DNA from: Candidatus Bathyarchaeota archaeon
Lineage (GTDB): Archaea; Thermoproteota; Bathyarchaeia; Bathyarchaeales; Bathycorpusculaceae
NCBI GenBank assembly: GCA_018396675.1
Contig: JAGTQX010000012.1
Coordinates: 120,859-184,858 of the forward strand
DNA length: 64,000 nt
Direction of reading: 5' to 3'
This document shows, piece after piece, positions 1 through 64,000 of this stretch. The translations under genes and the position numbers were made by a program. Every line of letters begins with the position of its first letter. Positions within the stretch are counted from its first letter, which is position 1. Under the pieces are notes generated by a model. The model was not told where the DNA came from, did no database searches, and worked only from the letters and a program-made list of their open reading frames with translations.

Positions 1-226
1 TTCTCTTTATGTCGCTGCATATGCTTGACAGCACTTCATCGGCTTTCTCCTCATAAGCTTCTATCTCTAATTTTTGAACTTTTTCGCCATTCACGTTTTC
101 TCCGCGGACAACACCAATAAACAAAGCTAAGGCTCCAGTCTTTGCAAATGCGCCCTCGTTTTTCACCGTCCCGATTAAGTCTACTATGGAGAAGGCGCCT
201 TTTTGATGGACATGTTTCCCGCTCAT
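1..226 (-). CDS. moaE: Molybdopterin synthase catalytic subunit MoaE (partial)
   Basis: MoaE, with thiocarboxylated MoaD, converts cyclic pyranopterin monophosphate to molybdopterin. The frame runs off the left edge, so about 75 of the usual 140-150 residues are visible. They carry the N-terminal family signature GALALFIGVVRG followed by EIEAYEEKADE; the C-terminal active-site lysines lie outside the window. I chose the ATG at 226, which has AAGGA about 12 bases upstream. Another in-frame ATG at 238 has AAGGA touching it, which is too close. The gene follows pxpC by 25 bases and is probably the last visible gene of that operon. A MoaD-type protein is encoded far away at 26831-27115. Confidence 0.8.
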   Translation of the reverse strand, partial: MSGKHVHQKGAFSIVDLIGTVKNEGAFAKTGALALFIGVVRGENVNGEKVQKLEIEAYEEKADEVLSSICSDIKR

Positions 227-251
227 AACACATCGCATTCCTTGTATTTGA

Positions 252-1208
252 TTAGGACATTTTAATCAGTTTCTCTGATAAGTTGAAGAGCCTTTTTTGA
301 TATTCAAGAAATCTTTCATGTGCTTCTTTTAATGTAATTTCTTCAAACCTTACAGTATCGTTTGGCTTGGCTTGTCCAAGTCTATCCATGTCTGGAGTTA
401 TTGCCACAGCTATTTTTGGATAGCCGCCGGTTGTTTGCGCATCACGCATTATAACTATTGGTTTGCCATCTCTAGGAACCTGAATCGCGCCGGGCAAAAG
501 CGCGTCAGAAACAATATCCGCTTTTCCTTTATGTTCTACCGGCGGACCTTCGAGTCGATAACCCATTCGGTCAGACTCCACAGTAATCTTGTATGGGTTC
601 TCTAAGAAAGTTTTAACACCCAAATCAGTGAACATGTCCGCTTGCGGCCCTAAAATCACACGCACGTTAAAGCTGCTTTCAAATTGTGGTATAAGGTTTT
701 CCGGCATTCTATATCTTATGTCAACTGTGCTAACATCAAAAGCTTCTATCACGTCTCCGCTTTTGAGTTGTCTGCCATCGATCCCGCCGAATTTGCCACG
801 TGTATAAGTTGACCTGCTTCCAAGGACCACGGGAACGTTTATTCCCCCTCTTATTGAAAGATAGCTTCTGCATCCACTCTTCATTTTTCCAAAAGAAATT
901 ATGTCGCCTTCACGAATATTCAATGTCTGCCACATAGGAACACTTTGACCATTAATATTAAGCGAAATACATCCGCCAGTCACCGCGATCTGCGTGTCCG
1001 TCAAAGCTTGAAACTCTGGCCCAATAATAGTTATCTCTAAACATGCATCGCTGGGATTGTTTGCAACCAGCAAGTTTGCCGCAACCAAAGAGAAAGTGTC
1101 CATGGCGCCAGATATAGGAACGCCATACTTAAGATAGCCGTATCTCCCCAAATCCTGCACTGTAGTAAAGAAACCAGTTTTCAATGTCTGCAAAACCTTC
1201 ATTTTCAC
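252..1208 (-). CDS. pxpC: 5-oxoprolinase subunit PxpC (KipA family)
   Basis: PxpC is the carboxyltransferase-like subunit of the prokaryotic ATP-dependent 5-oxoprolinase PxpABC, which opens 5-oxoproline (pyroglutamate) to glutamate. The 318-residue product has the family N-terminus (TVQDLGRYGYLKYGVPISGA) and the later blocks GPQADMF and SDRMGYRLEG, and is full length. The GTG at 1208 overlaps the pxpB stop (GTGA); an ATG two codons inside, at 1202, is an alternative start. Overlap with pxpB and the neighbouring pxpA support one transcription unit and one complex. Confidence 0.93.
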   Translation of the reverse strand: MKMKVLQTLKTGFFTTVQDLGRYGYLKYGVPISGAMDTFSLVAANLLVANNPSDACLEITIIGPEFQALTDTQIAVTGGCISLNINGQSVPMWQTLNIREGDIISFGKMKSGCRSYLSIRGGINVPVVLGSRSTYTRGKFGGIDGRQLKSGDVIEAFDVSTVDIRYRMPENLIPQFESSFNVRVILGPQADMFTDLGVKTFLENPYKITVESDRMGYRLEGPPVEHKGKADIVSDALLPGAIQVPRDGKPIVIMRDAQTTGGYPKIAVAITPDMDRLGQAKPNDTVRFEEITLKEAHERFLEYQKRLFNLSEKLIKMS

Positions 1209-1936
1209 GTATCCTCAAAACGCGGGATGTAAGCTTCGTTTTGGACTAGTTCCTCAATTTTCCTGAACTCTGCCTCTGTGATTGGTTGAAATTTTACCAT
1301 GTCGCCTGGTTTAAGCAGTGCTGGCGGTTGCCACAAATGATTAAACAGCTTAACAGGTGTTCTTCCTATTATTTGCCACCCGCCTGGGGCTTCGCATGGA
1401 TATATGCCCGTCTGTTTCTCTGCGATGCCAACAGACCCAGTATGCACTTTTAATCGTGGAGTTGCAAGGCGTGGTGTAGCGATTTCGTCTGGAACCTCGC
1501 CTAGGTAGGGGAAGCCGGCAACGAAACCAATCATATACACTCTGTAAACCCTTTCAGAATGCAGTTTCACGACTTGTTCTTCGGTCAAACCGTGAGTTTT
1601 GGCTACGTAATTTAGGTCTGGCCCGTATGTGCCTCCATAAATGACTGGTATGACAATTTTTCTGGCTTTCGTTTCTGTCGGCATATCTTCTAATATTTTT
1701 TCAATTTCGAGAATTCGTGATATTATTTGCTCATGTGTTGTTTCCAGCGGATTGTAACGGATCAGCAGTGACCTGTAGGTTGGGACTAGTTCTTCAACGC
1801 CTTTTATATGCACATTTATTATCGCTTCATTTAAGGCGATGACTTTGCGGTTTATTTCGCTGGTGATCTTGTCGCCGATTTCAACTAGTAAAGCGTTGTC
1901 ACCGAATGGTAAAAACCGCGCGGATGTGTAACTCAT
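1205..1936 (-). CDS. pxpB: 5-oxoprolinase subunit PxpB (KipI family)
   Basis: PxpB is the cyclophilin-like subunit that pairs with PxpC in ATP-dependent 5-oxoprolinase. The 243-residue product begins FLPFGDNALLVEIGD, typical of KipI/PxpB, and contains the conserved block GFVAGFPYLGEVP and the C-terminal GGWQIIGRTP motif near residue 190. Length is normal. It lies between pxpA (16 bases upstream) and pxpC (4-base overlap), the arrangement known for the complete enzyme. In some bacteria this family was first described as kinase inhibitors, but the full pxpABC set here argues for the oxoprolinase role. Confidence 0.93.
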   Translation of the reverse strand: MSYTSARFLPFGDNALLVEIGDKITSEINRKVIALNEAIINVHIKGVEELVPTYRSLLIRYNPLETTHEQIISRILEIEKILEDMPTETKARKIVIPVIYGGTYGPDLNYVAKTHGLTEEQVVKLHSERVYRVYMIGFVAGFPYLGEVPDEIATPRLATPRLKVHTGSVGIAEKQTGIYPCEAPGGWQIIGRTPVKLFNHLWQPPALLKPGDMVKFQPITEAEFRKIEELVQNEAYIPRFEDT

Positions 1937-1952
1937 AACCAGTTCCTAGGGT

Positions 1953-2729
1953 TTAGATAAAGTCGCTTACTGGTTTAACTTCTACGCCTGCTTTAGTCAG
2001 TCCTTTATGCAATACTTCAACAAGCTTAACCGCTGCATGGGTATCACCGTGAACACAAATCGTGTGCACTTCACCAAGCTCCACAGTTTCTCCGTTAACC
2101 GCTTCCACCACATTCTCTTTAACAGCGCGTACAGCCCTCGCCACAACTTTTGCCGGTTCTTCAATGAGCGCGTTAAATTGTTTTCTTGAAACTAGGCTTC
2201 CGTCCATATTGTATGCTCTGTCAGCGAAAAACTCGTAAGCCACTCGAAGACCCGCTTTTGCGGCTTCTTTAGCCATCGCAGACTTTCTAGGAGCAAAAAT
2301 TATCAAGCCTCGATTTAATTCTTTGACGGCTTCCGCTATCGCCTTAGCAAGCTCCTCGTTTTTTAACGCTGTGTTATACATGGCACCGTGAGGCTTTACG
2401 TGTTGAATGCTGATTCCAGCCACTTTGGCGAAACCTTGAAGCGCGCTAACTTGGTAAATTACATAGTTTCTCGCTTCTGTGCCGGTTAGCTGCATTTCTC
2501 TTCTTCCGAATCCCATTAGGTCTGGGTATCCTGGATGAGCGCCTACTGCAACGTTGTGCTTTTTTGCTGTTGTTATTGTTTGTTCGATCGTCACGGGGTC
2601 GCCAGCGTGAAAACCGCATGCCACATTAGCGGATGTTATATACTTCATTATTTGTGTGTCGCTTCCAACTTTGAAGCTCCCATAGCTTTCGCCCAAGTCA
2701 CAGTTAATGTCAACTTTCAGCTTCAACAT
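1953..2729 (-). CDS. pxpA: 5-oxoprolinase subunit PxpA (LamB/YcsF family)
   Basis: PxpA is the LamB/YcsF-type subunit of 5-oxoprolinase, a polysaccharide-deacetylase-like barrel. The 258-residue product shows the family hallmarks in order: DINCDLGESYG near residue 7, SANVACGFHAGDP near 33, VGAHPGYPDLMGFGRR near 62, HVKPHGAMYN near 110, and CVHGDTHAA near the C-terminus. All are conserved, so it is likely active. It starts 15 bases after the dehydrogenase-like gene upstream, with AAAGGGA as a ribosome-binding sequence. Confidence 0.94.
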   Translation of the reverse strand: MLKLKVDINCDLGESYGSFKVGSDTQIMKYITSANVACGFHAGDPVTIEQTITTAKKHNVAVGAHPGYPDLMGFGRREMQLTGTEARNYVIYQVSALQGFAKVAGISIQHVKPHGAMYNTALKNEELAKAIAEAVKELNRGLIIFAPRKSAMAKEAAKAGLRVAYEFFADRAYNMDGSLVSRKQFNALIEEPAKVVARAVRAVKENVVEAVNGETVELGEVHTICVHGDTHAAVKLVEVLHKGLTKAGVEVKPVSDFI

Positions 2730-2744
2730 TCATCCCTTTAATTC

Positions 2745-3782
2745 TCAATACGCGGAAGAAATGTATCTTCTCATATCTTCTGTTGCGGCGGATGGCACTG
2801 TTAAATCTTTCATTGTCAACAGTCCTGCTGGCGCGTTTAGCACTTTTGGAATTACGTTAATAACCATGGCTACTGTTCCAGCATCTCCGTGGACGCATGG
2901 CTGGATTTTCTGTTTAACAATTGGCGTACCCGTAATAATTATCGAATCATACTCTTCTTCCGCGCCTATATAAGCTTGGAAATCTAGGGTTATGATCTCT
3001 TTTCCATTCATGAAACCTTTAGCAGTTTGTCTCAAACCCGCGACTTTTCCCACGTCAACGGTGATTGAGTCGCTTTTCACTTGTTTTTTGGCTATTATTG
3101 GCGCGACTGGTTCAGTTTTTATTTTTTCAAGTTTCCATGCTAAAGCGTCTGCAATCATTGCGATTGACTGTTCTAGTCCGACGTGTCCAGTAATTTGCTT
3201 TTTTTCGATTTTCTGCTTGAATTCTTCAACCGTTAATCCTGCGCCTATCTTTTTTTGGAACGGCAAGCGTCTTGTTGCGGCGTTCATCACTCTGGCAGCC
3301 TCAATCCTTTCTATTTTTTGGCAAACTGCTGTAAGCGTTATCACCAGTGTGTCCATTAAAAAGCCCGGGTTTATTCCTGTTCCTAAAACTGTAACGTCGT
3401 GTTTTTTTGCGAGTGCATCCAGTTCTTTTGCAAGTTTAGGCTCCGTGTAGTATGGTTGTGAAAGTTCTTCGCATGTTGACACCACGTTTACGCCGTTCTT
3501 CACCAGTGAGGCTATCTGTGGGTACGTATCCTTGAAGTATGATGAAGTCGCGTGAACTGCTATGTCTGCCTTCGTTTTTGAAAACAAAGCGTCAGCGTCT
3601 TCTGACATTGTCACACCGAGTTTCTTGTTTAAGCCTAAAACTTCGCCTAAATCTTTGCCAACCTTGTCCTTTGCGACATCTATTGCTCCAACTATTTTCA
3701 CGCCTTTCTTTTCAAGTAGACTTTTAGCGATTAGGCTGCCGACAGCGCCAACACCGTACAAGACTGCTTTGATTTCTTTCAT
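2745..3782 (-). CDS. 2,4-diaminopentanoate dehydrogenase-like NAD(P)-dependent oxidoreductase
   Basis: The 345-residue protein has an N-terminal Rossmann fold (VLYGVGAVGSLIAKSLLE) and resembles the dihydrodipicolinate-reductase-like family that contains 2,4-diaminopentanoate dehydrogenase of clostridial ornithine degradation. Recognisable blocks are NVVSTCEELSQPY near residue 105 and GTGINPGFLMDT near 135. AAGGGGA precedes the ATG and a TATA-like element lies at 3828-3836. It leads the pxpABC-moaE operon, which suggests amino-acid catabolism. No ornithine aminomutase is visible, so the exact substrate is open and could be another amino or keto acid. Confidence 0.75.
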   Translation of the reverse strand: MKEIKAVLYGVGAVGSLIAKSLLEKKGVKIVGAIDVAKDKVGKDLGEVLGLNKKLGVTMSEDADALFSKTKADIAVHATSSYFKDTYPQIASLVKNGVNVVSTCEELSQPYYTEPKLAKELDALAKKHDVTVLGTGINPGFLMDTLVITLTAVCQKIERIEAARVMNAATRRLPFQKKIGAGLTVEEFKQKIEKKQITGHVGLEQSIAMIADALAWKLEKIKTEPVAPIIAKKQVKSDSITVDVGKVAGLRQTAKGFMNGKEIITLDFQAYIGAEEEYDSIIITGTPIVKQKIQPCVHGDAGTVAMVINVIPKVLNAPAGLLTMKDLTVPSAATEDMRRYISSAY

Positions 3783-3827
3783 TCTGATTCCCCTTTTCCA
3801 TGTTTATGAGTAAATGTGTGTCTACTG

Positions 3828-3836
3828 TTTATAAAA
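3828..3836 (-). promoter_or_regulatory. TATA box of the dehydrogenase-pxpABC operon
   Basis: TTTTATAAA on the minus strand lies 46 bases upstream of the ATG at 3782. The predicted transcript start is near 3805, giving a leader of about 20-25 bases that contains the AAGGGGA ribosome-binding site. It is divergent from the hdrA promoter on the other strand. Inferred by eye. Confidence 0.5.
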
Positions 3837-3878
3837 GAAACGTGTTCAGAAGTGCGAAGTTTTACTTGCGATTAAAAC

Positions 3879-3901
3879 CTTTACATTTGTAAAGTTTATA
3901 T
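3879..3901 (+). promoter_or_regulatory. Palindromic operator abutting the hdrA TATA box
   Basis: A perfect inverted repeat CTTTACA-TT-TGTAAAG (3879-3894) is followed at once by TTTATAT (3895-3901), the likely TATA box of the hdr-kor operon. This places the palindrome over the BRE/TFB contact region. A dimeric repressor or activator site is the natural reading. The regulator is unknown and none lies next to it. Confidence 0.55.
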
Positions 3902-3969
3902 CTATGGCTTCGCTCCAATAATAGCCAAAGCCAACACGCGTAATAAACTTAAAAGCAAGAAGGGTCAAA

Positions 3970-5982
3970 ATGGCCGAGTCAAACAATGAAGAAAGGCTAA
4001 ATGCGTCCAAATCCGGCGAAATTCCAAGAATAGGAGTTTACGTGTGCCACTGTGGCACAAACATTGCAGGAAGCGTTGACGTCAAAAAAATCGTGGAATA
4101 CGCTTCTACACTTCCAAATGTCGTTGTCGCAAAAGATTACCGGTACCTTTGTTCAGACCCGGGACAAGCTATAATCAAACAGGATGTTAAAGAGTTTAAA
4201 CTTAACCGAGTTGTAATAGCCGCGTGTACTCCGACACTTCATGAATTGACTTTCTCCAAGTGCGTTGAGGAAGTGGGACTTAACCGATACCTTCTTACAA
4301 TAGCGAACATCCGCGAACAATGTTCGTGGGTGCACATGCATAGGATCGATGAAGCCACAGAAAAAGCCATTGAAATAGTTAGGATGGCAGTGGCACGCGC
4401 GTCTTTGCTTGAACCGTTAAAGGTTAGAAAGGTTCCAATCAGAAAAAGCTGTTTGATAATAGGCGGCGGCATCTCTGGCATTCAAGCGGCGCTTGATCTT
4501 GCCGGCGAAGGGTTTGATGTTTACCTCGTCGAGAAGAACCCCAGCATCGGCGGTCACATGGCAAGATTTGACAAGACGTTTCCAACTATGGACTGTTCAC
4601 TGTGTATACTGTCTCCGAAAATGGCTGATGTTGGACACAACCCGAAAATTGAATTATTAACAAACAGCGAAGTCATCGACATAAAAGGTTACGTTGGAAA
4701 TTTTAAAGCAACAATTCTCAAGAAACCAAGATACGTAACAAAAGATTGTTCGGCATGTGGCGAGTGTTCAAAAGTTTGTCCAGAAACAGCTCCAAACGAA
4801 TTCGATGAAGGATTATCAACGAGGCATGCCATCTACATACCTTTTCCGCAAGCCGTGCCGTCCACCTACGTCATTGACAGGGAACTTTGCCTAAACAAAG
4901 AAGCGATTGTGTGCGACAAATGCATGAAGGCATGCGAAAGAAAAGCCATAGACTTCACAATGAAACCAGAAACAGTCGAGCTTGAAGTGGGCACAATAAT
5001 TGTGGCGACGGGCCATGAAACATTTGACCCCTCAGAGTTAGAAGAATACGGTTACAAAAAATACGCGAACGTTGTCACTGGGCCAGAGTTCGAGCGAATT
5101 CTAAGCCCAACTGGGCCTACAGAGGGCAAGGTAGTGAGGCCTTCGGATAAGAAGGTTCCAAAACGTGTGGCTTTTATACAGTGTGTCGGGTCGAGGGATG
5201 AGAAAACTAATCCATACTGTTCAAGGGTTTGCTGCATGTACGCTACGAAACAGGCGTTGCTCATTAAGGAGAAAATACCCGACGCCGAAGTTCTAATTTT
5301 CTACATTGATATGAGGGCGTTTGGAAAGGGATATGAAGAATTTTACAAGCGAGCTCAAAAGGAGGGAATACGTTACATAAGAGGCAGAGTTGCTGAAATA
5401 TCGGAAGATGCGAAATCTAAAAACTTGACAGTCCGCGCGGAAGACACTCTGCTGGGCGTAGCGGTTGAGGCAGAAGTTGACTTGGTCATTTTGTCAGTTG
5501 GGCTTGTCCCAAGAATTGAAACAAGCATGCTTTCCACAATTCTGAATCTCTCAAAAGGTTCAGATGGCTTCTTAAGAGAGGCGCATCCAAAGCTTCGACC
5601 AGTAGACTCGCTTGTTGACGGTGTATTTCTAGCCGGAACAGTTCAAGGGCCGAAGGACATCCCAGACTCCGTAGCGCAGGCCAGCGCCGCAGCCCAAAAG
5701 GCAAGCATACTTATGTCCGTTGGAGAAGCTGAAGTTGAGGCGATATCCGCAGAGATTAACAGTGACCTTTGCAGTCGATGTTTAATCTGCTTGCACATAT
5801 GTCCGTTTAACGCGTTAATTTACAGTGAAGGAAAGGTTGAGGTTCTTGAAGCTTTATGCAAGGGATGCGGTGCATGTGCAGCGGCATGTCCATCCAAAGC
5901 AATAAAAATGAAGAACTTCACAAACGAGCAAATACTTGCTGAACTTAAGGGCGTGTTGTTAGGCTTGTCAACGGGGGTATAA
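3970..5982 (+). CDS. hdrA: Heterodisulfide reductase-like subunit A (HdrA)
   Basis: HdrA is the FAD- and Fe-S-containing subunit that carries flavin-based electron bifurcation or confurcation in soluble Hdr complexes. The 670-residue product has an N-terminal domain with VCHCGTNIAG near residue 25, an FAD-binding GGGISG at 165-170, the characteristic TMDCSLCILSPKM block near 205, an inserted ferredoxin-like Cys cluster (CSACGECSKVC and CDKCMKAC, about 255-325), and two C-terminal [4Fe-4S] motifs (CSRCLICLHIC, CKGCGACAAAC, about 600-650). The full set of motifs argues for an active protein. It is first in a six-gene operon with an HdrB/C fusion and a 2-oxoacid:ferredoxin oxidoreductase; hdrCB begins 5 bases after its stop. 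Confidence 0.95.
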   Translation: MAESNNEERLNASKSGEIPRIGVYVCHCGTNIAGSVDVKKIVEYASTLPNVVVAKDYRYLCSDPGQAIIKQDVKEFKLNRVVIAACTPTLHELTFSKCVEEVGLNRYLLTIANIREQCSWVHMHRIDEATEKAIEIVRMAVARASLLEPLKVRKVPIRKSCLIIGGGISGIQAALDLAGEGFDVYLVEKNPSIGGHMARFDKTFPTMDCSLCILSPKMADVGHNPKIELLTNSEVIDIKGYVGNFKATILKKPRYVTKDCSACGECSKVCPETAPNEFDEGLSTRHAIYIPFPQAVPSTYVIDRELCLNKEAIVCDKCMKACERKAIDFTMKPETVELEVGTIIVATGHETFDPSELEEYGYKKYANVVTGPEFERILSPTGPTEGKVVRPSDKKVPKRVAFIQCVGSRDEKTNPYCSRVCCMYATKQALLIKEKIPDAEVLIFYIDMRAFGKGYEEFYKRAQKEGIRYIRGRVAEISEDAKSKNLTVRAEDTLLGVAVEAEVDLVILSVGLVPRIETSMLSTILNLSKGSDGFLREAHPKLRPVDSLVDGVFLAGTVQGPKDIPDSVAQASAAAQKASILMSVGEAEVEAISAEINSDLCSRCLICLHICPFNALIYSEGKVEVLEALCKGCGACAAACPSKAIKMKNFTNEQILAELKGVLLGLSTGV

Positions 5983-5987
5983 AATAA

Positions 5988-7130
5988 ATGTCTGAAGAGA
6001 TGACAGTCTTTAAAAGCTTGAACTTTAGTGTGTGCATGCAGTGCGGCAAATGTAGCGGTTTATGCCCAATATTCTCAAAATCTCGGCTTAACCCAAGAAG
6101 ACTGATGCTTGAAATAGCCTATTCCATGTCCCCTTTAACAACATTTCCTCCGTTAAATATTCAAGAGAAAAACGATGTGTGGGATTGCACCACATGCTCA
6201 ACATGCTCCTATTACTGTCCCAGAGACGTTAAACCAATGGATGTGGTTATTGGAGTACGTACTTTCCTGCTTGAGCATGGGTTGGTTCCACGCACGCTGG
6301 CAGATGTTTTGGAAGCTGCATACAAGTATGGGAATCCCTGGGGGCTAAGCCCAAACAAACGGGCCAGTTGGGCACAAGACCTAAAAGTGAAGTACGCTAA
6401 TTCAGAAAAGACGAATAACTTGCTCTATTTTGTTGGGTGCGCAGCTTCGTATGACACTAGGGCACAGGAGGTAGCCAAAGCCATGACGCGAAACCTTAAC
6501 GCTTTAGGCATTGATTTTTCAATACTTGGGAATGAAGAAAAATGCTGCGGAAACGAGATATACTCTCTCGGAGAAAAGGGACTTTTCGAAGACTTGAAAA
6601 ACCACAACATGAAACTTTTTGAACAATATAAAGTGCAAGAAATCATTACTACATCACCACATTGTTATCACGCTCTCAAAAACAGGTATGGACTAGTGAA
6701 AGGGCTTCAAGTAAAGCATTACACGCAATACTTTGCGGAGTTGCTTGACTCGCAAAAACTCAAGTTTTCAAAGCGCATCGAAAAAACCTTGGTGTACCAT
6801 GATCCCTGCTTCTTAGGTAAGCATAACGGTATTTACGATGAGCCGCGGAGAATACTCGAGAGCATTCCTGGCGTGAAGTTTTTAGAGTTTAGCAAATCAA
6901 GATCGCGAAGCGTTTGCTGTGAAGGCGGCGGCGGAAGAATGTGGCATGATTTGCCTGGAGGGCGCCTTGCCGAAAAACGTGTGAAAGAAGCAGTTGACAT
7001 GGGCGCGCAAACAATAGCCGTGGCTTGTCCCTTCTGTCTCTTAACATTTGAGGATGCTGTGAAAACGACGGGTAATGAAGGAAAAATTGAGGTTAAGGAC
7101 ATTATGGAGCTGGTTAATGAAGCGTTATAG
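5988..7130 (+). CDS. HdrC-HdrB fusion (HdrD-like) Fe-S protein with CCG domains
   Basis: This 380-residue protein fuses an HdrC-like N-terminus with two [4Fe-4S] motifs (CMQCGKCSGLC near residue 16, CTTCSTCSYYC near 67) to an HdrB-like part with two cysteine-rich CCG-type domains. The first has GCAAS...KCCGNE...SPHC and the second DPCFLG...VCCEGGGG...ACPFC. In HdrB such motifs bind non-cubane [4Fe-4S] clusters that reduce a disulfide or another two-electron acceptor. The first domain has SPHC in place of a full CxxC, which is common in HdrD-like proteins. With HdrA next to it, it probably forms the acceptor-side module; whether the acceptor is a heterodisulfide cannot be told. Confidence 0.9.
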   Translation: MSEEMTVFKSLNFSVCMQCGKCSGLCPIFSKSRLNPRRLMLEIAYSMSPLTTFPPLNIQEKNDVWDCTTCSTCSYYCPRDVKPMDVVIGVRTFLLEHGLVPRTLADVLEAAYKYGNPWGLSPNKRASWAQDLKVKYANSEKTNNLLYFVGCAASYDTRAQEVAKAMTRNLNALGIDFSILGNEEKCCGNEIYSLGEKGLFEDLKNHNMKLFEQYKVQEIITTSPHCYHALKNRYGLVKGLQVKHYTQYFAELLDSQKLKFSKRIEKTLVYHDPCFLGKHNGIYDEPRRILESIPGVKFLEFSKSRSRSVCCEGGGGRMWHDLPGGRLAEKRVKEAVDMGAQTIAVACPFCLLTFEDAVKTTGNEGKIEVKDIMELVNEAL

Positions 7131-7141
7131 GTGATTGTGGG

Positions 7142-7420
7142 ATGTCGGTGAAATTTTGGAGAACTCCGTTAGACTCTGAAAAAGTTGTCAAACCTAAAGC
7201 TGAAATTCACATAATTAAAGACCAGTGTAAAGGATGCGGTTATTGTATACAGTACTGCCCGAAAAAGGTTTTCGAAGAATCCGAAGAAATCAACGCTAGG
7301 GGGGTTCACCCTCCAAAAATTGTTGACGAGAAAAAATGCATAATATGCAGCTTCTGCACCGCCATATGTCCAGACTTTGCAATTTACGTTAAAGAAAAAC
7401 AATGTAAGGACGGATGTTGA
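7142..7420 (+). CDS. korD: 2-oxoacid:ferredoxin oxidoreductase delta subunit (KorD/PorD-type ferredoxin)
   Basis: A 92-residue two-cluster ferredoxin. It has CKGCGYCIQYCPKKV near residue 30 and CIICSFCTAICPDFA near 68, the double [4Fe-4S] pattern of delta subunits of 2-oxoacid oxidoreductases. It sits directly before the alpha subunit and its stop overlaps that gene's start. AGGTGA lies upstream of the ATG. It should pass electrons from the catalytic heterodimer to free ferredoxin or, given the operon, to HdrA. Confidence 0.92.
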   Translation: MSVKFWRTPLDSEKVVKPKAEIHIIKDQCKGCGYCIQYCPKKVFEESEEINARGVHPPKIVDEKKCIICSFCTAICPDFAIYVKEKQCKDGC

Positions 7421-8577
7421 AAATGGTGAAAGAAAAAGCTGTTCTTACAGGCATGCACTTCATGAGCGGCGATATAGCATGCGCGGAAGGTGCAATCGCT
7501 GCTGGATGCCGCTTCTTCGCTGGATACCCAATAACGCCAGCTACGGAGATAGCTGAGCACATAGCCTCCAGAATGCCGAAAATCGGCGGTGTCTACATTC
7601 AAATGGAAGACGAAATCGCCTCGATAGCCGCCGTTATAGGCGCATCCTACGCTGGACTAAAAGCAATGACTGCAACCTCTGGGCCTGGATTCAGTTTGAT
7701 GCAAGAAAACATAGGTTTGGCAGCAATGACTGAAGCTCCATGCGTGATAGTCGACGTAATGCGTGGCGGGCCAAGTACTGGACAACCAACGCTTCCTGGA
7801 CAGCAAGACGTGATGCAGGCAAAATGGGGTTCACACGGAGACTATGAAATTATTGCGTTGTCGCCGTGTTCTGTTCAAGAAATGTTTGACCTAACAATAG
7901 AAGCTTTCAACCTTTCCGAAACCTACCGCGTACCAGCTTTCGTCATGGCGGACGAGGTTGTTGCGCACATGTGGGAGAAACTCGTTATACCACCAGCTGA
8001 AGAAATTAAAATAGTGAACCGAAAGAGGGCGAATATGCCTCCGGAAAAATATTTGCCATTCATGCCTGACGACGATTTGGTTCCACCGATGGCTTGCTTC
8101 GGTGAAGGTTACCGTTTTCACGCAACTGGCTTAACGCACAACGAATATGGATATCCGCGGACGCAAAGCTCAGAAGTTCAAACAAAACTTGTTCAGAGGC
8201 TATGCGAAAAAATAAGAAAAAACGCGGATAAAATAGTGCGTGCCGAGGAAAACATGCTGGAAGACGCGGAAGTTGTTGTTGTAGCCTATGGAATTGTTGC
8301 AAGAGCAGCCCTCAGCGCCGTAAAAAAAGCCAGAGAAAAAGGCATAAAAGCTGGGCTTCTTCGGCCAATCACGTTATGGCCATTTCCAGAAAAAACTCTT
8401 GCAAAAGCAGCTGAAAACGCCGAAACCATAATTGTTCCAGAAATGAACTGCGGACAGTTAGTACGTGAAGTTGAGAGAATCACAAAAAGTTCACGCGTAT
8501 TCCATCTTGCAAAACTGGGTGAAGAACCGCATAGCCCAATGGAAATTTTCGATTTTATAAGGAGGAAGCATAAATGA
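7414..8577 (+). CDS. korA: 2-oxoacid:ferredoxin oxidoreductase alpha subunit (KorA)
   Basis: KorA carries the pyrimidine-binding and transketolase C-terminal-like domains of the CoA-dependent 2-oxoacid oxidoreductase, probably using 2-oxoglutarate. The 387-residue product has GYPITPATEIAEHI near residue 32, ATSGPGFSLMQE near 85 and GGPSTGQPT near 115, typical of KorA. The ATG at 7414 overlaps the korD stop; an ATG at 7423 is an alternative with AAGGA about 12 bases upstream. The 4-base overlap with korB indicates translational coupling. 2-Oxoglutarate is the usual substrate of four-gene kor sets, but other 2-oxoacids are possible. Confidence 0.93.
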   Translation: MLKMVKEKAVLTGMHFMSGDIACAEGAIAAGCRFFAGYPITPATEIAEHIASRMPKIGGVYIQMEDEIASIAAVIGASYAGLKAMTATSGPGFSLMQENIGLAAMTEAPCVIVDVMRGGPSTGQPTLPGQQDVMQAKWGSHGDYEIIALSPCSVQEMFDLTIEAFNLSETYRVPAFVMADEVVAHMWEKLVIPPAEEIKIVNRKRANMPPEKYLPFMPDDDLVPPMACFGEGYRFHATGLTHNEYGYPRTQSSEVQTKLVQRLCEKIRKNADKIVRAEENMLEDAEVVVVAYGIVARAALSAVKKAREKGIKAGLLRPITLWPFPEKTLAKAAENAETIIVPEMNCGQLVREVERITKSSRVFHLAKLGEEPHSPMEIFDFIRRKHK

Positions 8578-9413
8578 CCGAAGTAGTTGAGCAACATCCT
8601 TTTGCGAAATACTTGAGAGAGGCAATGATGCCGCACATATGGTGCACTGGATGCGGAAACGGCATAATTCTCAACGCATTTGTGCACGCGCTTGACGAAC
8701 TGCAAATCGATTTGGATAAGCTTGTGGTTGTTTCAGGCATTGGCTGTATCGGAAGAACAGCTGGCTACACTAATGTTGACTCGTTCCATACAACTCATGG
8801 GCGGCCAATAGCATTCGCAACAGGTGTTAAACTTGCAAACCCAGAACTAGAAGTTGTAGTTATAAGCGGCGACGGCGACCTTTTCGCAATAGGCGGAAAC
8901 CATTTCATACACGCCGCGCGGAGAAACATTGGAATAAAAGTGATTTGCGCCAACAACTTCAACTATGGAATGACAGGCGGCCAATTTGGGCCAACCACGC
9001 CGCTAAAAGCTTCGACGCCAACAACACCGTACGGAAATATAGAACACCCATTCAACCTTGTCCACCTAGCAGCAGCATCCGGCGCAACTTACGTGGCAAG
9101 ATGGACAACATTGCATGTTCGAATGCTAACAGCGTCGATCAAAAAATTGCTTCAACGGAAAGGATTCTCGTTTATAGAAGTTGTTTCACAATGCCCAGAA
9201 ATTTTTGGACGCCGCAACAAAATGCGAACAGCGCTTGAAATGATGGAGTGGTTCAAAAAAGCCGCGGTAATAGCGAACTTTTCAGACCCCGCAAAAGCGG
9301 AAATCACCCCGGAAAAAATAGTTGTCGGTGAATTTTTAGACCTGGAAAAACCGACATTTGAAGAGTTACTTCGCGAAAAAATGAATGAAATATCAAAAGA
9401 AAATGGAGAGTGA
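8574..9413 (+). CDS. korB: 2-oxoacid:ferredoxin oxidoreductase beta subunit (KorB)
   Basis: KorB binds thiamine diphosphate. The 279-residue product contains WCTGCGNGI near residue 22, GIGCIGR near 57, TTHGRPIAFATGVKLANP near 72, and the ThDP motif SGDGDLFAIGGNH near 100 followed by NNFNYGMTGGQ. All are as expected for an active beta subunit. It overlaps korA by 4 bases and is followed by korC 13 bases on. Confidence 0.95.
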   Translation: MTEVVEQHPFAKYLREAMMPHIWCTGCGNGIILNAFVHALDELQIDLDKLVVVSGIGCIGRTAGYTNVDSFHTTHGRPIAFATGVKLANPELEVVVISGDGDLFAIGGNHFIHAARRNIGIKVICANNFNYGMTGGQFGPTTPLKASTPTTPYGNIEHPFNLVHLAAASGATYVARWTTLHVRMLTASIKKLLQRKGFSFIEVVSQCPEIFGRRNKMRTALEMMEWFKKAAVIANFSDPAKAEITPEKIVVGEFLDLEKPTFEELLREKMNEISKENGE

Positions 9414-9426
9414 GTGGTGAGAACGT

Positions 9427-9972
9427 ATGCGTATTGAAATTAGATTTGCAGGTTTCGGCGGGCAAGGAATAATTAAGTCTGGCATAATGGTGGCCGCAGC
9501 AGCATGCCTTTACAGTGGAAAACACTCCGTGCAAACACAGTCTTATGGGCCTGAATCCCGTGGAGGAGCATGCAAGTCAGAAGTTGTAATTGCAGACGAC
9601 GAAATTGATTTTCCAAAAGTCACCGAGCCAGACATCTTGGTGGTCATGTCACAACACGCTTACAACTCCTACGCGGAAACCGTGAAAAAGGGCGGAACAA
9701 TAATACTTGACCCTGACATGATTCCAAACGAGAAGAAGCTGGAAAACGTTAAAATTTTCCGTGTGCCAGCCACAAAAATGGCTGACGAGCTTGGAAGAAG
9801 AATTGTTGCAAACGTCGTGATGCTTGGCGCGTTTTCAGCCATAACAAAAGTCGTTGACAAGGAAGCCATGAAAGAATCAATCAAAGCAAACATTCCAAAA
9901 GGAACCGAGCAGCTGAACCTTAAGGCGTTTGAAAAAGGCTACGAATACGGCGAAAAGATTCTGAAAGGTTAA
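9427..9972 (+). CDS. korC: 2-oxoacid:ferredoxin oxidoreductase gamma subunit (KorC)
   Basis: KorC contributes to CoA binding. The 181-residue product begins IRFAGFGGQGIIKSG and has QSYGPESRGGACKSEV near residue 38, both diagnostic of the gamma domain. It is the last gene of the hdr-kor operon. Its TAA overlaps the TAA of the convergent eS1 gene on the other strand, leaving no space for a separate terminator. Confidence 0.95.
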   Translation: MRIEIRFAGFGGQGIIKSGIMVAAAACLYSGKHSVQTQSYGPESRGGACKSEVVIADDEIDFPKVTEPDILVVMSQHAYNSYAETVKKGGTIILDPDMIPNEKKLENVKIFRVPATKMADELGRRIVANVVMLGAFSAITKVVDKEAMKESIKANIPKGTEQLNLKAFEKGYEYGEKILKG

Positions 9973-10583
9973 CTTTGCTGTGTCTCTTGAAGCGGTGCTT
10001 GCAACTGAGCGACTCGCATTAAAAGTTTCGACTTTCTAACGCCTACGTGACGCAGTGGAACAATTTTTTTAGCTTCGTTGTAAATGTCTGAAGCAATTTT
10101 TCCAAGAACAAGTTCCTGAACAAATTGGTCCATTGTTAAAGTTTTGCTTTTTTCATCAATTATCTTCGCCATAATCTTGCGTATGGCTTGTTCCTGCGAA
10201 GTTTTTATTCTCGAAAGTGTAAACGCGCAAATGGCAACTCTGAATTTGTAACCATCCTTTGTTGAAACATTAAATAATCCTTCAACCTTTGTTGTTCGCC
10301 GCCGTACAAGACTTCTTAAATAGTCCCTCGAATACTCGTGACCTTTAAACATAGTGCGTGCAGTTTTCCCGTCAATCTCTGCTATTTGGAAAAACATTTT
10401 CAAATATTGATGAGCGAAATCGCCAGTGATGTCATAAAGCGTTGACTCAATTACTCTTCCAACCAGTTTTTCAGTTTCATCTGCTGGAACTGACCCAAGC
10501 TCTACATTTCCAAAGTATGGTGGAGCAACTACAGTGTACCATGTTTTACTGCGCCATTTATCCCGAACCTTTTTTGTAGACAA
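9969..10583 (-). CDS. rps3ae: 30S ribosomal protein eS1 (S3Ae)
   Basis: Archaeal/eukaryotic-specific small-subunit protein, recognised by KVRDKWRSKTWY near the N-terminus, PADETEKLVGRVIE, and the C-terminal RHVGVRKSKLL. I chose TTG at 10583 rather than the upstream ATG at 10589. The ribosome-binding sequence AGGAGG directly touches that ATG but is 6 bases from the TTG, and starting there gives the family-like MSTKKVRDKW. It is the last gene of the minus-strand information-processing block. Confidence 0.93.
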   Translation of the reverse strand: MSTKKVRDKWRSKTWYTVVAPPYFGNVELGSVPADETEKLVGRVIESTLYDITGDFAHQYLKMFFQIAEIDGKTARTMFKGHEYSRDYLRSLVRRRTTKVEGLFNVSTKDGYKFRVAICAFTLSRIKTSQEQAIRKIMAKIIDEKSKTLTMDQFVQELVLGKIASDIYNEAKKIVPLRHVGVRKSKLLMRVAQLQAPLQETQQS

Positions 10584-10637
10584 CAGCATCCTCCTGTTTA
10601 ATAGCGGAGAAAAGTCACATTACGAGGGTATTAAGCT

Positions 10638-11927
10638 TTACTTTTTCGGAGTTATTTTTTCTATACCGCCCATGTATTTTTTCAAGACTTCTGGAATCAT
10701 AACAGCGCCGTCTTCTTGCTGATAGTTTTCAAGTATCGCAACAATCGTCCGGCCAGTAGCCAAAGCTGTAGAATTCAAAGTGTGAACAAAACCCTTCGGC
10801 GGCTCACCCTCTTTTTCCCTATACTTAATGTTGAGTCTTCTTGCCTGATAATCCGTACAGTTGCTACACGAGATTATTTCCCGATACGCTCCCTGCGCGG
10901 GCATCCAAGCCTCTATGTCATATTTTTTGGCGGCAACAGCCCCAATTTCGCCAGTGCAAACGTTCACGACACGGTATGGCAAGCCGAGTTTCTGCACGAG
11001 GCTTTCCGCATTTTTCAACAGTTCTTCGTGAATTTGCCACGAGTCTTCGGGTTTACAGAAAACAAACTGTTCAACTTTGTTGAACTGGTGAGTGCGGAAT
11101 ATCCCTCTCGTGTCTTTGCCGTGCGCTCCTGCTTCTTTGCGGAAATTTGTGCTCACTCCTACAAATTTTATGGGAAGATCTTCAGTCTTTAAAACCTCGT
11201 TCATGAACATTGCCGCCATGGGGTGTTCTGAAGTGGCTATGAGGTACAAGTCTTCGTTTTCTATTTTGTATAAGCTGTCTTCGAAATCGCTTAGGGCTAC
11301 AACGCCCTCGTAAGGTTTACGTCTCATGAGTAAAGGCGGTTCTATAGGCGTGTAACCGCTTTTAACCATTTCTTCAACTGCAAAGCGCATCAGTGCCATG
11401 TCGAGGAGAACACCTTCACCTTTCAGGTAAAAGAATCTGGCGCCAGCGATTTTTCCCGCCCTTTCAACGTCAATTATGTCTAGGCTTAAACCCAAGTCAA
11501 TGTGATCTTTGGGCTTAAAACTGAATTTTGGAGGTTTTCCCCAAGTTCTCACGGTGACATTATCTGACTCGTCTCTCCCAACAGGAACGGTTTCATGTAA
11601 CAGGTTTGGAAGTCGCATAAGGTAAAATTGAACTTTTTCTTCGTTTTCTGCGACTTGTTTTTCTAAAACGGTTATCTCCTTGTCCACAGCCTTCGCTTTT
11701 GAAACTATCGCCGTCGTGTCTTCACCTCTCTTTTTTGCCGCTGCAATCTCGGTGGTTACGCGGTTTCTTTCGTGCCGCAACTCGTTAAGCCTTGTTAAAC
11801 CTTGCCGCCACGCTTTGTCACATTCTATAAGCTCGTCTAGCATCCGCAAAAATTCAGGATCGCCTCTCCTTTCTAGGTTAGCTCTAACCAGTTCGGGATT
11901 CTCTCGAATGAGTTTTATGTCCAGCAT
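10638..11927 (-). CDS. serS: Seryl-tRNA synthetase (standard class II type)
   Basis: Charges tRNA-Ser. About 429 residues: an N-terminal long alpha-hairpin arm (charged, residues about 25-110), then class II core motifs, with motif 2 visible as FRKEAGAHGKDTRGIFRTHQ near 265 and the motif 3 region as LNSTALATGR near 390. It is the common SerRS, not the rare methanogen form, since the coiled-coil arm is present. I prefer ATG 11927, as AAGTGA touches the upstream ATG at 11933. Confidence 0.95.
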   Translation of the reverse strand: MLDIKLIRENPELVRANLERRGDPEFLRMLDELIECDKAWRQGLTRLNELRHERNRVTTEIAAAKKRGEDTTAIVSKAKAVDKEITVLEKQVAENEEKVQFYLMRLPNLLHETVPVGRDESDNVTVRTWGKPPKFSFKPKDHIDLGLSLDIIDVERAGKIAGARFFYLKGEGVLLDMALMRFAVEEMVKSGYTPIEPPLLMRRKPYEGVVALSDFEDSLYKIENEDLYLIATSEHPMAAMFMNEVLKTEDLPIKFVGVSTNFRKEAGAHGKDTRGIFRTHQFNKVEQFVFCKPEDSWQIHEELLKNAESLVQKLGLPYRVVNVCTGEIGAVAAKKYDIEAWMPAQGAYREIISCSNCTDYQARRLNIKYREKEGEPPKGFVHTLNSTALATGRTIVAILENYQQEDGAVMIPEVLKKYMGGIEKITPKK

Positions 11928-11967
11928 TTTCATTCACTTGTCATGCAAGCTTAACTCTGCACTATTT

Positions 11968-11986
11968 AGTTTAGACTGGTTAAACT
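11968..11986. repeat. Inverted repeat in the serS upstream region
   Basis: AGTTTA-GACTGGT-TAAACT lies between pcc1 and serS, about 35-55 bases upstream of serS. It is AT-rich and could be part of a serS promoter or operator. Similar AGTTTA half-sites occur at 32549-32567 and 39483-39496. Confidence 0.35.
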
Positions 11987-12012
11987 CTTTAATATTTAAA
12001 GTCTCACGTGTC

Positions 12013-12261
12013 CTATTCAAGTTTCCTCGCGGTTTTCAGAGTTTTTTCAGCTGTTGAAATTGAAAAAAGCAAGTCGTCTATGGTTGCGATAAACGTTTGA
12101 AGCGGACGCTTACACGCTATACACGTTAAAACCTTTTTTCCCCTTCTTTCAGTTTTGACGCGCAAGCCAGCGGGAACTTTAAAATTGTCAGGCGATACCG
12201 CCTCCGCGACAGCTCTAGCGGTTTCCGCATCATCGTAACTTATCACTATTTCAGCTTCCAA
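12013..12261 (-). CDS. pcc1: KEOPS complex subunit Pcc1
   Basis: Pcc1 is the small dimerising subunit of KEOPS, which makes N6-threonylcarbamoyl-adenosine at tRNA position 37. The product has the family pattern EAEIVISYDD, then AVSPDNFKVP and an internal CIACKRPLQTFIATIDDLL block. I chose TTG at 12261, giving an 82-residue protein with a Pcc1-like N-terminus; a longer frame from TTG 12288 adds nine residues inside the preceding gene. It overlaps the DHH gene by 11 bases, suggesting coupling. Bud32 and Kae1 lie upstream in the same block. Confidence 0.85.
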   Translation of the reverse strand: MEAEIVISYDDAETARAVAEAVSPDNFKVPAGLRVKTERRGKKVLTCIACKRPLQTFIATIDDLLFSISTAEKTLKTARKLE

Positions 12262-13708
12262 TTTTTTCGCCAGCCAACTGCTTCCCAACTAGTTCATCGA
12301 CAAGCTTTATGAAAGCCTCCATGTTCTCCATTGGAACTTGGGCTCCAGCAGCCACATCGTGTCCACCGCCTTTCCCTAAGCATTTTTCAGCCGCAACCTG
12401 CATGATTTCGCCCAAGTTTACGCCCTTGTAAGTCACCGCGTCAAAAGTTCTCGCAGACACCTTCACAATTCCCTCCTCTTTAACGTCTGCATAGGCAATC
12501 AGCGGTTTTTCAGGGTTCGGAAGATTTGATGATAGGATGGAGGAAACCGCGCCTATTATTTTGTCGTCTATAAAGTCTTCGCCATAAACAACGTAAATGT
12601 TTTCCAGCTCTTTGATACGCTCGGGTTTCTCCATAATCCAGCCGAGATACTTGTTGATTGTTCTCCGATAGTTTTCAAGAACCTTATTTGCCTCTTCTAA
12701 AGCTGAGCCCCTGTCGCCCATGCATACTGCCACGCCTAGGCTTGGTCTGTCCATGCGCCCAGTCGCGTTAAGCAAAACAGCGAATTCTCTGCCATCCCTA
12801 AGCGGTGTCCAAGGTTCTTCGCGGCTTAAAGTGTAAACGTTTCCAATAAGGCTGGATATTTCAAAATGCAGACCTTTTGAGAGCATGTAATCTGCTAGGG
12901 CTGAACAAAGTCTTTTCCTCTCATCTTCGCTTAAATCTCTTAAGGCTCTCCATCTATCGCCATCTTTCGGCTTTATATCGAGACTGACAAGAAATTCTAG
13001 GCTTTTGTCCTCTTCGCCACTTATTCCAGGAATAAACGGGTTTGTAGTGGAAGCCAGTGTCTTGTGTATTGGGCGTGTTTCTCTTCCAAAAAATATCAAG
13101 TCTTTCTCAACAGTTAAAAGTCCTCGGTTCTTGGCATCTTCAACTATCCTTTCATTCAGTCCCCCTAACATTCGCTGATTATACTTGTCTTGCAAGTCAC
13201 CAAGCGCTCCGACAATTGCTATCGGCGCCGAATCCACATTTTCTTCACTTATCGCTTTAGCTACAAAATAGGCTATGCCCGAGCTGCTTATGTCACGTGC
13301 ACCATCAATGCCATGCATATGCGGGTTTACATGTGGAAAATTGTAGGTTTGCTCGTTGCCTAATTGGTGGTGATCTAAAACAACTATTTTTGTTTCTGGA
13401 GATTTCTTATTTAGCAGAAGTGCATAGTCACTCCCCAAGTCTGTGAAGATCACCATCTGCGGCTTTTCCTCTATTATTTCAGTTACTATTCTCTCGTCAA
13501 CCCACTGGGTTATTCTGATGCGGAAGCGTGCTTCAAGCCTATACAAAGCTTTTCCGACAATCCCAGCAGCTGCGATGCCATCAGCGTCCAAATGTGAAAA
13601 AACGTGAATGAAACCGTTTTCTTTGACAGTTTCAACTATCGCGTTAGCAGCTTGCGAGGCGCTTTCAAAGAAACCTGCTATTTGTTTTTCGTTTAAACCC
13701 ATAGCCAT
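12251..13708 (-). CDS. Archaeal RecJ-like DHH phosphoesterase (GAN/Cdc45-related)
   Basis: A DHH/DHHA1 protein of about 485 residues. It shows HLDADGIAAAG near residue 45, a TDLGSDYALL block, the DHH motif in VVLDHHQLG near 120, and the C-terminal DHHA1 signature GKGGGHDVAAGAQ near 460. In Thermococcales this family includes the GINS-associated nuclease GAN, and in Sulfolobus Cdc45-like proteins, so a role in replication or repair as a 5'-3' single-strand exonuclease is likely. Starts at 13729, 13708 and 13702 are possible. It sits between uS15 and pcc1, an order common in archaea. Confidence 0.85.
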   Translation of the reverse strand: MAMGLNEKQIAGFFESASQAANAIVETVKENGFIHVFSHLDADGIAAAGIVGKALYRLEARFRIRITQWVDERIVTEIIEEKPQMVIFTDLGSDYALLLNKKSPETKIVVLDHHQLGNEQTYNFPHVNPHMHGIDGARDISSSGIAYFVAKAISEENVDSAPIAIVGALGDLQDKYNQRMLGGLNERIVEDAKNRGLLTVEKDLIFFGRETRPIHKTLASTTNPFIPGISGEEDKSLEFLVSLDIKPKDGDRWRALRDLSEDERKRLCSALADYMLSKGLHFEISSLIGNVYTLSREEPWTPLRDGREFAVLLNATGRMDRPSLGVAVCMGDRGSALEEANKVLENYRRTINKYLGWIMEKPERIKELENIYVVYGEDFIDDKIIGAVSSILSSNLPNPEKPLIAYADVKEEGIVKVSARTFDAVTYKGVNLGEIMQVAAEKCLGKGGGHDVAAGAQVPMENMEAFIKLVDELVGKQLAGEKIGS

Positions 13709-13789
13709 CACAAATAAGCTATAAAACATTCAATTTAAAATAATTCAGCTTCGGCAGATTTTTGCGAAATGGAAAAGGCAAAGTGTAAC

Positions 13790-14230
13790 TCAAGTTATGG
13801 ATGCTATTTTGGGTTCATACTTCCAGTTTGGCGGCAAAACGCCTTCGCGTTTATAATATCTTGATAGTTTATGAATTTTTGCTTCGATAAGTTGCAGAGC
13901 CCGCTTATTGTGTAGGTCACCTCTATGTTTTTCAAGATGCGCCGAGAGTCTCGCCGCCTCGTTGAGTAGGTTTCCGAGGTCTTCAGGGATGGATGGCGCA
14001 AGTCCAGCATCTTTAAGAATCTGTGTTATGGTTTTTCCTGTTAAAGGCTTAACTAACGGAATCGCGTACTGGTCTCTCAAAATTGTGCCTATGCGGCTTG
14101 GAGAATGTCCCTCTTTCGCCAGTTTAACAACTAACGCTTCTACTTCTTCTGGTTGGTATTTACACCAGCTTGGAGGGCGCTTGCTAACTGGTCTAGTTGA
14201 ATGCGATTTACCTTTTTCTTGTTTCGGCAT
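13790..14230 (-). CDS. rps15: 30S ribosomal protein uS15
   Basis: The archaeal long form of S15 (about 146 residues), with an N-terminal extension and RPPSWCKYQPEEVEALV, then a core with LSAHLEKHRGDLHNKRALQL. ATG 14230 gives MPKQEKGKSHS, matching the family; a longer frame to 14272 has no support. It lies between the XTP pyrophosphatase and the RecJ-like gene in the minus-strand block. Confidence 0.95.
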   Translation of the reverse strand: MPKQEKGKSHSTRPVSKRPPSWCKYQPEEVEALVVKLAKEGHSPSRIGTILRDQYAIPLVKPLTGKTITQILKDAGLAPSIPEDLGNLLNEAARLSAHLEKHRGDLHNKRALQLIEAKIHKLSRYYKREGVLPPNWKYEPKIASIT

Positions 14231-14339
14231 GTTTAACCCTTTTCCAGATTCTGTTAGAGCGAGGATAGACAAATATTTAAGATATTCGATGCTTCGCTTT
14301 CACTTTAATTTATTGTCGGGAAACACTTAAGCAATTCGC

Positions 14340-14930
14340 TTAAACCTTGCAGAGACTCTTGTACCATTTGGCAAATTTTCGAAACGCTTTGGCTCTGTGT
14401 GAATACTTGTTCTTTTCCGTGATGCTCATCTCTGCGAAAGTTTTCTGGCTGCCGAAGGGCTTAAATATTGGGTCGAATCCGAAGCCCGAGCATCCTCGTC
14501 GGATTTTCTCTGTTATCTCGCCCCAAACTTCACCTTTGAAACACAATGGTGTGTCAAGCTCTTCAGAAAAATACGCCACCACAGACTGAAATTTCGCTCT
14601 TCTATTCATGTTTTTCTCCATAAGCTTAAGCAGTCCCTCATTGCTTATTGTCTTGTAGACGTAAGATGCATATGGGCCTGGGAAACCATTTAAGGCTTCG
14701 ACGAATAATCCTGCATCCTCAACAATTATTGGGATGTCACATTGTCTGAAGGCGTGTACGACACTGGTTTTTGCAATTTCTTCTAAATTTTCGCTTTGGA
14801 TTTCCAGTGTCTTTACTTTTAACATGCCGACTGTTATTTTGTGTCTGCTTAAGACTTGGCGGGCTTCGTTGAACTTATGAATGTTTCCAGTGGCAAAGAA
14901 TATGACTTTTCCATTCAATTGGAAGCTCAT
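14340..14930 (-). CDS. rdgB: XTP/dITP pyrophosphatase (RdgB/HAM1 family)
   Basis: House-cleaning enzyme hydrolysing non-canonical purine NTPs (dITP, XTP). The 196-residue product has FATGNIHKFNEA near residue 12, the catalytic VEDAGLFVEALNGFPGPYAS near 70, and GFGFDPIF near 145. It starts 3 bases after the bud32 stop. Neighbourhood with Bud32 is common in archaea. Length and motifs are normal. Confidence 0.93.
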   Translation of the reverse strand: MSFQLNGKVIFFATGNIHKFNEARQVLSRHKITVGMLKVKTLEIQSENLEEIAKTSVVHAFRQCDIPIIVEDAGLFVEALNGFPGPYASYVYKTISNEGLLKLMEKNMNRRAKFQSVVAYFSEELDTPLCFKGEVWGEITEKIRRGCSGFGFDPIFKPFGSQKTFAEMSITEKNKYSHRAKAFRKFAKWYKSLCKV

Positions 14931-14933
14931 TTT

Positions 14934-15599
14934 TCAGTTTGCCTCTCTTCTTTCAGCTATGTATCGTCCTCTTTTCTCTATTTCTTTTATTTTTTCTAAA
15001 ACCTTTTTCACATCTTCGGTGTCCAAAACACTTGAATAACCTTCAATTACCGCGTTAAAGCATTCTTCAGCAAACTTGAAATGTGTACTTTGTAAAGCCC
15101 GTTTCATTAAATGCAAATCAACGCCTCTTGCTTCAACTTCCTCTGTTTTTTCGCCAAGCCCAAAATCGACAAAAAAGATTTTTCCGTCGACGCGTTGAAT
15201 CATGTTTGAAGTTGTCAAGTCACCGTGAACTATCCCATTTCTGTGAAGTTTACCAATTAATGCGCCTATTTTACAGCATAGTTCTTGTCTTTGCCTTTCA
15301 GAAACTTCAGCTAAAAGCTGTTTTACTTGCTTTCCCTCAATGAACTCCATTACAATTGTAGCGTTTCTCACATCAACCATAAATATTGTTGGTGTTGGCA
15401 CTCCAGCTTTCTTTGCTTCATGCATCAGTCTAGGCTCGTGAATTGTCCGATACGTGCGAATCTGTTCGTCTAAAGCTGGTAACCGATACTTTTTTGGCAA
15501 ACGTTTCTTAATTATAACCTTTCTGCCATGCCAGTCTGCAAGATATAGGCATGCTTCTGCGCCTTTTTTAATCAGTAAAGGTTGGCTTTCTTTATCCAA
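14934..15599 (-). CDS. bud32: KEOPS complex kinase/ATPase Bud32
   Basis: Small atypical kinase of KEOPS (221 residues). It has an ATP-binding lysine region VIIKKRLPKKYR, catalytic HGDLTTSNMI near residue 140, and DFGLG near 160 followed by VDLHLMKRAL. It starts at TTG 15599 inside the 3' end of kae1 (28-base overlap), so it is separate from Kae1 here rather than fused as in some methanogens. The gene order kae1-bud32-pyrophosphatase indicates a shared transcript. Confidence 0.94.
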   Translation of the reverse strand: MDKESQPLLIKKGAEACLYLADWHGRKVIIKKRLPKKYRLPALDEQIRTYRTIHEPRLMHEAKKAGVPTPTIFMVDVRNATIVMEFIEGKQVKQLLAEVSERQRQELCCKIGALIGKLHRNGIVHGDLTTSNMIQRVDGKIFFVDFGLGEKTEEVEARGVDLHLMKRALQSTHFKFAEECFNAVIEGYSSVLDTEDVKKVLEKIKEIEKRGRYIAERREAN

Positions 15600-16612
15600 G
15601 GAATTTCAACCTCTTCAAGTCGCCATCGCAACCTCACGAAACTTTCTTCTATGGATGTTTTAACGCCATGAGTGAAAGCCAAAACTCCAGTCCAAGCAAT
15701 CATGGCACCGTTGTCGACAGCGAACTGGGCTGGCACCACGCAGAACAGTGCATCATGTTCTTCAGCTATAGATTTAACCATTGATTGAAGCCTCTTATTT
15801 GCAGCTACGCCGCCAGTTAGCAAGACCTCTTTCTTCTCCGTGTGCGCCAACGCCCTTTCAGTAACCTCCGTAACCATGGAAAAGACAGTTTCTTGTAAAC
15901 TGTAACAAACATCCTCAAGCTTATTCTCGCCTTTCTTTAACATGTTTACTGCGGTAGTCAGCAAGCCACTAAAAGACATGTCCATTCCCTTAACAGTGTA
16001 AGGCAACGAGACAAACTTTTTTCCAGACTTGGCAAGCTTTTCAACAACTGCCCCAAAAGGTTCACCCGTTTTCTGCCGCAGCCCTGCCTCTCTTGCGAAA
16101 ACATCTAAACAGTTGCCAAGCGCTATGTCTAACGTCTCGCCGAAAACTCGATAACGTCCAGAGTCGAAAGCCGCAACTATAGTGTTGCCACCTGAAACAT
16201 AAAGTGTAACTGGGTCTTCAGCTCCAGTCTTAAGTTTACCTATCTCGATGTGTGCCACGCAGTGGTTAACTCCGACAAGTGGAATATGCAGGTAGGCAGC
16301 CAGAGCTCTCGCTACGGTAGCACCGGTTCTGAGACATGGACCAAGCCCTGGACCTTGAGAAAACGCTATTAGCGACAAGTCTTTTGTTTTTATTCCGGCC
16401 TTTTTGAAGGCTTCTTCTATTACCGTGTTTGCCACTTCAGCATGGTGTCGCGCTGCTTCTCTTGGATGTATTCCGCCTTCGGGGGACATGTAAGCGCTTA
16501 TGACATTTGCTAGTATTTCTCCTTCAAAAGTTGTTATTCCAACACTGAAATCGTCCGCTGTGCTTTCGATTCCAAGACAGTAGCCATCACTTCTTTTATT
16601 CACTTTTCTCAT
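15572..16612 (-). CDS. kae1: tRNA t6A37 threonylcarbamoyltransferase Kae1
   Basis: Catalytic KEOPS subunit that transfers threonylcarbamoyl to A37 of ANN-decoding tRNAs. The 346-residue ASKHA-fold protein has LGIESTADD near residue 14, the metal-binding PREAARHHAEV region near 51, YVSGGNT near 138, GGVAANKRL near 270 and DNGAMIAWTG near 300. A short basic N-terminal extension (MRKVNKRSDG) precedes the usual start, so a downstream codon might be used. It is divergent from the TFE-beta gene. Confidence 0.95.
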   Translation of the reverse strand: MRKVNKRSDGYCLGIESTADDFSVGITTFEGEILANVISAYMSPEGGIHPREAARHHAEVANTVIEEAFKKAGIKTKDLSLIAFSQGPGLGPCLRTGATVARALAAYLHIPLVGVNHCVAHIEIGKLKTGAEDPVTLYVSGGNTIVAAFDSGRYRVFGETLDIALGNCLDVFAREAGLRQKTGEPFGAVVEKLAKSGKKFVSLPYTVKGMDMSFSGLLTTAVNMLKKGENKLEDVCYSLQETVFSMVTEVTERALAHTEKKEVLLTGGVAANKRLQSMVKSIAEEHDALFCVVPAQFAVDNGAMIAWTGVLAFTHGVKTSIEESFVRLRWRLEEVEIPWIKKANLY

Positions 16613-16674
16613 TGTGACCCTTTTTTTAAACCCAAATTATTTATCTTTAAACAAGCATATTTTATTTGAGAACA

Positions 16675-16685
16675 CCTATATATTA
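16675..16685 (+). promoter_or_regulatory. TATA box of the TFE-beta gene
   Basis: CCTATATATTA predicts transcription starting near 16705. That is downstream of the TTG at 16696 and just before the ATG at 16711, and so favours the ATG and an almost leaderless mRNA. Confidence 0.5.
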
Positions 16686-16710
16686 GCGTGAAAAATTGAA
16701 AACGATAAAA

Positions 16711-17088
16711 ATGCCAAAACACAACGATTTGGAACAAAAAGCACTGCAGATAATAATGAATACTGGAAATGATGGGCTTTCACAGTCTGAACTATGGAGA
16801 AGGCTTGGAGCAAGCAGTAGAGAAGGCTCAAGAATAGCCTTAAAACTCGAAAATAAAGGGCTTATACGAAGAGAAAAAGAACTTCGCGATGGTAGATGGA
16901 CATATAGACTTTACCCAAAACGGCTCCCAGCTTCAATAGACTCAATAGCAGACTGTCCGTGCATGATGTGCCCGGAGAGTCCGCGATGCAGCCCAACAGG
17001 TGCTGTAACGCCGCAAAACTGCGAGAAACTGACCGACTGGCTTTTACGCATAACCGGGAACGAGTGCAAAGTATTAGGTGACAGCTAG
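16711..17088 (+). CDS. TFE-beta / RPC34(RPC39)-like transcription factor
   Basis: The 125-residue protein has one winged helix (LSQSELWRRLGASSREGSR, about residues 23-65) and a C-terminal cysteine cluster PCMMCPESPRCSPTG...NCEKLTDWL. This matches the Fe-S-binding end of archaeal TFE-beta and of eukaryotic RPC39 (C..C......C........NC). TFE-beta pairs with TFE-alpha to help RNA polymerase open promoters. ATG 16711 was chosen from the TATA spacing. rlmE follows two bases later, suggesting a shared transcript. TFE-beta is typical of TACK archaea and absent from many euryarchaea. Confidence 0.82.
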   Translation: MPKHNDLEQKALQIIMNTGNDGLSQSELWRRLGASSREGSRIALKLENKGLIRREKELRDGRWTYRLYPKRLPASIDSIADCPCMMCPESPRCSPTGAVTPQNCEKLTDWLLRITGNECKVLGDS

Positions 17089-17090
17089 TT

Positions 17091-17699
17091 TTGCCTAAAG
17101 CGTGGATTCGAGAACGAAAAAAGGACTATTATTATAAGAAAGCAAAAATGGAAAAATACCGCTCAAGGGCCACCTACAAACTCTTTCAAGCAGTAGAAAA
17201 ATATCATTTCATCAAAATAGGAGATGTTGTTTTAGATTTGGGTGCAGCTCCTGGCGGTTGGACTCAAGCCGCAAGAAAAATCGTTGGAGAAAAAGGCTTT
17301 GTTTTGGGGGTGGACTTGAAACCCGTTGAACCGTTTCCAGAACATAATGTTAGGACAATAATTGGTGATATCACAGAACAAGAAACGATAAAGCAAATCT
17401 TGGAGATGCTTCCAAGAAAAGCCGATGTGGTGATTTCAGATGTTTCACCCAACATTTCTGGAGTATGGGAGCTGGATCATGCGCGACAGATAGACCTTGC
17501 ACAGAAAGCACTAGAAATAGCGTTAGAAACTCTCAAGCCGCGTGGAAGCTTTTTTGTGAAAGTTTTCCAAGGCGACATGCTCAACGATTTTATAGAAATG
17601 GTCAAACAGCATTTTGAGGATGTGAAATTAATAAAGCCCAAGGCAAGTCGATCAAAAAGCTCCGAAATGTTCGTCTTGGGAATATGTTTTGAGCATTGA
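17091..17699 (+). CDS. rlmE: 23S rRNA 2'-O-ribose methyltransferase RlmE (FtsJ family)
   Basis: SAM-dependent methyltransferase for a uridine in the 23S rRNA A-loop. The 202-residue product has SRATYKLFQAVEKY near residue 27, the SAM motif VLDLGAAPGGWTQ near 48, SDVSPNISG near 118 and VKVFQGD near 158. The start is TTG 17091, preceded by AGGTGA at 17076-17081. It belongs to the plus-strand TFE-beta group. Confidence 0.93.
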   Translation: MPKAWIRERKKDYYYKKAKMEKYRSRATYKLFQAVEKYHFIKIGDVVLDLGAAPGGWTQAARKIVGEKGFVLGVDLKPVEPFPEHNVRTIIGDITEQETIKQILEMLPRKADVVISDVSPNISGVWELDHARQIDLAQKALEIALETLKPRGSFFVKVFQGDMLNDFIEMVKQHFEDVKLIKPKASRSKSSEMFVLGICFEH

Positions 17700-17748
17700 A
17701 GCGGTAGAGCTAAATTCATTTGAAACCTTAACTAGAAGAGGTGAAAAA

Positions 17749-18447
17749 TTGAAGATAATCGCTGCGGATTCATCAACCGCCATACTAAATAGCAATTTTG
17801 AACCAACAACTCTTGTGGCAACCGCTGCAGTCTTGGTTGAACCTCCGTACAGAGAGCCTAAACTAAGCCTAGCCAAGCCTATTTTTGCAAACGTTGCAAC
17901 CAGTAACGAGGTTATAATTCACGAGGCAGAGCTTTGCAGTGAATTATTGAATAAGGCGGAGGCAAACGTCATACACCTCGACATGTCTCTCGGGGCGGTA
18001 TCATTGGAACAGCTTTCCCCAATACAATTTTCAAACATGAAAATTTCCAGCAAAGCGAAAAGTAACCTTATAAAAATTCTTCCCAAAGTAAGGAAAATTG
18101 CTGGCGAAATGAGACAAAAACACGGTGTTGAAGTTTTAGCCATAGGAAAGGAAAGTATTCCCGTGAGAGTAGCAGAACTGACCGCTGGCGCCCACGCCAT
18201 ATTATATGCCGCAGAAAAAGTGTTGAAAAAAAATGAAACACTTGTGCTTGGTTTACCATCAAAGTGCCAGCCTAGAATTGCAGAAGGCAAAATTTACTTT
18301 CACTCTCTCGTTGCGGCGGAGCACGACGTTTTAGGCTACGCAGATGACAGTGAAGGCATTTTGAAAAAAGTTAATATCACTGAAATGTTAAACCCGTCCG
18401 CGAGGGGGTTTAGAGCGTTAAAAATAGCCCCTAAAAATATAGAATGA
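17749..18447 (+). CDS. Conserved archaeal protein, possibly DUF4152-like
   Basis: About 232 residues. I chose TTG 17749 because AGAGGTGA (17737-17744) precedes it. The frame remains open further upstream into rlmE. It begins KIIAADSSTAIL and has EVIIHEAELCSEL near residue 50 and VEVLAIGKESIPVRVAELTAGAHAILYA near 140. No catalytic motif is evident to me. It resembles an archaeal family of unknown function (DUF4152) by memory only. It lies between rlmE and the SpoIIM-like gene and is probably cotranscribed with them. Confidence 0.65.
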   Translation: MKIIAADSSTAILNSNFEPTTLVATAAVLVEPPYREPKLSLAKPIFANVATSNEVIIHEAELCSELLNKAEANVIHLDMSLGAVSLEQLSPIQFSNMKISSKAKSNLIKILPKVRKIAGEMRQKHGVEVLAIGKESIPVRVAELTAGAHAILYAAEKVLKKNETLVLGLPSKCQPRIAEGKIYFHSLVAAEHDVLGYADDSEGILKKVNITEMLNPSARGFRALKIAPKNIE

Positions 18448-18454
18448 TTCAAAG

Positions 18455-19030
18455 ATGGTGAGCGCTTTGGCACTTGATGTTTGGAATAAGTTTCCATCAA
18501 AAGTGAAGCGGATAATCACAATAGGAATGGTTTTTGTTCTGTCGTTAGCAATAACAATAGCTGGAACTTTAACGCCGCTCACCGAAGAGGAGATAACGCA
18601 AATCAACAATGAACTTGAAGATTTGCGTGGCATAGTTTACAACTCTACGGTAACTCGCGGAACAGCATTAATCTTCGGCAACAATTTTATGTTATGCCTT
18701 TCCTTTTTTGTGCCCTTCTTTGGACCTTTCTTCGGAGGTTACGTCTTATACAGCACAGGCGTTTCTATTGCCGCGCAAAGCGCCGCTGAAGGAATGAACC
18801 CAGTAATAGTCTTGCTTTCCCTGTTTATTCTCCCATTCACATGGTTAGAGTTCATAGCGTATTCCACCGCCATAGCCCAGAGCGTTTGGCTAACGTGGCG
18901 AATCATAAAGCATAGAGGAAAAAGGGAACTTGTGAATACGTGCGTTATGATTTCCTTATGTGCAGTTATTCTGCTAATCGCTGCAATAATCGAAATTTTG
19001 ATAATTCAAGCTGTTACTTCTGCACTTTAA
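18455..19030 (+). CDS. SpoIIM/DUF95-like integral membrane protein
   Basis: A 191-residue membrane protein with about four hydrophobic segments. The family-like block NNFMLCLSFFVPFFGPFFGGYV (about residues 72-94) and a helix with LPFTWLEFIAYSTAIAQS are typical of stage II sporulation protein M (DUF95) homologues in archaea, whose function is unknown outside sporulation. It starts 7 bases after the preceding gene. Its 3' end overlaps the convergent nadC by 17 bases. Confidence 0.75.
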   Translation: MVSALALDVWNKFPSKVKRIITIGMVFVLSLAITIAGTLTPLTEEEITQINNELEDLRGIVYNSTVTRGTALIFGNNFMLCLSFFVPFFGPFFGGYVLYSTGVSIAAQSAAEGMNPVIVLLSLFILPFTWLEFIAYSTAIAQSVWLTWRIIKHRGKRELVNTCVMISLCAVILLIAAIIEILIIQAVTSAL

Positions 19031-19883
19031 CTTTCACGATTTCAAGGCTCATGTCTAACGCTTTTACGCTGTGAGTTATTCCGCCCAAGCTTATTATGTT
19101 GACGCCTTCTGCTGCAAACTCGACTGCATTATCTGTCGTGATCTTGCCGCTTGCTTCCAGTAAAACTTTTCCAAAAAAGCCAGCTTTTTTCAAAAGTTTA
19201 ACAGCCTCTTCTACCTGTTTTGGCGTGAAATTATCCAACATTATAATGTCTGCTCCGGCCTTCGCCGCCACCAAGACATCATTAACATTTGAAACTTCAA
19301 CTTCGACTTTTTTGCTGAAGGACACTTTTCCCTTAGCAGTTCGGACAGCCTTTTCGACGCTGCCTATTATCGCTATATGATTATCCTTTATCAGAACCAT
19401 GTCATCTAAATGAAGTCTATGCGGGTCGCCTCCACCTATGGAAACTGCCTTTTTATCAAAATAAAGCAGTCCAGGAGCAGTCTTTCGTGTGCAAGCGACT
19501 CTTGTTTTGTATCCAGCCTTTCGAATCTTCTCTACAAGCTTTCTTGTAGCTGTGGCTATGCCGCTCATGCGAGAAACAATGTTAAGAAGCGTTCGTTCAA
19601 CCGACAATATCGTTCTAGCATCACCAGAAATCTTAACGAGAACTTGTTTCGGTTTTACTTCATCTCCATCCTTAACATAGGTTTCGAAATTTAAGCCTAG
19701 ACTCTCAAGGAGAACCGTTGCCTCTTCGATTCCGGCGGCTACTCCTTCCTCTTTTGCTATAATCTCCGCCTCTGCATTGCAGTGTTCTGGAACTATTAGG
19801 TTTGATGTTACGTCGCCTAATCCAAGATCTTCAGCAAGCATACGATTGAGCTTCTCTTCCAAAACCTTTCTCGGCAAGAACAT
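19014..19883 (-). CDS. nadC: Nicotinate-nucleotide pyrophosphorylase, carboxylating (NadC)
   Basis: Converts quinolinate and PRPP to nicotinate mononucleotide in de novo NAD synthesis. About 289 residues, with EDLGLGDVTSNL near residue 14, NIVSRMSGIATAT near 100, RKTAPGLLYFDKKAVSIGGG near 130, HLDDMVLIKDNH near 158 and LEASGKI near 240. ATG 19883 is preceded by AGGTGA (19888-19893); a longer frame to 19916 is less likely. NadM and PncB, other NAD enzymes, are also in this window. Confidence 0.94.
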   Translation of the reverse strand: MFLPRKVLEEKLNRMLAEDLGLGDVTSNLIVPEHCNAEAEIIAKEEGVAAGIEEATVLLESLGLNFETYVKDGDEVKPKQVLVKISGDARTILSVERTLLNIVSRMSGIATATRKLVEKIRKAGYKTRVACTRKTAPGLLYFDKKAVSIGGGDPHRLHLDDMVLIKDNHIAIIGSVEKAVRTAKGKVSFSKKVEVEVSNVNDVLVAAKAGADIIMLDNFTPKQVEEAVKLLKKAGFFGKVLLEASGKITTDNAVEFAAEGVNIISLGGITHSVKALDMSLEIVKVKVQK

Positions 19884-19937
19884 AATCTCACCTTTGAACG
19901 TGGAGCTTAAAATCATTTATCCTTCTCGTCTGGTTTC

Positions 19938-21116
19938 CTAACTTTTCTCTGCCAGCTCTGTTATTGCTTTCACGGCGTTTTCTAAACCGTCATGCTTCAG
20001 AACTTCAGCCTGAATCTGCTCAAGTTTTTCGAGGCTTTTTGTCTCCAAGGTCTGTTCAACGTTTTTTAAAAGGCGTTCTAGGTTCAAGTGTTCTTGGAGA
20101 ATTACTTTTGCAACGCCCAGTTTTTTGGCTTGCGCCGCGTTGCTTATTTGTTCAGTATGGTTTGGTGTCGGCACGAGAATCATGGGTTTACCGTAACACA
20201 TGCACTGTGTTATAGTGCCGTGCCCAGCACGGCTAACCACTAAATCACAAGCTTTCAAATATTCAAAACGGTTCGGAACCCACTTGTAAACAGTCAAATT
20301 CCCGTATCTTATCGGCGTGGTGTCTGCGTTTGGATAGCCAAGCGACATAACAATTTCGTAATTTTTTGGGAAACGCATCAAAATTTTTCTCAAAATCCCA
20401 ATGAAGAAAGCTCTTTCTTTTATGCTGCCACTTATTGGCGCAAAAATCAAGGGTTTGTCCATTGGTAATTTCAACTTTTTGCGGAGTTCCATTTTGCTTG
20501 GCAATTTTTCCGGACGATCAGACAAGATTGGTCCTGTGAGTTGGACATTTTTTCTATATGTTTTTGGAATGTTTAGGTTGCCTGTGCATATGGTGTAAGG
20601 CGGAGGGAAATCTGGAATCAGCACCATGTTTCCGCTGGTCCACATCTTCCCAATGAGCGTAAGCGCAATCGAATCTGCAAATCTTGCCAACCGCAAGAAG
20701 CGTCTTCTCCGTGGGATTATGACTTGAAATTGGTTCAATATGCAAATTCTCGGTTTTTGCAGAAGTCTTGCAGCTAGAAGAGGCGAAATTCGCGAATCTG
20801 AAACGACAATGTCAGGGTTAAACCTCTCAATTGAATATAATTCTGCGTTAACCTGCTTCAGAAGAGTGAATGATGCAAGGAATGGTCCAGGGTTGACCGC
20901 TGTCTGTTTGAAGTCTATCGTTCCGTCGGGTCTTACTTGGAATCCTATCGGCGGCGCTTTAAAAAGAGGAAACCCTTCTCGTTCAACATAAGGGATTCCT
21001 TCGCGATATGTAGAGAACATCACCTCAGCTTTTCGTTCTAAAAGTTTTTTGGCGATTGGAGTGCATCTTCCAACATGTCCTAGTCCTATGCCGCATGGGG
21101 CAAAATAAACCCGCAT
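19938..21116 (-). CDS. MurG/UGT-like glycosyltransferase (family 28/1 fold)
   Basis: A 392-residue GT-B glycosyltransferase. The N-terminus MRVYFAPCGIGLGHVGRC contains the GxGHxxR-type loop, and the C-terminal nucleotide-binding region has CDLVVSRAGHGTITQCMCYGKP (residues about 305-330). It probably moves a sugar from a nucleotide sugar onto a lipid or protein; the acceptor is unknown. I start at ATG 21116, 4 bases after the AMMECR1 stop, since the longer frame runs into that gene. Confidence 0.85.
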   Translation of the reverse strand: MRVYFAPCGIGLGHVGRCTPIAKKLLERKAEVMFSTYREGIPYVEREGFPLFKAPPIGFQVRPDGTIDFKQTAVNPGPFLASFTLLKQVNAELYSIERFNPDIVVSDSRISPLLAARLLQKPRICILNQFQVIIPRRRRFLRLARFADSIALTLIGKMWTSGNMVLIPDFPPPYTICTGNLNIPKTYRKNVQLTGPILSDRPEKLPSKMELRKKLKLPMDKPLIFAPISGSIKERAFFIGILRKILMRFPKNYEIVMSLGYPNADTTPIRYGNLTVYKWVPNRFEYLKACDLVVSRAGHGTITQCMCYGKPMILVPTPNHTEQISNAAQAKKLGVAKVILQEHLNLERLLKNVEQTLETKSLEKLEQIQAEVLKHDGLENAVKAITELAEKS

Positions 21117-21120
21117 GTAT

Positions 21121-21747
21121 TTATTTCCCGCCGAAGGTTTTCCGCTTAACTTCACCCCGCGGTTTTTCCTCTTCAAAAATTATGGCTTGAAACTTGTAGA
21201 TTTTTGTGCCTTTCATGAGCCAGCAGTCTGGGGGGAGCCCAGCTTTTATGCAGCATTGGCACAGAAACTCTTCTTCATCCCAGTCCCATTCAACTGGAAC
21301 TTGCGGCAAAAGCAAACCCTTGTACAATCCTCTTTCAACTATTAAACCGTCAACTCCAACTTTTATCTTGGACGGATACTCGTTTGGTTTTTCTGCTTCG
21401 ACGAGTTGTGGAGGCGTAAGTACGCTTACCTCAAAGACTACATTGTCTAGTTCGTTTGTTGAAAGTGGATAAAACCTTGGGTCTTGAGTTGCAGAGCTTA
21501 TGGCGGACTCTATAACTGCCTCTGCAAGTGGAGTTGTCGGGTATGGTAATCCAATACATCCTCGCAGTTCTTTTTTGCCAGCGTCAATGATGTTTATTGT
21601 CACGAAGACTCCGCACGCTTGCATAAGTTTCTCCGGTAGCCCTTTAGGAGCTTGTATGCGTTTTCTGGTTTTCAAGTATTCTTCTACAGCTTCGCGAGCC
21701 AGTTTAACCAGAATTTTTCCTTCTTCTATATTTAAGTCAAACAGCAA
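21121..21747 (-). CDS. AMMECR1-domain protein
   Basis: A 208-residue AMMECR1-family protein, with the hallmark LRGCIGLPYPTTPLAEAVI (about residues 62-80), GVFVTI upstream, and VPVEWDWDEEEFL near 150. The family is universal in archaea and eukaryotes; its biochemical role is not settled, and association with MEMO-type proteins is known. A TATA-like AATTTATC at about 21772-21779 predicts transcription starting close to the ATG. Confidence 0.92.
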   Translation of the reverse strand: MLFDLNIEEGKILVKLAREAVEEYLKTRKRIQAPKGLPEKLMQACGVFVTINIIDAGKKELRGCIGLPYPTTPLAEAVIESAISSATQDPRFYPLSTNELDNVVFEVSVLTPPQLVEAEKPNEYPSKIKVGVDGLIVERGLYKGLLLPQVPVEWDWDEEEFLCQCCIKAGLPPDCWLMKGTKIYKFQAIIFEEEKPRGEVKRKTFGGK

Positions 21748-21797
21748 GCGCGTTTGTTCTCCCGTTTAAATGATAAATTTTGCTTTTTAGATTTTGT

Positions 21798-22418
21798 CTA
21801 GAATTTTATTGCCTCTTCGCGGACTCCATCCTTTGTTATGTAGAGGAAGTCTATGCCGTCGCCGCTCATTATGTCCCGGCTTATTGCGGATTTTATTGCT
21901 CGGATAACAAGTTCTCTTCCCTCTTCCATGCTTAAGCCTTCCTTGTAACTTTCTTCTAGAACGCCCACTGCGATTTCTGTTCCTGAACCTACAACAGCAT
22001 ATTTGTCAGGTATAACTGAACCTAAAACGTCCAACACATATAATGATGCGCCTTCGTCGTCTATTCCACCGACAATTGTTTGTGTTATCAACGGAGCTAG
22101 TCGGTTAGAAAAGAGCAAATTTGACATTAACTTGGCTGCAGACCGCACGGATATCGGCCTTCCAACATCCATGCTGTAAAGATTAGCGTAGGCCTCTACT
22201 TCCCTAATCAAAATCTGCATGTCAGAGACAAGTCCAGCGCATGCCGCGCCAATGTTATCCGTTATTTTGAAGACTTTCTTGCCGCCTTTGCTGATGACAA
22301 GGTATCCGTAAGAAACACGTTTTTCCGAGGCTAAAATAACTCCGTCTCTGCACACTATTCCAACAGTTGTGGCGCCTGGAATCCACAAGTATTGGGGCAT
22401 CTGCCCTTCCTTTTCCAC
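21798..22418 (-). CDS. psmB: Proteasome subunit beta, non-catalytic (PsmB1-like)
   Basis: 20S proteasome beta-type subunit with the full fold: TTVGIVCRDGVILASEKR, GKKVFKI, GAACAGLVSDMQ, VGGIDDEG, GSGTEIAVGVLE and SGDGIDFL. Aligned with active subunits (propeptide...G-TTTVG), the sequence is PG-A-TTVG, so the nucleophile Thr1 is Ala. Glu17 and Lys33 keep their spacing, which fixes the register. This resembles crenarchaeal PsmB1 and predicts a structural, unprocessed subunit; an active partner must be elsewhere. The start could be GTG 22418 (AGGTGA 6 bases upstream) or ATG 22400. Confidence 0.88.
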   Translation of the reverse strand: MEKEGQMPQYLWIPGATTVGIVCRDGVILASEKRVSYGYLVISKGGKKVFKITDNIGAACAGLVSDMQILIREVEAYANLYSMDVGRPISVRSAAKLMSNLLFSNRLAPLITQTIVGGIDDEGASLYVLDVLGSVIPDKYAVVGSGTEIAVGVLEESYKEGLSMEEGRELVIRAIKSAISRDIMSGDGIDFLYITKDGVREEAIKF

Positions 22419-22531
22419 TTTGTTTCACCTTTCCACGTGATATGCAAGCACAACCTATTAAACTTAATGTTGATTCATATAAGCTAAAATATCTGTCAAC
22501 CATTAATACATTCCAGTGAAAGGTAACCAAA

Positions 22532-23110
22532 ATGATAGGTTTGTACACAAAAAATTTTGAAGATGTTTGGTTCGGAGTAGCTTGCGACGACAAAAAAATT
22601 TTTGCAACCTCTTTTTCATCCAGCCAAATCAATGTTTTACATGGCTTGTTAGCAAACATACCTTTTAACATTCCTTTTCAACAGCCCGCCGAGTTTTCAA
22701 GCTTTGCTGAGCAAGCGCTAGATTTGATGAAAGACGTTTATGACGGAAAAGGCGCTGGTCAAACGCTTCCTTTGTCTATGGAGCATCTTTCAAATTACGC
22801 AGAAAGAGTTCTTGAAGCGGTTGCTCTAATCCCAGTTGGATACGTTTCTTCTTACGGAGCCGTGGCTAAGGCTGTTGGCGGCAGCCCGAGAGCTGTTGGA
22901 AGAGTTATGGCTACAAATCCGTTCCCGCCCCTTGTACCATGTCACAGAGTTGTCGCCTCTGACTTCTCCCTAGGCGGTTACAGTGGAGGATTAAGAGCTA
23001 AACTTGAATTCTTGAAACGCGAAAAAAGAGGCTTCATTGAAAAAATGGAAATTCCAGCAAAGAAGAAAAGACTGCAAGTGTATCCAGTTGAGTATGTTCT
23101 CAATAAATGA
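22532..23110 (+). CDS. ogt: Methylated-DNA-protein-cysteine methyltransferase (Ogt/MGMT)
   Basis: Suicide repair protein for O6-alkylguanine. The 192-residue product ends in the family domain: IPVGYVSSYGAVAKAVGGSPRAVGRVM region near residue 110, active-site PCHRVV near 138, and GGYSGG near 150. The N-terminal part is the usual variable domain. A 47-codon frame begins in its stop codon (ATGA). Convincing full-length gene. Confidence 0.93.
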   Translation: MIGLYTKNFEDVWFGVACDDKKIFATSFSSSQINVLHGLLANIPFNIPFQQPAEFSSFAEQALDLMKDVYDGKGAGQTLPLSMEHLSNYAERVLEAVALIPVGYVSSYGAVAKAVGGSPRAVGRVMATNPFPPLVPCHRVVASDFSLGGYSGGLRAKLEFLKREKRGFIEKMEIPAKKKRLQVYPVEYVLNK

Positions 23111-23250
23111 GATTTTTTGACGCTAACGCAACTCGTTGTTTTCCACAGTTAGAGTTAGTGAGATTCACTGGAACCTGTTTCGGTAAGCATTTTACGGTAA
23201 AGATAGTCTCCGCTGCGGTTGCGCTGTGCCGGGTGGCGAAACAATTTTGA
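23107..23250 (+). CDS. Candidate small ORF coupled to ogt (47 aa)
   Basis: The ogt stop is part of ATGA, and from that ATG a frame stays open for 47 codons (MRFFDANATRCF... ending RVAKQF). No domain is recognised. It has three cysteines and a mildly hydrophobic C-terminal half. The stretch is locally richer in G and C around 23208-23240. A chance frame is quite possible. If it is not coding, this 157-base gap may hold an RNA hairpin region (CCG-CTG-CGG, GCC-GGGT-GGC). Confidence 0.25.
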   Translation: MRFFDANATRCFPQLELVRFTGTCFGKHFTVKIVSAAVALCRVAKQF

Positions 23251-23267
23251 TGTGTGTCTGTTTTTTG

Positions 23268-23606
23268 TTAATGTTCTCCAAAGAGTCTTCTTAACGGAGA
23301 TTCATTCGTGTTTTGTTGAGCCTGCGGCTCCATTGATATCATAGTCGTAGAAGATTTTTCCCACGTTTGAAGTTTCTGCTCCAACTCGGTTATTCGAGAC
23401 TCAAGTTTCTCCACGGCTTCTGTTTTAATCCTCAGAGTCTCTTCTAAATGTTGAATCGCCAGCTTCTCTTCAAGTAATTTTGCTCTCTCTTCAAGCGTTT
23501 TCTCTTTCTCTTCAATCGAATGCAACTGAAACTCTAATTCGGCCTTTTTCTTTTGCAAATCCTCTATTTCATGCCACAGAGGCAAATCTTCACACCCAAC
23601 CACCAT
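23268..23606 (-). CDS. Coiled-coil hypothetical protein
   Basis: A 112-residue protein that is almost entirely coiled coil from residue 12 to 85 (heptad-rich EKEKTLEERAKLLEEKLA and EKLESRITELEQKL), with a polar, Gln/Asn-rich tail. No enzyme motif. Convergent with ogt and divergent from nadM. The clear heptads and clean codon structure support a real gene; function unknown. Confidence 0.55.
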   Translation of the reverse strand: MVVGCEDLPLWHEIEDLQKKKAELEFQLHSIEEKEKTLEERAKLLEEKLAIQHLEETLRIKTEAVEKLESRITELEQKLQTWEKSSTTMISMEPQAQQNTNESPLRRLFGEH

Positions 23607-23822
23607 AAGGATTTAACAAGTAATTAGGATTATGAACTGCGAATTCAGATTCGGAATTTATATAATAAAATGGTGGCATCTCAATCACAAAAGCGTAATA
23701 ACCCAACTATGAGACCAGAAGAGAATAAGCCCTCCACATGTGTAGATGCTCACGAAAAACGACTGCGGCTAATTTCCAAAAACGTAAATAAGGGGATAAT
23801 TAACTCTAAAATTGGATGGGTC

Positions 23823-24347
23823 ATGGTTAAACGGGGACTTTTTGTCGGAAGATTTCAGCCTTTTCATCTCGGACATTTGAACGTTGTCAAGACGATTCTG
23901 AAAGAGGTTGATGAACTCATAATCGTTTTAGGCAGCGCCCAATACAGTCACCGCATAGGAAATCCTTTCACGGCCGGCGAGAGACTTGTAATGATTCGTA
24001 AAGCCCTAGAAGAAGCTGGGATGGATTTATGTCGGATATGGATTGTGCCGGTTCCAGACGTGAATATACACATGATCTGGGTTTCCACCGTTGAAGGCTA
24101 CACTCCACATTTTGATGTGGTCTATTCTAATGAACCGTTGACAAGGAGGCTTTTCATAGAAGCCGGCTACAAGGTTAAGCCTATTCCATTCTTTAAGCGG
24201 AAGGCTTACTCTGCAACTGAAATAAGAGAGAGAATGTTAAATGACGGTGACTGGGAAGAACTTGTTCCAAAAAGCGTTGCAGAATTCATTAAAGAGATAC
24301 ACGGTATTGAACGGCTTAAAGACCTAGCTAGTACCGATAAACTGTAA
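23823..24347 (+). CDS. nadM: Nicotinamide-nucleotide adenylyltransferase (NadM type)
   Basis: Adenylates NMN to NAD. From ATG 23823 the 174-residue product begins MVKRGLFVGRFQPFHLGH, the nucleotidyltransferase HxGH site. It has GSAQYSHRIGNPFTAGER near residue 38 and the C-terminal YSATEIRERM (ISTxxxR-type) near 137, as in archaeal NadM. The longer frame from 23670 has an N-terminus unlike the family. Its 3' end overlaps the convergent SAM hydrolase gene by 20 bases. Confidence 0.94.
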   Translation: MVKRGLFVGRFQPFHLGHLNVVKTILKEVDELIIVLGSAQYSHRIGNPFTAGERLVMIRKALEEAGMDLCRIWIVPVPDVNIHMIWVSTVEGYTPHFDVVYSNEPLTRRLFIEAGYKVKPIPFFKRKAYSATEIRERMLNDGDWEELVPKSVAEFIKEIHGIERLKDLASTDKL

Positions 24348-25128
24348 CTTTGTCTCCTGTTTTTACTTGAAAAATTTCTGCAGCGTTTCCCATGTTTATT
24401 GATATTTCCAAAAAATCGTGGCTTCCAATTATCCCTATAGGCGTTTTTGCTTTTGCTTCTGCGTAAGCACTGCAAAGCCTAACCTTGAGCCAAGCATCCT
24501 TCAGCTTCAGTTTCACGTTTTTCGCCAATTTAAGGCGTAACTCTTCTAAGTCTTTTGACGTGATGTTTGTAATTATGTTCCCAAAATCGTCCACGTGGAT
24601 AACTTCGCCGATTAAAATGTTGTTTTTTCTGGTCACTTCAGCGAATTTCGGTTTAACAATTCTGCGGATTACAGGCCCAAACTCTGATGGTGAAACCCCT
24701 TTTGAAAGAAAAGCGGCGGCTGGAGCGAAAATATCTCTACCGTGAAAAGTTGCCGAAATTTCTGGAAGCATAAATTTCCGGTTAGATAATTTATGAACTC
24801 TTTTCAAACCTTGCTTCTCTGCGGCTAATGCCAAAATGCCGTTGTCTGGCCCTACAAAATAGGCTTTTTCGGTTTCTATCAGAATTGCTTTGCGTTTTGT
24901 TCCAACACCCGGATCAACAACTGCCAAGTGTATCGTGTTTTTTGGGAAATGTTGTGCCGCTGCAGCTAAAACATATGCGCCCATTCTTATGTTGAATTTT
25001 TCTATGTTGTGGCTTATGTCAACTATTTTCGCGTCTGGGTTTATGCCTAAAATGACAGCTTTCATTTCTGCAACGTAAGGATCTTTAAGTCCAAAATCTG
25101 TAGTCAGAGTGATTATAGCGTTTAACAT
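24328..25128 (-). CDS. SAM hydroxide adenosyltransferase (DUF62 family)
   Basis: A 266-residue member of the SAM-dependent chlorinase/fluorinase fold family, whose archaeal members hydrolyse SAM to adenosine and methionine. Motifs: LTTDFGLKDPYV near residue 7, VDISHNIEKFNI near 38, VDPGVGTKR near 74, GPDNGIL near 96, HGRDIFAPAAA near 130 and VDDFGNIITNI near 172. ATG 25128 is preferred over a TTG at 25152. It is divergent from an ECF-S-like membrane protein. Confidence 0.92.
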   Translation of the reverse strand: MLNAIITLTTDFGLKDPYVAEMKAVILGINPDAKIVDISHNIEKFNIRMGAYVLAAAAQHFPKNTIHLAVVDPGVGTKRKAILIETEKAYFVGPDNGILALAAEKQGLKRVHKLSNRKFMLPEISATFHGRDIFAPAAAFLSKGVSPSEFGPVIRRIVKPKFAEVTRKNNILIGEVIHVDDFGNIITNITSKDLEELRLKLAKNVKLKLKDAWLKVRLCSAYAEAKAKTPIGIIGSHDFLEISINMGNAAEIFQVKTGDKVTVYRY

Positions 25129-25316
25129 ATTACGCACGTCAATGCTTTGCAATCTGCCAGGCTCTGAATCTATGCATTTATCTGTTTATTTGTATCTTAA
25201 AATTTTGCGCCGTTACACTCGTAAACGTGTCAAATCAAACGGTCTAAAAACCAAATAAATATCAGTTGAAAACTCAAATTATTATCCTCTAACTGTTTGG
25301 CGTAGGAAGAGGAAAC

Positions 25317-26051
25317 ATGAATAGAAATGTGAAACTTTCAACGCTAGAAATAGCCTTAACCGCTTGTTTTTCGGCACTTTACGCTGTTTTTTGCCTCTTC
25401 CCAATTTTCCAAATAGTTGGTTTCGCCGGAAGAGCTATAACAATGGCTGCGGTGATCGCCCCAGTAATCGGCATAGTTTTGGGGCCGCATATTGGAGTTT
25501 TATCGACGGCTATAGGTGGGCTTGTAGGTTTGTCCCTTGGACATTTCTCGCCAATAAGCCTAACAGCAGGCGTTGTAACGGCTTTTTTCGCTGGCGCTCT
25601 CCGACTTGGTAAACGAAGCCTATGCGCTTTTACATATTTCGCTTTGCTTTTCACCTTCGGATTTTATCCTTTTATAGGGCCTTTGTGGCTTTATCCTCAA
25701 CTAATGTGGTTCCAAGCTCTAGGTTTCATAATTTTAATTTCTCCACTGCAATCTTTTGCAGTTAAAAATCTGAATAACCGCACAGACAACAGTAAGGCGT
25801 TTTTTGGATTTTTTACAACATGCTTGGTTTCAAGTCTAGCCGGCCAAATTGCGGGTTCTTTAACCAGCGAAGTGCTAACTTGGCCAGTGTTCCTTGCGGA
25901 CGTTAACGCTTGGAGAGGAATTTGGCAATTAACCGTCTGGCTGTATCCTGTTGAAAGAGTAATAATTGCGTTTGCAGCGGCTCTAGTCAGCTTGGCGCTT
26001 CAGAAAGCTTTAAGGGCAGTTAATCTAAAGGAGAAAGCTTTCGGCTGTTAG
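25317..26051 (+). CDS. ECF transporter S-component-like membrane protein
   Basis: A 244-residue integral membrane protein with about six hydrophobic segments. The pattern of an N-terminal TALxxALYAV-like helix, VLGPHIGVLSTAIGGLVG and HFSPISLTAGVVTAFFAGAL resembles substrate-binding S components of energy-coupling-factor transporters. The ligand cannot be read. GGAAGAGG precedes the ATG. The 164-base divergent gap upstream (25153-25316) is AT-rich with a TATA-like AAATAAATATC at about 25252-25262; I see no known riboswitch there. Confidence 0.6.
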   Translation: MNRNVKLSTLEIALTACFSALYAVFCLFPIFQIVGFAGRAITMAAVIAPVIGIVLGPHIGVLSTAIGGLVGLSLGHFSPISLTAGVVTAFFAGALRLGKRSLCAFTYFALLFTFGFYPFIGPLWLYPQLMWFQALGFIILISPLQSFAVKNLNNRTDNSKAFFGFFTTCLVSSLAGQIAGSLTSEVLTWPVFLADVNAWRGIWQLTVWLYPVERVIIAFAAALVSLALQKALRAVNLKEKAFGC

Positions 26052-26052
26052 T

Positions 26053-26826
26053 TTACGGTTTTTCCCTTTTTTCTACTAGAGAATTCATGAAAATGCATTC
26101 TTCACTGGATATTTTCATTTCTTCTGGCCCGTATGCTTCTTCAGTAAATTCAACCTGAGCGTTTTTTATTAGCACCGCTGGAGTTTTTTCGGCAGATTCA
26201 CCCATCATAAAGTGTGCTGCCGATGCCAAATCATCCGCGATTGCGTGAAGCGTTATATTCATAGTTTTCTTGTAAATGTCCTTTTTGCCTCTGTAATCTT
26301 TTATTGGTTTGAAGCCGGCAGAAGCCAAAGCTAAACCTGTAGTGCCTAGTCTTAACGGTCTTAAGCTACTATCAACTATTAGGACTGCAACTTTTTTACC
26401 TGTCTTCTTTTTTATTTCACTCCGTATGATTCTCGCCGATTTTTTAGGGTTACCCGGCCATAAAGTTACAGAGTTTTCCGGAGTGTTTTTGTTGTCTATT
26501 CCCGCGTTTGGGACAAGAACACCGTTTTTAATCGTTAAAACAGCTTTTTCGACGCCGCCGTGGATTTCGTCTGCTTCCCGCAAAATTAGCTCAGCCAATT
26601 GCGGTTTAATGGAGAAACGACGTGCAAGTTTCTCTGCTTCACTGGAGGGCTTAACATTGTTCAAGTTTACTGTACGGCCTTCGACGCAGGCTACAACTTT
26701 CGACGCAAAAGCAAGTATGTCTCCGTCTTCTAAACACAGTTTTTGCTTTTTTATCGCTTGAAGAACTTTGTCAACAATGTTATCACCGGTTTTTATGACT
26801 CTTGTTTTTATGGCGTAAAGTTTCAT
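26053..26826 (-). CDS. cofE: Coenzyme F420-0:L-glutamate ligase (CofE)
   Basis: Adds L-glutamate residues to F420-0 using GTP. The 257-residue product from ATG 26826 (MKLYAIK) has GDILAFASKVVACVEGR near residue 37, EADEIHGG near 83, VLVPNAGIDNKN near 100, WPGNPKKSARIIR near 117 and DSSLRPLRLGTTGLALA near 145, all CofE features. It is last in a gckA-moaD-cofE unit; the moaD stop is 4 bases upstream. A second, divergent homologue is at 58862-59710. Confidence 0.9.
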   Translation of the reverse strand: MKLYAIKTRVIKTGDNIVDKVLQAIKKQKLCLEDGDILAFASKVVACVEGRTVNLNNVKPSSEAEKLARRFSIKPQLAELILREADEIHGGVEKAVLTIKNGVLVPNAGIDNKNTPENSVTLWPGNPKKSARIIRSEIKKKTGKKVAVLIVDSSLRPLRLGTTGLALASAGFKPIKDYRGKKDIYKKTMNITLHAIADDLASAAHFMMGESAEKTPAVLIKNAQVEFTEEAYGPEEMKISSEECIFMNSLVEKREKP

Positions 26827-26830
26827 CAGA

Positions 26831-27115
26831 TTACCCACCGTGTGAAACTGGAACAAAAACTACTTCGTCTCCGTCTCTTAACATGGTTTCTAAACCTTTC
26901 AAGACGCTGATTTCCTTCCCGTTGACAAGTATAAGCGTGTTTGGTCTCAGTTCTCCCTGTTCAAAATCTATTAAAGCCTTCTCCAACATAGGAAAATCTT
27001 TGGTTAACTTTTTTATGACCTGTGTCAATACCGTTTCTTTATCAAGTTTCAGTGTGATTTTGCTTTTACCCGAAATTCCGCGGAGACTGCCAACAAATCT
27101 TACAGTCAAATTCAT
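26831..27115 (-). CDS. MoaD/ThiS-like ubiquitin-fold protein (SAMP type)
   Basis: A 94-residue beta-grasp protein ending in Gly-Gly (VSHGG), with LIDFEQGELRPNTLILVNGKEI and a DGDEVVFVPVSHGG tail. Such proteins either donate sulfur for molybdopterin synthesis or are conjugated to proteins as small archaeal modifiers. It sits between gckA (23 bases) and cofE, not with other moa genes. MoaE is at the left edge of the window. Either role is possible. Confidence 0.85.
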   Translation of the reverse strand: MNLTVRFVGSLRGISGKSKITLKLDKETVLTQVIKKLTKDFPMLEKALIDFEQGELRPNTLILVNGKEISVLKGLETMLRDGDEVVFVPVSHGG

Positions 27116-27138
27116 TCATCTTAACCTCTGCTTGCGCT

Positions 27139-28512
27139 TCATAAGACTACAATTACAGAAACGTCATTAACATTTGTGCCAGTGGAACCTGTAAAAATCA
27201 AATCGTCCAGTTTTAAAAAGAAATTATACGAGTTGTTGTCAGCTAGGAAATCTTCAGCTTTTAACCCCATGGCTTCCGCTCTAGTCAAAGTTTTTCCGTC
27301 AACTATTGCTCCCGCAGCGTCCGTTGGGCCGTCTATGCCGTCAGTGCTCATTGAAGCTATAACCACGCCGTCTAGACTGCCAATTTTCAACGCAGATGCG
27401 AGAGCCATTTCCTGGTTTCTTCCCCCCAAACCTTTGCCAACAACCGTTACTGTTGTCTCACCACCAAGCACTATTCCTGCAGGTTTCCGAACGGGATTTC
27501 CAGACGCGATAATTTCGCGTGCTATTGAAGAAAGCGCCGTTCCAATGTGTCGGGCTTCTCCCTCAAGAAGTGAAGTTAACAAAAGCGTGTTTAATCCTTC
27601 CGATTTAAGAGCTCTGCATGCTGCGATGCTTGAGGCTCTGTTGTTTCCAATAATGACATTAAAAACTTTTTGAAAAGCTTCGTCATTTGCCTTCGGCGTC
27701 TCTGGAACGCGTCCCTGCTCGCCTAACGTTAAAACCTTTTTAACTGATTCTGGAGCATTTTTCCATAAACCATATTTCCGCAAGACTCTTATTGCGTCGC
27801 TAAAAGTCGTCGAATCTGGAACTGTCGGACCAGAGGCAATAAAGTCCAGCGGATCGCCTAAAACATCAGACAAAATGAGGTTAACAATTGTTGCTGGATA
27901 AGCTTTTTTCGCGAGCCAGCCGCCCTTAAACTGTGAAATATGTTTTCGAACAGTGTTTATCTCATTTATCGTCGCTCCACACTTGAGCATTTCCTCAGTT
28001 ATTTTCCTCTTATCAACCATTGTAATGTTTTCTCTGGGCAGTGGCATTAGGCTGGAGCCACCTCCAGAGATCAAACATATTATTAAATCATGTTCACTTG
28101 CTTTTTCGGCTATCTCAAGCATTTGTTTTGTTCCTTCAACCCCCGACTCATCTGGAATCGGGTGGCTTGCCCAATGAAGCTTAACTGTGCGAGTGGAGTG
28201 TTTCACGCCTTTTGGAACGTTTACTATGCCCGCTGTGATTTTGTCTCCTAAAATTGACTCTATGGCTTCAGCCATCGAACCGCTTGCCTTTCCGCCGCCA
28301 ATAACATATATATTTTTGAACTTTTTTAAGTCAAAAATGTAGCCTTCGACTTCAAGAATAGAACCTTTAAGCGAAACTTTTGATTCGATTGCCGCTTTTG
28401 GATCTGCAGCTTCAACGGCGACTTCCAAACTTTTTAAGGCTATTTTTCTCGCTTTTCTGTCAATTTCTGTAGTGCCATTTTGGATAAGTTGCTTTTTGTT
28501 CTTAATCTCCAC
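27139..28512 (-). CDS. gck: Glycerate 2-kinase (GckA/MOFRL family)
   Basis: Phosphorylates D-glycerate to 2-phosphoglycerate. The 457-residue protein has the DUF4147 domain (YVIGGGKASGSMAEAIE near residue 90, CLISGGGSSLMPLP near 165, GGETTVTVVGKGLGGRNQEMAL near 365) and the MOFRL C-terminus (STDGIDGPTDAAGAI near 400). GTG start at 28512. It is divergent from the glyoxylate/hydroxypyruvate reductase gene, its likely pathway partner. Confidence 0.93.
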   Translation of the reverse strand: MEIKNKKQLIQNGTTEIDRKARKIALKSLEVAVEAADPKAAIESKVSLKGSILEVEGYIFDLKKFKNIYVIGGGKASGSMAEAIESILGDKITAGIVNVPKGVKHSTRTVKLHWASHPIPDESGVEGTKQMLEIAEKASEHDLIICLISGGGSSLMPLPRENITMVDKRKITEEMLKCGATINEINTVRKHISQFKGGWLAKKAYPATIVNLILSDVLGDPLDFIASGPTVPDSTTFSDAIRVLRKYGLWKNAPESVKKVLTLGEQGRVPETPKANDEAFQKVFNVIIGNNRASSIAACRALKSEGLNTLLLTSLLEGEARHIGTALSSIAREIIASGNPVRKPAGIVLGGETTVTVVGKGLGGRNQEMALASALKIGSLDGVVIASMSTDGIDGPTDAAGAIVDGKTLTRAEAMGLKAEDFLADNNSYNFFLKLDDLIFTGSTGTNVNDVSVIVVL

Positions 28513-28609
28513 GGTTCAAGCACCATCATAAATTCTGAAGGAAGAGAATAGTAAATGTAATAAGTTTAACGTTAATAAAGTGTTTCGCAATGTCCTTTAG
28601 GTGAGATGT

Positions 28610-29617
28610 ATGGCTAAACCAAAAGTTTACGTAACTCGAGAACTTCCCGAAAGAGGAATGAAAATAATCAGAGAACGTTTCGAAATGGAAGTTTGGCCGG
28701 AATACAGTCCTCCGCCTAAAGAATTGATAATAAAGAAAGCAATGGACGTTGACGCTTTAGCCACGCTTCTTTCTGACAAGATAGATGCTGAAGTTTTTGA
28801 TGCTGCACCGAAATTGAAAATTATCGCGCAGATGGCTGTAGGCTTTGACAATATAGACGTGAAAGAGGCGACAAAAAGAGGCATATACGTGACGAATACA
28901 CCGGGAGTTTTAACGGAAACAACGGCGGATTTCGCTTGGGCTTTGCTGATGGCTGTTGCAAGACGCGTCGTCGAAGCAGACAAATACGTGCGCACTGGAC
29001 AATGGAAAGTTGGCTGGCACCCAAGCATGTTCCTCGGCAGGGACGTTTACGGCGCAACAATTGGCATTGTTGGAGCTGGCAGAATAGGAATAGCCGTCGC
29101 AAGAAGAGCAAAGGGCTTTAACATGAAAATCCTTTACTACGACGTTGTGCCAATGCCGCCTGAAATAGAAAAAGAACTTGGCGCCAAACGTGTAGACTTG
29201 GAAACCATTTTCAAAGAATCCGACTTTGTAAGCATTCACGTGCCACTAATGAAAGAGACATATCACTTGGTAAACGAAGAAAAGCTAAAACTGATGAAAA
29301 AGACCGCCTACCTAATCAACAACGCAAGAGGCCCAGTTGTAGATGAAAAAGCGCTTTACAGAGCCTTAAAGGAAGGGTGGATTGCAGGTGCAGGGCTAGA
29401 TGTTTTTGAACAGGAACCAACGCCTGTGGATAACCCACTGCTGAAACTTGAAAACGTCGTCGTTGCACCACATATTTCAAGCGCTAGCCATGAAACACGT
29501 TCAAGAATGGCTGAAATGGTAGCTGAAAATCTAGTCGCCTTCTTCGAAGGCAAACAACCGCCGAACCTTGTGAACCCAGAAGTCTTGAAAGTGCGTCCAC
29601 TATCTAAACTCTTTTAA
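28610..29617 (+). CDS. gyaR: Glyoxylate/hydroxypyruvate reductase (D-2-hydroxyacid dehydrogenase)
   Basis: A 335-residue D-isomer 2-hydroxyacid dehydrogenase. NAD-binding [19 protein letters not shown] is near residue 147, and the catalytic Arg ([10 protein letters not shown]), Glu (GLDVFEQEP) and His (VAPHISSAS) are present. It is closest by eye to archaeal GyaR, which makes glycolate or D-glycerate. ATG 28610 is preceded by TTAGGTGAG; a GTG at 28601 lies inside that site. Opposite gckA, so glycerate formation and phosphorylation are adjacent. Confidence 0.9.
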
Positions 29618-29698
29618 ACATCAACATCTCGTTTCGTAGAGTGTAATAGTTAAATACTGCAGATTGATAACTTCACTTTCCAAAGTCAGGCGGTTGTT

Positions 29699-30877
29699 AT
29701 GGTTTCCATAATTGCAGATAGAATGTCGGTTCTTGGCACTGAAACAGCCTTCGAAGTGCTTGCTCGGGCAAGAGCTCTTGAAAAACAGGGAAGAGATGTG
29801 GTCCATTTAGAGATAGGTGAACCAGACTTTGACACACCGAAAAACATCAAGGAAGCAGCCGTAAAGGCAATTTATAATGGTTATACACATTACGTTCCAG
29901 CAGCTGGCATTCCTGAACTGCGTGAGGCAATAGCCGAACACATTTCAGAAACCAGAAAAATCCCTGTAGATCCCGACGAAGTTGTTGTGACTCCTGGTGC
30001 AAAACCGATAATGTTTTTTGCTATACTTGCATGCGTAAATCCTGGCGAGGAAGTTCTCTATCCGAATCCGGGCTTCCCAATATATGAGTCAATGATAAAT
30101 TTTGTCGGAGCCAAACCAGTGCCAATACCGCTCAAAGAAGAGAACGATTTTAGGCTTGATCATGAATACGTGAAAAAGAAGATAACCAAAAAGACCAAAA
30201 TGATTATCTTAAACTCTCCTGAAAATCCGACAGGCGGAGTCTTAACCAAGGAGGATTTGAAAGTTATAGCTGACTGCATCGCAGACAGAGATGATGTTCT
30301 AGTGCTTTCTGACGAAATTTACAGCCGAATACTTTACGAAGGTAAACATGAAAGCATCGCTTCGCTCCCCGGAATGAAAGAGAAAACCCTAATACTTGAC
30401 GGCTTTTCGAAAACTTACGCGATGACTGGATGGAGACTTGGCTACGGCGTAGTTCGAAAAGATCTAGCCCAAAAAATTACACAGCTGATGGTTAACTCGA
30501 ACTCGTGTACATGTGCCTTCATACAAGTTGCAGGTGTTGAAGCTTTAAAAGGCCCGCAAGATTCTGTAGACAAAATGGTTGCGGAATTCAAGAAACGCCG
30601 AGAGGTAATAGTTTCCGGGTTAAACAACATTAAAGGCATAACATGCAAAAAACCTAAAGGCGCTTTCTACGTGTTTCCAAATATAAGAAGTGTTGGAATG
30701 AGTTCCAAAGAGTTTTCCGATTACCTACTCAACGAGGCTGGTGTGGCGGTTCTGCCAGGGACATCCTTCGGAGAGTACGGCGAGGGACACTTGCGCATAT
30801 CTTTCGCAAACTCTGTTGAAAATATTAAGAAAGCCTTGGACAGGATAAACGAAGCTGTTAAAAAATTGAAAAAATAG
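29699..30877 (+). CDS. Class I/II PLP-dependent aminotransferase
   Basis: A 392-residue fold-type I aminotransferase. It has HLEIGEPDFDTP near residue 39, YVPAAGIPELREAI near 62, NSPENPTGG near 175, SDEIYSRILYEG near 210 and the PLP lysine in DGFSKTYAMTGWRLGY near 242. Family members act on aspartate, alanine, glyoxylate or aromatic amino acids; the substrate is not readable. Location after gyaR suggests supply of a 2-oxoacid such as hydroxypyruvate or glyoxylate, which is inference. Confidence 0.88.
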   Translation: MVSIIADRMSVLGTETAFEVLARARALEKQGRDVVHLEIGEPDFDTPKNIKEAAVKAIYNGYTHYVPAAGIPELREAIAEHISETRKIPVDPDEVVVTPGAKPIMFFAILACVNPGEEVLYPNPGFPIYESMINFVGAKPVPIPLKEENDFRLDHEYVKKKITKKTKMIILNSPENPTGGVLTKEDLKVIADCIADRDDVLVLSDEIYSRILYEGKHESIASLPGMKEKTLILDGFSKTYAMTGWRLGYGVVRKDLAQKITQLMVNSNSCTCAFIQVAGVEALKGPQDSVDKMVAEFKKRREVIVSGLNNIKGITCKKPKGAFYVFPNIRSVGMSSKEFSDYLLNEAGVAVLPGTSFGEYGEGHLRISFANSVENIKKALDRINEAVKKLKK

Positions 30878-30886
30878 TGTTTTCGT

Positions 30887-31261
30887 TTATTCCTCCACTT
30901 TTTCTCCAATCACTGCTTCAACTATTTCGGAAGCCAATTGAATTAGGCTGTCTGCCTGCTTCATCGCTTTTTCTTCGTTAACTTCCTCCAACTGCGCTAA
31001 CTGTTGCAGCATTTCCTCGATTTCCACAAGGCATTTTAGGATAGGGTCGTTTCCCGCTTGCGGTTTTTCTATGTTTTCTCTCACAACGTTCTCTATAAAA
31101 GCTGGTTCACCTAGGCTGTAATATATTGCGTTTCTTGCCTTCCTTATTGCCTCTAATATGAGGCTTGGAGCCATGTAAGGCATTTTCCTAGCAGCTTCCA
31201 ATTCCGCTTTGGCTTCTCGTAGATAACGCAACGCCCATCCGCGCCTATAAGGGTCAATCAT
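30887..31261 (-). CDS. Small helical protein, HEPN-like
   Basis: A 124-residue all-helical protein. The N-terminal YLREAKAELEAARKM...ILEAIRKARNAIYYSLG resembles HEPN helices, and the C-terminus is acidic coiled coil. The Rx4-6H motif of HEPN ribonucleases is absent, so a nuclease toxin is unlikely. It lies 47 bases downstream of the eS17 gene on the same strand. Function unknown. Confidence 0.6.
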   Translation of the reverse strand: MIDPYRRGWALRYLREAKAELEAARKMPYMAPSLILEAIRKARNAIYYSLGEPAFIENVVRENIEKPQAGNDPILKCLVEIEEMLQQLAQLEEVNEEKAMKQADSLIQLASEIVEAVIGEKVEE

Positions 31262-31308
31262 TGTCTAGAACCTCTTTGTGCCCCTTTAATGATAAAGAGT
31301 CTAATAAG

Positions 31309-31542
31309 TTACTCGCCATTGCTCTCTTCCGCCGAGTCTCCACTGGGATTTGACATTTCAACTCCAGAGTATGCATGCGTTATGTAGCCGGCAATTTGGT
31401 TTCGCACTTTAGGCGTCGCGCCTTGCACGAGCATGTTGACTATGCGTTTGTTCTCTTCAAAATTGTTGGAAAACCTGTTGGGAAAACGTCTAATAAGTTC
31501 TTTAGCTACGCGTTTAATGTGTTCTGTTCGGACATTTCCCAA
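31309..31542 (-). CDS. rps17e: 30S ribosomal protein eS17
   Basis: A 77-residue protein with MGNVRTEHIKRVAKELI, FSNNFEENKRIV and KVRNQIAGYITHA, diagnostic of eS17, plus an acidic tail. The start is TTG 31542, with GGGGGAC about 10 bases upstream. The 165-base region upstream (31543-31707) contains no gene I can support; a 37-codon frame there, in another phase, overlaps the eS17 start. Confidence 0.93.
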   Translation of the reverse strand: MGNVRTEHIKRVAKELIRRFPNRFSNNFEENKRIVNMLVQGATPKVRNQIAGYITHAYSGVEMSNPSGDSAEESNGE

Positions 31543-31707
31543 ATTTTAACGTCCCCCGAACTAATTTTGAATTTGTCATGTTTGAGCATCATCGTTAACT
31601 GTGTAAGTGAACAACTCATAAAACAACAAACCTAATTTAACTTTACGCGTCTCCTCTTCTAAAACAAAGAAATATCCATACACGTCAATTTGACACGGTG
31701 GCAAAAT

Positions 31708-32493
31708 TCAAACTTTTACCCCGAAAAACGCTTCGAAGTTTCTGCATATTTGCTCTGCAACAACGGAAACATCAATATTTTTAACTTCCGCCACCGCATT
31801 AACAACCGTTGGGAGAAAAGCCGGAGTCGTCATCTTGCCATTAAACGGCCCTTTAAAATAGCGTACTGGCCCATCAGTCTCTGTTAAAAGATTGGTTATA
31901 GGCACTTTTCTAATGACTTCGCGTATACCGTTCGAATATGCTGATGGTGGTCCCTCACTTATATAATAGCCATGTTCAACAGCCTTTGATAACGCGCTTA
32001 TCGGGTTGCTGAACCAATGCAACAGAACCCTTCTAAGAGAATACGAAGGAAGCATTTCAACTATTCGCGCTGTTGTTCCCCGTGAATGAATTATGACTGG
32101 CAAGTCTAGTTTTTCGGCTAAATGCAGCATTTCGTCAAAAACGGACATCTGCTTGTCCCATATCTTTTCGTATTTGTAGTCTAAGCCAACTTCGCCGATG
32201 GCTACTACAGCTTTGTTCTGTTTGTGTTTAAGAATCAACTCTGTTGTCTGCTGTAGTTCTTCATCTGTTAACGTGTTCACGTTCCATGGATGAATTCCCA
32301 GAGCCGCATAAACCAGCCCAGCGTGGTGTTCAGCCAGCTCTAAACTTTTGATGCTTGTTTTAAGGTTCATTGAGTTGGAAACCAAAGCCACAACATTAGA
32401 TTTTTTTGCGTCTAAAACGATATCTTCGATTTTTCCTTCATATTCTTCGTCTGAAAGGTGCACATGGGCGTCAACAAACTTTAGGGCAGTCAT
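31708..32493 (-). CDS. tatD: TatD-family metal-dependent hydrolase
   Basis: A 261-residue TIM-barrel hydrolase of the TatD (3'-5' exonuclease/deoxyribonuclease) family. FVDAHVHL near residue 6, ALGIHPWN near 64, AIGEVGLDY near 95, VIIHSRG near 130, LLHWFS near 152 and LLTETDGP near 200 supply the metal ligands. ATG 32493 is preferred because AAAGTGA lies 4-5 bases before it; ATG 32511 is possible. Confidence 0.9.
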   Translation of the reverse strand: MTALKFVDAHVHLSDEEYEGKIEDIVLDAKKSNVVALVSNSMNLKTSIKSLELAEHHAGLVYAALGIHPWNVNTLTDEELQQTTELILKHKQNKAVVAIGEVGLDYKYEKIWDKQMSVFDEMLHLAEKLDLPVIIHSRGTTARIVEMLPSYSLRRVLLHWFSNPISALSKAVEHGYYISEGPPSAYSNGIREVIRKVPITNLLTETDGPVRYFKGPFNGKMTTPAFLPTVVNAVAEVKNIDVSVVAEQICRNFEAFFGVKV

Positions 32494-32548
32494 TTTTTTC
32501 ACTTTGAGCATAAACTTACAAGCCTTGAATCTTTTATAATTTCCTCTA

Positions 32549-32567
32549 TAAACTAGACATTAGTTTA
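32549..32567. promoter_or_regulatory. Inverted repeat between tatD and histone genes
   Basis: A perfect 7+5+7 repeat TAAACTA-GACAT-TAGTTTA in the 154-base divergent region. On the histone side a TATA-like TTAAATATTGC lies at about 32604-32614, so the repeat is some 35 bases upstream of it. It could bind a dimeric regulator. Other AGTTTA repeats occur at 11968 and 39483. Confidence 0.4.
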
Positions 32568-32647
32568 GATGTCGAATTTTGGAAGATAAAATGCAATAAA
32601 CGTTAAATATTGCTTCAAATACAAAAAGAAGCTACGGAGGAGTCTTT

Positions 32648-32869
32648 ATGGCAGATTTAGAGTTGGCAATTGCTCCCATGCATAGGTTATGTAAAAAAGC
32701 TGGGGCTGACCGTGTTAGTGAAGCGGCTGCAAAAGAGCTGGCTAAGGCGTTGGAAGAAATAGGTATAAAAATAGCGAAAGAAGCTCTAGACTTCGCGATG
32801 CACACTGGAAGGAAAACGATAAAAGCTGAAGATATTGAAATCGCCGCAAGAAAAGTTATGAGCCGATAA
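32648..32869 (+). CDS. Archaeal histone (HFoB family)
   Basis: A 73-residue histone fold: ELAIAPMHRLCKKAGADRVSE, then KELAKALEEIGIKIAKEALDFAMHTGRKTIKAEDIEIAARKVM. No N- or C-terminal tail. It should dimerise and wrap DNA as in other histone-containing archaea. GGAGGAG precedes the ATG. The Cys near residue 16 is unusual but not disruptive. Confidence 0.95.
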   Translation: MADLELAIAPMHRLCKKAGADRVSEAAAKELAKALEEIGIKIAKEALDFAMHTGRKTIKAEDIEIAARKVMSR

Positions 32870-32987
32870 AAACCAGTTTACGTTCCCTTTCTTTCTTTTC
32901 AATTAACCACCTTTTAAGGTCCAGTAACAAATATAAGAGGCGAAAACAAGCAAATATCCTTGCAGAAAAATCCGGAGATGCCTAGTT

Positions 32988-33308
32988 ATGGGTGGAAAAA
33001 AGAAGCTCAGCCTAAAACAGATGGAACGTATGCAAGCAAAGAAAGACGAGGAAGAGAAAAAGAAGAAGGATAAGGGTGGAGCAGCTAGAGAAAAAAAGGC
33101 GGCTGGAATAATTGCTCCAGACATTAAAGGTGGAAAAATGGTTGAGGAATTAAAGAAAATGCGTGTTTTAACGCCTTATGCAGTAGCATCGCGCTTTAAC
33201 ATAAGAATAAGCGCGGCGAAGGACCTTCTTGAACAACTTGAAAATGATGGCTTAGTCCAACTGGTCTCTGGGAGTCACGATATTAAAATCTACAAAGCCG
33301 TAGACTAG
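32988..33308 (+). CDS. rps25e: 30S ribosomal protein eS25
   Basis: A 106-residue protein with a long lysine-rich N-terminus (KKKLSLKQMERMQAKKDEE) and a C-terminal winged helix (VLTPYAVASRFNIRISAAKDLLEQLENDGLVQLV). eS25 is found in TACK and eukaryotes and is missing from most euryarchaea, which supports the lineage call. A hypothetical gene follows 57 bases on. Confidence 0.93.
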   Translation: MGGKKKLSLKQMERMQAKKDEEEKKKKDKGGAAREKKAAGIIAPDIKGGKMVEELKKMRVLTPYAVASRFNIRISAAKDLLEQLENDGLVQLVSGSHDIKIYKAVD

Positions 33309-33345
33309 ATTCGGCAAAGTCTTAGCGTTTACGCTTAAGGTTTAA

Positions 33346-33363
33346 CCACCGTAGCGGGTGGAG
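33346..33363 (+). promoter_or_regulatory. Hairpin covering the ribosome-binding site of the next gene
   Basis: CCACC (33346-33350) pairs with GGTGG (33357-33361), and GGTGGAG is the likely ribosome-binding site for the TTG at 33366. The stem would hide it. Five base pairs only, so possibly chance. Confidence 0.35.
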
Positions 33364-33365
33364 AC

Positions 33366-33845
33366 TTGTTGGCGTACCCTAAAAGAGTGTACACTACGGA
33401 AGAGGTAAAAGAAGCGGAAAAACTTGTTAGGGAAGGTTATAAACATCGTTTGATCGTCAAAGGGAAACCTGCCTTTAAGAATAAAGTTAAAACCGCGTTG
33501 AAGTTTGTTAAAACGGCAGGTTACTATGACTTTTTGAGGACGTATATTAGAAGCATTATCGAGATTGACGGTTTCACTCAACTTCGTGAGGCTGAAGCTT
33601 CTATATGGGCAAATGAATATGCGGTGGCGAATCCGGTTGATGCGGCAAGCCTATTTGTGCAAAAAGCGAATCACATGAAGGAGTATCTGGAAGGAAAACT
33701 TTACTATGGCGGAGAAGCCGAAAAACGTTCTGTGGAAAAGCGCATAGAATTTCTAAAAACGTTAAAAAGGAAAAGCAGGAAAAGCGAAGTCAAAGAGGAA
33801 TGTGAAAGACTTCTAAGAAGCTGGAGCGAAAGCGTCTTTCTATAA
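33366..33845 (+). CDS. Conserved-looking hypothetical protein, basic and helical
   Basis: A 159-residue protein I do not recognise. It is basic, predicted mostly helical, and has no membrane segment. Notable blocks are VREGYKHRLIVKGKPAFKNKV near residue 20, KTAGYYDFLRTYIRSIIEIDG near 50 and EASIWANEYAVANPVDAASLF near 75. Start TTG 33366 with GGTGGAG 3 bases upstream (a second TTG follows at once). Placement right after eS25 hints at a translation or RNA-related role; that is inference. Its 3' end overlaps the convergent next gene by 6 bases. Confidence 0.7.
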   Translation: MLAYPKRVYTTEEVKEAEKLVREGYKHRLIVKGKPAFKNKVKTALKFVKTAGYYDFLRTYIRSIIEIDGFTQLREAEASIWANEYAVANPVDAASLFVQKANHMKEYLEGKLYYGGEAEKRSVEKRIEFLKTLKRKSRKSEVKEECERLLRSWSESVFL

Positions 33846-34226
33846 TTTTTCCACTTTTATTGTTGTTCCGCTTTTCACGTTGCTGAATAATTCAAGATTT
33901 TGGGTTACTTTGCCTAGAACATTCACTGGACTGTAGGGCTGCGAGTTTCCATAGAAGACGCATAGTGCGCTTCCCATAGGCCAAAAAGCTATTGCACCCT
34001 TTTCAACAGTGTTTTTCGCTTTTTCCTCGCCCATCTTCACTGGGATTTCAAAGTATACCTCTTCCTTCCACAGGGCTGCTCTTCCCTCTAATGGAAGCTT
34101 TCGAACAACCATGTCCACTGTTCTTGGAGATAGATGACGGATAAGCTCCCCTTCAGCTTCACCTAAACCTTCAACAACAAAGCGTATTTTCACTCTTGAA
34201 ATCTCGGCTTCATTGTTTTCCATCAA
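33840..34226 (-). CDS. Cyclophilin-like fold protein (DUF369/COG2164 type)
   Basis: A 128-residue protein. The pattern IRFVVEGLGEAEGELIRHLSPRTVD, EVYFEIPVKMGEEKA, and GAIAFWPMGSALCVFYG matches the small archaeal cyclophilin-like family of unknown activity. It overlaps the cDPG-synthetase-like gene by 4 bases and is translationally coupled to it. Confidence 0.75.
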   Translation of the reverse strand: MMENNEAEISRVKIRFVVEGLGEAEGELIRHLSPRTVDMVVRKLPLEGRAALWKEEVYFEIPVKMGEEKAKNTVEKGAIAFWPMGSALCVFYGNSQPYSPVNVLGKVTQNLELFSNVKSGTTIKVEKL

Positions 34227-35548
34227 TGATGCACCTTTTTGAGAAAATCTTCCAGAAGCTGCTCTAGTGACAACGGTCCCAAAACCTTAAGCTCATACTT
34301 TACTCTGACGGTCGGCTTTTCGATTTTCATGATTCTCCTCAAGTCGATTGGTGTTCCAATTACTACAACATCGCATGGCGTGTTGGCAATGGTTTCTTTA
34401 AGTTCTGCTATCTGTTTTTCTCCGTAACCCAGAGCCGGGAGAACAGTTCCTAAATGGGGATACTTTGCATAAGCCTCTTTTATAGAGCCAACTGCATATG
34501 GTCTTGGGTCGGTTATTTCGCTTGCACCAAGCTGCTTAGCCATTATTGTTGCTGCTCCGTAAGGCATGTTGCCATGGGTTAATGTTGGGCCGTCTTCGAT
34601 TACTAAAATTCTTCCCTTTACTAGCTCTGGCTTGTCTGCAGTTATTGGCGACGCCGCCTCCAGAATTGTGGCGTTTGGGTTTACCTTTCTTATGTTTTCC
34701 TTGACAGTATTGACGTTTTTAGGGTCTGCTGTGTCAACTTTGTTTATTATAACCACATCTGCCATTCTTATGTTTGCCTCACCTGGATGATAAGCAACTT
34801 CATGTCCAGGCCTATGTGGGTCTGCAACCACGATGTGCAAGTCTGGCTGGTAGAATGGTAAATCGTTATTCCCCCCGTCCCACACGATTATGTCTGCTTC
34901 TTTTTCTGCTTCTCTTAAAATTTTCTCGTAGTCGACTCCAGCGTAAACAACCACGCCATTATCAATATGGGGTTCATATTCCTCTCTTTCTTCAATTGTG
35001 CACTCGTGCTTGTCAAGGTCGTCGTAGGATGCGAATCGTTGACAAACCTGTTTCCTTAAATCGCCATAAGGCATGGGATGCCTAATCGCTACAACTCTCA
35101 AGCCCTTGTTTCTGAAAATTTTGGCAACAAGCCGAGAAGTTTGGCTTTTGCCTGAACCTGTCCTAACTGCGCCTATTGAAACCACTGGAACCTTAGCCTT
35201 GAGCATGGTTGTTTTCGGTCCCATTAAACAGAAGTCGGCGCCGTTTGCGAGCGCTATTGATGCTTTGTGCATAACATATTCGTGGGAGACATCGCTGTAT
35301 GCAAAGATCACCTGGTCAATGCTATGTTCTTTTATAAGTTTAGGGAGTTTTTCTTCAGGATAGATTGGTATACCGTTCGGGTAGTTTTTTCCAGCAAGCT
35401 CCGGAGGATAAATGCGTCCTTCTATGCCAGGGATTTGCGTGGCTGTGAAGGCCACGACTTCGTAGGCTTCGTTATCTCTAAAGTAAGTGTTGAAGTTGTG
35501 GAAATCTCTTCCAGCCGCGCCCATTATAATTACTTTGGTTTTTTGCAT
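34223..35548 (-). CDS. Cyclic 2,3-diphosphoglycerate synthetase-like protein (COG2403)
   Basis: A 441-residue protein with an N-terminal Rossmann-like part (VIIMGAAGRDFHNFN), a P-loop GAVRTGSGKSQTSR near residue 125, WDGGNNDLPFY near 225 and a nucleotide-binding NKVD near 270. It matches the family that includes cyclic 2,3-diphosphoglycerate synthetase of Methanothermus, which closes 2,3-DPG to the thermo- and osmoprotectant cDPG using ATP. Many members are annotated only as GTPases. Its leader is unusually structured (35549-35596). Confidence 0.8.
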   Translation of the reverse strand: MQKTKVIIMGAAGRDFHNFNTYFRDNEAYEVVAFTATQIPGIEGRIYPPELAGKNYPNGIPIYPEEKLPKLIKEHSIDQVIFAYSDVSHEYVMHKASIALANGADFCLMGPKTTMLKAKVPVVSIGAVRTGSGKSQTSRLVAKIFRNKGLRVVAIRHPMPYGDLRKQVCQRFASYDDLDKHECTIEEREEYEPHIDNGVVVYAGVDYEKILREAEKEADIIVWDGGNNDLPFYQPDLHIVVADPHRPGHEVAYHPGEANIRMADVVIINKVDTADPKNVNTVKENIRKVNPNATILEAASPITADKPELVKGRILVIEDGPTLTHGNMPYGAATIMAKQLGASEITDPRPYAVGSIKEAYAKYPHLGTVLPALGYGEKQIAELKETIANTPCDVVVIGTPIDLRRIMKIEKPTVRVKYELKVLGPLSLEQLLEDFLKKVHH

Positions 35549-35622
35549 AGGCGGGTTCCTCCCGCAGAACCTTATTAACCCAAGGTAGGGGGTTCTATAG
35601 TAGGTAGGTGTTGATATAAAAA
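35549..35622 (-). promoter_or_regulatory. TATA box and structured leader of the cDPG-synthetase-like gene
   Basis: TTTTTATATC (35613-35622) predicts a transcript starting near 35592. The leader of about 45 bases contains AGAACC (35591-35596), GGTTCT (35566-35571), GCGGG and CCCGC (35551-35565), and the ribosome-binding sequence GGGAGG in the last hairpin. AGAACC can pair with GGTTCT; GGTTC can instead pair with GAACC of AGGAACCC; and GCGGG can pair with CCCGC. These pairings exclude one another in part. Confidence 0.5.
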
Positions 35623-35638
35623 CCTAGCGCGCACAAAT

Positions 35639-36742
35639 TTATTTTGTTAAATGTGAAAGCGTTTCGCTTATGAAGTCTATCTGTCCAACGGTAACGCCAG
35701 GGTGTACTGGAAGTGAAAAAACTTGCTCTGAAGCTTTTTCTGTCTCTGGAAGCCGTCGCTTCCTAAATCTGTTGTAGTAAGGCATTAGGTGGATTGGGTG
35801 CGGATAGTAAACCTCTGCGCCTATGCCCTTGTTTTTAAGCTGTTCTACAATTGTATCTCTTTTTGTTCTGTTGGCGTTTTTTAGCCTCACAGTGTATAGA
35901 TACCAGCTGTTTTTGCAATTTTTAGGTTCTTCTGGAGGTTTCAACTGCTCGATTTTACTGAGCTTGACAGTAAGCCTATCTGCATTTTTTCTTCTTTCCT
36001 CGATGAAATTGGGCAATTTATTTAGCTGTACACAGCCTATTGCTGCTTCGATTTCCGGCATTCGATAATTGTGTCCTAACATTATTGACATGTACTTTTC
36101 TTTCTCTCCATGATTTCTTAAAAGCCGCAATTTTTCAGCAAACTCATCATTATTTGTAGTAACCATTCCACCTTCACCCGTCGTCATGTTTTTGCTGGCA
36201 TAAAAACTCCAACATGCAAAATCCGCATATGCACCAACCGGTTTCCCATGATACAATGCACCGTGTGCTTGAGCCGCGTCCTCGACAATTTTCAACCCAT
36301 GTTTATCCGCTATTTCCCGTATTGGTTTCATGTCTGCTGGCGAGCCATAAAGATCAACGGCTATAATGGCTTTTGTCTTTTTTGTTATTGCCCTCTCGAC
36401 GGCTTCCGGAGAAATGTTATACGTTTCAGGGTTTATGTCAACAAAAACTGGTTTGGCGCCAGCCATTACAACGGCTTCGGCTGTTGCAACAAAAGTGAAG
36501 CTTGGAAGAATTACTTCGTCACCTTGTTTTACGCCAGCGCCGACGACGGCCATATGCAGCGCAGCTGTTCCATTGTTCACAGCTAGTGCGTGTTTCGCTT
36601 TGATAAATTTTGCAAAGTTTTCTTCGAATTTTTGAACCATTGGTCCTTTGCCAAGGGCGTTGGTTAGTATGCCGCTTTTTAGAACATTTATGACTGCCTC
36701 AATTTCTTCTTCGTCTATTTGTGGAGCGTTAATTGGAATCAT
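35639..36742 (-). CDS. DegT/DnrJ/EryC1/StrS-family aminotransferase
   Basis: A 367-residue sugar-aminotransferase family protein. It has KHALAVNNGTAALHMA near residue 52, PSFTFVATAEAV near 78, EDAAQAHGALY near 155, and the PLP lysine in SFYASKNMTTGEGGM near 180. Such enzymes aminate nucleotide-linked keto-sugars for surface glycans. No other sugar genes are adjacent. A TATA element (TTTTTATAGG on the minus strand) lies at about 36776-36785. Confidence 0.9.
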   Translation of the reverse strand: MIPINAPQIDEEEIEAVINVLKSGILTNALGKGPMVQKFEENFAKFIKAKHALAVNNGTAALHMAVVGAGVKQGDEVILPSFTFVATAEAVVMAGAKPVFVDINPETYNISPEAVERAITKKTKAIIAVDLYGSPADMKPIREIADKHGLKIVEDAAQAHGALYHGKPVGAYADFACWSFYASKNMTTGEGGMVTTNNDEFAEKLRLLRNHGEKEKYMSIMLGHNYRMPEIEAAIGCVQLNKLPNFIEERRKNADRLTVKLSKIEQLKPPEEPKNCKNSWYLYTVRLKNANRTKRDTIVEQLKNKGIGAEVYYPHPIHLMPYYNRFRKRRLPETEKASEQVFSLPVHPGVTVGQIDFISETLSHLTK

Positions 36743-36853
36743 GCCACTTTTACCCCGCGTATTATGCAGTTGCTAAACCTATAAAAATTTGCGCGAGAAA
36801 GTAACAAAAATATTGTTTAAGGTTTAATTCTTATGGATGAAAAGCTTTTGAAG

Positions 36854-37519
36854 TTAGAAAAAGTTGTTGCTAATTTTTAGGTTTTTTATTCTATTTAGAA
36901 ACTCTTCTCTTTCTTTTTCCACCTCAAGTGTTCTGTTTCGTAGAAAATCGAGTTCTTCAGATATTTCCATAAGCCAATCCTCTATTGCTTTTTGGCACTC
37001 TTCAATAGACATTTTTGCAAGGTACCTAGAAACATCTTGGGGAACGCCTTTCTCTAGAGAATTTAGTGGACAAGCGATTTTTGGTGGTTTTATGAAAGGG
37101 AAAAAGTGCCTTGTTGTGCGCGGCTTCATTAGATTTCCGCTGATTCCAGCTGAAATTACCTCTTTTGTGGTTATTTCCATTTTTGAGTCATTTATGTATC
37201 TGTGGATGCGTCTGCTTCCAACGCGTATTTTTGGGTTCTGTGAAGCGTCTATGAGTATGACGGGTATCTGCTTGTAGCCGAGGCTTTTTAACGCGAGCCA
37301 ACGGTGCATTCCATCTAAAATGACTTTTGTTTTTTCGTCGGCGATTATTGGATATTTTAGAACTCCGTCTTTGAGTATTTCGTTTTTAAGCAGTTCAAGG
37401 TAGAGTGGAGAGCCTTTCTCATGTGGTTTAAGTTTGTCGATTTGCAAAAGTGTTATTTTTAAAGTTTGTTTTTCGGTTTTTTGAACAGTAAATGTCACTT
37501 GTCCGTCACCGTCTTTCAA
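36854..37519 (-). CDS. serK: SerK-like ParB/Srx-fold serine kinase
   Basis: A 221-residue protein with an N-terminal ParB/sulfiredoxin-like fold (about residues 15-95). It carries KLKPHEKGSP near 30, KDGVLKYPIIAD near 52 and the conserved ILDGMHRWLAL near 68; the rest is helical, ending in coiled coil. This matches SerK of Thermococcus, which phosphorylates free L-serine to O-phosphoserine with ADP, rather than a DNA-partitioning ParB, since no HTH or CTPase GxxR(R) box is seen. It overlaps trpB2 by 4 bases, so it should be translated together with an O-phosphoserine-using enzyme. Confidence 0.78.
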   Translation of the reverse strand: MKDGDGQVTFTVQKTEKQTLKITLLQIDKLKPHEKGSPLYLELLKNEILKDGVLKYPIIADEKTKVILDGMHRWLALKSLGYKQIPVILIDASQNPKIRVGSRRIHRYINDSKMEITTKEVISAGISGNLMKPRTTRHFFPFIKPPKIACPLNSLEKGVPQDVSRYLAKMSIEECQKAIEDWLMEISEELDFLRNRTLEVEKEREEFLNRIKNLKISNNFF

Positions 37520-38883
37520 TGTTTTGGGTTAACTATCGAAACTTCGATTTTTTCCGGCTCGTAATCAGCAAGTTTTCCAGCCAAATACTGTTCGTATGCA
37601 CCTAAATCCAGCAATCCGTGTCCGCTGTAGTTCATCGCAATAACTTTCTTTTCGCCGGTTTCGCGGCACTTTAATGCTTCATCTATAACGAATTTTAGAC
37701 TGTGTGCTGTTTCAGGAGCAATTATTAGCCCTTCTGCTTTAGCTAGTATTTGTGCTGCTTGGAAGACTTCACTTTGGTGGTAGGCAACTGAACGCATAAG
37801 CCCGCTGTGGATTAGGTAGGATATTGAAGGTGCCATTCCGTGATATCTTAAACCGCCAGCGTGAATTGGTGGACAAACGTATCCGTGTCCGATTGTTAAC
37901 ATTTTTAGGAGTGGAGTAAGCTGTGCTGTGTCTCCGAAGTCGTATGTGTAAACTCCCTTTGTTGTATGTGGCACTGCTTTGGATTCGCATGCGACAAACT
38001 CTGTTTCTGTTCTGCCATTAAGCTTGTCCATCATGAAGGGATAGCAGAAGCCAGCGTAATTTGATCCGCCGCCTATGCATCCACATACAACGTCTGGATA
38101 TTCCCCTATGATTTCAAACTGTTTTTTTGCTTCCAAACCAATTATCGTTTGATGCATCAAAACATGGTTTAGAACTGAACCAAGAGAATACCGCGTGTCT
38201 TCGTGGGTAACTGTGTCTTCTATTGCTTCACTTATGGCTATTCCAAGCGTTCCCGGATGGTTCGGGTTTTCCTTCAAGAGTTTTCTGCCAACACTAGTCT
38301 GCTCGCTTGGAGATGGAAACATTTCAGCACCGTAAAGTTGCACTATTGTTCTTCTGCCCGGCTTCTGTTGATAACTCACGCGAACCATATAGATTCTGCA
38401 GCTTAAGCCAAATATCACGCATGAAAAAGCAAGAGCTGTACCCCATTGTCCCGCACCTGTCTCTGTAACAAGCCTTTTTATTCCCTGTTCTTTGTTGTAG
38501 TACGCTTGGGCTAATGCAGTGTTTGTTTTATGGCTGCCTGTAGGACTGAAATTTTCACATTTGAAAAATATTTTCGCAGGTGTTTTAAGAAACTTTTCCA
38601 ACCGCGCAGCTCTGTAAAGCGGCGTGGGACGCGGCAACCGCAAATACGCGTCTAGGACCTCTTCTGGAATTTTTATGAAGCGTTCTGTTGAAACCTCCTG
38701 CCGTATTAGCTCTTTTGCGAATATTCTTTCGAGAACTTTTGGGTCTATGGGTTTTAGTGTTGTGGGGTCCAATGGCGGTGGGAGTCGTTCTGGAAGGTCT
38801 GCTTGGATGTTGTACCATGATGTCGGTATTTCGTCAGCGTTGAGTATGGTGAAGTGTTCGCTTTTTTGCACTTTCGCGTTCAT
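37516..38883 (-). CDS. trpB2: Tryptophan synthase beta-like TrpB2
   Basis: A 455-residue PLP enzyme of the TrpB2 class, longer than TrpB1 and with the family's N-terminal insertion (LPPPLDPTT...EDLIRQEV-like). Key blocks: RPTPLYRAARLEKFL, the PLP lysine in SPTGSHKTNTA near residue 122, ETGAGQWGTALA near 143, GCIGGGSNYAGF near 255 and HAGGLRYHGM near 340. TrpB2 enzymes lack the TrpA partner surface and several are known to use O-phospho-L-serine plus indole. No trpA is nearby. SerK-like is coupled downstream and a TrpY-like regulator is divergent. Confidence 0.93.
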   Translation of the reverse strand: MNAKVQKSEHFTILNADEIPTSWYNIQADLPERLPPPLDPTTLKPIDPKVLERIFAKELIRQEVSTERFIKIPEEVLDAYLRLPRPTPLYRAARLEKFLKTPAKIFFKCENFSPTGSHKTNTALAQAYYNKEQGIKRLVTETGAGQWGTALAFSCVIFGLSCRIYMVRVSYQQKPGRRTIVQLYGAEMFPSPSEQTSVGRKLLKENPNHPGTLGIAISEAIEDTVTHEDTRYSLGSVLNHVLMHQTIIGLEAKKQFEIIGEYPDVVCGCIGGGSNYAGFCYPFMMDKLNGRTETEFVACESKAVPHTTKGVYTYDFGDTAQLTPLLKMLTIGHGYVCPPIHAGGLRYHGMAPSISYLIHSGLMRSVAYHQSEVFQAAQILAKAEGLIIAPETAHSLKFVIDEALKCRETGEKKVIAMNYSGHGLLDLGAYEQYLAGKLADYEPEKIEVSIVNPKH

Positions 38884-38899
38884 TTATCTTCACCATTGA

Positions 38900-38970
38900 A
38901 CATTTATGTACATGTGCACGCACAATAGTGCATCGACATATTTATACTTTATTGCACAGAAAAGTACATT
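38900..38970. promoter_or_regulatory. Shared trpB2/trpY regulatory region with TRP-box-like repeats
   Basis: TGTACA at 38907-38912 equals the TRP box bound by TrpY in Methanothermobacter. Related sites are TGTGCAC (38913-38919), AGTGCAT (38927-38933), TTGCACA (38952-38958) and AGTACAT (38963-38969). On the minus strand TGTACATAAATG places the exact box against the likely TATA of trpB2. On the plus strand CATATTTATACTTT (38936-38949) is the likely regulator promoter, flanked by the other boxes. Confidence 0.6.
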
Positions 38971-38982
38971 AGGCAAAATGAA

Positions 38983-39486
38983 ATGTGGAACAAAATAAAA
39001 AAACATCTGGAAAACTACCCCGAACGACTAAAAGTAGCACGCATTCTGGTGGAAAACGGCTTAAGCGTAAAAAACGGAAAAATCTACCTAAACGAAATTG
39101 AAATCCCACCAGTGCGCATCGCAAGAGTTGCTGGTGTTGACAGAAGAACAGTAAACGAAACAATAAACACCATAAATACTAACCGTGAACTACGCCAAAT
39201 CTTTGAAGATTTGAGATCAGCGGGACATTCGCTAAAAGAGATTGCTCGGCACTTGCAACTTGGAGTTGTCGAGATCACACCTGTTGACGCACGTGTCCCC
39301 GGCATACTAGCAAATTCCGCTATGATTCTCTCCAAAAACGGTCTGAGCATAAGGCAAGCAATAGTTGATGACCCGGAACTTTCTCCAGAACCGAAACTAA
39401 CGCTAATTGTGGAAAAGAAAATTCCAGGCGAATTAATCCCCGAGTTTCTTAAAATAAACGGTGTTGCCAAAGTATCTGTCTACTAA
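38983..39486 (+). CDS. TrpY-like HTH-ACT regulator of amino-acid metabolism
   Basis: A 167-residue protein of the COG2150 type: an N-terminal helix-turn-helix (PPVRIARVAGVDRRTVNETINTI region, about residues 42-65) and a C-terminal ACT domain (LTLIVEKKIPGELIPEFLKINGVAKVSVY). TrpY of Methanothermobacter has this design and represses trp genes, binding tryptophan. It is divergent from trpB2-serK, and TGTACA-like boxes lie between them. A tryptophan-responsive autoregulated repressor is the best guess. Confidence 0.82.
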   Translation: MWNKIKKHLENYPERLKVARILVENGLSVKNGKIYLNEIEIPPVRIARVAGVDRRTVNETINTINTNRELRQIFEDLRSAGHSLKEIARHLQLGVVEITPVDARVPGILANSAMILSKNGLSIRQAIVDDPELSPEPKLTLIVEKKIPGELIPEFLKINGVAKVSVY

Positions 39487-39496
39487 ACCAGTTTAG
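39483..39496. repeat. Short palindrome at the trpY-like stop codon
   Basis: CTAAAC-CA-GTTTAG spans the stop codon. It may be a weak terminator stem or another copy of the AGTTTA-type element seen at 11968 and 32549. Low significance alone. Confidence 0.3.
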
Positions 39497-39575
39497 ATAT
39501 TTGGATTCTCAAAAAGCTGTTACAACAATTTCTAGTTGCAATTATCAAGATGAAACGTCAAACATCATCTTCTCC

Positions 39576-39601
39576 TGTTCAATTGAACAAGTTTTATATT
39601 C
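39576..39601 (+). promoter_or_regulatory. 14-bp palindromic operator and TATA box of the acyl-CoA dehydrogenase
   Basis: TGTTCAATTGAACA (39576-39589) is a perfect palindrome and abuts TTTTATATT (39592-39600), the likely TATA box. The predicted start is near 39622, about 20 bases before the ATG at 39643. The site covers the BRE. No regulator gene of the TetR/FadR type is adjacent. Confidence 0.55.
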
Positions 39602-39642
39602 GTTTAAATCATGTGTAGTTAGCGTCAAAAAGGTGAATGATT

Positions 39643-40860
39643 ATGGTGAATTTCTGCTTCACCGAAGAACAGGAACTACTCCGTAAAGCAGTTCGCGAAT
39701 GGTGTAAAAAGGAACTTACTTTAGAAAAAATTAGGGAAATGGACAGCAAAGGCGAAATTCCGAGAGAAATAATCAAGGGATTAGGTGACTTAGGCCTTTT
39801 ACTTATGACGATTCCAGAGGAACATGGTGGTGCAAACGCGGACTGGACTACCGCATGTGTAGCGGCTGAAGAACTGGGTTATGCGGACGTAAGCATTGCG
39901 GTTCCAGTACTTTTTCTCGTTGAAAATGCTTGGGGTTTCGTAACAGACAAGTACTGCAGTGAACGCGTGCGAGAAGAAGTGATACGAAAGGCTGCTAAAG
40001 GCGATGCCTTCATAGGGATAGCATCAACAGAAGCAGGCGGGGGCTCCGATGTCGCAGCAATAAAAACAGCAGGTGTGAAAGAAGGCAACCAGTGGATTCT
40101 AAACGGAGAAAAAACCTACATAAGTGGGACAGAAGAGGCAAAGAAAATCGGCGGAGGACACTTTCTCATAGCAAGAACCGCGCCACCACTGCCAGGCGCA
40201 GCCCATAAGGGATTAACCGCCTTTTACTTGCCAATAAACACTCCTGGAGTAGAAATTGGAAAAAGATTTGAGGAAATGGGCAGAATGGCAATATCCACCG
40301 GCAGCATAATTATGGATAACGCAAGATTGCCGGATGATTACCGCGTAGGTGAAGAGGGGAAAGGCTTCTATCTGACAATGGAAGGCTTCGACAACGCAAG
40401 ACTACTAATAGGCGCAACATGTTTAGGCGCCGCTCAAAGAGCATTAGAACTTGGGATAGAGTACCTAAAGGAACGGAAGGCCTTCGGAAACCCAATCGGC
40501 AAATATCAAGGCATTCAGTTTGACTTGGCAGAAATGTGGGCAGAACTCGAAGCCTTAAGATCACTTGTGTATAGAACAGCGTGGATGAACGACGAAAAAT
40601 ACAAGAATAAACGTTTCACGCCACTAGAGGTTGTAAAATACATTTCGGCAGTGAAACTGAAGGCACCGTCTTTCGCTTTCAAAGTGTTCGAGCACGTTAT
40701 GCTTTGGATGGGCGCATGGGGTTACACAAAAGATTGCCCACTTGAAATGGGACTTCGCGGAATAATGTCCTACTACATAGGCGCAGAAGGCACAATGAAC
40801 ATTCAAAGAACAGTCATAGCCAGAGAATTATTAGGCAGAGAATATCTATCATACAAATAA
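39643..40860 (+). CDS. Acyl-CoA dehydrogenase
   Basis: A 405-residue flavoprotein. It has FTEEQELLRKAVREWCKKEL at the N-terminus, FIGIASTEAGGGSDVAAIKT near residue 125, GEKTYISGTEEA near 152, and ERKAFGNPIGKYQGIQFDLAEM near 280. In short- and medium-chain enzymes a Glu around 365-380 is the base; the region GYTKDCPLEMGLRG near 365 has candidates. ATG 39643 is 6 bases from AGGTGA (39631-39636); ATG 39637 touches it. No beta-oxidation partner genes are adjacent, so substrate and direction are unknown. Confidence 0.92.
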   Translation: MVNFCFTEEQELLRKAVREWCKKELTLEKIREMDSKGEIPREIIKGLGDLGLLLMTIPEEHGGANADWTTACVAAEELGYADVSIAVPVLFLVENAWGFVTDKYCSERVREEVIRKAAKGDAFIGIASTEAGGGSDVAAIKTAGVKEGNQWILNGEKTYISGTEEAKKIGGGHFLIARTAPPLPGAAHKGLTAFYLPINTPGVEIGKRFEEMGRMAISTGSIIMDNARLPDDYRVGEEGKGFYLTMEGFDNARLLIGATCLGAAQRALELGIEYLKERKAFGNPIGKYQGIQFDLAEMWAELEALRSLVYRTAWMNDEKYKNKRFTPLEVVKYISAVKLKAPSFAFKVFEHVMLWMGAWGYTKDCPLEMGLRGIMSYYIGAEGTMNIQRTVIARELLGREYLSYK

Positions 40861-40910
40861 TCCGCTATACTTCCACTTCAATTTTTATCTGCAAGCGTGA
40901 ACCTAGACAT

Positions 40911-40986
40911 TGGTAGCCCGGGGGAGATTCGAACTCCCGTCGGCGGGTCCAAAGCCCGCTATGCTTGTCCGCTACACCACCGGGCT
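40911..40986 (-). tRNA. tRNA-Gln (TTG), CCA encoded
   Basis: Cloverleaf on the minus strand. The acceptor AGCCCGG pairs with CCGGGCT, and the anticodon stem GCGGG/CCCGC closes the loop CTTTGGA, which gives anticodon TTG. The T arm is GGGAG-TTCGAAT-CTCCC. A73 and CCA are encoded. The D arm GTGT/GCAT uses wobbles. No intron is seen. Confidence 0.93.
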
Positions 40987-41006
40987 TTTCCGGTAAAGAC
41001 TTTGCG

Positions 41007-42122
41007 TTAACTCTTAGATATGTAGGTTTTGATTAAGCGTTTCCTTTCCTCGCGTATTTTAATTATGTTCCTTCTAGCTTTTTCAATTGTTTCAGTTGTT
41101 TTTTTCTTGTCTACGTCATCTAAATTAAGAAATTTTTCTATATTTTTGTAATTTCTAGGATTTTGTTTTTCGAAATTTTCTAACGTGTGCATCAGTCTTG
41201 TGTAATCCATCTTCTTTTTTTGCATGGCGGCTTTCAGCCATACATAGGCTTCAAGCGTGTTTAAGAATATTCTTTGTAGATAATGTGTTGCCTCTGCAAA
41301 CTTTTTAGAGTTTACCATTGAACTGGTTCTGAGGAGCGTTCCTTGTATTAAAAACGGACTAAAGTAGTATTTTAGACTAGCTTTAACTTTGAAATGTAGT
41401 TTTTCAAGCATTTGCGTGTTATGCTTAACTGTAAGGTTCATTTCATCCCAAAGTGTTTTGAAGAGCCTCATTTTCTCTTCAACTGTGACCTTTTCTACAA
41501 TGTTTAGCTTGGCCATCTCCAAATAATCATTAAACATTTTCGCTATGCCGAGTTTTTTTGTTGCTGTTTCAGTTTTCTCTATGAAGTGGCTGTTTGAGAA
41601 AGGTTCAATAGCAATTTCCAATGGTATTCTTAAAATGTTTTCCATTGCTATTGTTGCGAAGAGTTGTGCGCTTTTGTAGTCTTCTTTGGATAAGGCTGAT
41701 GTTGCGCGGCTTAAGTATATATCTGACTCTATTATGTGAATTTTCGTGCGCATCTCAACTCTTTCGGGTGAACGGTAGAATTTGTCTGTGAGAAGTTTCG
41801 TGTTCGTCAAATTCCAGTCTCTGTCATAAAAAATCTGGGCTTCATACAGTTTCTGGTCTAGTTCTGGAGGTGTCGGGCCGCGAATCCACCGTTTTGGAAC
41901 AAAATTATAATCTACAAGTAAGCCGTTGATGGCTGTTCTTTCAACGTATTCTTCTGCCATGTCACTTTCTTTCACTATCAGCAGGTCAATGTCGCTTGTT
42001 GATTCAGCGTCGTAGCGGCTCCAACTTCCAAATAGGGCAACTCCGTAAACGTCTTCTTTGAGCATCATTTCTTTTACGATTTTTTCTAGGTTTCTCCTTA
42101 GTTTTTCTGGAAGCTGCATCAT
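41007..42122 (-). CDS. Nucleotidyltransferase-HEPN-like fusion protein
   Basis: A 371-residue protein. The N-terminal minimal nucleotidyltransferase has GSWSRYDAESTSDIDLLIV (residues about 30-50) with a third acid in LLVDYN. It is followed by about 250 residues of helices with two HEPN-like halves (about 125-180 and 255-310) and a basic C-terminus. MNT and HEPN are usually separate toxin-antitoxin partners. Here they are fused, and the HEPN RNase motif Rx4-6H is not seen, so a nucleotidyl-transfer role, perhaps on RNA or protein, is more likely than a toxin. Located 20 bases from tRNA-Gln. Confidence 0.75.
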   Translation of the reverse strand: MMQLPEKLRRNLEKIVKEMMLKEDVYGVALFGSWSRYDAESTSDIDLLIVKESDMAEEYVERTAINGLLVDYNFVPKRWIRGPTPPELDQKLYEAQIFYDRDWNLTNTKLLTDKFYRSPERVEMRTKIHIIESDIYLSRATSALSKEDYKSAQLFATIAMENILRIPLEIAIEPFSNSHFIEKTETATKKLGIAKMFNDYLEMAKLNIVEKVTVEEKMRLFKTLWDEMNLTVKHNTQMLEKLHFKVKASLKYYFSPFLIQGTLLRTSSMVNSKKFAEATHYLQRIFLNTLEAYVWLKAAMQKKKMDYTRLMHTLENFEKQNPRNYKNIEKFLNLDDVDKKKTTETIEKARRNIIKIREERKRLIKTYISKS

Positions 42123-42204
42123 TTTTGTACAGTCTCTTTTTGTTATAATTATTTTGTATAAGTATTCAAAATTTGTTAATGTGATATTCTAGTCTAAACC
42201 GTAA

Positions 42205-42217
42205 AATTTATATATTA
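42205..42217 (+). promoter_or_regulatory. TATA box of tfb
   Basis: AATTTATATATTA, with A-rich BRE-like bases before it, predicts transcription from about 42238, followed by a short GC-rich leader (GACGCGCGCGGGCCGG) up to ATG 42252. Confidence 0.5.
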
Positions 42218-42251
42218 AAACATTTCATTTGGATAGACGCGCGCGGGCCGG

Positions 42252-43265
42252 ATGGCTGTCTTCTATTCCGAATTAATGAGGAAAATGGAAAGGGACGGTT
42301 CTACGCGAAAAACAGAGAGTGAGAAAATGAGTGGAAAAGAAAGCGGAACTCGTCAACGCCTAGTTGACAAGTGTCCAGAATGCGGCAGCGTAAACCTTAT
42401 TCACGATTATGACACAGGCGAGACCATATGCGGCGAATGCGGGCTTGTACTACACGAGCAAATGATGGATAAAGGACCAGAATGGCGCGCATTTACGCAA
42501 GAGGAAAAAGCTTCAAGAAGCCGGGTCGGCGTGCCCACTTCCTATTCAGTTCACGACAAGGGGCTTTCAACAGCCATTAGTCAAGTTGACCGCGACGCCT
42601 TCGGAAGAAAACTCCCGCTGTCTACACGCTTACAAATGTGGCGGTTAAGAAAATGGCAGATACGATCAAGAGTGCACTCTTCAATAGACAGAAATCTTGC
42701 ACAAGCAATGGCTGAACTTGACCGATTGTCTGACAAAGTTTACGTTCCACCGCCAATAAAAGAAAAAGCCGCCGTTATATACCGCAAAGCCTTGGACAAA
42801 GGATTAGTACGCGGAAGGTCAATAGCTGCCATAGCTGCAGCAGCGCTTTATGCTGCTTGCCGTGGAAGTGGAACACCGAGAACCCTGCGTGAAATCGCCG
42901 AAGCCAGTTTAGTTGACAAGAAGGATGTTGCCAGATGCTATAGACTTCTGTTACGCGAACTAGATGTACAAATGCCAATAGCCGACCCTCTAACATACAT
43001 ATCCAAAATTGCAGAAAGGACCGGCATTTCAGGCAAAACACAGGGATTGGCCATTCAGATTCTGCGAGAAGCAAAAATGAAGCGTGCAGCAGCTGGAAAA
43101 GACCCTATGGGTTTGGCTGCAGCGGCGCTCTACATTGCGTGTTTACAGAACAATGAAAAGAAAACCCAAAAAGACATTGCTGAAGCTGCTGGAGTTACAG
43201 AAGTTACCGTGAGAAACCGCTACAAAACACTTAAAAGGCAGCTTAAACTAGAACTGCCAGACTAA
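42252..43265 (+). CDS. tfb: Transcription initiation factor TFB
   Basis: General factor that recruits RNA polymerase to TBP-bound promoters. The 337-residue product has an N-terminal zinc ribbon (CPECGSVNLIHDYDTGETICGECGLVL, in two halves at about residues 39-42 and 58-61), the B-reader/linker (DKGPEWRAFT), and two cyclin folds with LRGRSIAAIAAAALYAACR-like and MGLAAAALYIACL repeats, then a recognition helix AAGVTEVTVRNRYKTLKRQL. The N-terminal 25 residues are polar and variable; ATGs at 42276 and later are alternatives. Confidence 0.95.
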   Translation: MAVFYSELMRKMERDGSTRKTESEKMSGKESGTRQRLVDKCPECGSVNLIHDYDTGETICGECGLVLHEQMMDKGPEWRAFTQEEKASRSRVGVPTSYSVHDKGLSTAISQVDRDAFGRKLPLSTRLQMWRLRKWQIRSRVHSSIDRNLAQAMAELDRLSDKVYVPPPIKEKAAVIYRKALDKGLVRGRSIAAIAAAALYAACRGSGTPRTLREIAEASLVDKKDVARCYRLLLRELDVQMPIADPLTYISKIAERTGISGKTQGLAIQILREAKMKRAAAGKDPMGLAAAALYIACLQNNEKKTQKDIAEAAGVTEVTVRNRYKTLKRQLKLELPD

Positions 43266-43288
43266 AGTCAGCTATAACTTTTCAACGT

Positions 43289-43498
43289 TTAACTTTTTTT
43301 ATCTTCTTTTTCAAGTTCCATAACTACTGGGCCTATGTATCCACAGTTTTCGCAGACATATCTTTTAGGTGTTAACCAATAATCAAGACTGCCTGACAAG
43401 CGAATTTTAGGGCTTCCGCATCGTGGACAATATATTTTTGTCGGTCCGCGATGTTTTAGATTCTTGAATAATTCATGCATGTTCTGTAGGATTTTCAT
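43289..43498 (-). CDS. Small zinc-ribbon protein
   Basis: From ATG 43498 this is 69 residues, with a zinc ribbon CPRCGSPKIR...CENCGYIGPVVMELEKE. The frame continues upstream into the eIF1 gene, but that part is basic and unlikely to be translated. It resembles short archaeal Zn-ribbon proteins without known function. It lies 26 bases downstream of eIF1 and is likely cotranscribed. Confidence 0.7.
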   Translation of the reverse strand: MKILQNMHELFKNLKHRGPTKIYCPRCGSPKIRLSGSLDYWLTPKRYVCENCGYIGPVVMELEKEDKKS

Positions 43499-43524
43499 TT
43501 GGGCTTGCACCCTTTTGTCAGCGG

Positions 43525-43833
43525 TTATTGAACCTCTATGTTTTCTTCCGGATACCCAAGTTTTATCAAGTATTGTCTGACTTTTTCGCGGTGATCTCCT
43601 TGCAGGATTATTTGCCCGTTTTTGGCGGTTCCCCCGCATGCACAGAAGCCTTTAAGTTTTTGCGCTAGGCCACCGAGGTCTGTGTCCTTGTCGTTTATGC
43701 CTTCGACTATTGTTGTTGGTCTGCCAAACTTTCTTGTTTCAAATCGTATGCGAATTCTTTGCTGTTCTTTCCCTATTTCGCCGCAGACACACAAGTCTTT
43801 GGGAAGCCCACATATTGGACAGATATCAGCCAT
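43525..43833 (-). CDS. sui1: Translation initiation factor aIF1 (SUI1)
   Basis: A 102-residue SUI1-domain protein. It has an N-terminal zinc-binding CPICGLPKDLCVCGEI, then TTIVEGINDKDTDLGGLAQKLKG and CACGGTAKNGQIILQGDHREKV, the initiator-tRNA/start-codon discrimination factor. ATG 43833 begins MADICPICG, the family start; a longer frame to 43878 overlaps the promoter region of the divergent gene. Confidence 0.94.
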   Translation of the reverse strand: MADICPICGLPKDLCVCGEIGKEQQRIRIRFETRKFGRPTTIVEGINDKDTDLGGLAQKLKGFCACGGTAKNGQIILQGDHREKVRQYLIKLGYPEENIEVQ

Positions 43834-43944
43834 GATACTCAACACTAAAATGGAGACAGGTGTATATAAAATTTTCAAATTTGAAATCCATAAATAGCGG
43901 AAAACTCGGAAAAGCTTTAATTGTTTTTAACGTAATCTTTTTTC

Positions 43945-45093
43945 ATGCGCGTGCTTGTTATTGGTTGCGGAAGAATGGGTTCGGCGGCTGCTGAAGATCT
44001 TGCAAAGAGGGTTGCATCTGCCGAAGTTGTAGTAGCCGATAAAGATGCTGCAAGAGCCAAAGCAGTCGCAGAAAAAATCGGGAAAAGCAATGTTTCGTGG
44101 CTTCAACTGGACGCTTCAAACCCGAACGAAGTGTCAACCGCCTTGAAAGATTTCGACATGATATTAGGTTTTCTTCCACCAAAATTCGGCTTTCGTCTTG
44201 TTGAGTTATGCGTCAAAGCTGGAAAAAACCTTGTAGATGTCTCCTACATGCTTGAAAACCCTCTGGTGCTAAGTGAAGAGGCTGAAAAAGCTGGCGTCAC
44301 GATTGTTCCAAGCTGCGGTTTAGCGCCAGGAATAAGCAACATTCTGGTTGGTCACGCAGTTGCATCTCTAGATAAGACGGATAAAATCCACATAATGGTG
44401 GGTGGGCTTCCAGAAAAACCGCTTCCGCCATTGGGCTATGTTATAACGTGGTCTCCTGAAAGCCTCATAGATGAGTACACAGCCAAGGCTAGAATAATTA
44501 AAAAAGGTAAAATAGTTGAGGTTGAAGCGTTAAGCGGATTGGAAAAAGTAGATTTTCCCGGTGTTGGAAAGCTTGAAGCCTTTTACACTGATGGGCTCAG
44601 GACTCTGCTTTACACTTTGAGCTATGTTGACGAAATGTGGGAGAAAACATTGCGTTATCCTGGGCATGCAGAAAAAATAAACTTTCTCAGAGAGATGGGC
44701 TTCTTCGATGGACGTGAAGTTAATGTTGAAGGACTGCGTTTGTCGCCACGAAAACTTACCGCAAAACTTTTTGAGGAAAAACTGTTCAAGCCAGAGGTTA
44801 AAGACATTGTCGTGATGCGGGTTGAGGTTTTCGGCTTAAAGGACGGCAAAAGACAAGATCACGTTTATACTCTAGTTGACTTTTACGACGATAAGAACAG
44901 GGTAACCTCCATGGCTCGGACAACCGCCTACACCGCTTCAATCGTGGCGGATCTTATCCTAAAAAATGCAGTGCCCTATAAGGGCGTTGTGCCTCCTGAG
45001 AAGCTTGGCATGGATAGTGAACTTTATCAACGGATTATGACCGAATTGAACAGTCAAGGAATAAAAATTCTAGAGGAAACGCGCACATCATAA
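43945..45093 (+). CDS. Saccharopine/lysine dehydrogenase-family oxidoreductase
   Basis: A 382-residue enzyme. Rossmann NAD(P) motif VLVIGCGRMGSAAAEDL at the N-terminus, LVDVSYMLEN near residue 95 and SCGLAPGISNILVGHA near 122. This matches the saccharopine-dehydrogenase-like family that includes archaeal L-lysine 6-dehydrogenase. No AASS fusion partner or lysine genes are near. A TTTAATT-type element near 43914-43922 suggests a nearly leaderless mRNA; no ribosome-binding sequence precedes the ATG. Confidence 0.82.
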   Translation: MRVLVIGCGRMGSAAAEDLAKRVASAEVVVADKDAARAKAVAEKIGKSNVSWLQLDASNPNEVSTALKDFDMILGFLPPKFGFRLVELCVKAGKNLVDVSYMLENPLVLSEEAEKAGVTIVPSCGLAPGISNILVGHAVASLDKTDKIHIMVGGLPEKPLPPLGYVITWSPESLIDEYTAKARIIKKGKIVEVEALSGLEKVDFPGVGKLEAFYTDGLRTLLYTLSYVDEMWEKTLRYPGHAEKINFLREMGFFDGREVNVEGLRLSPRKLTAKLFEEKLFKPEVKDIVVMRVEVFGLKDGKRQDHVYTLVDFYDDKNRVTSMARTTAYTASIVADLILKNAVPYKGVVPPEKLGMDSELYQRIMTELNSQGIKILEETRTS

Positions 45094-45112
45094 AGATAAC
45101 CGTATATTTTTT

Positions 45113-45123
45113 CAAACTTTATA
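45113..45123 (+). promoter_or_regulatory. TATA box of nrdJ
   Basis: AAACTTTATAT-type element about 35-45 bases upstream of ATG 45158. Predicted start near 45145. Confidence 0.4.
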
Positions 45124-45157
45124 TCGCCATTTTGCGTTCAACTATTATTGAGAACAT

Positions 45158-47248
45158 ATGTTGATATCTAAAATCAGGAAAAGAGATGGAAGAGTAGTTG
45201 ACTTTAATCCTGAACTGATTAAGAATGCTATTCACCGAGCTTTTGTGGCGGTAAAACTTGAGGATGGTGCTAATGCTGAGAGACTAACATTAGATGTTGT
45301 GCATGTTTTAGAGGAAAGGTTCCGGGAGAAAATTCCATCAGTTGAAGATGTGCAAGACATTGTTTTAGAAGTTTTGAAGAAAAACGGTTTCGAGGAAGTA
45401 GCTCGCGAGTATGAGTCTTACCGAAATAAAAAGGAGGAGATAAGGCGCTTAAGGCAGAGATTCGGCATCGAAGAACCGAAGTTAACAGTTAACGCTTTGG
45501 AAGTTTTGAGGAAACGTTACCTTCTGCGAGATGAGGCAAAACAAACAATTGAAGAACCAGCGCAGATGTTCCGCAGAGTTGCAAAAGCCATAGCAAGAAC
45601 AGACAAAAAATATGGTGAAGACCCTAAAGAAAGCGAAGAAATCTTCTACAAAATGATGACGAAGCTCGAGTTTCTCCCGAACTCGCCGACGCTTTTCAAT
45701 GCTGGAACAAGACTTGGTCAACTCTCTGCATGTTTTGTTTTGCCAGTCGAGGATTCTCTAGAAAGCATTTTCACGGCTGTGAGAAACATGGCGTTGATCG
45801 AGAAAAGCGGCGGTGGAGTTGGCTTCAACTTTTCGAGGCTTAGACCAAAAGGCGACATAGTTATGTCCACTAAAGGCGTTGCTTCTGGGCCCGTCAGTTT
45901 CATGCGTGTGTTTGATGTGGCTACAGAGGTCATAAAGGCGGGTGGAAAAAGAAGAGGGGCAATGATGGGAATTTTACGTGTCGATCACCCAGATATCATT
46001 GAGTTTATAACCGCTAAGCAGAAGCCAGGTTTCCTCTCGAACTTTAACATATCAGTGGCCGTTACTGACGAGTTTATGAAGGCAGTTGAGGAAGACGGCG
46101 AATATTGGCTCATAAATCCACGCAGCAAAGAGAAAACTGGTAAGCTTAAAACAAAAGAAGTCTGGAATCTGATTGCACATTCAGCTTGGGCAAGCGGCGA
46201 CCCGGGAGTGGTTTTCATAGACGAAATTAATAGACATAATCCAACGCCAGAAATAGGTGTAATTGAGTCTACAAACCCTTGTGGGGAACAGCCGCTTCTG
46301 CCATACGAATCATGCAATTTGGGGTCGATTAATCTTTCCCGCATGGTTGCAGATGGATCCGTGAATTGGGAGAAGCTTAGAGAGACTGTGCGGAACGCTG
46401 TCCACTTTTTGGATAATGTTATAGACGTTAATCATTACCCTTTGAAGGAAATTGAGCGTATTACAAAAGCGAATAGGAAGATAGGTTTAGGAGTTATGGG
46501 TTTCGCGGATATGTTGGCGAAACTTCGTATTCCATACAATTCTGATGAAGCCTTGGAACTTGCTGAAAGGCTAATGAAATTCATTAACGAGGAAGCTCAC
46601 AGAAAATCAGAGGAAATCGCCGAGAGAAGAGGCTCTTTCCCGAACTTTGAAAAAAGCGTATTGAAAGACAAATACAAGGCTATGCGGAACGCGACGGTTA
46701 CAACAATCGCTCCAACTGGGAGCATAAGCATAATAGCCGGTTGCTCCTCTGGGATTGAACCGTTCTTTGCTATTTCATTTATGCGAAACGTGCTTGACGG
46801 GACAAGACTTTTTGAGACAAATCCGCTATTTGAAATTGTTGCAAAACAGAGAGGCTTCTACGACGCGCAACTTCTCGAAGAAATCGCCAAAACAGGTTCC
46901 GTTCAAAGAATAGAAAAAATTCCGGATGACATCAAGAAAATTTTTGTAACTGCCCTTGACATTGCACCTGAGTGGCACGTTAAAATGCAGGCAGCTTTCC
47001 AAAAGTATACTGACAATGCAGTTTCGAAAACTGTTAATATGCCTTTCGAAGCAAGTGTTGAAGACGTTAGAAAAGTGTTTGAACTGGCTTGGCGACTGAA
47101 ATGCAAGGGTGTGACAGTTTTCCGATATGGCAGTAAACCCGAACAAGTTCTATATATTGGCGAGGTTAAAACCGCTGATAAACGGTTTGTTTCAGCAGAG
47201 TCGGAATATGCAGGCGGTTGTCCCTCAAAGACTTGCCCATTCCCGTGA
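45158..47248 (+). CDS. nrdJ: Adenosylcobalamin-dependent ribonucleotide reductase (class II)
   Basis: Makes deoxyribonucleotides without oxygen. The 696-residue protein has an N-terminal ATP-cone (IRKRDGRVVDFNPELIKNAI region, about 1-90), then LPNSPTLFNAG near 172, the active-site Cys in LSACFVLPVEDS, SGGGVGFNFSRLRPKG near 215, the NPCGEQPLLPYESCNLGSINL block near 373 and the C-terminal CPSKTCPF thiols. All catalytic elements are present. B12 dependence is inferred from family. ThyX, another anaerobe-compatible enzyme for DNA precursors, is at 58101. Confidence 0.95.
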   Translation: MLISKIRKRDGRVVDFNPELIKNAIHRAFVAVKLEDGANAERLTLDVVHVLEERFREKIPSVEDVQDIVLEVLKKNGFEEVAREYESYRNKKEEIRRLRQRFGIEEPKLTVNALEVLRKRYLLRDEAKQTIEEPAQMFRRVAKAIARTDKKYGEDPKESEEIFYKMMTKLEFLPNSPTLFNAGTRLGQLSACFVLPVEDSLESIFTAVRNMALIEKSGGGVGFNFSRLRPKGDIVMSTKGVASGPVSFMRVFDVATEVIKAGGKRRGAMMGILRVDHPDIIEFITAKQKPGFLSNFNISVAVTDEFMKAVEEDGEYWLINPRSKEKTGKLKTKEVWNLIAHSAWASGDPGVVFIDEINRHNPTPEIGVIESTNPCGEQPLLPYESCNLGSINLSRMVADGSVNWEKLRETVRNAVHFLDNVIDVNHYPLKEIERITKANRKIGLGVMGFADMLAKLRIPYNSDEALELAERLMKFINEEAHRKSEEIAERRGSFPNFEKSVLKDKYKAMRNATVTTIAPTGSISIIAGCSSGIEPFFAISFMRNVLDGTRLFETNPLFEIVAKQRGFYDAQLLEEIAKTGSVQRIEKIPDDIKKIFVTALDIAPEWHVKMQAAFQKYTDNAVSKTVNMPFEASVEDVRKVFELAWRLKCKGVTVFRYGSKPEQVLYIGEVKTADKRFVSAESEYAGGCPSKTCPFP

Positions 47249-47288
47249 TTAGGAAAAATATAATTACCCTCTGTTGTAAGTGACGCTT

Positions 47289-48689
47289 ATGAAAGATTCC
47301 TTGGATTTTGTCGATGAAGCGAACATGGGATTGCTGACGGACTTGTATGAGCTCACGATGTGTGCAAGTTATTTTGACAATAAGAAGTTTGAGCCAGCAA
47401 CTTTTGACCTTTTCATAAGACGACTTCCGAAAAATCGTTCGTACTTCTTATTTGCCGGACTGGAACAAGTTTTACTTTTTCTCGAAAAAGTGCGGTTCAA
47501 TGATGAACATCTAGAATTTTTGCGAAATCAAGGGTTTAAGGAGGATTTCCTTGACTATTTGAGGAATTTCCGGTTTAGCGGTGATGTTTGGGCGGTTCTG
47601 GAGGGCACTGTGGTTTTTCCGAATGAGCCTTTAATTAGGATTACCGCGCCAATAATAGAGGCGCAGCTTGTAGAAACTTTTATCCTAAACACTGTTAATC
47701 TTCAGACCACCATCGCCACTAAAGCTTCCAGAGTTGTTTATGCGGCTAAAGGCAAATCAGTCATCGAGTTTGGTTTAAGAAGAGAGCATGGTGTAGACGC
47801 TGGGCTAAAAGTTGCCAGAGCCAGTTACATAGCTGGATGTAGCGGCACATCTAACGTTCTCGCCGGAATGCTCTATGGCATACCAGTCTTCGGAACAATG
47901 GCTCACTCTTTCATTATGTTCTTTGACAATGAAATAGACGCTTTCCGCGCCTTCACCAAAACTTTCCCTGAAGGATCTACACTTCTCATAGATACTTTTG
48001 ACAATATTAAAGGCGCAGAAAACGCCATAACCGTCGCTAAAGAACTCGAAAAGATGGAACTCAAACTGCGTGGCGTGCGTATAGACAGCGGAGACTTGGT
48101 TAATATAAGTCAAAAAGTTAGGCGTATGCTTGACGAGAACGGGCTTGGGTATGTACAGATTTTTGCAAGCGGCGACCTTGACGAGTACCGAGTTGAAGAA
48201 TTGTTGCATAAAGGCGCAAAAATCGATTCATTCGGTGTTGGAACAAAAATGGGCACTTCCGCCGATAGACCGTACGTTGACATAATCTATAAACTGTGCG
48301 AAAAAATGAACACGAGAGGCAAGTTTGAGCCGATAATGAAGTTAAGTGAAGGAAAAGCAACTCTCCCAGGTCGAAAACAAGTTTTCAGATTTAAGGATAA
48401 AAATGGCAACTTTGTTAAGGATGTTATCGCTTTAGACGGCGAAAATTTAGATGGCGAACAGTTGCTTGTAAAAGTTATGGAAAAAGGCAAAATTATATAC
48501 GAAATGCCGTCGCTTGAGCAGATTAGAAAAAGAGCTTTAGAGAATGTTGCATGCCTACCTGATAAATATAAGCGGCTTAAAGGCGCTGCAAGATACCCAG
48601 TGCTTTTAAGCCCAAAGCTTAAGAAGCTTATGAAAGAGCTCGTGGAAACGTTAAGAAGAATTGAAGGCGCAAATGTAAGAAGTTGTTGA
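47289..48689 (+). CDS. pncB: Nicotinate phosphoribosyltransferase (PncB)
   Basis: Salvages nicotinate to nicotinate mononucleotide. The 466-residue product from ATG 47289 has LLTDLYELTM near residue 16, FDLFIRRLPKNRSYFLFAGLEQ near 40, EFGLRREHGVDAG near 160, GTSNVLAG near 185, TMAHSFI near 202 and RIDSGDL near 265. A GTG three codons upstream (47280) is possible. With NadC and NadM it gives three NAD enzymes in the window, although at separate loci. Confidence 0.93.
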   Translation: MKDSLDFVDEANMGLLTDLYELTMCASYFDNKKFEPATFDLFIRRLPKNRSYFLFAGLEQVLLFLEKVRFNDEHLEFLRNQGFKEDFLDYLRNFRFSGDVWAVLEGTVVFPNEPLIRITAPIIEAQLVETFILNTVNLQTTIATKASRVVYAAKGKSVIEFGLRREHGVDAGLKVARASYIAGCSGTSNVLAGMLYGIPVFGTMAHSFIMFFDNEIDAFRAFTKTFPEGSTLLIDTFDNIKGAENAITVAKELEKMELKLRGVRIDSGDLVNISQKVRRMLDENGLGYVQIFASGDLDEYRVEELLHKGAKIDSFGVGTKMGTSADRPYVDIIYKLCEKMNTRGKFEPIMKLSEGKATLPGRKQVFRFKDKNGNFVKDVIALDGENLDGEQLLVKVMEKGKIIYEMPSLEQIRKRALENVACLPDKYKRLKGAARYPVLLSPKLKKLMKELVETLRRIEGANVRSC

Positions 48690-48704
48690 TTTCTTCTTTC
48701 GCTT

Positions 48705-49256
48705 TTATGTTTGGCTTATTATCGTTATTAGAGTGTTTGTGAAGGCAACTTCCATTATGGCTGCGATGAGAAATATGCCGTAAATGTATGCTAAATCCTT
48801 GGTTTGCAATGTTCTGCTGAGCGTCTTCTTTATTGTGAAGTATATTCCATATCCTTCGACTATGCCGATTGGCGTGCTTATGAGCAGAATCAAAGGTAAG
48901 GCTTCAATGTTGACTCCGCCAGAAATAAGTGTTCCTCCGCGCAGTATACTTAAAAAAACAATTATTAACGTAAAAACTAGAGCGAATGTGCGCGGGTGTT
49001 CAAGCACTATGTGCGAGTATTTTTCTTTTTTAAAGAAGCCTGAGATCACAAGGTTGACATAGAAGCTCATTCCAAGCAGAATTAGCGAAATCACGAGTAC
49101 GTTGTGGATGAAAAGCATTCCGACAGCCAATAACCAGTTTTGGAAAATCTCTTTTGCGAGCAATGTGAAGAACACCGTGTTTTCGAAGGATGATAAAAGC
49201 AAAAATGCGAGAAAAGCGGCGCCCAATAGTGCGGTGCGTTTTCTTTGATCTGTCAA
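48705..49256 (-). CDS. Integral membrane protein, SpoIIM-like
   Basis: A 183-residue protein with about five hydrophobic segments. The FIHNVLVISLILLGMSFYVN segment and the TPIGIVEGYGIYFT loop recall the SpoIIM/DUF95 architecture seen at 18455-19030, but similarity is weak by eye. It is 26 bases downstream of another membrane gene on the same strand, so the two may work together. Function unknown. Confidence 0.6.
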   Translation of the reverse strand: MTDQRKRTALLGAAFLAFLLLSSFENTVFFTLLAKEIFQNWLLAVGMLFIHNVLVISLILLGMSFYVNLVISGFFKKEKYSHIVLEHPRTFALVFTLIIVFLSILRGGTLISGGVNIEALPLILLISTPIGIVEGYGIYFTIKKTLSRTLQTKDLAYIYGIFLIAAIMEVAFTNTLITIISQT

Positions 49257-49282
49257 GTTTTAAGCCTCACTGTAGCATTACG

Positions 49283-49750
49283 CTAGATTATCCTCGAAAT
49301 TAGCCATTCAAATATTACCGCAAATATGCCGAACACTAGCGCTAGTAGTATTAAGACTGCTAGGAAAATTATTATCGCCAGTATGCCTACAGCGATTGCA
49401 CCAAGCCATCCAGTTTCGTAAAATTGCTTTATTAGGAGAAGCCAAACAATTATGCCTAGAATTGACGCTAACAAACCATATGGAATAAAGATTATGAACA
49501 ATGTCGACAAGAAGGTGCCAACAAGCGCGATTATGAAGGCATCTGAAAATAGAGCGCGTCTTTTGCCTACAACAATTAATCCCGCTATGTAAAGGACTAT
49601 CGCCATCACGATAAGCTCAACGAAGAACCATACTATTGCGAACGCTAACGTTAAGCCTTCCTGCAGTCCCCATCCTAGTCCTCTGCCAGCCCTAAGCGAA
49701 AATGTGTACAAGAAATTTCGCGCTATCTGATTTATCATCATTTTGATCAC
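49283..49750 (-). CDS. Small polytopic membrane protein, unknown
   Basis: A 155-residue protein with four strongly hydrophobic stretches (about residues 30-55, 68-92, 95-115 and 118-150) and short charged ends. No motif recognised. It precedes the SpoIIM-like gene in what looks like a two-gene unit. Confidence 0.65.
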   Translation of the reverse strand: MIKMMINQIARNFLYTFSLRAGRGLGWGLQEGLTLAFAIVWFFVELIVMAIVLYIAGLIVVGKRRALFSDAFIIALVGTFLSTLFIIFIPYGLLASILGIIVWLLLIKQFYETGWLGAIAVGILAIIIFLAVLILLALVFGIFAVIFEWLISRII

Positions 49751-49830
49751 TTGACGTAAAGCATGTTGAATATGAAAAATAAAAGGTTATCTCTGGAATG
49801 GCTGAATTTGGGTTGTGGCTTGAATTTTTT

Positions 49831-50112
49831 CTATTTGGTTATCTCTTCCACTTCTTTCTTGCCCTTTTCCAGTTCTTTAACTTGTTCTTTGTCTTCTTTT
49901 AGCAGTAATGCTTGAAATTCGCCGACATGAGTCTTTTCTTCTTTAGCTACTTCTAACAGAACTTTTCTGATGTTTTCGTTGCTTGTTGCCGATGCCAACT
50001 GTTCATAGAGGCTTATTGCGTCTAGCTCGGCGATTATGGCTGTCCTCAATATTTCACAGTCCAAAAGCTTCTTTTCAACTTTTTCGATTTTTATGGGCAT
50101 TTCAGATAACAT
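49831..50112 (-). CDS. Short two-helix ferritin-like protein (EncFtn-like)
   Basis: A 93-residue protein. Two predicted helices carry ELDAISLYEQLASAT (residues about 28-42) and EVAKEEKTHVGEF (about 53-66), supplying E, E and H ligands as in half-ferritins such as the encapsulated ferritin EncFtn, which build a diiron site between subunits. A charged tail (KELEKGKKEVEEITK) could be a targeting or surface segment. No encapsulin is visible. GAGGTGAG precedes the ATG. It belongs to the iron/oxidative-stress cluster. Confidence 0.7.
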   Translation of the reverse strand: MLSEMPIKIEKVEKKLLDCEILRTAIIAELDAISLYEQLASATSNENIRKVLLEVAKEEKTHVGEFQALLLKEDKEQVKELEKGKKEVEEITK

Positions 50113-50139
50113 GTCTTAACTCACCTCATTATACTCATA

Positions 50140-50159
50140 ATGTTATACACAATGTTGTG
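50140..50159 (-). promoter_or_regulatory. Promoter-proximal palindrome of the EncFtn-like gene
   Basis: CACAA-TG-TTGTG (50148-50159) lies directly beside GTGTATAACA on the minus strand, a TATA-like element about 30 bases before the gene's ATG. Possible operator. The rest of the 178-base gap (50113-50290) holds no gene I can support. Confidence 0.35.
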
Positions 50160-50290
50160 ATAGTCTCCCCATTAAACTTTCGTACAATTTTGGGCAGTTA
50201 AAAAAATAAGTCTAATGTAAATCTAAAACAAAATAAGGGGTCATTTTGTTGAGATAAAAACTGTTGAATGTTTTTGGTTGTTAACCTGTT

Positions 50291-50710
50291 CTATATTTCT
50301 TCTGCCAGTGTTGTGAACAAGTCATGGTGTTCTTCTTCATCTTCTAGAATCTCCTCGAACAAGTGGGCTGTTGTGTTGTCTTCTTCTTTGCGGGCTTGAG
50401 CTATTATTTCCTTGTATAGGTTTATCGCGTTTTCTTCGTCTTTTATGTCGCGTTGTATCATTTCTTTAAGGGTTTTACCGACAACAATTTCTGTAGGCTT
50501 TGTTGTAGGTGTCCCACCTAAGTAAAACAGTCTCTCGGCAATAGCCTCGGCATGTTTCATTTCTGCTATAGCCACTTTTTCTAGTTCGCTTTGAACAGCA
50601 AAGCCTTTAACGCCGCTCCATTGAACATGTTGCCACATGTACTGTATGCTAACTTGCAGTTCCCTCGCGATGGCATCGTTTAGCATTTCTAACAATTTTT
50701 TAGAAACCAT
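50291..50710 (-). CDS. Bacterioferritin-like ferritin
   Basis: A 139-residue four-helix ferritin. LNDAIARELQVSIQYMWQH near residue 10, EMKHAEAIAERLFYLGG near 50, DEENAINLYKEI near 95 and EDEEEHHDLF near 125 give the E/ExxH ligands of both half-sites. It oxidises and stores iron or detoxifies peroxide. The ATG at 50710 is 4 bases from GGAGGTGA, preferred over the GTG at 50719. Part of the stress cluster. Confidence 0.88.
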   Translation of the reverse strand: MVSKKLLEMLNDAIARELQVSIQYMWQHVQWSGVKGFAVQSELEKVAIAEMKHAEAIAERLFYLGGTPTTKPTEIVVGKTLKEMIQRDIKDEENAINLYKEIIAQARKEEDNTTAHLFEEILEDEEEHHDLFTTLAEEI

Positions 50711-50816
50711 AATTTTCACCTCCCTTCATTTTCTTTTTGAATTTGTTTAAAAGTTTTGCCGCATGATACGGAAATCGGAGAATTATTGAAAATTGTGGAC
50801 GCTTTCACTATTGTTA

Positions 50817-51296
50817 TTATCCGCCCGGCGCTCCGTGAAATGGCACATTCTTCCAAAGAATGTCCCACCAATCGTCTTCCGTTATAGTTTCTCCTCTGAC
50901 AATAATTTCTAGAACTTCTTTTAGCAGTTCATGATGTCTCCGTTCGTCAGCTAATATTGCAGTTAAAAGCAGCTTAACCTTCGCATTTTCAACAGTCGGA
51001 AGTACATCACTTATCTTTTTAATAAGCTCGGCTTCTATACGTATGTGCTTTTCTATAAGGCTTTTCTGTTCATCCAAGTGTTTCTGCGAAAGAGCTTGCT
51101 GTGTTACAGTCAAAAGCTTGAATGCTGACTCGTACATTTCTGCGTGTTTCGATGAATCTAGCGATATTCCTTTCAAGACTCCTTTGACTGCAGGATTTCC
51201 AATGTTTTTTAAGGATTCGTTGAGCGAATCCACAATTTCGTTTTCAACTTTGATTTGTTTCTCTATGAAGTCTATGAGTGCATTTTTCGATGACAT
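50817..51296 (-). CDS. Ferritin-like diiron protein
   Basis: A 159-residue helical protein. Two repeats carry E...ExxH-like patterns: EKQIKVENEIVDSL with SSKHAEMYESAF, and EKHIRIEAELIKKI with ADERRHHELLKEVL. It is rubrerythrin/ferritin-like but lacks a rubredoxin domain; a separate rubredoxin is encoded nearby. The C-terminus is Trp-rich (DDWWDILWKNVPFHGAPGG). GGAGGTGT precedes the start. Confidence 0.78.
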   Translation of the reverse strand: MSSKNALIDFIEKQIKVENEIVDSLNESLKNIGNPAVKGVLKGISLDSSKHAEMYESAFKLLTVTQQALSQKHLDEQKSLIEKHIRIEAELIKKISDVLPTVENAKVKLLLTAILADERRHHELLKEVLEIIVRGETITEDDWWDILWKNVPFHGAPGG

Positions 51297-51318
51297 ACAT
51301 GTTACACCTCCATTTAAA

Positions 51319-51771
51319 CTAATTAACCGTTAAGCCCCTAACAAGTTTTTCTGCTATCCGCTTTCCAAACGCCATGCATTGTTCCAGTCCCGACTGGTCA
51401 GGCGTGTACCTTATCAAAAGTGGCGGCTCTGATGCATCCATCTCAAACCTGTTCTTCATTATTTCCAGAACCAGTTTCGGAGCTTCACCGCTCCAACCGT
51501 AAGACCCGAAAGCAGCGCCAACCTTGCCCTTTAAGCTAACGTTTTTGGCGGCAGCCTCTTCAAATAATCTTTTAACGTCGGCTGTCATGTCGTGGTGGTA
51601 CGTTGGCGTGCCGACAATTATGGCGTCAAAAGTGTTTAGTGTCTCCGGTGTTGCGTGATAAGTTAACTCTACCATTGTGTCTTGGACTGTTTTTGCCCCT
51701 TCAGAGATTGCTTTAGCCATTTTTTCAGTATTTCCCGTTCTGCTGTAGTAAAGAATGAGAATTTTTGGCAT
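51319..51771 (-). CDS. Flavodoxin-family protein
   Basis: A 150-residue flavodoxin: FMN phosphate loop YYSRTGNTEKMA near residue 8, GTPTYHHDMTADVK near 55 and FGSYGWSGEAPK near 88. It resembles the flavodoxin domain of F390/FprA-type flavodiiron proteins, but the beta-lactamase-like diiron domain is absent here. Likely an electron carrier to peroxide- or superoxide-removing enzymes in this cluster. Confidence 0.85.
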   Translation of the reverse strand: MPKILILYYSRTGNTEKMAKAISEGAKTVQDTMVELTYHATPETLNTFDAIIVGTPTYHHDMTADVKRLFEEAAAKNVSLKGKVGAAFGSYGWSGEAPKLVLEIMKNRFEMDASEPPLLIRYTPDQSGLEQCMAFGKRIAEKLVRGLTVN

Positions 51772-51790
51772 GTTCTTCCCAGCTAACCGC

Positions 51791-52405
51791 TTATCTCAGT
51801 GCCTCTTCTAACCGCTTGTTGATTTCGTCCCAGTTGACGATTTTCCAGAATGCTTCAACGAATTTAGCCCTGTCATTTTTGTAGTCAATGTAGTAAGCGT
51901 GTTCGAAGACGTCAAGCACCATTAGTATGCGGAACATTGGATAAACATTCATGTTATGCTTCTCTACTTGCATTATCATTGGGCGTCCAGTCTGTCTGCA
52001 AAGGGTCAAAGCTGCCCATCCAGAACCTTCAACGCTTACAGCTGCTTGAGTAAACTCTTTCTGGAACCGCTCAAAATTTCCAAACTCTTTCGCTAATTCG
52101 TCAGCTAAAACTCCACTGGGTTTTCCGCCGCCACTGCTTGGTGGCGCCAGATTACCCCAGAACAACGAGTGAAGCAAGTGTCCGCCAACGTTCCATGACA
52201 GTTCTTTCAAAGTGGATTTAACGTCAATCTCTGTGTTTTCTTTTCTAGCCTTGTCCAGTCTCTGTAATATGGTATTTGCACCGTTGACATACGCTTGATG
52301 ATGCTTGCCGTGGTGTATTCTCAACTGTTCCTCGGACATGTATGGCTCCAAATCCTTATAGCCATAAGGCAACTGCGGCAAAACGTACAATCTAGCTTGT
52401 TCCAT
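51791..52405 (-). CDS. sod: Superoxide dismutase (Fe/Mn)
   Basis: Dismutates superoxide. A 204-residue Fe/Mn SOD: metal ligands in [13 protein letters not shown] near residue 30, [10 protein letters not shown] near 78, and the [15 protein letters not shown] block near 163 (usual W in LDVWEHAY is F). GGAGGAG precedes the ATG. Metal choice cannot be read. Between the flavodoxin and rubredoxin genes. Confidence 0.94.
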
Positions 52406-52437
52406 AATTCAATCTCCTCCTCAATAATTTCCTTTTT

Positions 52438-52599
52438 TTAACTCTTTTTTACAAACTGATCTTTTGGGACTCCGCAAACTGGGCAAACCCAGTCTTTCGG
52501 CAGAGCCTCAAAAGGTGTTCCGGGTTTTACGCCGTGCTCTGGGTCTCCAACTTCTGGGTCATAGATGTAGCCGCAAACTGTGCATTCCCATTTTTCCAA
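52438..52599 (-). CDS. rub: Rubredoxin
   Basis: A 53-residue protein. It has [19 protein letters not shown] and [14 protein letters not shown], the two CxxC(G) iron-binding loops with normal spacing and the conserved Tyr, Gly-Asp-Pro and Trp residues. The start is TTG 52599; AGGAAGTG lies about 7 bases upstream. A one-electron carrier for the peroxide/superoxide defence genes around it. Easily missed because of length. Confidence 0.93.
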
Positions 52600-52612
52600 T
52601 GTCTGACACTTC

Positions 52613-53029
52613 CTACTTTTCTGTTTTAATGTTGTAGCTTGTTTTTACTCCGGCTTTTTCAAAGAGTTTTCCAACTGGGCAGTTCTCCAAAGTCAGCTTA
52701 AAAATTCTTTGTACGATGTCTTGTGCAGCGTCGGTTTTAACTAAAACGTCAAATTTTGCTTCAGTTACCGTTCCGGCTTCGTCGGATTTTAATGCTTCAA
52801 GCTTGGCTTCCAAGTCTTTGAGTGGAACCCGCATTTTTTTGGCCATCAAAGCGAAGATCGTGGCGAAACATCCAGCATAGCTCATTACGCCTAGTTCTAG
52901 GGCTGTTGGCCCCATGTCTGTTCCAAGTTCAGGCGGCAAGTCCAAGCAAACGCTGTGCGCTCTTCCATCGTCAACGGCTATTCGCAAATCTTTAACCAGT
53001 TTAGCTGTTGCGTAAAGTTTCTGTGTCAA
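52613..53029 (-). CDS. OsmC-family peroxidase
   Basis: A 138-residue OsmC/Ohr-like protein with [22 protein letters not shown] near residue 40 and [15 protein letters not shown] near 112. The two conserved Cys expected for thiol peroxidase activity (one in SYAGC, one in ENCPV) are present. TTG start at 53029 with GGAGGATGA upstream. Reduces organic hydroperoxides by family. Confidence 0.88.
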
Positions 53030-53065
53030 AAAATCATCCTCCTTTACATTGAAATAGAAATAGGT

Positions 53066-53716
53066 TTATGGGAGCTTTTTCTTGCAGAGGAACCAGTCAA
53101 TGCACTCGTAGCCTTGCTGTACACCCTCTTGCAAACGTTTTTCAGCTTCCTCCTGAGTTGTCGGTGCCGGGATTATTACCGAGTCGCCGGGTCTCCAGTT
53201 TGCTGGCAAAGCCACTTTATGCTTGTCGGCTGTTTGCAAAGCATCAACCAGTCTTAAAATTTCATCCATGTTTCTTCCAACGTTTAGTGGATAGTATATC
53301 ATTGCTCTAAGCTTCATTTCAGGGTCTATCACAAAGACGCATCTCACAGCTGCTGTGGTGCTTTGCTTCGGGTGTATCATGCCAAAAAGGTTAGCAACCT
53401 TCATATCCAAGTCTGCTATTATTGGAAACGGTATTGTAACGCCGAGCTTATCCTTGATTGTTCTCACCCATGCAATGTGAGAGTGAACGCTGTCGATGCT
53501 TAAACCTATAAGCTGAACGTTGCGTTTAACAAGTTCTGGGTAAATTTGGGCAAAAGCCACAAACTCTGTTGTGCAAACTGGCGTGAAATCCGCTGGATGC
53601 GAAAACAGTATAACCCATTTTCCCTTGAAGTCTGAAAGTTTCAGTTTACCATGCGTAGTCACGGCCTCAAAATCTGGGACAACTTCACCAATTCGTAGTA
53701 ATGGTTTTTCTTCCAT
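53066..53716 (-). CDS. Peroxiredoxin (archaeal Prx6-type)
   Basis: A 216-residue peroxiredoxin: peroxidatic Cys in [13 protein letters not shown] near residue 46, and a C-terminal extension with CIDWFLCKK (Cys spaced by five) near 205-211, as in archaeal thioredoxin peroxidases whose C-terminal cysteines resolve the sulfenate. AAGGAGGA precedes the ATG. First gene of the minus-strand stress cluster. Confidence 0.93.
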
Positions 53717-53765
53717 TTTTTATTTTCCTCCTTTTATTTTAACCACAATCCTTTTATCTTCCGAC

Positions 53766-53775
53766 GCTTATATGT
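53766..53775. promoter_or_regulatory. Possible shared TATA element of prx and lrp genes
   Basis: GCTTATATGT reads as a TATA box both ways: TTATATG for the Lrp gene on the plus strand (start near 53795) and CATATAAG for peroxiredoxin on the minus strand (start near 53743). It lies in the 103-base divergent gap. Confidence 0.4.
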
Positions 53776-53819
53776 TTTTCGTCCAAAAATCGGCTAAAAA
53801 CGTACAAAAAGGTGCGAAA

Positions 53820-54266
53820 ATGGTAAAAATAATTGCGGAAATAGACGAACTCGACTCCAAAATCTTAAGACTACTCCAAGAAGACGGCAGGCTAACATTC
53901 ACGGAAATCGCACAGAAATTAAAACTAAGCGAATCAACAATAAGGAAAAGGGTTCAAGCCCTACAAAAACGCGGAATAATAAAACGATTCACCGCGGAAA
54001 TTGACCCGACAAAAATAGGCTTAAACACCATCGCGATAGTAGGCGTAGACGTAGACCCACCTAAACTGTTGGAAGTTGCGCAAAAACTTTGCGAATTTAA
54101 AGAAATCCGCTCAGTCGCCACCTCAACTGGCGATCACATGATAATGACTGAAATATGGACAAAAGATGGAAGAGAACTTACAAGACTAATATCTGAAAAA
54201 ATCGGGCCGATAGAAGGTGTAAAGAAAATTTGCCCATCAATACTTTTGGAAAAACTGAAAGGTTAA
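53820..54266 (+). CDS. Lrp/AsnC-family transcriptional regulator
   Basis: A 148-residue regulator: N-terminal HTH (ELDSKILRLLQEDGRLTFTEIAQKLKLSE, in two parts) and a C-terminal RAM domain (TIAIVGVDVDPPKLLEVAQKLCEF). ATG 53820 follows AGGTG at 53809-53813. The frame runs on upstream to 53571 through peroxiredoxin antisense, which is not coding. Divergent from prx and 24 bases from the copper ATPase, which makes it a candidate regulator of both. Confidence 0.9.
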   Translation: MVKIIAEIDELDSKILRLLQEDGRLTFTEIAQKLKLSESTIRKRVQALQKRGIIKRFTAEIDPTKIGLNTIAIVGVDVDPPKLLEVAQKLCEFKEIRSVATSTGDHMIMTEIWTKDGRELTRLISEKIGPIEGVKKICPSILLEKLKG

Positions 54267-54290
54267 AAATTTAGGAGGTAGAACAAAGAA

Positions 54291-56426
54291 TTGTGTGCTC
54301 ATAGTGGGCATCACCATCATGCTCACCACGTATCGGAATTCAAGCGGAGGTTCTGGGTTTCGCTTGCATTAACTATTCCAATTTTGCTTCTTTCAGAAAT
54401 GATTCAAATGTGGTTTGGCATCGAATGGCTAACAATACCATATCAAAAACAGATTTTATTCATGCTTTCCATAATCGTTTACATTTATGGTGGCTGGCCA
54501 TTCCTAAAAGGCCTATATGAAGAGGTCAAAGCAAAACAGCCTGGGATGATGACGCTTATTGGCATGGCAATATCAGTTGCCATGTTTTACTCTCTTGGAA
54601 CAGTGTTCATCATAAGTGGAAAAGACTTCTTCTGGGAACTGGCAACCTTAATTGACGTTATGCTGCTGGGCCACTGGATAGAAGCGAAAAGCGTTCTCGG
54701 CGCTTCGATGGCTTTAGAAGAACTTGTCCGAATAATGCCAACAACCGCTCACTTGGTCAAAAACGACGAAATCTTCGATGTGCCAGTTTCGCAGTTAAGC
54801 AAAGGCGATATTGTTCTTGTACGCCCAGGAGAGAAAATCCCTTCTGACGGCGTTATTGTCGAAGGCGAATCATCTGTTAATGAAGCTTTTTTAACTGGCG
54901 AATCGAAACCCATCACTAAAAAGGTTGGCAACAAAGTCGTCGGCGGCACTATAAACAGTGAAAGTATCCTTAAAGTGCTTATAGAACGCACGGGCGAAGA
55001 AACTTACCTAGCGCAAGTCATAAAACTCGTTAAGCAAGCGCAAGAAAGCCGGTCTCGAACGCAAGACTTTGCAAACAAGGCTGCGGCTATGCTTTTTTAT
55101 GTGGCGCTCAGCGTTGGAATAATAACCTTCTTTGCATGGTCTTTTTTTGCTAATTCGGATGTTGCCCTTGAAAGAACCGTAACTGTGCTTGTTATTGCTT
55201 GTCCACACGCTCTAGGATTGGCGATACCATTGGTTGTAGCACTTTCAACTTCTATAACTGCAAAAAGCGGAATACTTATACGTGACAGGCGCGCTTTCGA
55301 AATGGTCAAAGACATAAACGCCGTTGTCTTCGACAAAACTGGCACTTTGACAGTCGGAAAATTCGGAGTCAGCGATGTCGTAGCGTTTATTCCAGAAAAA
55401 GAGCTTTTAGCTTTAACTGCAAGCGTTGAACTTAACTCTGAACATGTCATAGCAAAAGCCATAGTGGAATACGCAAACAAAAAAGGAGTAAAAATTCCCG
55501 AAGCTAAAGATTTTAAATCTTTACCTGGAAGAGGCGCATACGGAAAGGTTGCAAAAAGAGAAGTTTACGTTGGAAGCCTCAGCATTCTGGAAGAACTAAA
55601 AATTGAGGTAAAAGACCCGAAAATAAACCAACTTCAGGAGCAAGGCAAAACTGTCGTGTTCACGGTTGTTGACGGCAAACTTGCTGGTGCATTCGCATTA
55701 GCAGACATGGTGCGAGAGGAATCACATGAGGCTGTTAAACGATTGAAAAAGAGAGGCGTTAAGGTTTTCATGCTTACCGGTGACTCTGAAGAAGTTGCCC
55801 GATGGGTTGCTAAAGAGCTTGACATTGACAACTATTTCGCACGCGTTTTGCCTGACAAAAAAGCAGAGAAGATAAAGCTACTTAAAGAAGAAGGCTACAG
55901 AGTCGCAATGGTTGGAGACGGCGTGAACGACGCTCCAGCGCTCGTCACCGCAGACGTAGGCATAGCGATAGGCGCTGGAACAGATGTAGCGGTAGAAAGT
56001 GCAGACATTATACTTGTTAAAAACGATCCTCGAGATGTGGAAAAAGTTATAGACATTTCGCGTAAAACGTATGCAAAAATGACGCAAAACTTGTGGTGGG
56101 CGGCTGGTTACAATATTATAGCCATTCCATTAGCGGCTGGAGTGCTGTCTGGCTTTGGTATAAACCTGTCACCAGCAGTTGGCGCAGTAATCATGTCCTT
56201 AAGCACAGTTATAGTTGCCTTTAACAGTCAAACTTTGAGAAAATATGAACCTGAGGAGGTGAAGGAAATCACGAAAAAGACTCTTGTAGTTGATCCAATC
56301 TGCGGAATGAAAATAGACCCTGAGGCTGCTTATAGTAAGATTGAACATGGCGGGCGCGTCTTTTACTTCTGTTCCAAGGCTTGCGAAGAAGAATTCAAGA
56401 AAAATCCGAAAAAATACGCAAAATAA
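54291..56426 (+). CDS. copB: CopB-type P1B copper ATPase with C-terminal YHS domain
   Basis: A 711-residue heavy-metal P-type ATPase. The N-terminus is His-rich ([12 protein letters not shown]) with no HMA domain. TGES loop (TGESKPI) near residue 205, CPH motif in [11 protein letters not shown] near 305, DKTGTLT near 348 and [10 protein letters not shown] near 545. CPH marks the P1B-3 (CopB) class, exporting Cu(II)/Cu(I). After the last helices comes a YHS domain ([13 protein letters not shown]...[11 protein letters not shown]), likely a metal-binding site. TTG start with AGGAGGT 11 bases upstream. Probably cotranscribed with the Lrp gene. Confidence 0.9.
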
Positions 56427-56525
56427 GCTTAAAAAAGAAAACCTTAACTTTACATACTTCCCACAACACATTGATTAGAACGCTGGTGAACAGGACTGGG
56501 CAGACTGGCTGAACTAAAGCTTGCA

Positions 56526-57530
56526 ATGGGCACGTCAATCTTCCTAGTCGCCTTTATATTCGCGCTTTTCCTTTCTGCAATAATGCTAATACTGCAACTA
56601 AGCGTCTTCTACGCCTTGATAGGAACAGCGCTTTTCATTCTACTTGAATATCTTATCGGACCGGCTATTGTTAAAAGCTCAACAAGGCTTCGCTATTTAG
56701 AAAATGGGGAAAACCCTTGGCTTGAATCCACCGTCAAAGAGCTTGCGGAAAAATCCGGCATACCGATGCCAAAACTAGCAATAGTGCCAGATAAGACACC
56801 TAACGCTTTTGTTTTCGGCAGAACGGCAAATGACGCCACGTTAGCAGTTCATGAAGGGCTTCTGACAAACCTAAACAAAGACGAGATTAAAGGCGTAATA
56901 GGCCACGAGTTAGGTCACATAAAACATAAAGACTACATTGTTATGACAGTGCTTTCCGCTTTGCCATTACTTGCTTACTTAATCGCACGTGGAACATGGG
57001 AAGTTGGAAGATGGGCCCCCACATCGAGAAAAAAAGACGAAAGCAACATAAAACTGGCCTTTTTTGCCATAGCGATAATCTCCTATGTAGTCTATATTAT
57101 TTCGCTTCTTTTCGTCATGGGACTTAGCAGACTGCGTGAACATTATGCAGACGCCTATTCAGCCTATGTCACTGGGTCGCCTAGAAGTCTTCAAAGCGCC
57201 CTGGCAAAAATCACGTATGGCTTGTCGCTTTCTCCTAAACCTCCATCTGGCGTAAGAGCTTTCTATATCGGTGATCCAGCCATGGCTAAGCTTGAGATAT
57301 CTTGTATAATGGAAAAGAAGACGGAGTACGATTTGGATAAGGATGGCGTATTAGATGAGAAGGAACTTGAACTTGCAATGGAAAAAGAAGCAAAATCCAC
57401 ATGGGCAAAAATCAACACGTGGTTCTCAACCCATCCACCAACATTTAAGCGCATACTGCTATTGCGTGAAATAGAAACAGAGATAGAAAGCGGAAAATTC
57501 ACAACCGACCGCATATACGCAAAAATATAG
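56526..57530 (+). CDS. htpX: HtpX-like M48 zinc metalloprotease
   Basis: A 334-residue membrane protease: two N-terminal hydrophobic segments (about residues 1-55), the zinc motif HELGHIKHKD near 127, two more membrane segments near 143-205, and a downstream RLREHYADAYSAYVTG with the third ligand Glu. It degrades misfolded membrane proteins. The frame is open a few codons upstream (to 56490), so a non-ATG start is possible. The C-terminal half has an insertion rich in charged residues (DKDGVLDEKELELAME), EF-hand-like by eye. Confidence 0.88.
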   Translation: MGTSIFLVAFIFALFLSAIMLILQLSVFYALIGTALFILLEYLIGPAIVKSSTRLRYLENGENPWLESTVKELAEKSGIPMPKLAIVPDKTPNAFVFGRTANDATLAVHEGLLTNLNKDEIKGVIGHELGHIKHKDYIVMTVLSALPLLAYLIARGTWEVGRWAPTSRKKDESNIKLAFFAIAIISYVVYIISLLFVMGLSRLREHYADAYSAYVTGSPRSLQSALAKITYGLSLSPKPPSGVRAFYIGDPAMAKLEISCIMEKKTEYDLDKDGVLDEKELELAMEKEAKSTWAKINTWFSTHPPTFKRILLLREIETEIESGKFTTDRIYAKI

Positions 57531-57551
57531 CGAAAATAGGCTATTTACTGG

Positions 57552-58007
57552 CTATTCACGCATAATCCATTTTCTACATGTAATTTTCTTTGGCGTTATT
57601 AGACATATCCTAACAGCTTCCAGTTCCTCCTCGCGTTTTCTTCCAGGCTTGCTCATGTATGCGTCAAAAGGTTCTGGAACACGATACTTGTTGATTAATT
57701 TCTGCAAATACGGTATCATCTTCTCTTTATCGCTGATTATTTCTGCCTTACCAAAAACCACGACGCTTTTGAACATTGAAGCATCCGATAGGGCTTCATC
57801 AACCTCAAAACAAACATTTACGTTTTGTTTTAATGCTTCCATTTTTAAGCCTTTGCTGCATGTGTGAAAGAAAATTTTTCCGTCAGCATAACCAAAACCA
57901 ACTGGAACAATGTAAGGTGTTCCATCATCAAGGACGACGCCTAGCCTGCCAACTCGTGCACAGCAAAGAAAACGCTCAACTTCATTTTTTGTCATATCCT
58001 TCTCCAT
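57552..58007 (-). CDS. Pyridoxamine 5'-phosphate oxidase-like flavin-binding protein
   Basis: A 151-residue split-barrel protein of the PPOX class: FLCCARVGRLGVVLDDGTPYIVPVGFGYADGKIFFHT region (residues about 12-50), then NVCFEVDEA near 65. Such proteins bind FMN, F420 or heme; given two F420 ligase homologues in the window, F420 is possible. A start at M5 (57995) cannot be excluded. Confidence 0.85.
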   Translation of the reverse strand: MEKDMTKNEVERFLCCARVGRLGVVLDDGTPYIVPVGFGYADGKIFFHTCSKGLKMEALKQNVNVCFEVDEALSDASMFKSVVVFGKAEIISDKEKMIPYLQKLINKYRVPEPFDAYMSKPGRKREEELEAVRICLITPKKITCRKWIMRE

Positions 58008-58100
58008 TTAAATTTAGTCCTCCATTTTCCCGCCTGAATTTATTGATGTGCTAATTGGCATAATTGTGCATAGCAAATTTATTATTTTCTTACGCGTTAA

Positions 58101-58820
58101 GTGAAGAAGTGTGATCCTAAATTGAAGGTTAAGCTTCTCCGTTACACCGCTGATCCTGAACTCTTGTGTGGAGCTGCGGCTTTAACGTCAACAAAAAGCG
58201 GGAACCCCTCTGACATTTTCGAGAGCATAAATTTGGAAAAAGCTAGGCAAACAGTTAAACGGGTTACTGGTTATGGACATGCGTCAGTCATTGAGCATGC
58301 TTCATTCACTTTTAGTATAGAGGAAGTTTCAAGAGCTATGACGCATCAGCTAGTCAGACATCGCATTGCTTCTTACACGCAGCAGAGCCAACGCTACGTT
58401 ACATATGACACACTGAAACAATATGTGATCCCGCCAAGCATAAATGGCAACTCAGAAGCCAAAAAAATATTCGACAAAGCCTTAGAAAGCGTTTCAGAAG
58501 CATATAACAAACTTTTACAGGCGGGAGTTCCAAAAGAAGATGCGCGGTACATTCTTCCAAACGCGGCGAAAACTAACATAGTTGTAACAATGAACGCCCG
58601 TGAACTTCGTCACTTCTTTAACCTGCGATGTTGTGCACGTTCGCAATGGGAACTGCGAGAAGTGGCAATAGAAATGCTTAGACAAGTAAAAAAGATCGCG
58701 CCTTCACTTTTTGAAAACGCTGGACCTACATGCGTCGAGCTTGGCTATTGTCCAGAAGGAAAAATGAAGCCGCCAGAATGCAGTATTGACGAGACAAGGA
58801 AACGGTTCCAAAACCTGTGA
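58101..58820 (+). CDS. thyX: Flavin-dependent thymidylate synthase (ThyX)
   Basis: Makes dTMP from dUMP with FAD and methylene-tetrahydrofolate. A 239-residue protein with the ThyX signature RHRIASYTQQSQRY (near residue 95), GHASVIEHASFTFSIE upstream and ARSQWELREVA near 178. Start GTG 58101, or TTG 58122 giving MKVKLLRYT. Good full-length gene. Confidence 0.94.
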   Translation: MKKCDPKLKVKLLRYTADPELLCGAAALTSTKSGNPSDIFESINLEKARQTVKRVTGYGHASVIEHASFTFSIEEVSRAMTHQLVRHRIASYTQQSQRYVTYDTLKQYVIPPSINGNSEAKKIFDKALESVSEAYNKLLQAGVPKEDARYILPNAAKTNIVVTMNARELRHFFNLRCCARSQWELREVAIEMLRQVKKIAPSLFENAGPTCVELGYCPEGKMKPPECSIDETRKRFQNL

Positions 58821-58861
58821 CACAAAACTTTCGTGGCTCCTCTTTTTAAAAGCGATTTAAA

Positions 58862-59710
58862 ATGTCTGGACTTAAAGCGTATGCAATCGCGACAAAGTAC
58901 TGGCGGCCTGGCGAAGATTACATGCAAGAAATAATCAAGTGCGTCAAAGGAAGAATTATGGATGGAGACTTCCTTATAATTTCTGAAAAGCCTATTGCAA
59001 CAGCATTGGGCAATATTGTGGATGAGAGCAAAATCCAACCAAGTCTAACCGCAAAAATAATCGCTAAATGTTGGATGCCAATAATCTGGGGGTACATTCT
59101 CGGTCCACTCTGCCACCTACAACAAAAACTCCTGCAACAGCTTCGCAAATACCCGCCAGAAATGGGAAGCCGACACAAACAAGTTGCGCTGCGATACGCG
59201 GGCTTATTGCAAGCCTTAATGTTTGGGTCAGAAGGCGGCATAGACGGGAGCAATCTCCCCTACTCTTACGTAAGTCTACCTCTAAAAAATGCGGATGCAA
59301 TAGCTGAAGAGATTCACCGCCAGATATTTTTGACATTAGAAAAGAGGGTTTGTATCATGATTGTAGACACCGACAAAACCTATTCGCTGAAAAATTTCCA
59401 TTTTACACCAAGACCGAAACCAGTTAAGGGAATACAACACCTAGATGGCTTCTTGGCTTATGTTGCTGGGCGTGTTCTTAAACTAAATAAAAGAGCAACA
59501 CCAATAGCCATCGCTGGATGTAGCATTCCAACGGAAGAGGCCTTAAGAACCGCAGAGTTTGCAAACCGTGCTATGGGCTTTGGCGCCGGCGGAACCGTTT
59601 GGGATATGGCTGAAAGATTCAAAGTAGGTATAACCGAAGTAAGCTGGGAAATGCTTGAGACAGTAAACCACAAACCAATGGTCATAGTTCGCGTGCCCCA
59701 TAGGCATTAA
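58862..59710 (+). CDS. Divergent CofE-like gamma-glutamyl ligase homologue
   Basis: A 282-residue protein of the F420-0 glutamyl ligase superfamily (COG1478). MDGDFLIISEKPIATALGNIVDE near residue 30, FGSEGGIDGSNLPYSYVSLP near 120 and IMIVDTDKTYSLKNFHFTPRP near 160 align in order with CofE motifs, but the sequence differs strongly from the CofE at 26053-26826. Such paralogues are common in archaea without assigned substrate; they may ligate glutamate or another amino acid to a different cofactor. It follows thyX by 41 bases. Confidence 0.8.
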   Translation: MSGLKAYAIATKYWRPGEDYMQEIIKCVKGRIMDGDFLIISEKPIATALGNIVDESKIQPSLTAKIIAKCWMPIIWGYILGPLCHLQQKLLQQLRKYPPEMGSRHKQVALRYAGLLQALMFGSEGGIDGSNLPYSYVSLPLKNADAIAEEIHRQIFLTLEKRVCIMIVDTDKTYSLKNFHFTPRPKPVKGIQHLDGFLAYVAGRVLKLNKRATPIAIAGCSIPTEEALRTAEFANRAMGFGAGGTVWDMAERFKVGITEVSWEMLETVNHKPMVIVRVPHRH

Positions 59711-59744
59711 CTTCTTTAAGCCAGAAATGCAGTGTTGAGGCTTG

Positions 59745-59774
59745 TTCATTAATTTGAATGCCTATTTCATTAAT
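59745..59774 (+). repeat. Direct repeat TTCATTAAT x2
   Basis: Two copies of TTCATTAAT at 59745-59753 and 59766-59774, 21 bases apart start to start (two helical turns), in the 139-base gap before the NTase-like gene. May be a regulator site. No other feature is seen in this gap. Confidence 0.3.
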
Positions 59775-59849
59775 GGCGTAACTTTTATTTTGTGCGTTTC
59801 TAACATGGTTTAGAATGAAGCTTTAGCACGAACCCAAAAGTGAATAAAG

Positions 59850-60692
59850 ATGGACCAAAATAAAAGTGGCGCGATTTCAGACGACGAAATGATACGTGAA
59901 GCATGCCAAATAATCGAAAAAGCAAATGAAAAAAAATTGCTTCTAAGATTGTTAGGCGCCATGGGAATAATAATGTGTTGCTCAACGGTTTCCGAGGATT
60001 ACCTAGAAACCTACAAAAAATTAGGAAGACTCGGCAGTGGCGCTTCAATGTTTACAGATGTAGACTTCGCTGCTTATGCAAAACAAAAGAAAGACATTGA
60101 AAAATTTCTCAAGAACGATCTTGGCTTTAAACCGGACATGGCAATAAACGCCTTTTTCGGCAATAAGCGACTCATATATTACAATACTGCAAAGAATTAC
60201 TCTGTCGATATATTTTTGGACAAACTTGAGTTCTGCCATGACATTCCATTTGTTGATTCAAAAGGATGTGGGCGGCTTGAATTGTTTGATTATTATATTC
60301 CACCAGAAGATCTGCTTCTAGAAAAATTACAGATACATGATATAACTTATAAAGACATAGCTGATGTTGCCATGCTATTTTTAACTCACAAAATCGGTGA
60401 TTCAACATCTAGATGCAGCCTGAACGGTAGATATGTAGCTAATGTTTTATGCGACGATTGGGGCTTTTGGTATGACGCTATAAACAATCTGCATACCGTG
60501 GAAAAGTACATTAATAAATTTGTTGAGGATAAAAAGTTTACAAAAGAACAAGCAGCAGTGGCATTAAGTAACCTGTCAAGTCTTATCAGTCTTATCGACG
60601 CAACTCCAAAAACAAACCGATGGAACAAACGTGCAAAGGATGGAACCAAGAAATTATGGTACCGCCCTGTTGCTGAATTAGAAAAAAGATAA
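59850..60692 (+). CDS. Nucleotidyltransferase-fold-like protein
   Basis: A 280-residue protein. LLRLLGAMGIIMCC near residue 32, then MFTDVDFAAYAKQKKDIEKFL near 67, SVDIFLDKLEFCHDIPF near 113 and PPEDLLLEKLQIHDITYKDIADVAML near 145. These resemble the helical-plus-beta arrangement and DxD of Pol-beta-type nucleotidyltransferases of the AbiEii/MNT kind, although GG/GS is replaced by GA. Whether it is active is unclear. No partner antitoxin or toxin is adjacent. Confidence 0.55.
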   Translation: MDQNKSGAISDDEMIREACQIIEKANEKKLLLRLLGAMGIIMCCSTVSEDYLETYKKLGRLGSGASMFTDVDFAAYAKQKKDIEKFLKNDLGFKPDMAINAFFGNKRLIYYNTAKNYSVDIFLDKLEFCHDIPFVDSKGCGRLELFDYYIPPEDLLLEKLQIHDITYKDIADVAMLFLTHKIGDSTSRCSLNGRYVANVLCDDWGFWYDAINNLHTVEKYINKFVEDKKFTKEQAAVALSNLSSLISLIDATPKTNRWNKRAKDGTKKLWYRPVAELEKR

Positions 60693-60750
60693 ACGTAAGA
60701 TTTTTTAGGCAAAATTTTATCTGTTGGCGAACTGAGCAATTATCCGGTTG

Positions 60751-61401
60751 ATGATTTTGAAAAATGGTGATTCAAAGAAAGCTCAGCAGAAAGTTGACGA
60801 ATTAATGAAGATTATTCGGTGGGCAGATGATTACCGAGTGTTTAAAGTCGCGGATACAAAACATGTTGAAGTCTCAATTCAAAGAATCTGTCCATCACAT
60901 CTGGTGGCGAAATGGAAGCGTGTTAAAAAAGACGTAACTGCCATGAATGAGGCTCTAACTGAAAGTCCGCTGAGAAGGCTTATCGCGATTTCCACGGTAA
61001 TGCGTTCAGTGGCTATGACCAGCATAATGGGTTTCGTTGCACTGTTTATTGCTGTTGCATTCTTGAAAGTGTCGCTGAATCTTTCTTATTTTGCTGTTGC
61101 TGCCATAGTTCTGTTTTGTTTGGTGATTGTTCCCAATTCTTATCTTTATTTAGACCGTTATGTTCGTATTAGAATCCGTGAATATCATGCAAGTTTGGAG
61201 ACTAAATTTTCGCCGAGAATGGAGAAGGTGAAAGATTTTGCTCAAGACGTGATTTTCTACATGAATGATGTTATACGCGAGTATAACCTTGATCCGGACA
61301 AGAACAAGTTTCGTCTTCGTCATTGTGATTATGAAGGGGTGGTTCTTGTTAAAAAGAAACGTTTTTCCGGATTATTTGTTGTTAAACCTTTGATTAAATA
61401 G
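60751..61401 (+). CDS. Two-TM membrane protein, unknown
   Basis: A 216-residue protein with a cytosolic-like N-terminal 85 residues, two hydrophobic segments (about 90-110 and 114-136) and a C-terminal soluble part ending in basic residues. No family recognised. ATG 60751 is preferred over the adjacent TTG 60748. Next to the NTase-like gene, 58 bases downstream. Confidence 0.6.
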   Translation: MILKNGDSKKAQQKVDELMKIIRWADDYRVFKVADTKHVEVSIQRICPSHLVAKWKRVKKDVTAMNEALTESPLRRLIAISTVMRSVAMTSIMGFVALFIAVAFLKVSLNLSYFAVAAIVLFCLVIVPNSYLYLDRYVRIRIREYHASLETKFSPRMEKVKDFAQDVIFYMNDVIREYNLDPDKNKFRLRHCDYEGVVLVKKKRFSGLFVVKPLIK

Positions 61402-61474
61402 TCTTTTTATTCTTAATGTGTAACTTCATGCAAAAAGCTTAAAGCTAAAACCAACAAAAATAGGAAAATACACT

Positions 61475-61505
61475 CTTATAAAAAAGCAAAAAAGGGAAGG
61501 AGAGG
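61475..61505 (+). promoter_or_regulatory. TATA box and ribosome-binding site of the APC permease
   Basis: CTTATAAAAA (61475-61484) with AAGGAGAGG close to the ATG at 61507. A small palindrome AGCTT-A-AAGCT lies at 61436-61446, just upstream. Confidence 0.4.
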
Positions 61506-61506
61506 A

Positions 61507-63126
61507 ATGAGCGAAGAATTATACGTGAGAAGAGCTTCAGGACTAATAAAGGAAATAGGTCCCTTCACTGTAATGTCAATCGGCGTGAGCTACGTCATCT
61601 GTGATGGGTTCTACTACTTTATGGTTCAAGCACCCTATCAATTTCCAGGAGTGAACATACTCTTATCGATGGGTATAGCAGGCATAATGCTTTCGCTTGT
61701 CGCTCTAACTGAACTGTTCCTAACAGTTGCCATGCCACGCGCTGGAGGAGAATACATTCACATATCAAGAGTAATACATCCAGTGCTCGGCTACTTTACA
61801 AGCTGGCAAGTCTGGCAAGGAAACACCTTTATTACGGCTGTTGTCGCTTGTACAACCACAGCATTTTTCGGACAACTTTTTCACGTCATTGGAATGATAT
61901 CAGGTTCCGATTGGTGGATTAGCCTCGGAGAATCTCTGGCAGTGCCGCTGTCCAATCCAACGTTCTACATAGGCTTCGCAATACTGATACTAATAATATG
62001 CTGGGTCTTGTTATTAGTTGGCGTACGCGCCTACAAATGGTGGATAAACGTACTATTCATAATACCGCTTATAGGCGGAATTGTCACGCTAGCAACAGAC
62101 GCATACCTACTGTATGGTGGCGTCAATGTAATCCAAAGCGGGTGGGACGCCACATTTGGTGCCGGAGCATGGAACGAAATTGTGACAGTGGCAAACAATA
62201 ACGGTTGGGCTGAATATGTTGCAGGTGCGCCTGGATGGCCCGGCGCATGGTCTATGGATGCTACAATGGCTTCTCTTGTAAGCTCTGGCTACGCGTGGTG
62301 GGGAATCGGCATGGCGAACTATGTCGCTGGTGAAGTTAAGGAACCATCTAAGGCATTTGGCATCGGAATACCAAGCGCCATCGCAATTATCGGCGCATAT
62401 TACCTTATAGGCGCAGCTCTGCTCTTTCAAGCTTATGGCAGTTTCATATCAATGTACGACTATGTTGTACTTGGCGGATATGCGGATCAATTAACCATAA
62501 ATCCTGGCTTGACTCCTACTTTCTCATTGTTCACTTACGGGCCAATTTTGTCAAGCAATCCCATTGCAGGTTTAATAATAGCATTTACCGCTGCACTTTG
62601 GATGTTCAACGACATACCAATATTCCCGCTTGTATCTTCAAGAATAATGTTTGCATTAGCATTTGACAGAATGCTACCTGAAAGATTTGCCGCAGTTAAC
62701 CGCTTTGGCAGTCCATCTTGGTCTATCAACTTCTGCATGATAGTGATTATCATTGGAGTATTCTTAACATGGTGGAACCCGTGGTTCTTAGGCATGATCT
62801 GTTTCTCAGGCGTTTTCTGGCGGTACTTCTGGAGCAGTTGGGCATGTGCAATAATGCCATTTAGCAGACCTGATCTGTTTGAGCGTGGATACACTTGGAA
62901 GATCGCCGGTTTTCCAGTTGCCTCAATAGTTGGTTTAGTATCGGCGTTTTTCACAGCATGGCTGATGTTCCCAGTAATGATGTGGATAGTCAGCGACTGG
63001 TCCTACATATGGTGGAATGTGTTCTGGTGGATGCTTTCCCTAGTGTTGTTCGTTGCTTTCTACGCATACAACCAGAAGAAGGGAATAAAAGTAAGCGAAT
63101 TATACCAGACAATACCGCCAGCTTAG
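61507..63126 (+). CDS. APC-superfamily amino acid permease
   Basis: A 539-residue membrane transporter with about twelve hydrophobic segments. The first helices carry IGVSYVICDGFYYF and the TELFLTVAMPRAGGEYIHISR signature near residue 75, typical of amino acid/polyamine permeases. A WWGIGMANYVAGEVKEPSKAFGIGIP block near 260 matches TM6-7. It is rich in Trp and aromatics, and a Trp/Gly-rich outer loop spans about 200-245. Substrate unknown. Confidence 0.88.
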   Translation: MSEELYVRRASGLIKEIGPFTVMSIGVSYVICDGFYYFMVQAPYQFPGVNILLSMGIAGIMLSLVALTELFLTVAMPRAGGEYIHISRVIHPVLGYFTSWQVWQGNTFITAVVACTTTAFFGQLFHVIGMISGSDWWISLGESLAVPLSNPTFYIGFAILILIICWVLLLVGVRAYKWWINVLFIIPLIGGIVTLATDAYLLYGGVNVIQSGWDATFGAGAWNEIVTVANNNGWAEYVAGAPGWPGAWSMDATMASLVSSGYAWWGIGMANYVAGEVKEPSKAFGIGIPSAIAIIGAYYLIGAALLFQAYGSFISMYDYVVLGGYADQLTINPGLTPTFSLFTYGPILSSNPIAGLIIAFTAALWMFNDIPIFPLVSSRIMFALAFDRMLPERFAAVNRFGSPSWSINFCMIVIIIGVFLTWWNPWFLGMICFSGVFWRYFWSSWACAIMPFSRPDLFERGYTWKIAGFPVASIVGLVSAFFTAWLMFPVMMWIVSDWSYIWWNVFWWMLSLVLFVAFYAYNQKKGIKVSELYQTIPPA

Positions 63127-63194
63127 CAATTCAGCCATCCACAACCTTTTTATTTTTTCTAACGAATTTTAGATAAAAACGTTGGATGATAAGA

Positions 63195-64000
63195 ATGACT
63201 AGGTTGTTGTTTGCCTCTGATTTCCATGGAAGCACCGGATGTTGGCGAAAAGCATTAACAGTAATTATGCGTAATAATGTGGATGTTGCAATCTTAAGCG
63301 GTGACTTAACAGCAAAAGCCATAGTGCCGGTGGTTGAACAAAAAGATGGAAACTACAAGTTCACGTTTTTTAAGAAAACATATAACGTAAAGAAGAAAGA
63401 TTTAGAGAAAGAAATTGAAAGAATAAAAAACTTCGGATTGTACCCCTACTTATGCACTGAGGAAAGAGCAAAACAACTTGCACAGGAGAAAACAGAGCTT
63501 TTAAAGTTATTCGACGAAATGGCTGTAGAATCAATTAAAGAATGGTTGGATATCGCGGAGCAGCATGTAGGAGATAAGATCAAAAGCGGACAATTGAAGC
63601 TTTTTCTCGTACCAGGAAATGACGATACCAAGAAAATTGATGAAGTTATACAAAACAGTGAAATAGCGCTTTATCCACTTGGAAAAATTGTGAAAGTAGA
63701 CGATTTCCACGAAATGGTCAGCTTTGATTATGTTAATCCAACGCCATGGGAAACCCCACGGGAAGCATCTGAAGAAAAACTTGAAGAGATGCTGAAAGAA
63801 CTATGCAAAATGGTGCAAGACCGCGAGCACATGATTCTCGCTTCCCATTGCCCACCGTATGACAGCGGCCTTGATTTGGCTCCGAAACTTGATGAAAAAT
63901 TAACTCCAACATACACTTTTGGGCAGCCAGTCATGATTCCTGTAGGGTCAAAGGCTGTTATGAAAATAGTCAAGGAGTACCAGCCAAAGCTAGGCTTGTT
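63195..64000 (+). CDS. Calcineurin-like metallophosphoesterase (partial)
   Basis: Runs off the right edge; 268 residues visible. Metal-binding motifs in order: LLFASDFHGS at the N-terminus (DxH), ILSGDLTAKA near residue 34, FLVPGNDD near 138 and ILASHCPPYDSG near 214. The terminal GH motif lies outside. A charged insertion rich in KKKDLEKEIERIKN falls between the first and third motifs. Substrate unknown. Confidence 0.88.
   Translation, partial: MTRLLFASDFHGSTGCWRKALTVIMRNNVDVAILSGDLTAKAIVPVVEQKDGNYKFTFFKKTYNVKKKDLEKEIERIKNFGLYPYLCTEERAKQLAQEKTELLKLFDEMAVESIKEWLDIAEQHVGDKIKSGQLKLFLVPGNDDTKKIDEVIQNSEIALYPLGKIVKVDDFHEMVSFDYVNPTPWETPREASEEKLEEMLKELCKMVQDREHMILASHCPPYDSGLDLAPKLDEKLTPTYTFGQPVMIPVGSKAVMKIVKEYQPKLGL

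Follow-up and report, generated by a model that had tools for sequence, protein, structure and literature searches.

In a 64,000-nucleotide stretch of a Candidatus Bathyarchaeota archaeon genome (hereafter the window), the gene for the tryptophan synthase homologue TrpB2 is followed on the same strand by a gene for a SerK-like protein, and we think it likely that the two form a two-enzyme cassette in which the SerK-like protein provides the O-phosphoserine with which TrpB2 salvages indole. The trpB2 gene occupies 37516..38883 on the minus strand and encodes a TrpB-like PLP enzyme of 455 aa with the motifs ETGAGQWG and GSHK, and the SerK-like open reading frame, read from a TTG start, spans 36854..37519 on the minus strand (221 aa); the ORF list agrees with the positions given in an earlier, sequence-only reading of this DNA. 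In the proposed scheme, the SerK-like protein would convert serine to O-phosphoserine, which TrpB2 would then join to indole to give tryptophan, a reaction established for the TrpB2 class. TrpB2 poses a puzzle in that it needs O-phosphoserine and often occurs without TrpA; a recurrent kinase-like partner would give a source of phosphoserine, and a unit of two small genes makes the role of TrpB2 testable.

The pairing recurs well beyond the window. Of the 21 archaeal genomes that encode this SerK-like protein, 20 have trpB2 immediately upstream in the same orientation, and in the remaining one a contig end interrupts the locus. One bacterial class has a second family of SerK-like proteins, shorter than the first, whose genes come after trpB2 in 21 of 24 loci; this class has its own, shorter version of the cassette. 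One of those 21 loci (L081) has only a partial trpB2, and the copy adjoining trpB2 in L099 lacks the DGHHR part. The adjacency search proposed in the sequence-only reading thus found the pairing in both domains, and because it recurs across families as well, the association is far beyond chance. The same reading had offered SerK as the reason why TrpB2 persists without TrpA, which fails as a general explanation, since the long SerK is absent from 55 of the 70 trpB2-bearing genomes of the archaeal class that lack trpA and IGPS. In two of these 55 genomes (G199 and G125) a shorter or diverged SerK-like stretch adjoins trpB2; the G125 neighbour was left out of the module count because of an in-frame stop. 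In the phylum of G201, SerK-like matches occur in 7 of 398 genomes; TrpB2 lies beside three of them, one being new, and was not found beside the match in G572, G550, G393 and G683.

The gene content of the archaeal genomes fits the proposed salvage. Neither trpA nor IGPS was found in any of the 16 archaeal module genomes, and none of the 16 has a trpB1 above cut-off, in line with what indole salvage would lead one to expect. By comparison, trpA or IGPS is present in 101 of 201 genomes (Fisher 7e-6 for the contrast with 0/16, kinship being ignored). The window's own genome is 87.9% complete, and absences there are weak taken alone. Since trpA, IGPS and trpB1, the genes covered by the search besides trpB2, were not found in the cassette archaea, indole would probably have to come from outside or from breakdown. 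Exclusion of trpA was also considered as a rule for the cassette and was rejected: it holds in the archaeal module and fails in the bacteria, where trpA is present in 9 of 20 module genomes, one of the nine being a fragment.

A need for the kinase may likewise be read from the serine genes. To judge from PGDH-model matches and neighbouring genes, the serine route in the window's own genome may bypass O-phosphoserine, so that a kinase would be needed to make it. The bypass fits two context genes, namely a glycerate-2-kinase-like gene (27139..28512, minus strand), whose two NCBIfam matches at E 1e-60 are both glycerate 2-kinases and both under their cut-offs, and a glyoxylate/hydroxypyruvate reductase (28601..29617, plus strand; NF009714, 544.8 bits vs. 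a cut-off of 455), which is the sole match to the PGDH models in that genome. Its orthologue is also the only PGDH-model match in 9 of the 16 archaeal module genomes. The other seven (G006, G011, G033, G110, G148, G162 and G163) have more than one such match, including a long SerA-like frame in G162, and these seven could make O-phosphoserine otherwise; loss of SerA is thus not a clean rule and was dropped as one.

An enzyme that makes O-phosphoserine need not make it for its neighbour. The ADP-dependent SerK of Thermococcus kodakarensis (TkSerK, TK0378) serves cysteine synthesis and serine assimilation from a gene that lies outside any operon (PMC5120207), and some relatives encode proteins that join SerK-like domains to a domain resembling O-phosphoserine sulfhydrylase; for one such fusion (L020) the best PDB match is the PLP domain of Aeropyrum pernix CysO, an enzyme that uses O-phosphoserine, as the proposed cassette would, but makes cysteine and has no TrpB2-like part. 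The fusion counts in favour of the cassette reading as well. The SerK-like protein could by analogy produce O-phosphoserine for such general use, with trpB2 beside it only for a shared promoter. We consider this unlikely, as the trpB2 pairing is found in two different SerK families and as two trpB2 lineages stand beside one SerK lineage: in a TrpB2 tree whose bacterial members were limited to TrpB2 with SerK, the trpB2 of G006 and that of L069 fall into another lineage, and each lies beside a SerK of the usual one. Genome G141 also argues against general use. Its trpB2 nests inside the module clade in a gene order that lacks SerK only, and SerK alone is missing where trpA, trpB1 and IGPS are present, together with a long SerA-like frame. 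A DegT-type aminotransferase directly follows trpB2 in G141; in the window, a DegT-type aminotransferase (35639..36742, minus strand; PF01041, 448.7 bits) lies downstream of SerK. Finally, SepRS, a general O-phosphoserine user, was not found over the cut-off in the 16 module genomes, where the only matches score 49–91 bits vs. 380.65 and are presumably cross-hits of PheRS.

The supply of O-phosphoserine to TrpB2 presupposes that the SerK-like protein is a kinase, and it appears to be a reduced relative of free serine kinases with the ParB fold and would phosphorylate serine to O-phosphoserine; ADP as the donor would be an extrapolation from Thermococcus SerK. Its only Pfam match at E 0.001 is ParB_N, and the Pfam search found no second domain. 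The top NCBIfam match is SerK (NF053625) at 62.9 bits, far under the cut-off of 380, and the protein also falls below the cut-offs for SbnI (NF033589, 39.5 vs. 350 bits) and ParB partition proteins (TIGR00180, 21.3 vs. 58.45 bits). TkSerK is the best match by sequence and, with its Pyrococcus homologue, by fold. Among PDB entries, 5x0b, a free serine kinase, ranks first (E 3.2e-10); the protein aligns to it in two collinear blocks, residues 12–116 and 204–241 of 5x0b (i-Evalue of the second 0.0039), whereas the middle ~87 residues of TkSerK (117–203) have no counterpart.

The residues E30, D69 and H72 and the TTRH motif of TkSerK all have counterparts in the alignments. In the 221-aa numbering, the codon of E34 (= TkSerK E30 and SbnI E20) lies at 37418..37420, that of D69 (= TkSerK D69 and SbnI D58), within DGMHR, at 37313..37315, and those of R137 and H138, in the PRTTRH block (= TkSerK TTRH 222–225), at 37106..37111, all on the minus strand. 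The active-site residues called for in the sequence-only reading are thus present, aligning with both TkSerK and SbnI. In an alignment of 5 archaeal and 14 bacterial SerK-like proteins (A4), the catalytic E and D are invariant in 19/19 rows, H138 is invariant and R137 nearly so; W102 of TkSerK is not conserved in the long archaeal form. Glu20 and Asp58 of SbnI are described as required for kinase activity (PMC9641203), and PDB entry titles name E30A and E30Q mutants of TkSerK.

A structure prediction of the SerK-like protein (pLDDT 78.9, pTM 0.72), in which the PRTTRH/TTRH region is of low confidence (pLDDT ~62), has the same core fold as SerK: 1vk1 and the 5x0 entries match it over 130–139 residues at Z 16.2 to 11.5. 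The match to 1vk1 has Z 16.2 and rmsd 2.4 (130 residues), and that to 5x0j, SerK with phosphoserine and AMP, has Z 14.8 and rmsd 2.6 (130 residues); Foldseek TM-scores against SerK are moderate (0.45–0.51). In the model, the long archaeal form adds a C-terminal helix relative to TkSerK. A weak fold match to the N-terminal domain of A. pernix CysO (OPSS; Z 5.1–5.4) is below the tool's caution level and serves as a lead only. Four SerK pairs gave dN/dS values of 0.03–0.19, which likewise counts for the cassette.

ParB and Noc share this fold, which raises the question of whether the protein, instead of being a kinase, senses nucleotides and acts on trpB2 as a regulator or switch. SbnI is described, both by its NCBIfam family name and in the literature, as a regulator and a kinase (PMC9641203), and an archaeal SerK-like fusion is reported to bind CTP and not ATP (PMC12704722). 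We nevertheless regard a purely regulatory role as quite improbable: no second Pfam domain was found in the protein, which scores below the TIGR00180 cut-off, all 19 aligned proteins keep the residues on which kinase activity depends, and the locus already has a regulator of the TrpY family.

That regulator (38983..39486, plus strand, 167 aa) is divergent from trpB2 and scores 195.3 bits against NF053754, above the cut-off of 180. Wherever trpB2 was seen in a module genome (15 of 15), a gene of the TrpY family lies divergently next to it, and this regulator probably links the cassette to tryptophan supply. The predicted control region shared by trpY and trpB2 (38884..38982) contains candidate TGTACA/TGTGCA motifs and a TATA-like stretch; the pattern was picked after viewing the sequence. 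TrpY of Methanothermobacter thermautotrophicus is a tryptophan-responsive repressor of trp genes, which its T. kodakarensis homologue is not (PMC6737238).

The window enzyme itself is a TrpB2 by family score (TIGR01415, 683.1 bits, above the cut-off of 518.85; NF009057, 697.1 bits, cut-off 366) and by its matches to the solved TrpB2-type chains 6hul, 4qys and 6hte (E 2e-147 to 3e-137). It differs from known TrpB2 in the kinase-like gene that follows it. TrpB2 was reportedly described by Busch et al. in 2014 as an O-phosphoserine-dependent tryptophan synthase. The ETGAGQWG motif, which contains the glutamate that TrpB employs on indole, is intact in the window protein. Use of O-phosphoserine by TrpB2 enzymes is also cited elsewhere (PMC11917138). 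That the cassette TrpB2 makes cysteine or another beta-substituted alanine from O-phosphoserine in place of tryptophan is highly improbable, given the constant TrpY-family neighbour and the intact motif, even though O-phosphoserine feeds cysteine synthesis in Thermococcus (PMC5120207) and TrpB2 was once suspected of a second function (PMC1854888).

A 2007 survey reports trpB2 to be without a conserved neighbourhood except in trp operons (PMC1854888), and we found no paper on the SerK–trpB2 pairing in the open-access literature searched, which includes few subscription papers and no bioRxiv preprints. Makino et al. recognised clear SerK homologues only in Thermococcales and Desulfurococcales (PMC5120207). 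The proteins described here are proposed as reduced members of this kinase type, extending it to bacteria; unlike TkSerK, the long archaeal form is encoded by a gene paired with trpB2. A partial parallel exists in the SbnI–SbnA pair of staphyloferrin B synthesis in Staphylococcus, where SbnI is likewise a ParB-fold serine kinase and supplies O-phosphoserine to SbnA, a biosynthetic PLP enzyme, but where the pathway leads to a precursor of a siderophore and not to tryptophan. With considerable reserve, and thinking it rather less than probable, we suggest that reduced SerK-like domains may be general plug-in suppliers of O-phosphoserine, paired repeatedly with PLP enzymes that use it, i.e., with TrpB2 in archaea and bacteria, with the fused O-phosphoserine sulfhydrylase in related archaea and with SbnA; in the TrpB2 cassette, hand-over might then be direct, possibly with a phosphate donor other than ADP.

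The sequence-only reading had also taken a four-base overlap of the two genes in the window as a sign of their coupling. The overlapping TTGA is present, but it requires the first TTG as the start of the SerK-like gene, and comparison with homologues favours a GTG at 37498, 17 bases past the trpB2 stop, which gives a gene of 214 aa (36854..37498, minus strand). An ATG or GTG lies 22–24 codons upstream of the PHE motif in 15 of 20 archaeal loci, and in 10 of the 20 it is the earliest start from the trpB2 stop onwards. The overlap is therefore doubtful, and it was dropped as a sign of coupling. A possible GTGA overlap is present in G132 and G156, and L064 has another TTG at −4. In the bacterial loci, the first possible start gives a spacing of −4 in 10 of 21, including the locus with the partial trpB2 (L081).

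The trpB2 gene lies at 37516-38883 on the minus strand and scores 683.1 bits on TIGR01415 (family cut-off 518.85), and its product matches solved TrpB2-type chains in the PDB across nearly the full length. Directly after it on the same strand comes a SerK-like open frame with a TTG start (36854-37519), which is the single match to this protein in the window genome (1.31 Mb, 15 contigs, 87.9% complete). ParB_N is its sole Pfam domain, and NCBIfam ranks SerK first, though the score of 62.9 bits falls well short of the cut-off of 380. The sequence-only reading had the two genes overlapping by 4 bases, which holds only with the TTG start. Among the 20 archaeal loci with listable starts, counted by hand, 15 have an ATG or GTG lying 22-24 codons ahead of the PHE motif, and in 10 it precedes all other starts from the trpB2 stop onward; the window counterpart of this start is a GTG 17 bases past that stop. 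Because the homologue starts favour this GTG, the gene is probably 36854-37498, tightly linked to trpB2, and the overlap itself is doubtful.

Among 201 genomes drawn from the window's class, a long SerK form is found in 16, the window included, as open frames of 209-251 aa with 64-77% identity, two further ones ending at contig edges. In 15 of these module genomes the SerK gene is immediately preceded by trpB2, on the same strand; the exception is G110, whose SerK gene runs off its contig and where trpB2 was not found. Scanning named genomes returned 14 archaeal loci (titled Bathyarchaeota or Bathyarchaeia in 12 and "uncultured archaeon" in 2), in each of which SerK is preceded by the C-terminal motif of TrpB2 and its stop; nine were already counted and five are new (L064, L067, L069, L070 and L071), giving adjacency in 20/21 for both surveys together. 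The gap is small throughout except at L069, whose first start comes 211 bases further along. A shorter SerK-like gene of 158 aa follows trpB2 in the class genome G199, and the other SerK- or ParB-like proteins of the class (~290 aa, and 580-aa fusions) include none beside trpB2 among the matches listed. In G125, of another family, a diverged SerK-like sequence interrupted by a single in-frame stop lies just downstream of trpB2 (contig C45, 22216-23889). Ten of the 15 trpB2-bearing module genomes also encode an additional, more distantly related TrpB2 of ~434-451 aa (G006, G132, G138, G156, G162, G163, G167, G171, G184 and G194).

The fifteenth locus of the scan, L075, is bacterial (Fermentithermobacillaceae bacterium UBA3907, Bacillota) and holds a partly masked trpB2 and, behind it, a SerK-like gene of a different type. 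This type is matched in 23/154 genomes of its class at 24 loci, at 21 of which TrpB2 adjoins (partial at L081); it is not adjacent at L096, L097 and L098. Within a sample of the phylum, 7/398 genomes match, three of them (G201, G352 and G430, the last one new) with TrpB2 alongside. In a tree whose bacterial entries are all SerK-paired, the 20 bacterial TrpB2 separate from their archaeal counterparts as a single, fully supported group. One bacterial genome, G227, has two copies: L081 has an intact-looking SerK-like frame and a partial trpB2 match, and at L099 a full trpB2 match adjoins a SerK-like frame without the DGHHR region. The adjacency seen in the window recurs in archaea and in bacteria, and these surveys give the two-gene cassette stronger support than the sequence-only reading could offer. 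The open-access literature searched yielded no description of the pairing. Makino et al. 2016 (PMC5120207), in the portions available, treat SerK as part of cysteine and serine metabolism, with clear homologues reported for Thermococcales and Desulfurococcales alone, and the word tryptophan is absent from their main text; Merkl 2007 (PMC1854888), in the part available, detected no second conserved trpB2 neighbourhood.

The window protein had been likened to TkSerK, the ADP-dependent free serine kinase of Thermococcus kodakarensis, and its catalytic residues bear out the comparison: E34 and D69 (221-aa numbering) align with TkSerK E30 and D69 and, given an inferred two-residue tag in the PDB chain, with E20 and D58 of the Staphylococcus ParB-fold serine kinase SbnI, whose kinase activity is stated to require both (PMC9641203, in part). 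Across 19 aligned SerK-like proteins (5 archaeal, 14 bacterial), invariant columns include L30, H33, E34, D69, G70, H72, R73 and H138; T135 and R137 come close to this. The long archaeal form, however, does not conserve TkSerK W102. A joint profile matches 5x0b (E 4.9e-23) over two collinear stretches (12-116 and 204-241), of which the latter is weak alone (i-Evalue 0.0039), and the middle part of TkSerK is therefore absent here. For the predicted model (pLDDT 78.9, ~62 in the TTRH region; pTM 0.72), the top nine Foldseek matches are SerK, its Pyrococcus homologue and SbnI at TM-scores of 0.41-0.51 by query length, and a second aligner gives Z 16.2 to 1vk1 and Z 14.8 to SerK with phosphoserine and AMP (5x0j). 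Four SerK pairs have dN/dS of 0.03 to 0.19, with dS saturated in one. An archaeal SerK-like fusion bound CTP and not ATP according to the available part of PMC12704722. The serine kinase role of the SerK-like proteins is putative, and the donor nucleotide may be other than ADP; channelling of the product to TrpB2, raised as possible in the sequence-only reading, is likewise speculative.

Another SerK-like fusion, of 581 aa, is encoded in G161 (L020, 1483-3228). Its SerK-like domain scores 63.2 bits on the SerK model, and in the PDB its PLP domain best matches the O-phosphoserine sulfhydrylase of A. pernix (E 1.2e-57); we also read in it a second, degenerate SerK-like copy. It is likely a serine-to-cysteine fusion, judging from this domain make-up, which was read for the G161 protein; open frames of 580-658 aa in six more genomes (G141, G143, G148, G162, G171 and G194) are known by their SerK-like match.

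TrpB2 uses O-phosphoserine (PMC11917138, in part, citing Busch et al. 2014), and a SerK supply of it had been offered as the reason why TrpB2 persists without TrpA. That proposal holds in part. Neither trpA (99/201 class genomes) nor IGPS (98/201) was found in any of the 16 archaeal module genomes (Fisher 7e-6 over 201 genomes, kinship ignored), nor was trpB1 over the cut-off, which is present in G141 and G161. However, the long SerK is absent from 55/70 trpB2-bearing class genomes without trpA or IGPS, and SerK thus offers one solution without accounting for TrpB2 in general; in G199 and G125, two of these 55, trpB2 adjoins a SerK-like stretch of another kind. Among bacterial module genomes trpA occurs in 9/20 (one a fragment), versus 112/154 in the class (p 0.006 for fewer).

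A TrpY-family gene is divergent from trpB2 in 15/15 module genomes having trpB2, and also in many trpA-bearing genomes. The TrpY-trpB2 space of 14 genomes (13 module genomes and G141, with G006 and G138 left out), some coding bases included, holds 25 TG[TC][AG]CA motifs versus 1.6 expected by shuffling, the pattern having been chosen after sequence inspection. These motifs were compared with the TRP-box consensus. TrpY represses trp genes in M. thermautotrophicus, and its T. kodakarensis homologue does not, as given in the available part of PMC6737238.

Some genomes depart from the usual arrangement. G141 belongs to the genus of G143, G148 and G162 and its trpB2 nests with theirs, SerK is gone, and a DegT gene, which follows SerK in the window, comes directly after trpB2; it has trpA, IGPS, trpB1 and a long SerA-like frame. 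At G006 and L069, trpB2 comes from another lineage, nearest G199, and SerK groups with the usual one; either the trpB2 next to SerK was replaced by another, or SerK relocated to a different trpB2. The module trpB2 of family f17 sits within a group of mostly f1 genes, a placement that suggests transfer.

SepRS over the cut-off was not found in the 16 module genomes. The only PGDH-model hit of the window genome is a glyoxylate reductase (28601-29617), with orthologues of 79-92% identity in 12 other module genomes; it is the sole such hit in 9/16, and further hits occur in G006, G011, G033, G110, G148, G162 (including a long SerA-like frame) and G163. The reductase gene is grouped with glycerate-2-kinase-like and class I aminotransferase genes (27139-30877), from which we infer a possible non-phosphorylated serine route. 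The class genome G002 has trpB2 and SepRS over the cut-off (561.7 bits), without trpA, IGPS or the long SerK, and O-phosphoserine should therefore come from another route there. Elsewhere in the window, two minus-strand genes (33840-35548), one cyclophilin-like and the other of 441 aa with a cobW-type match, also overlap by 4 bases.
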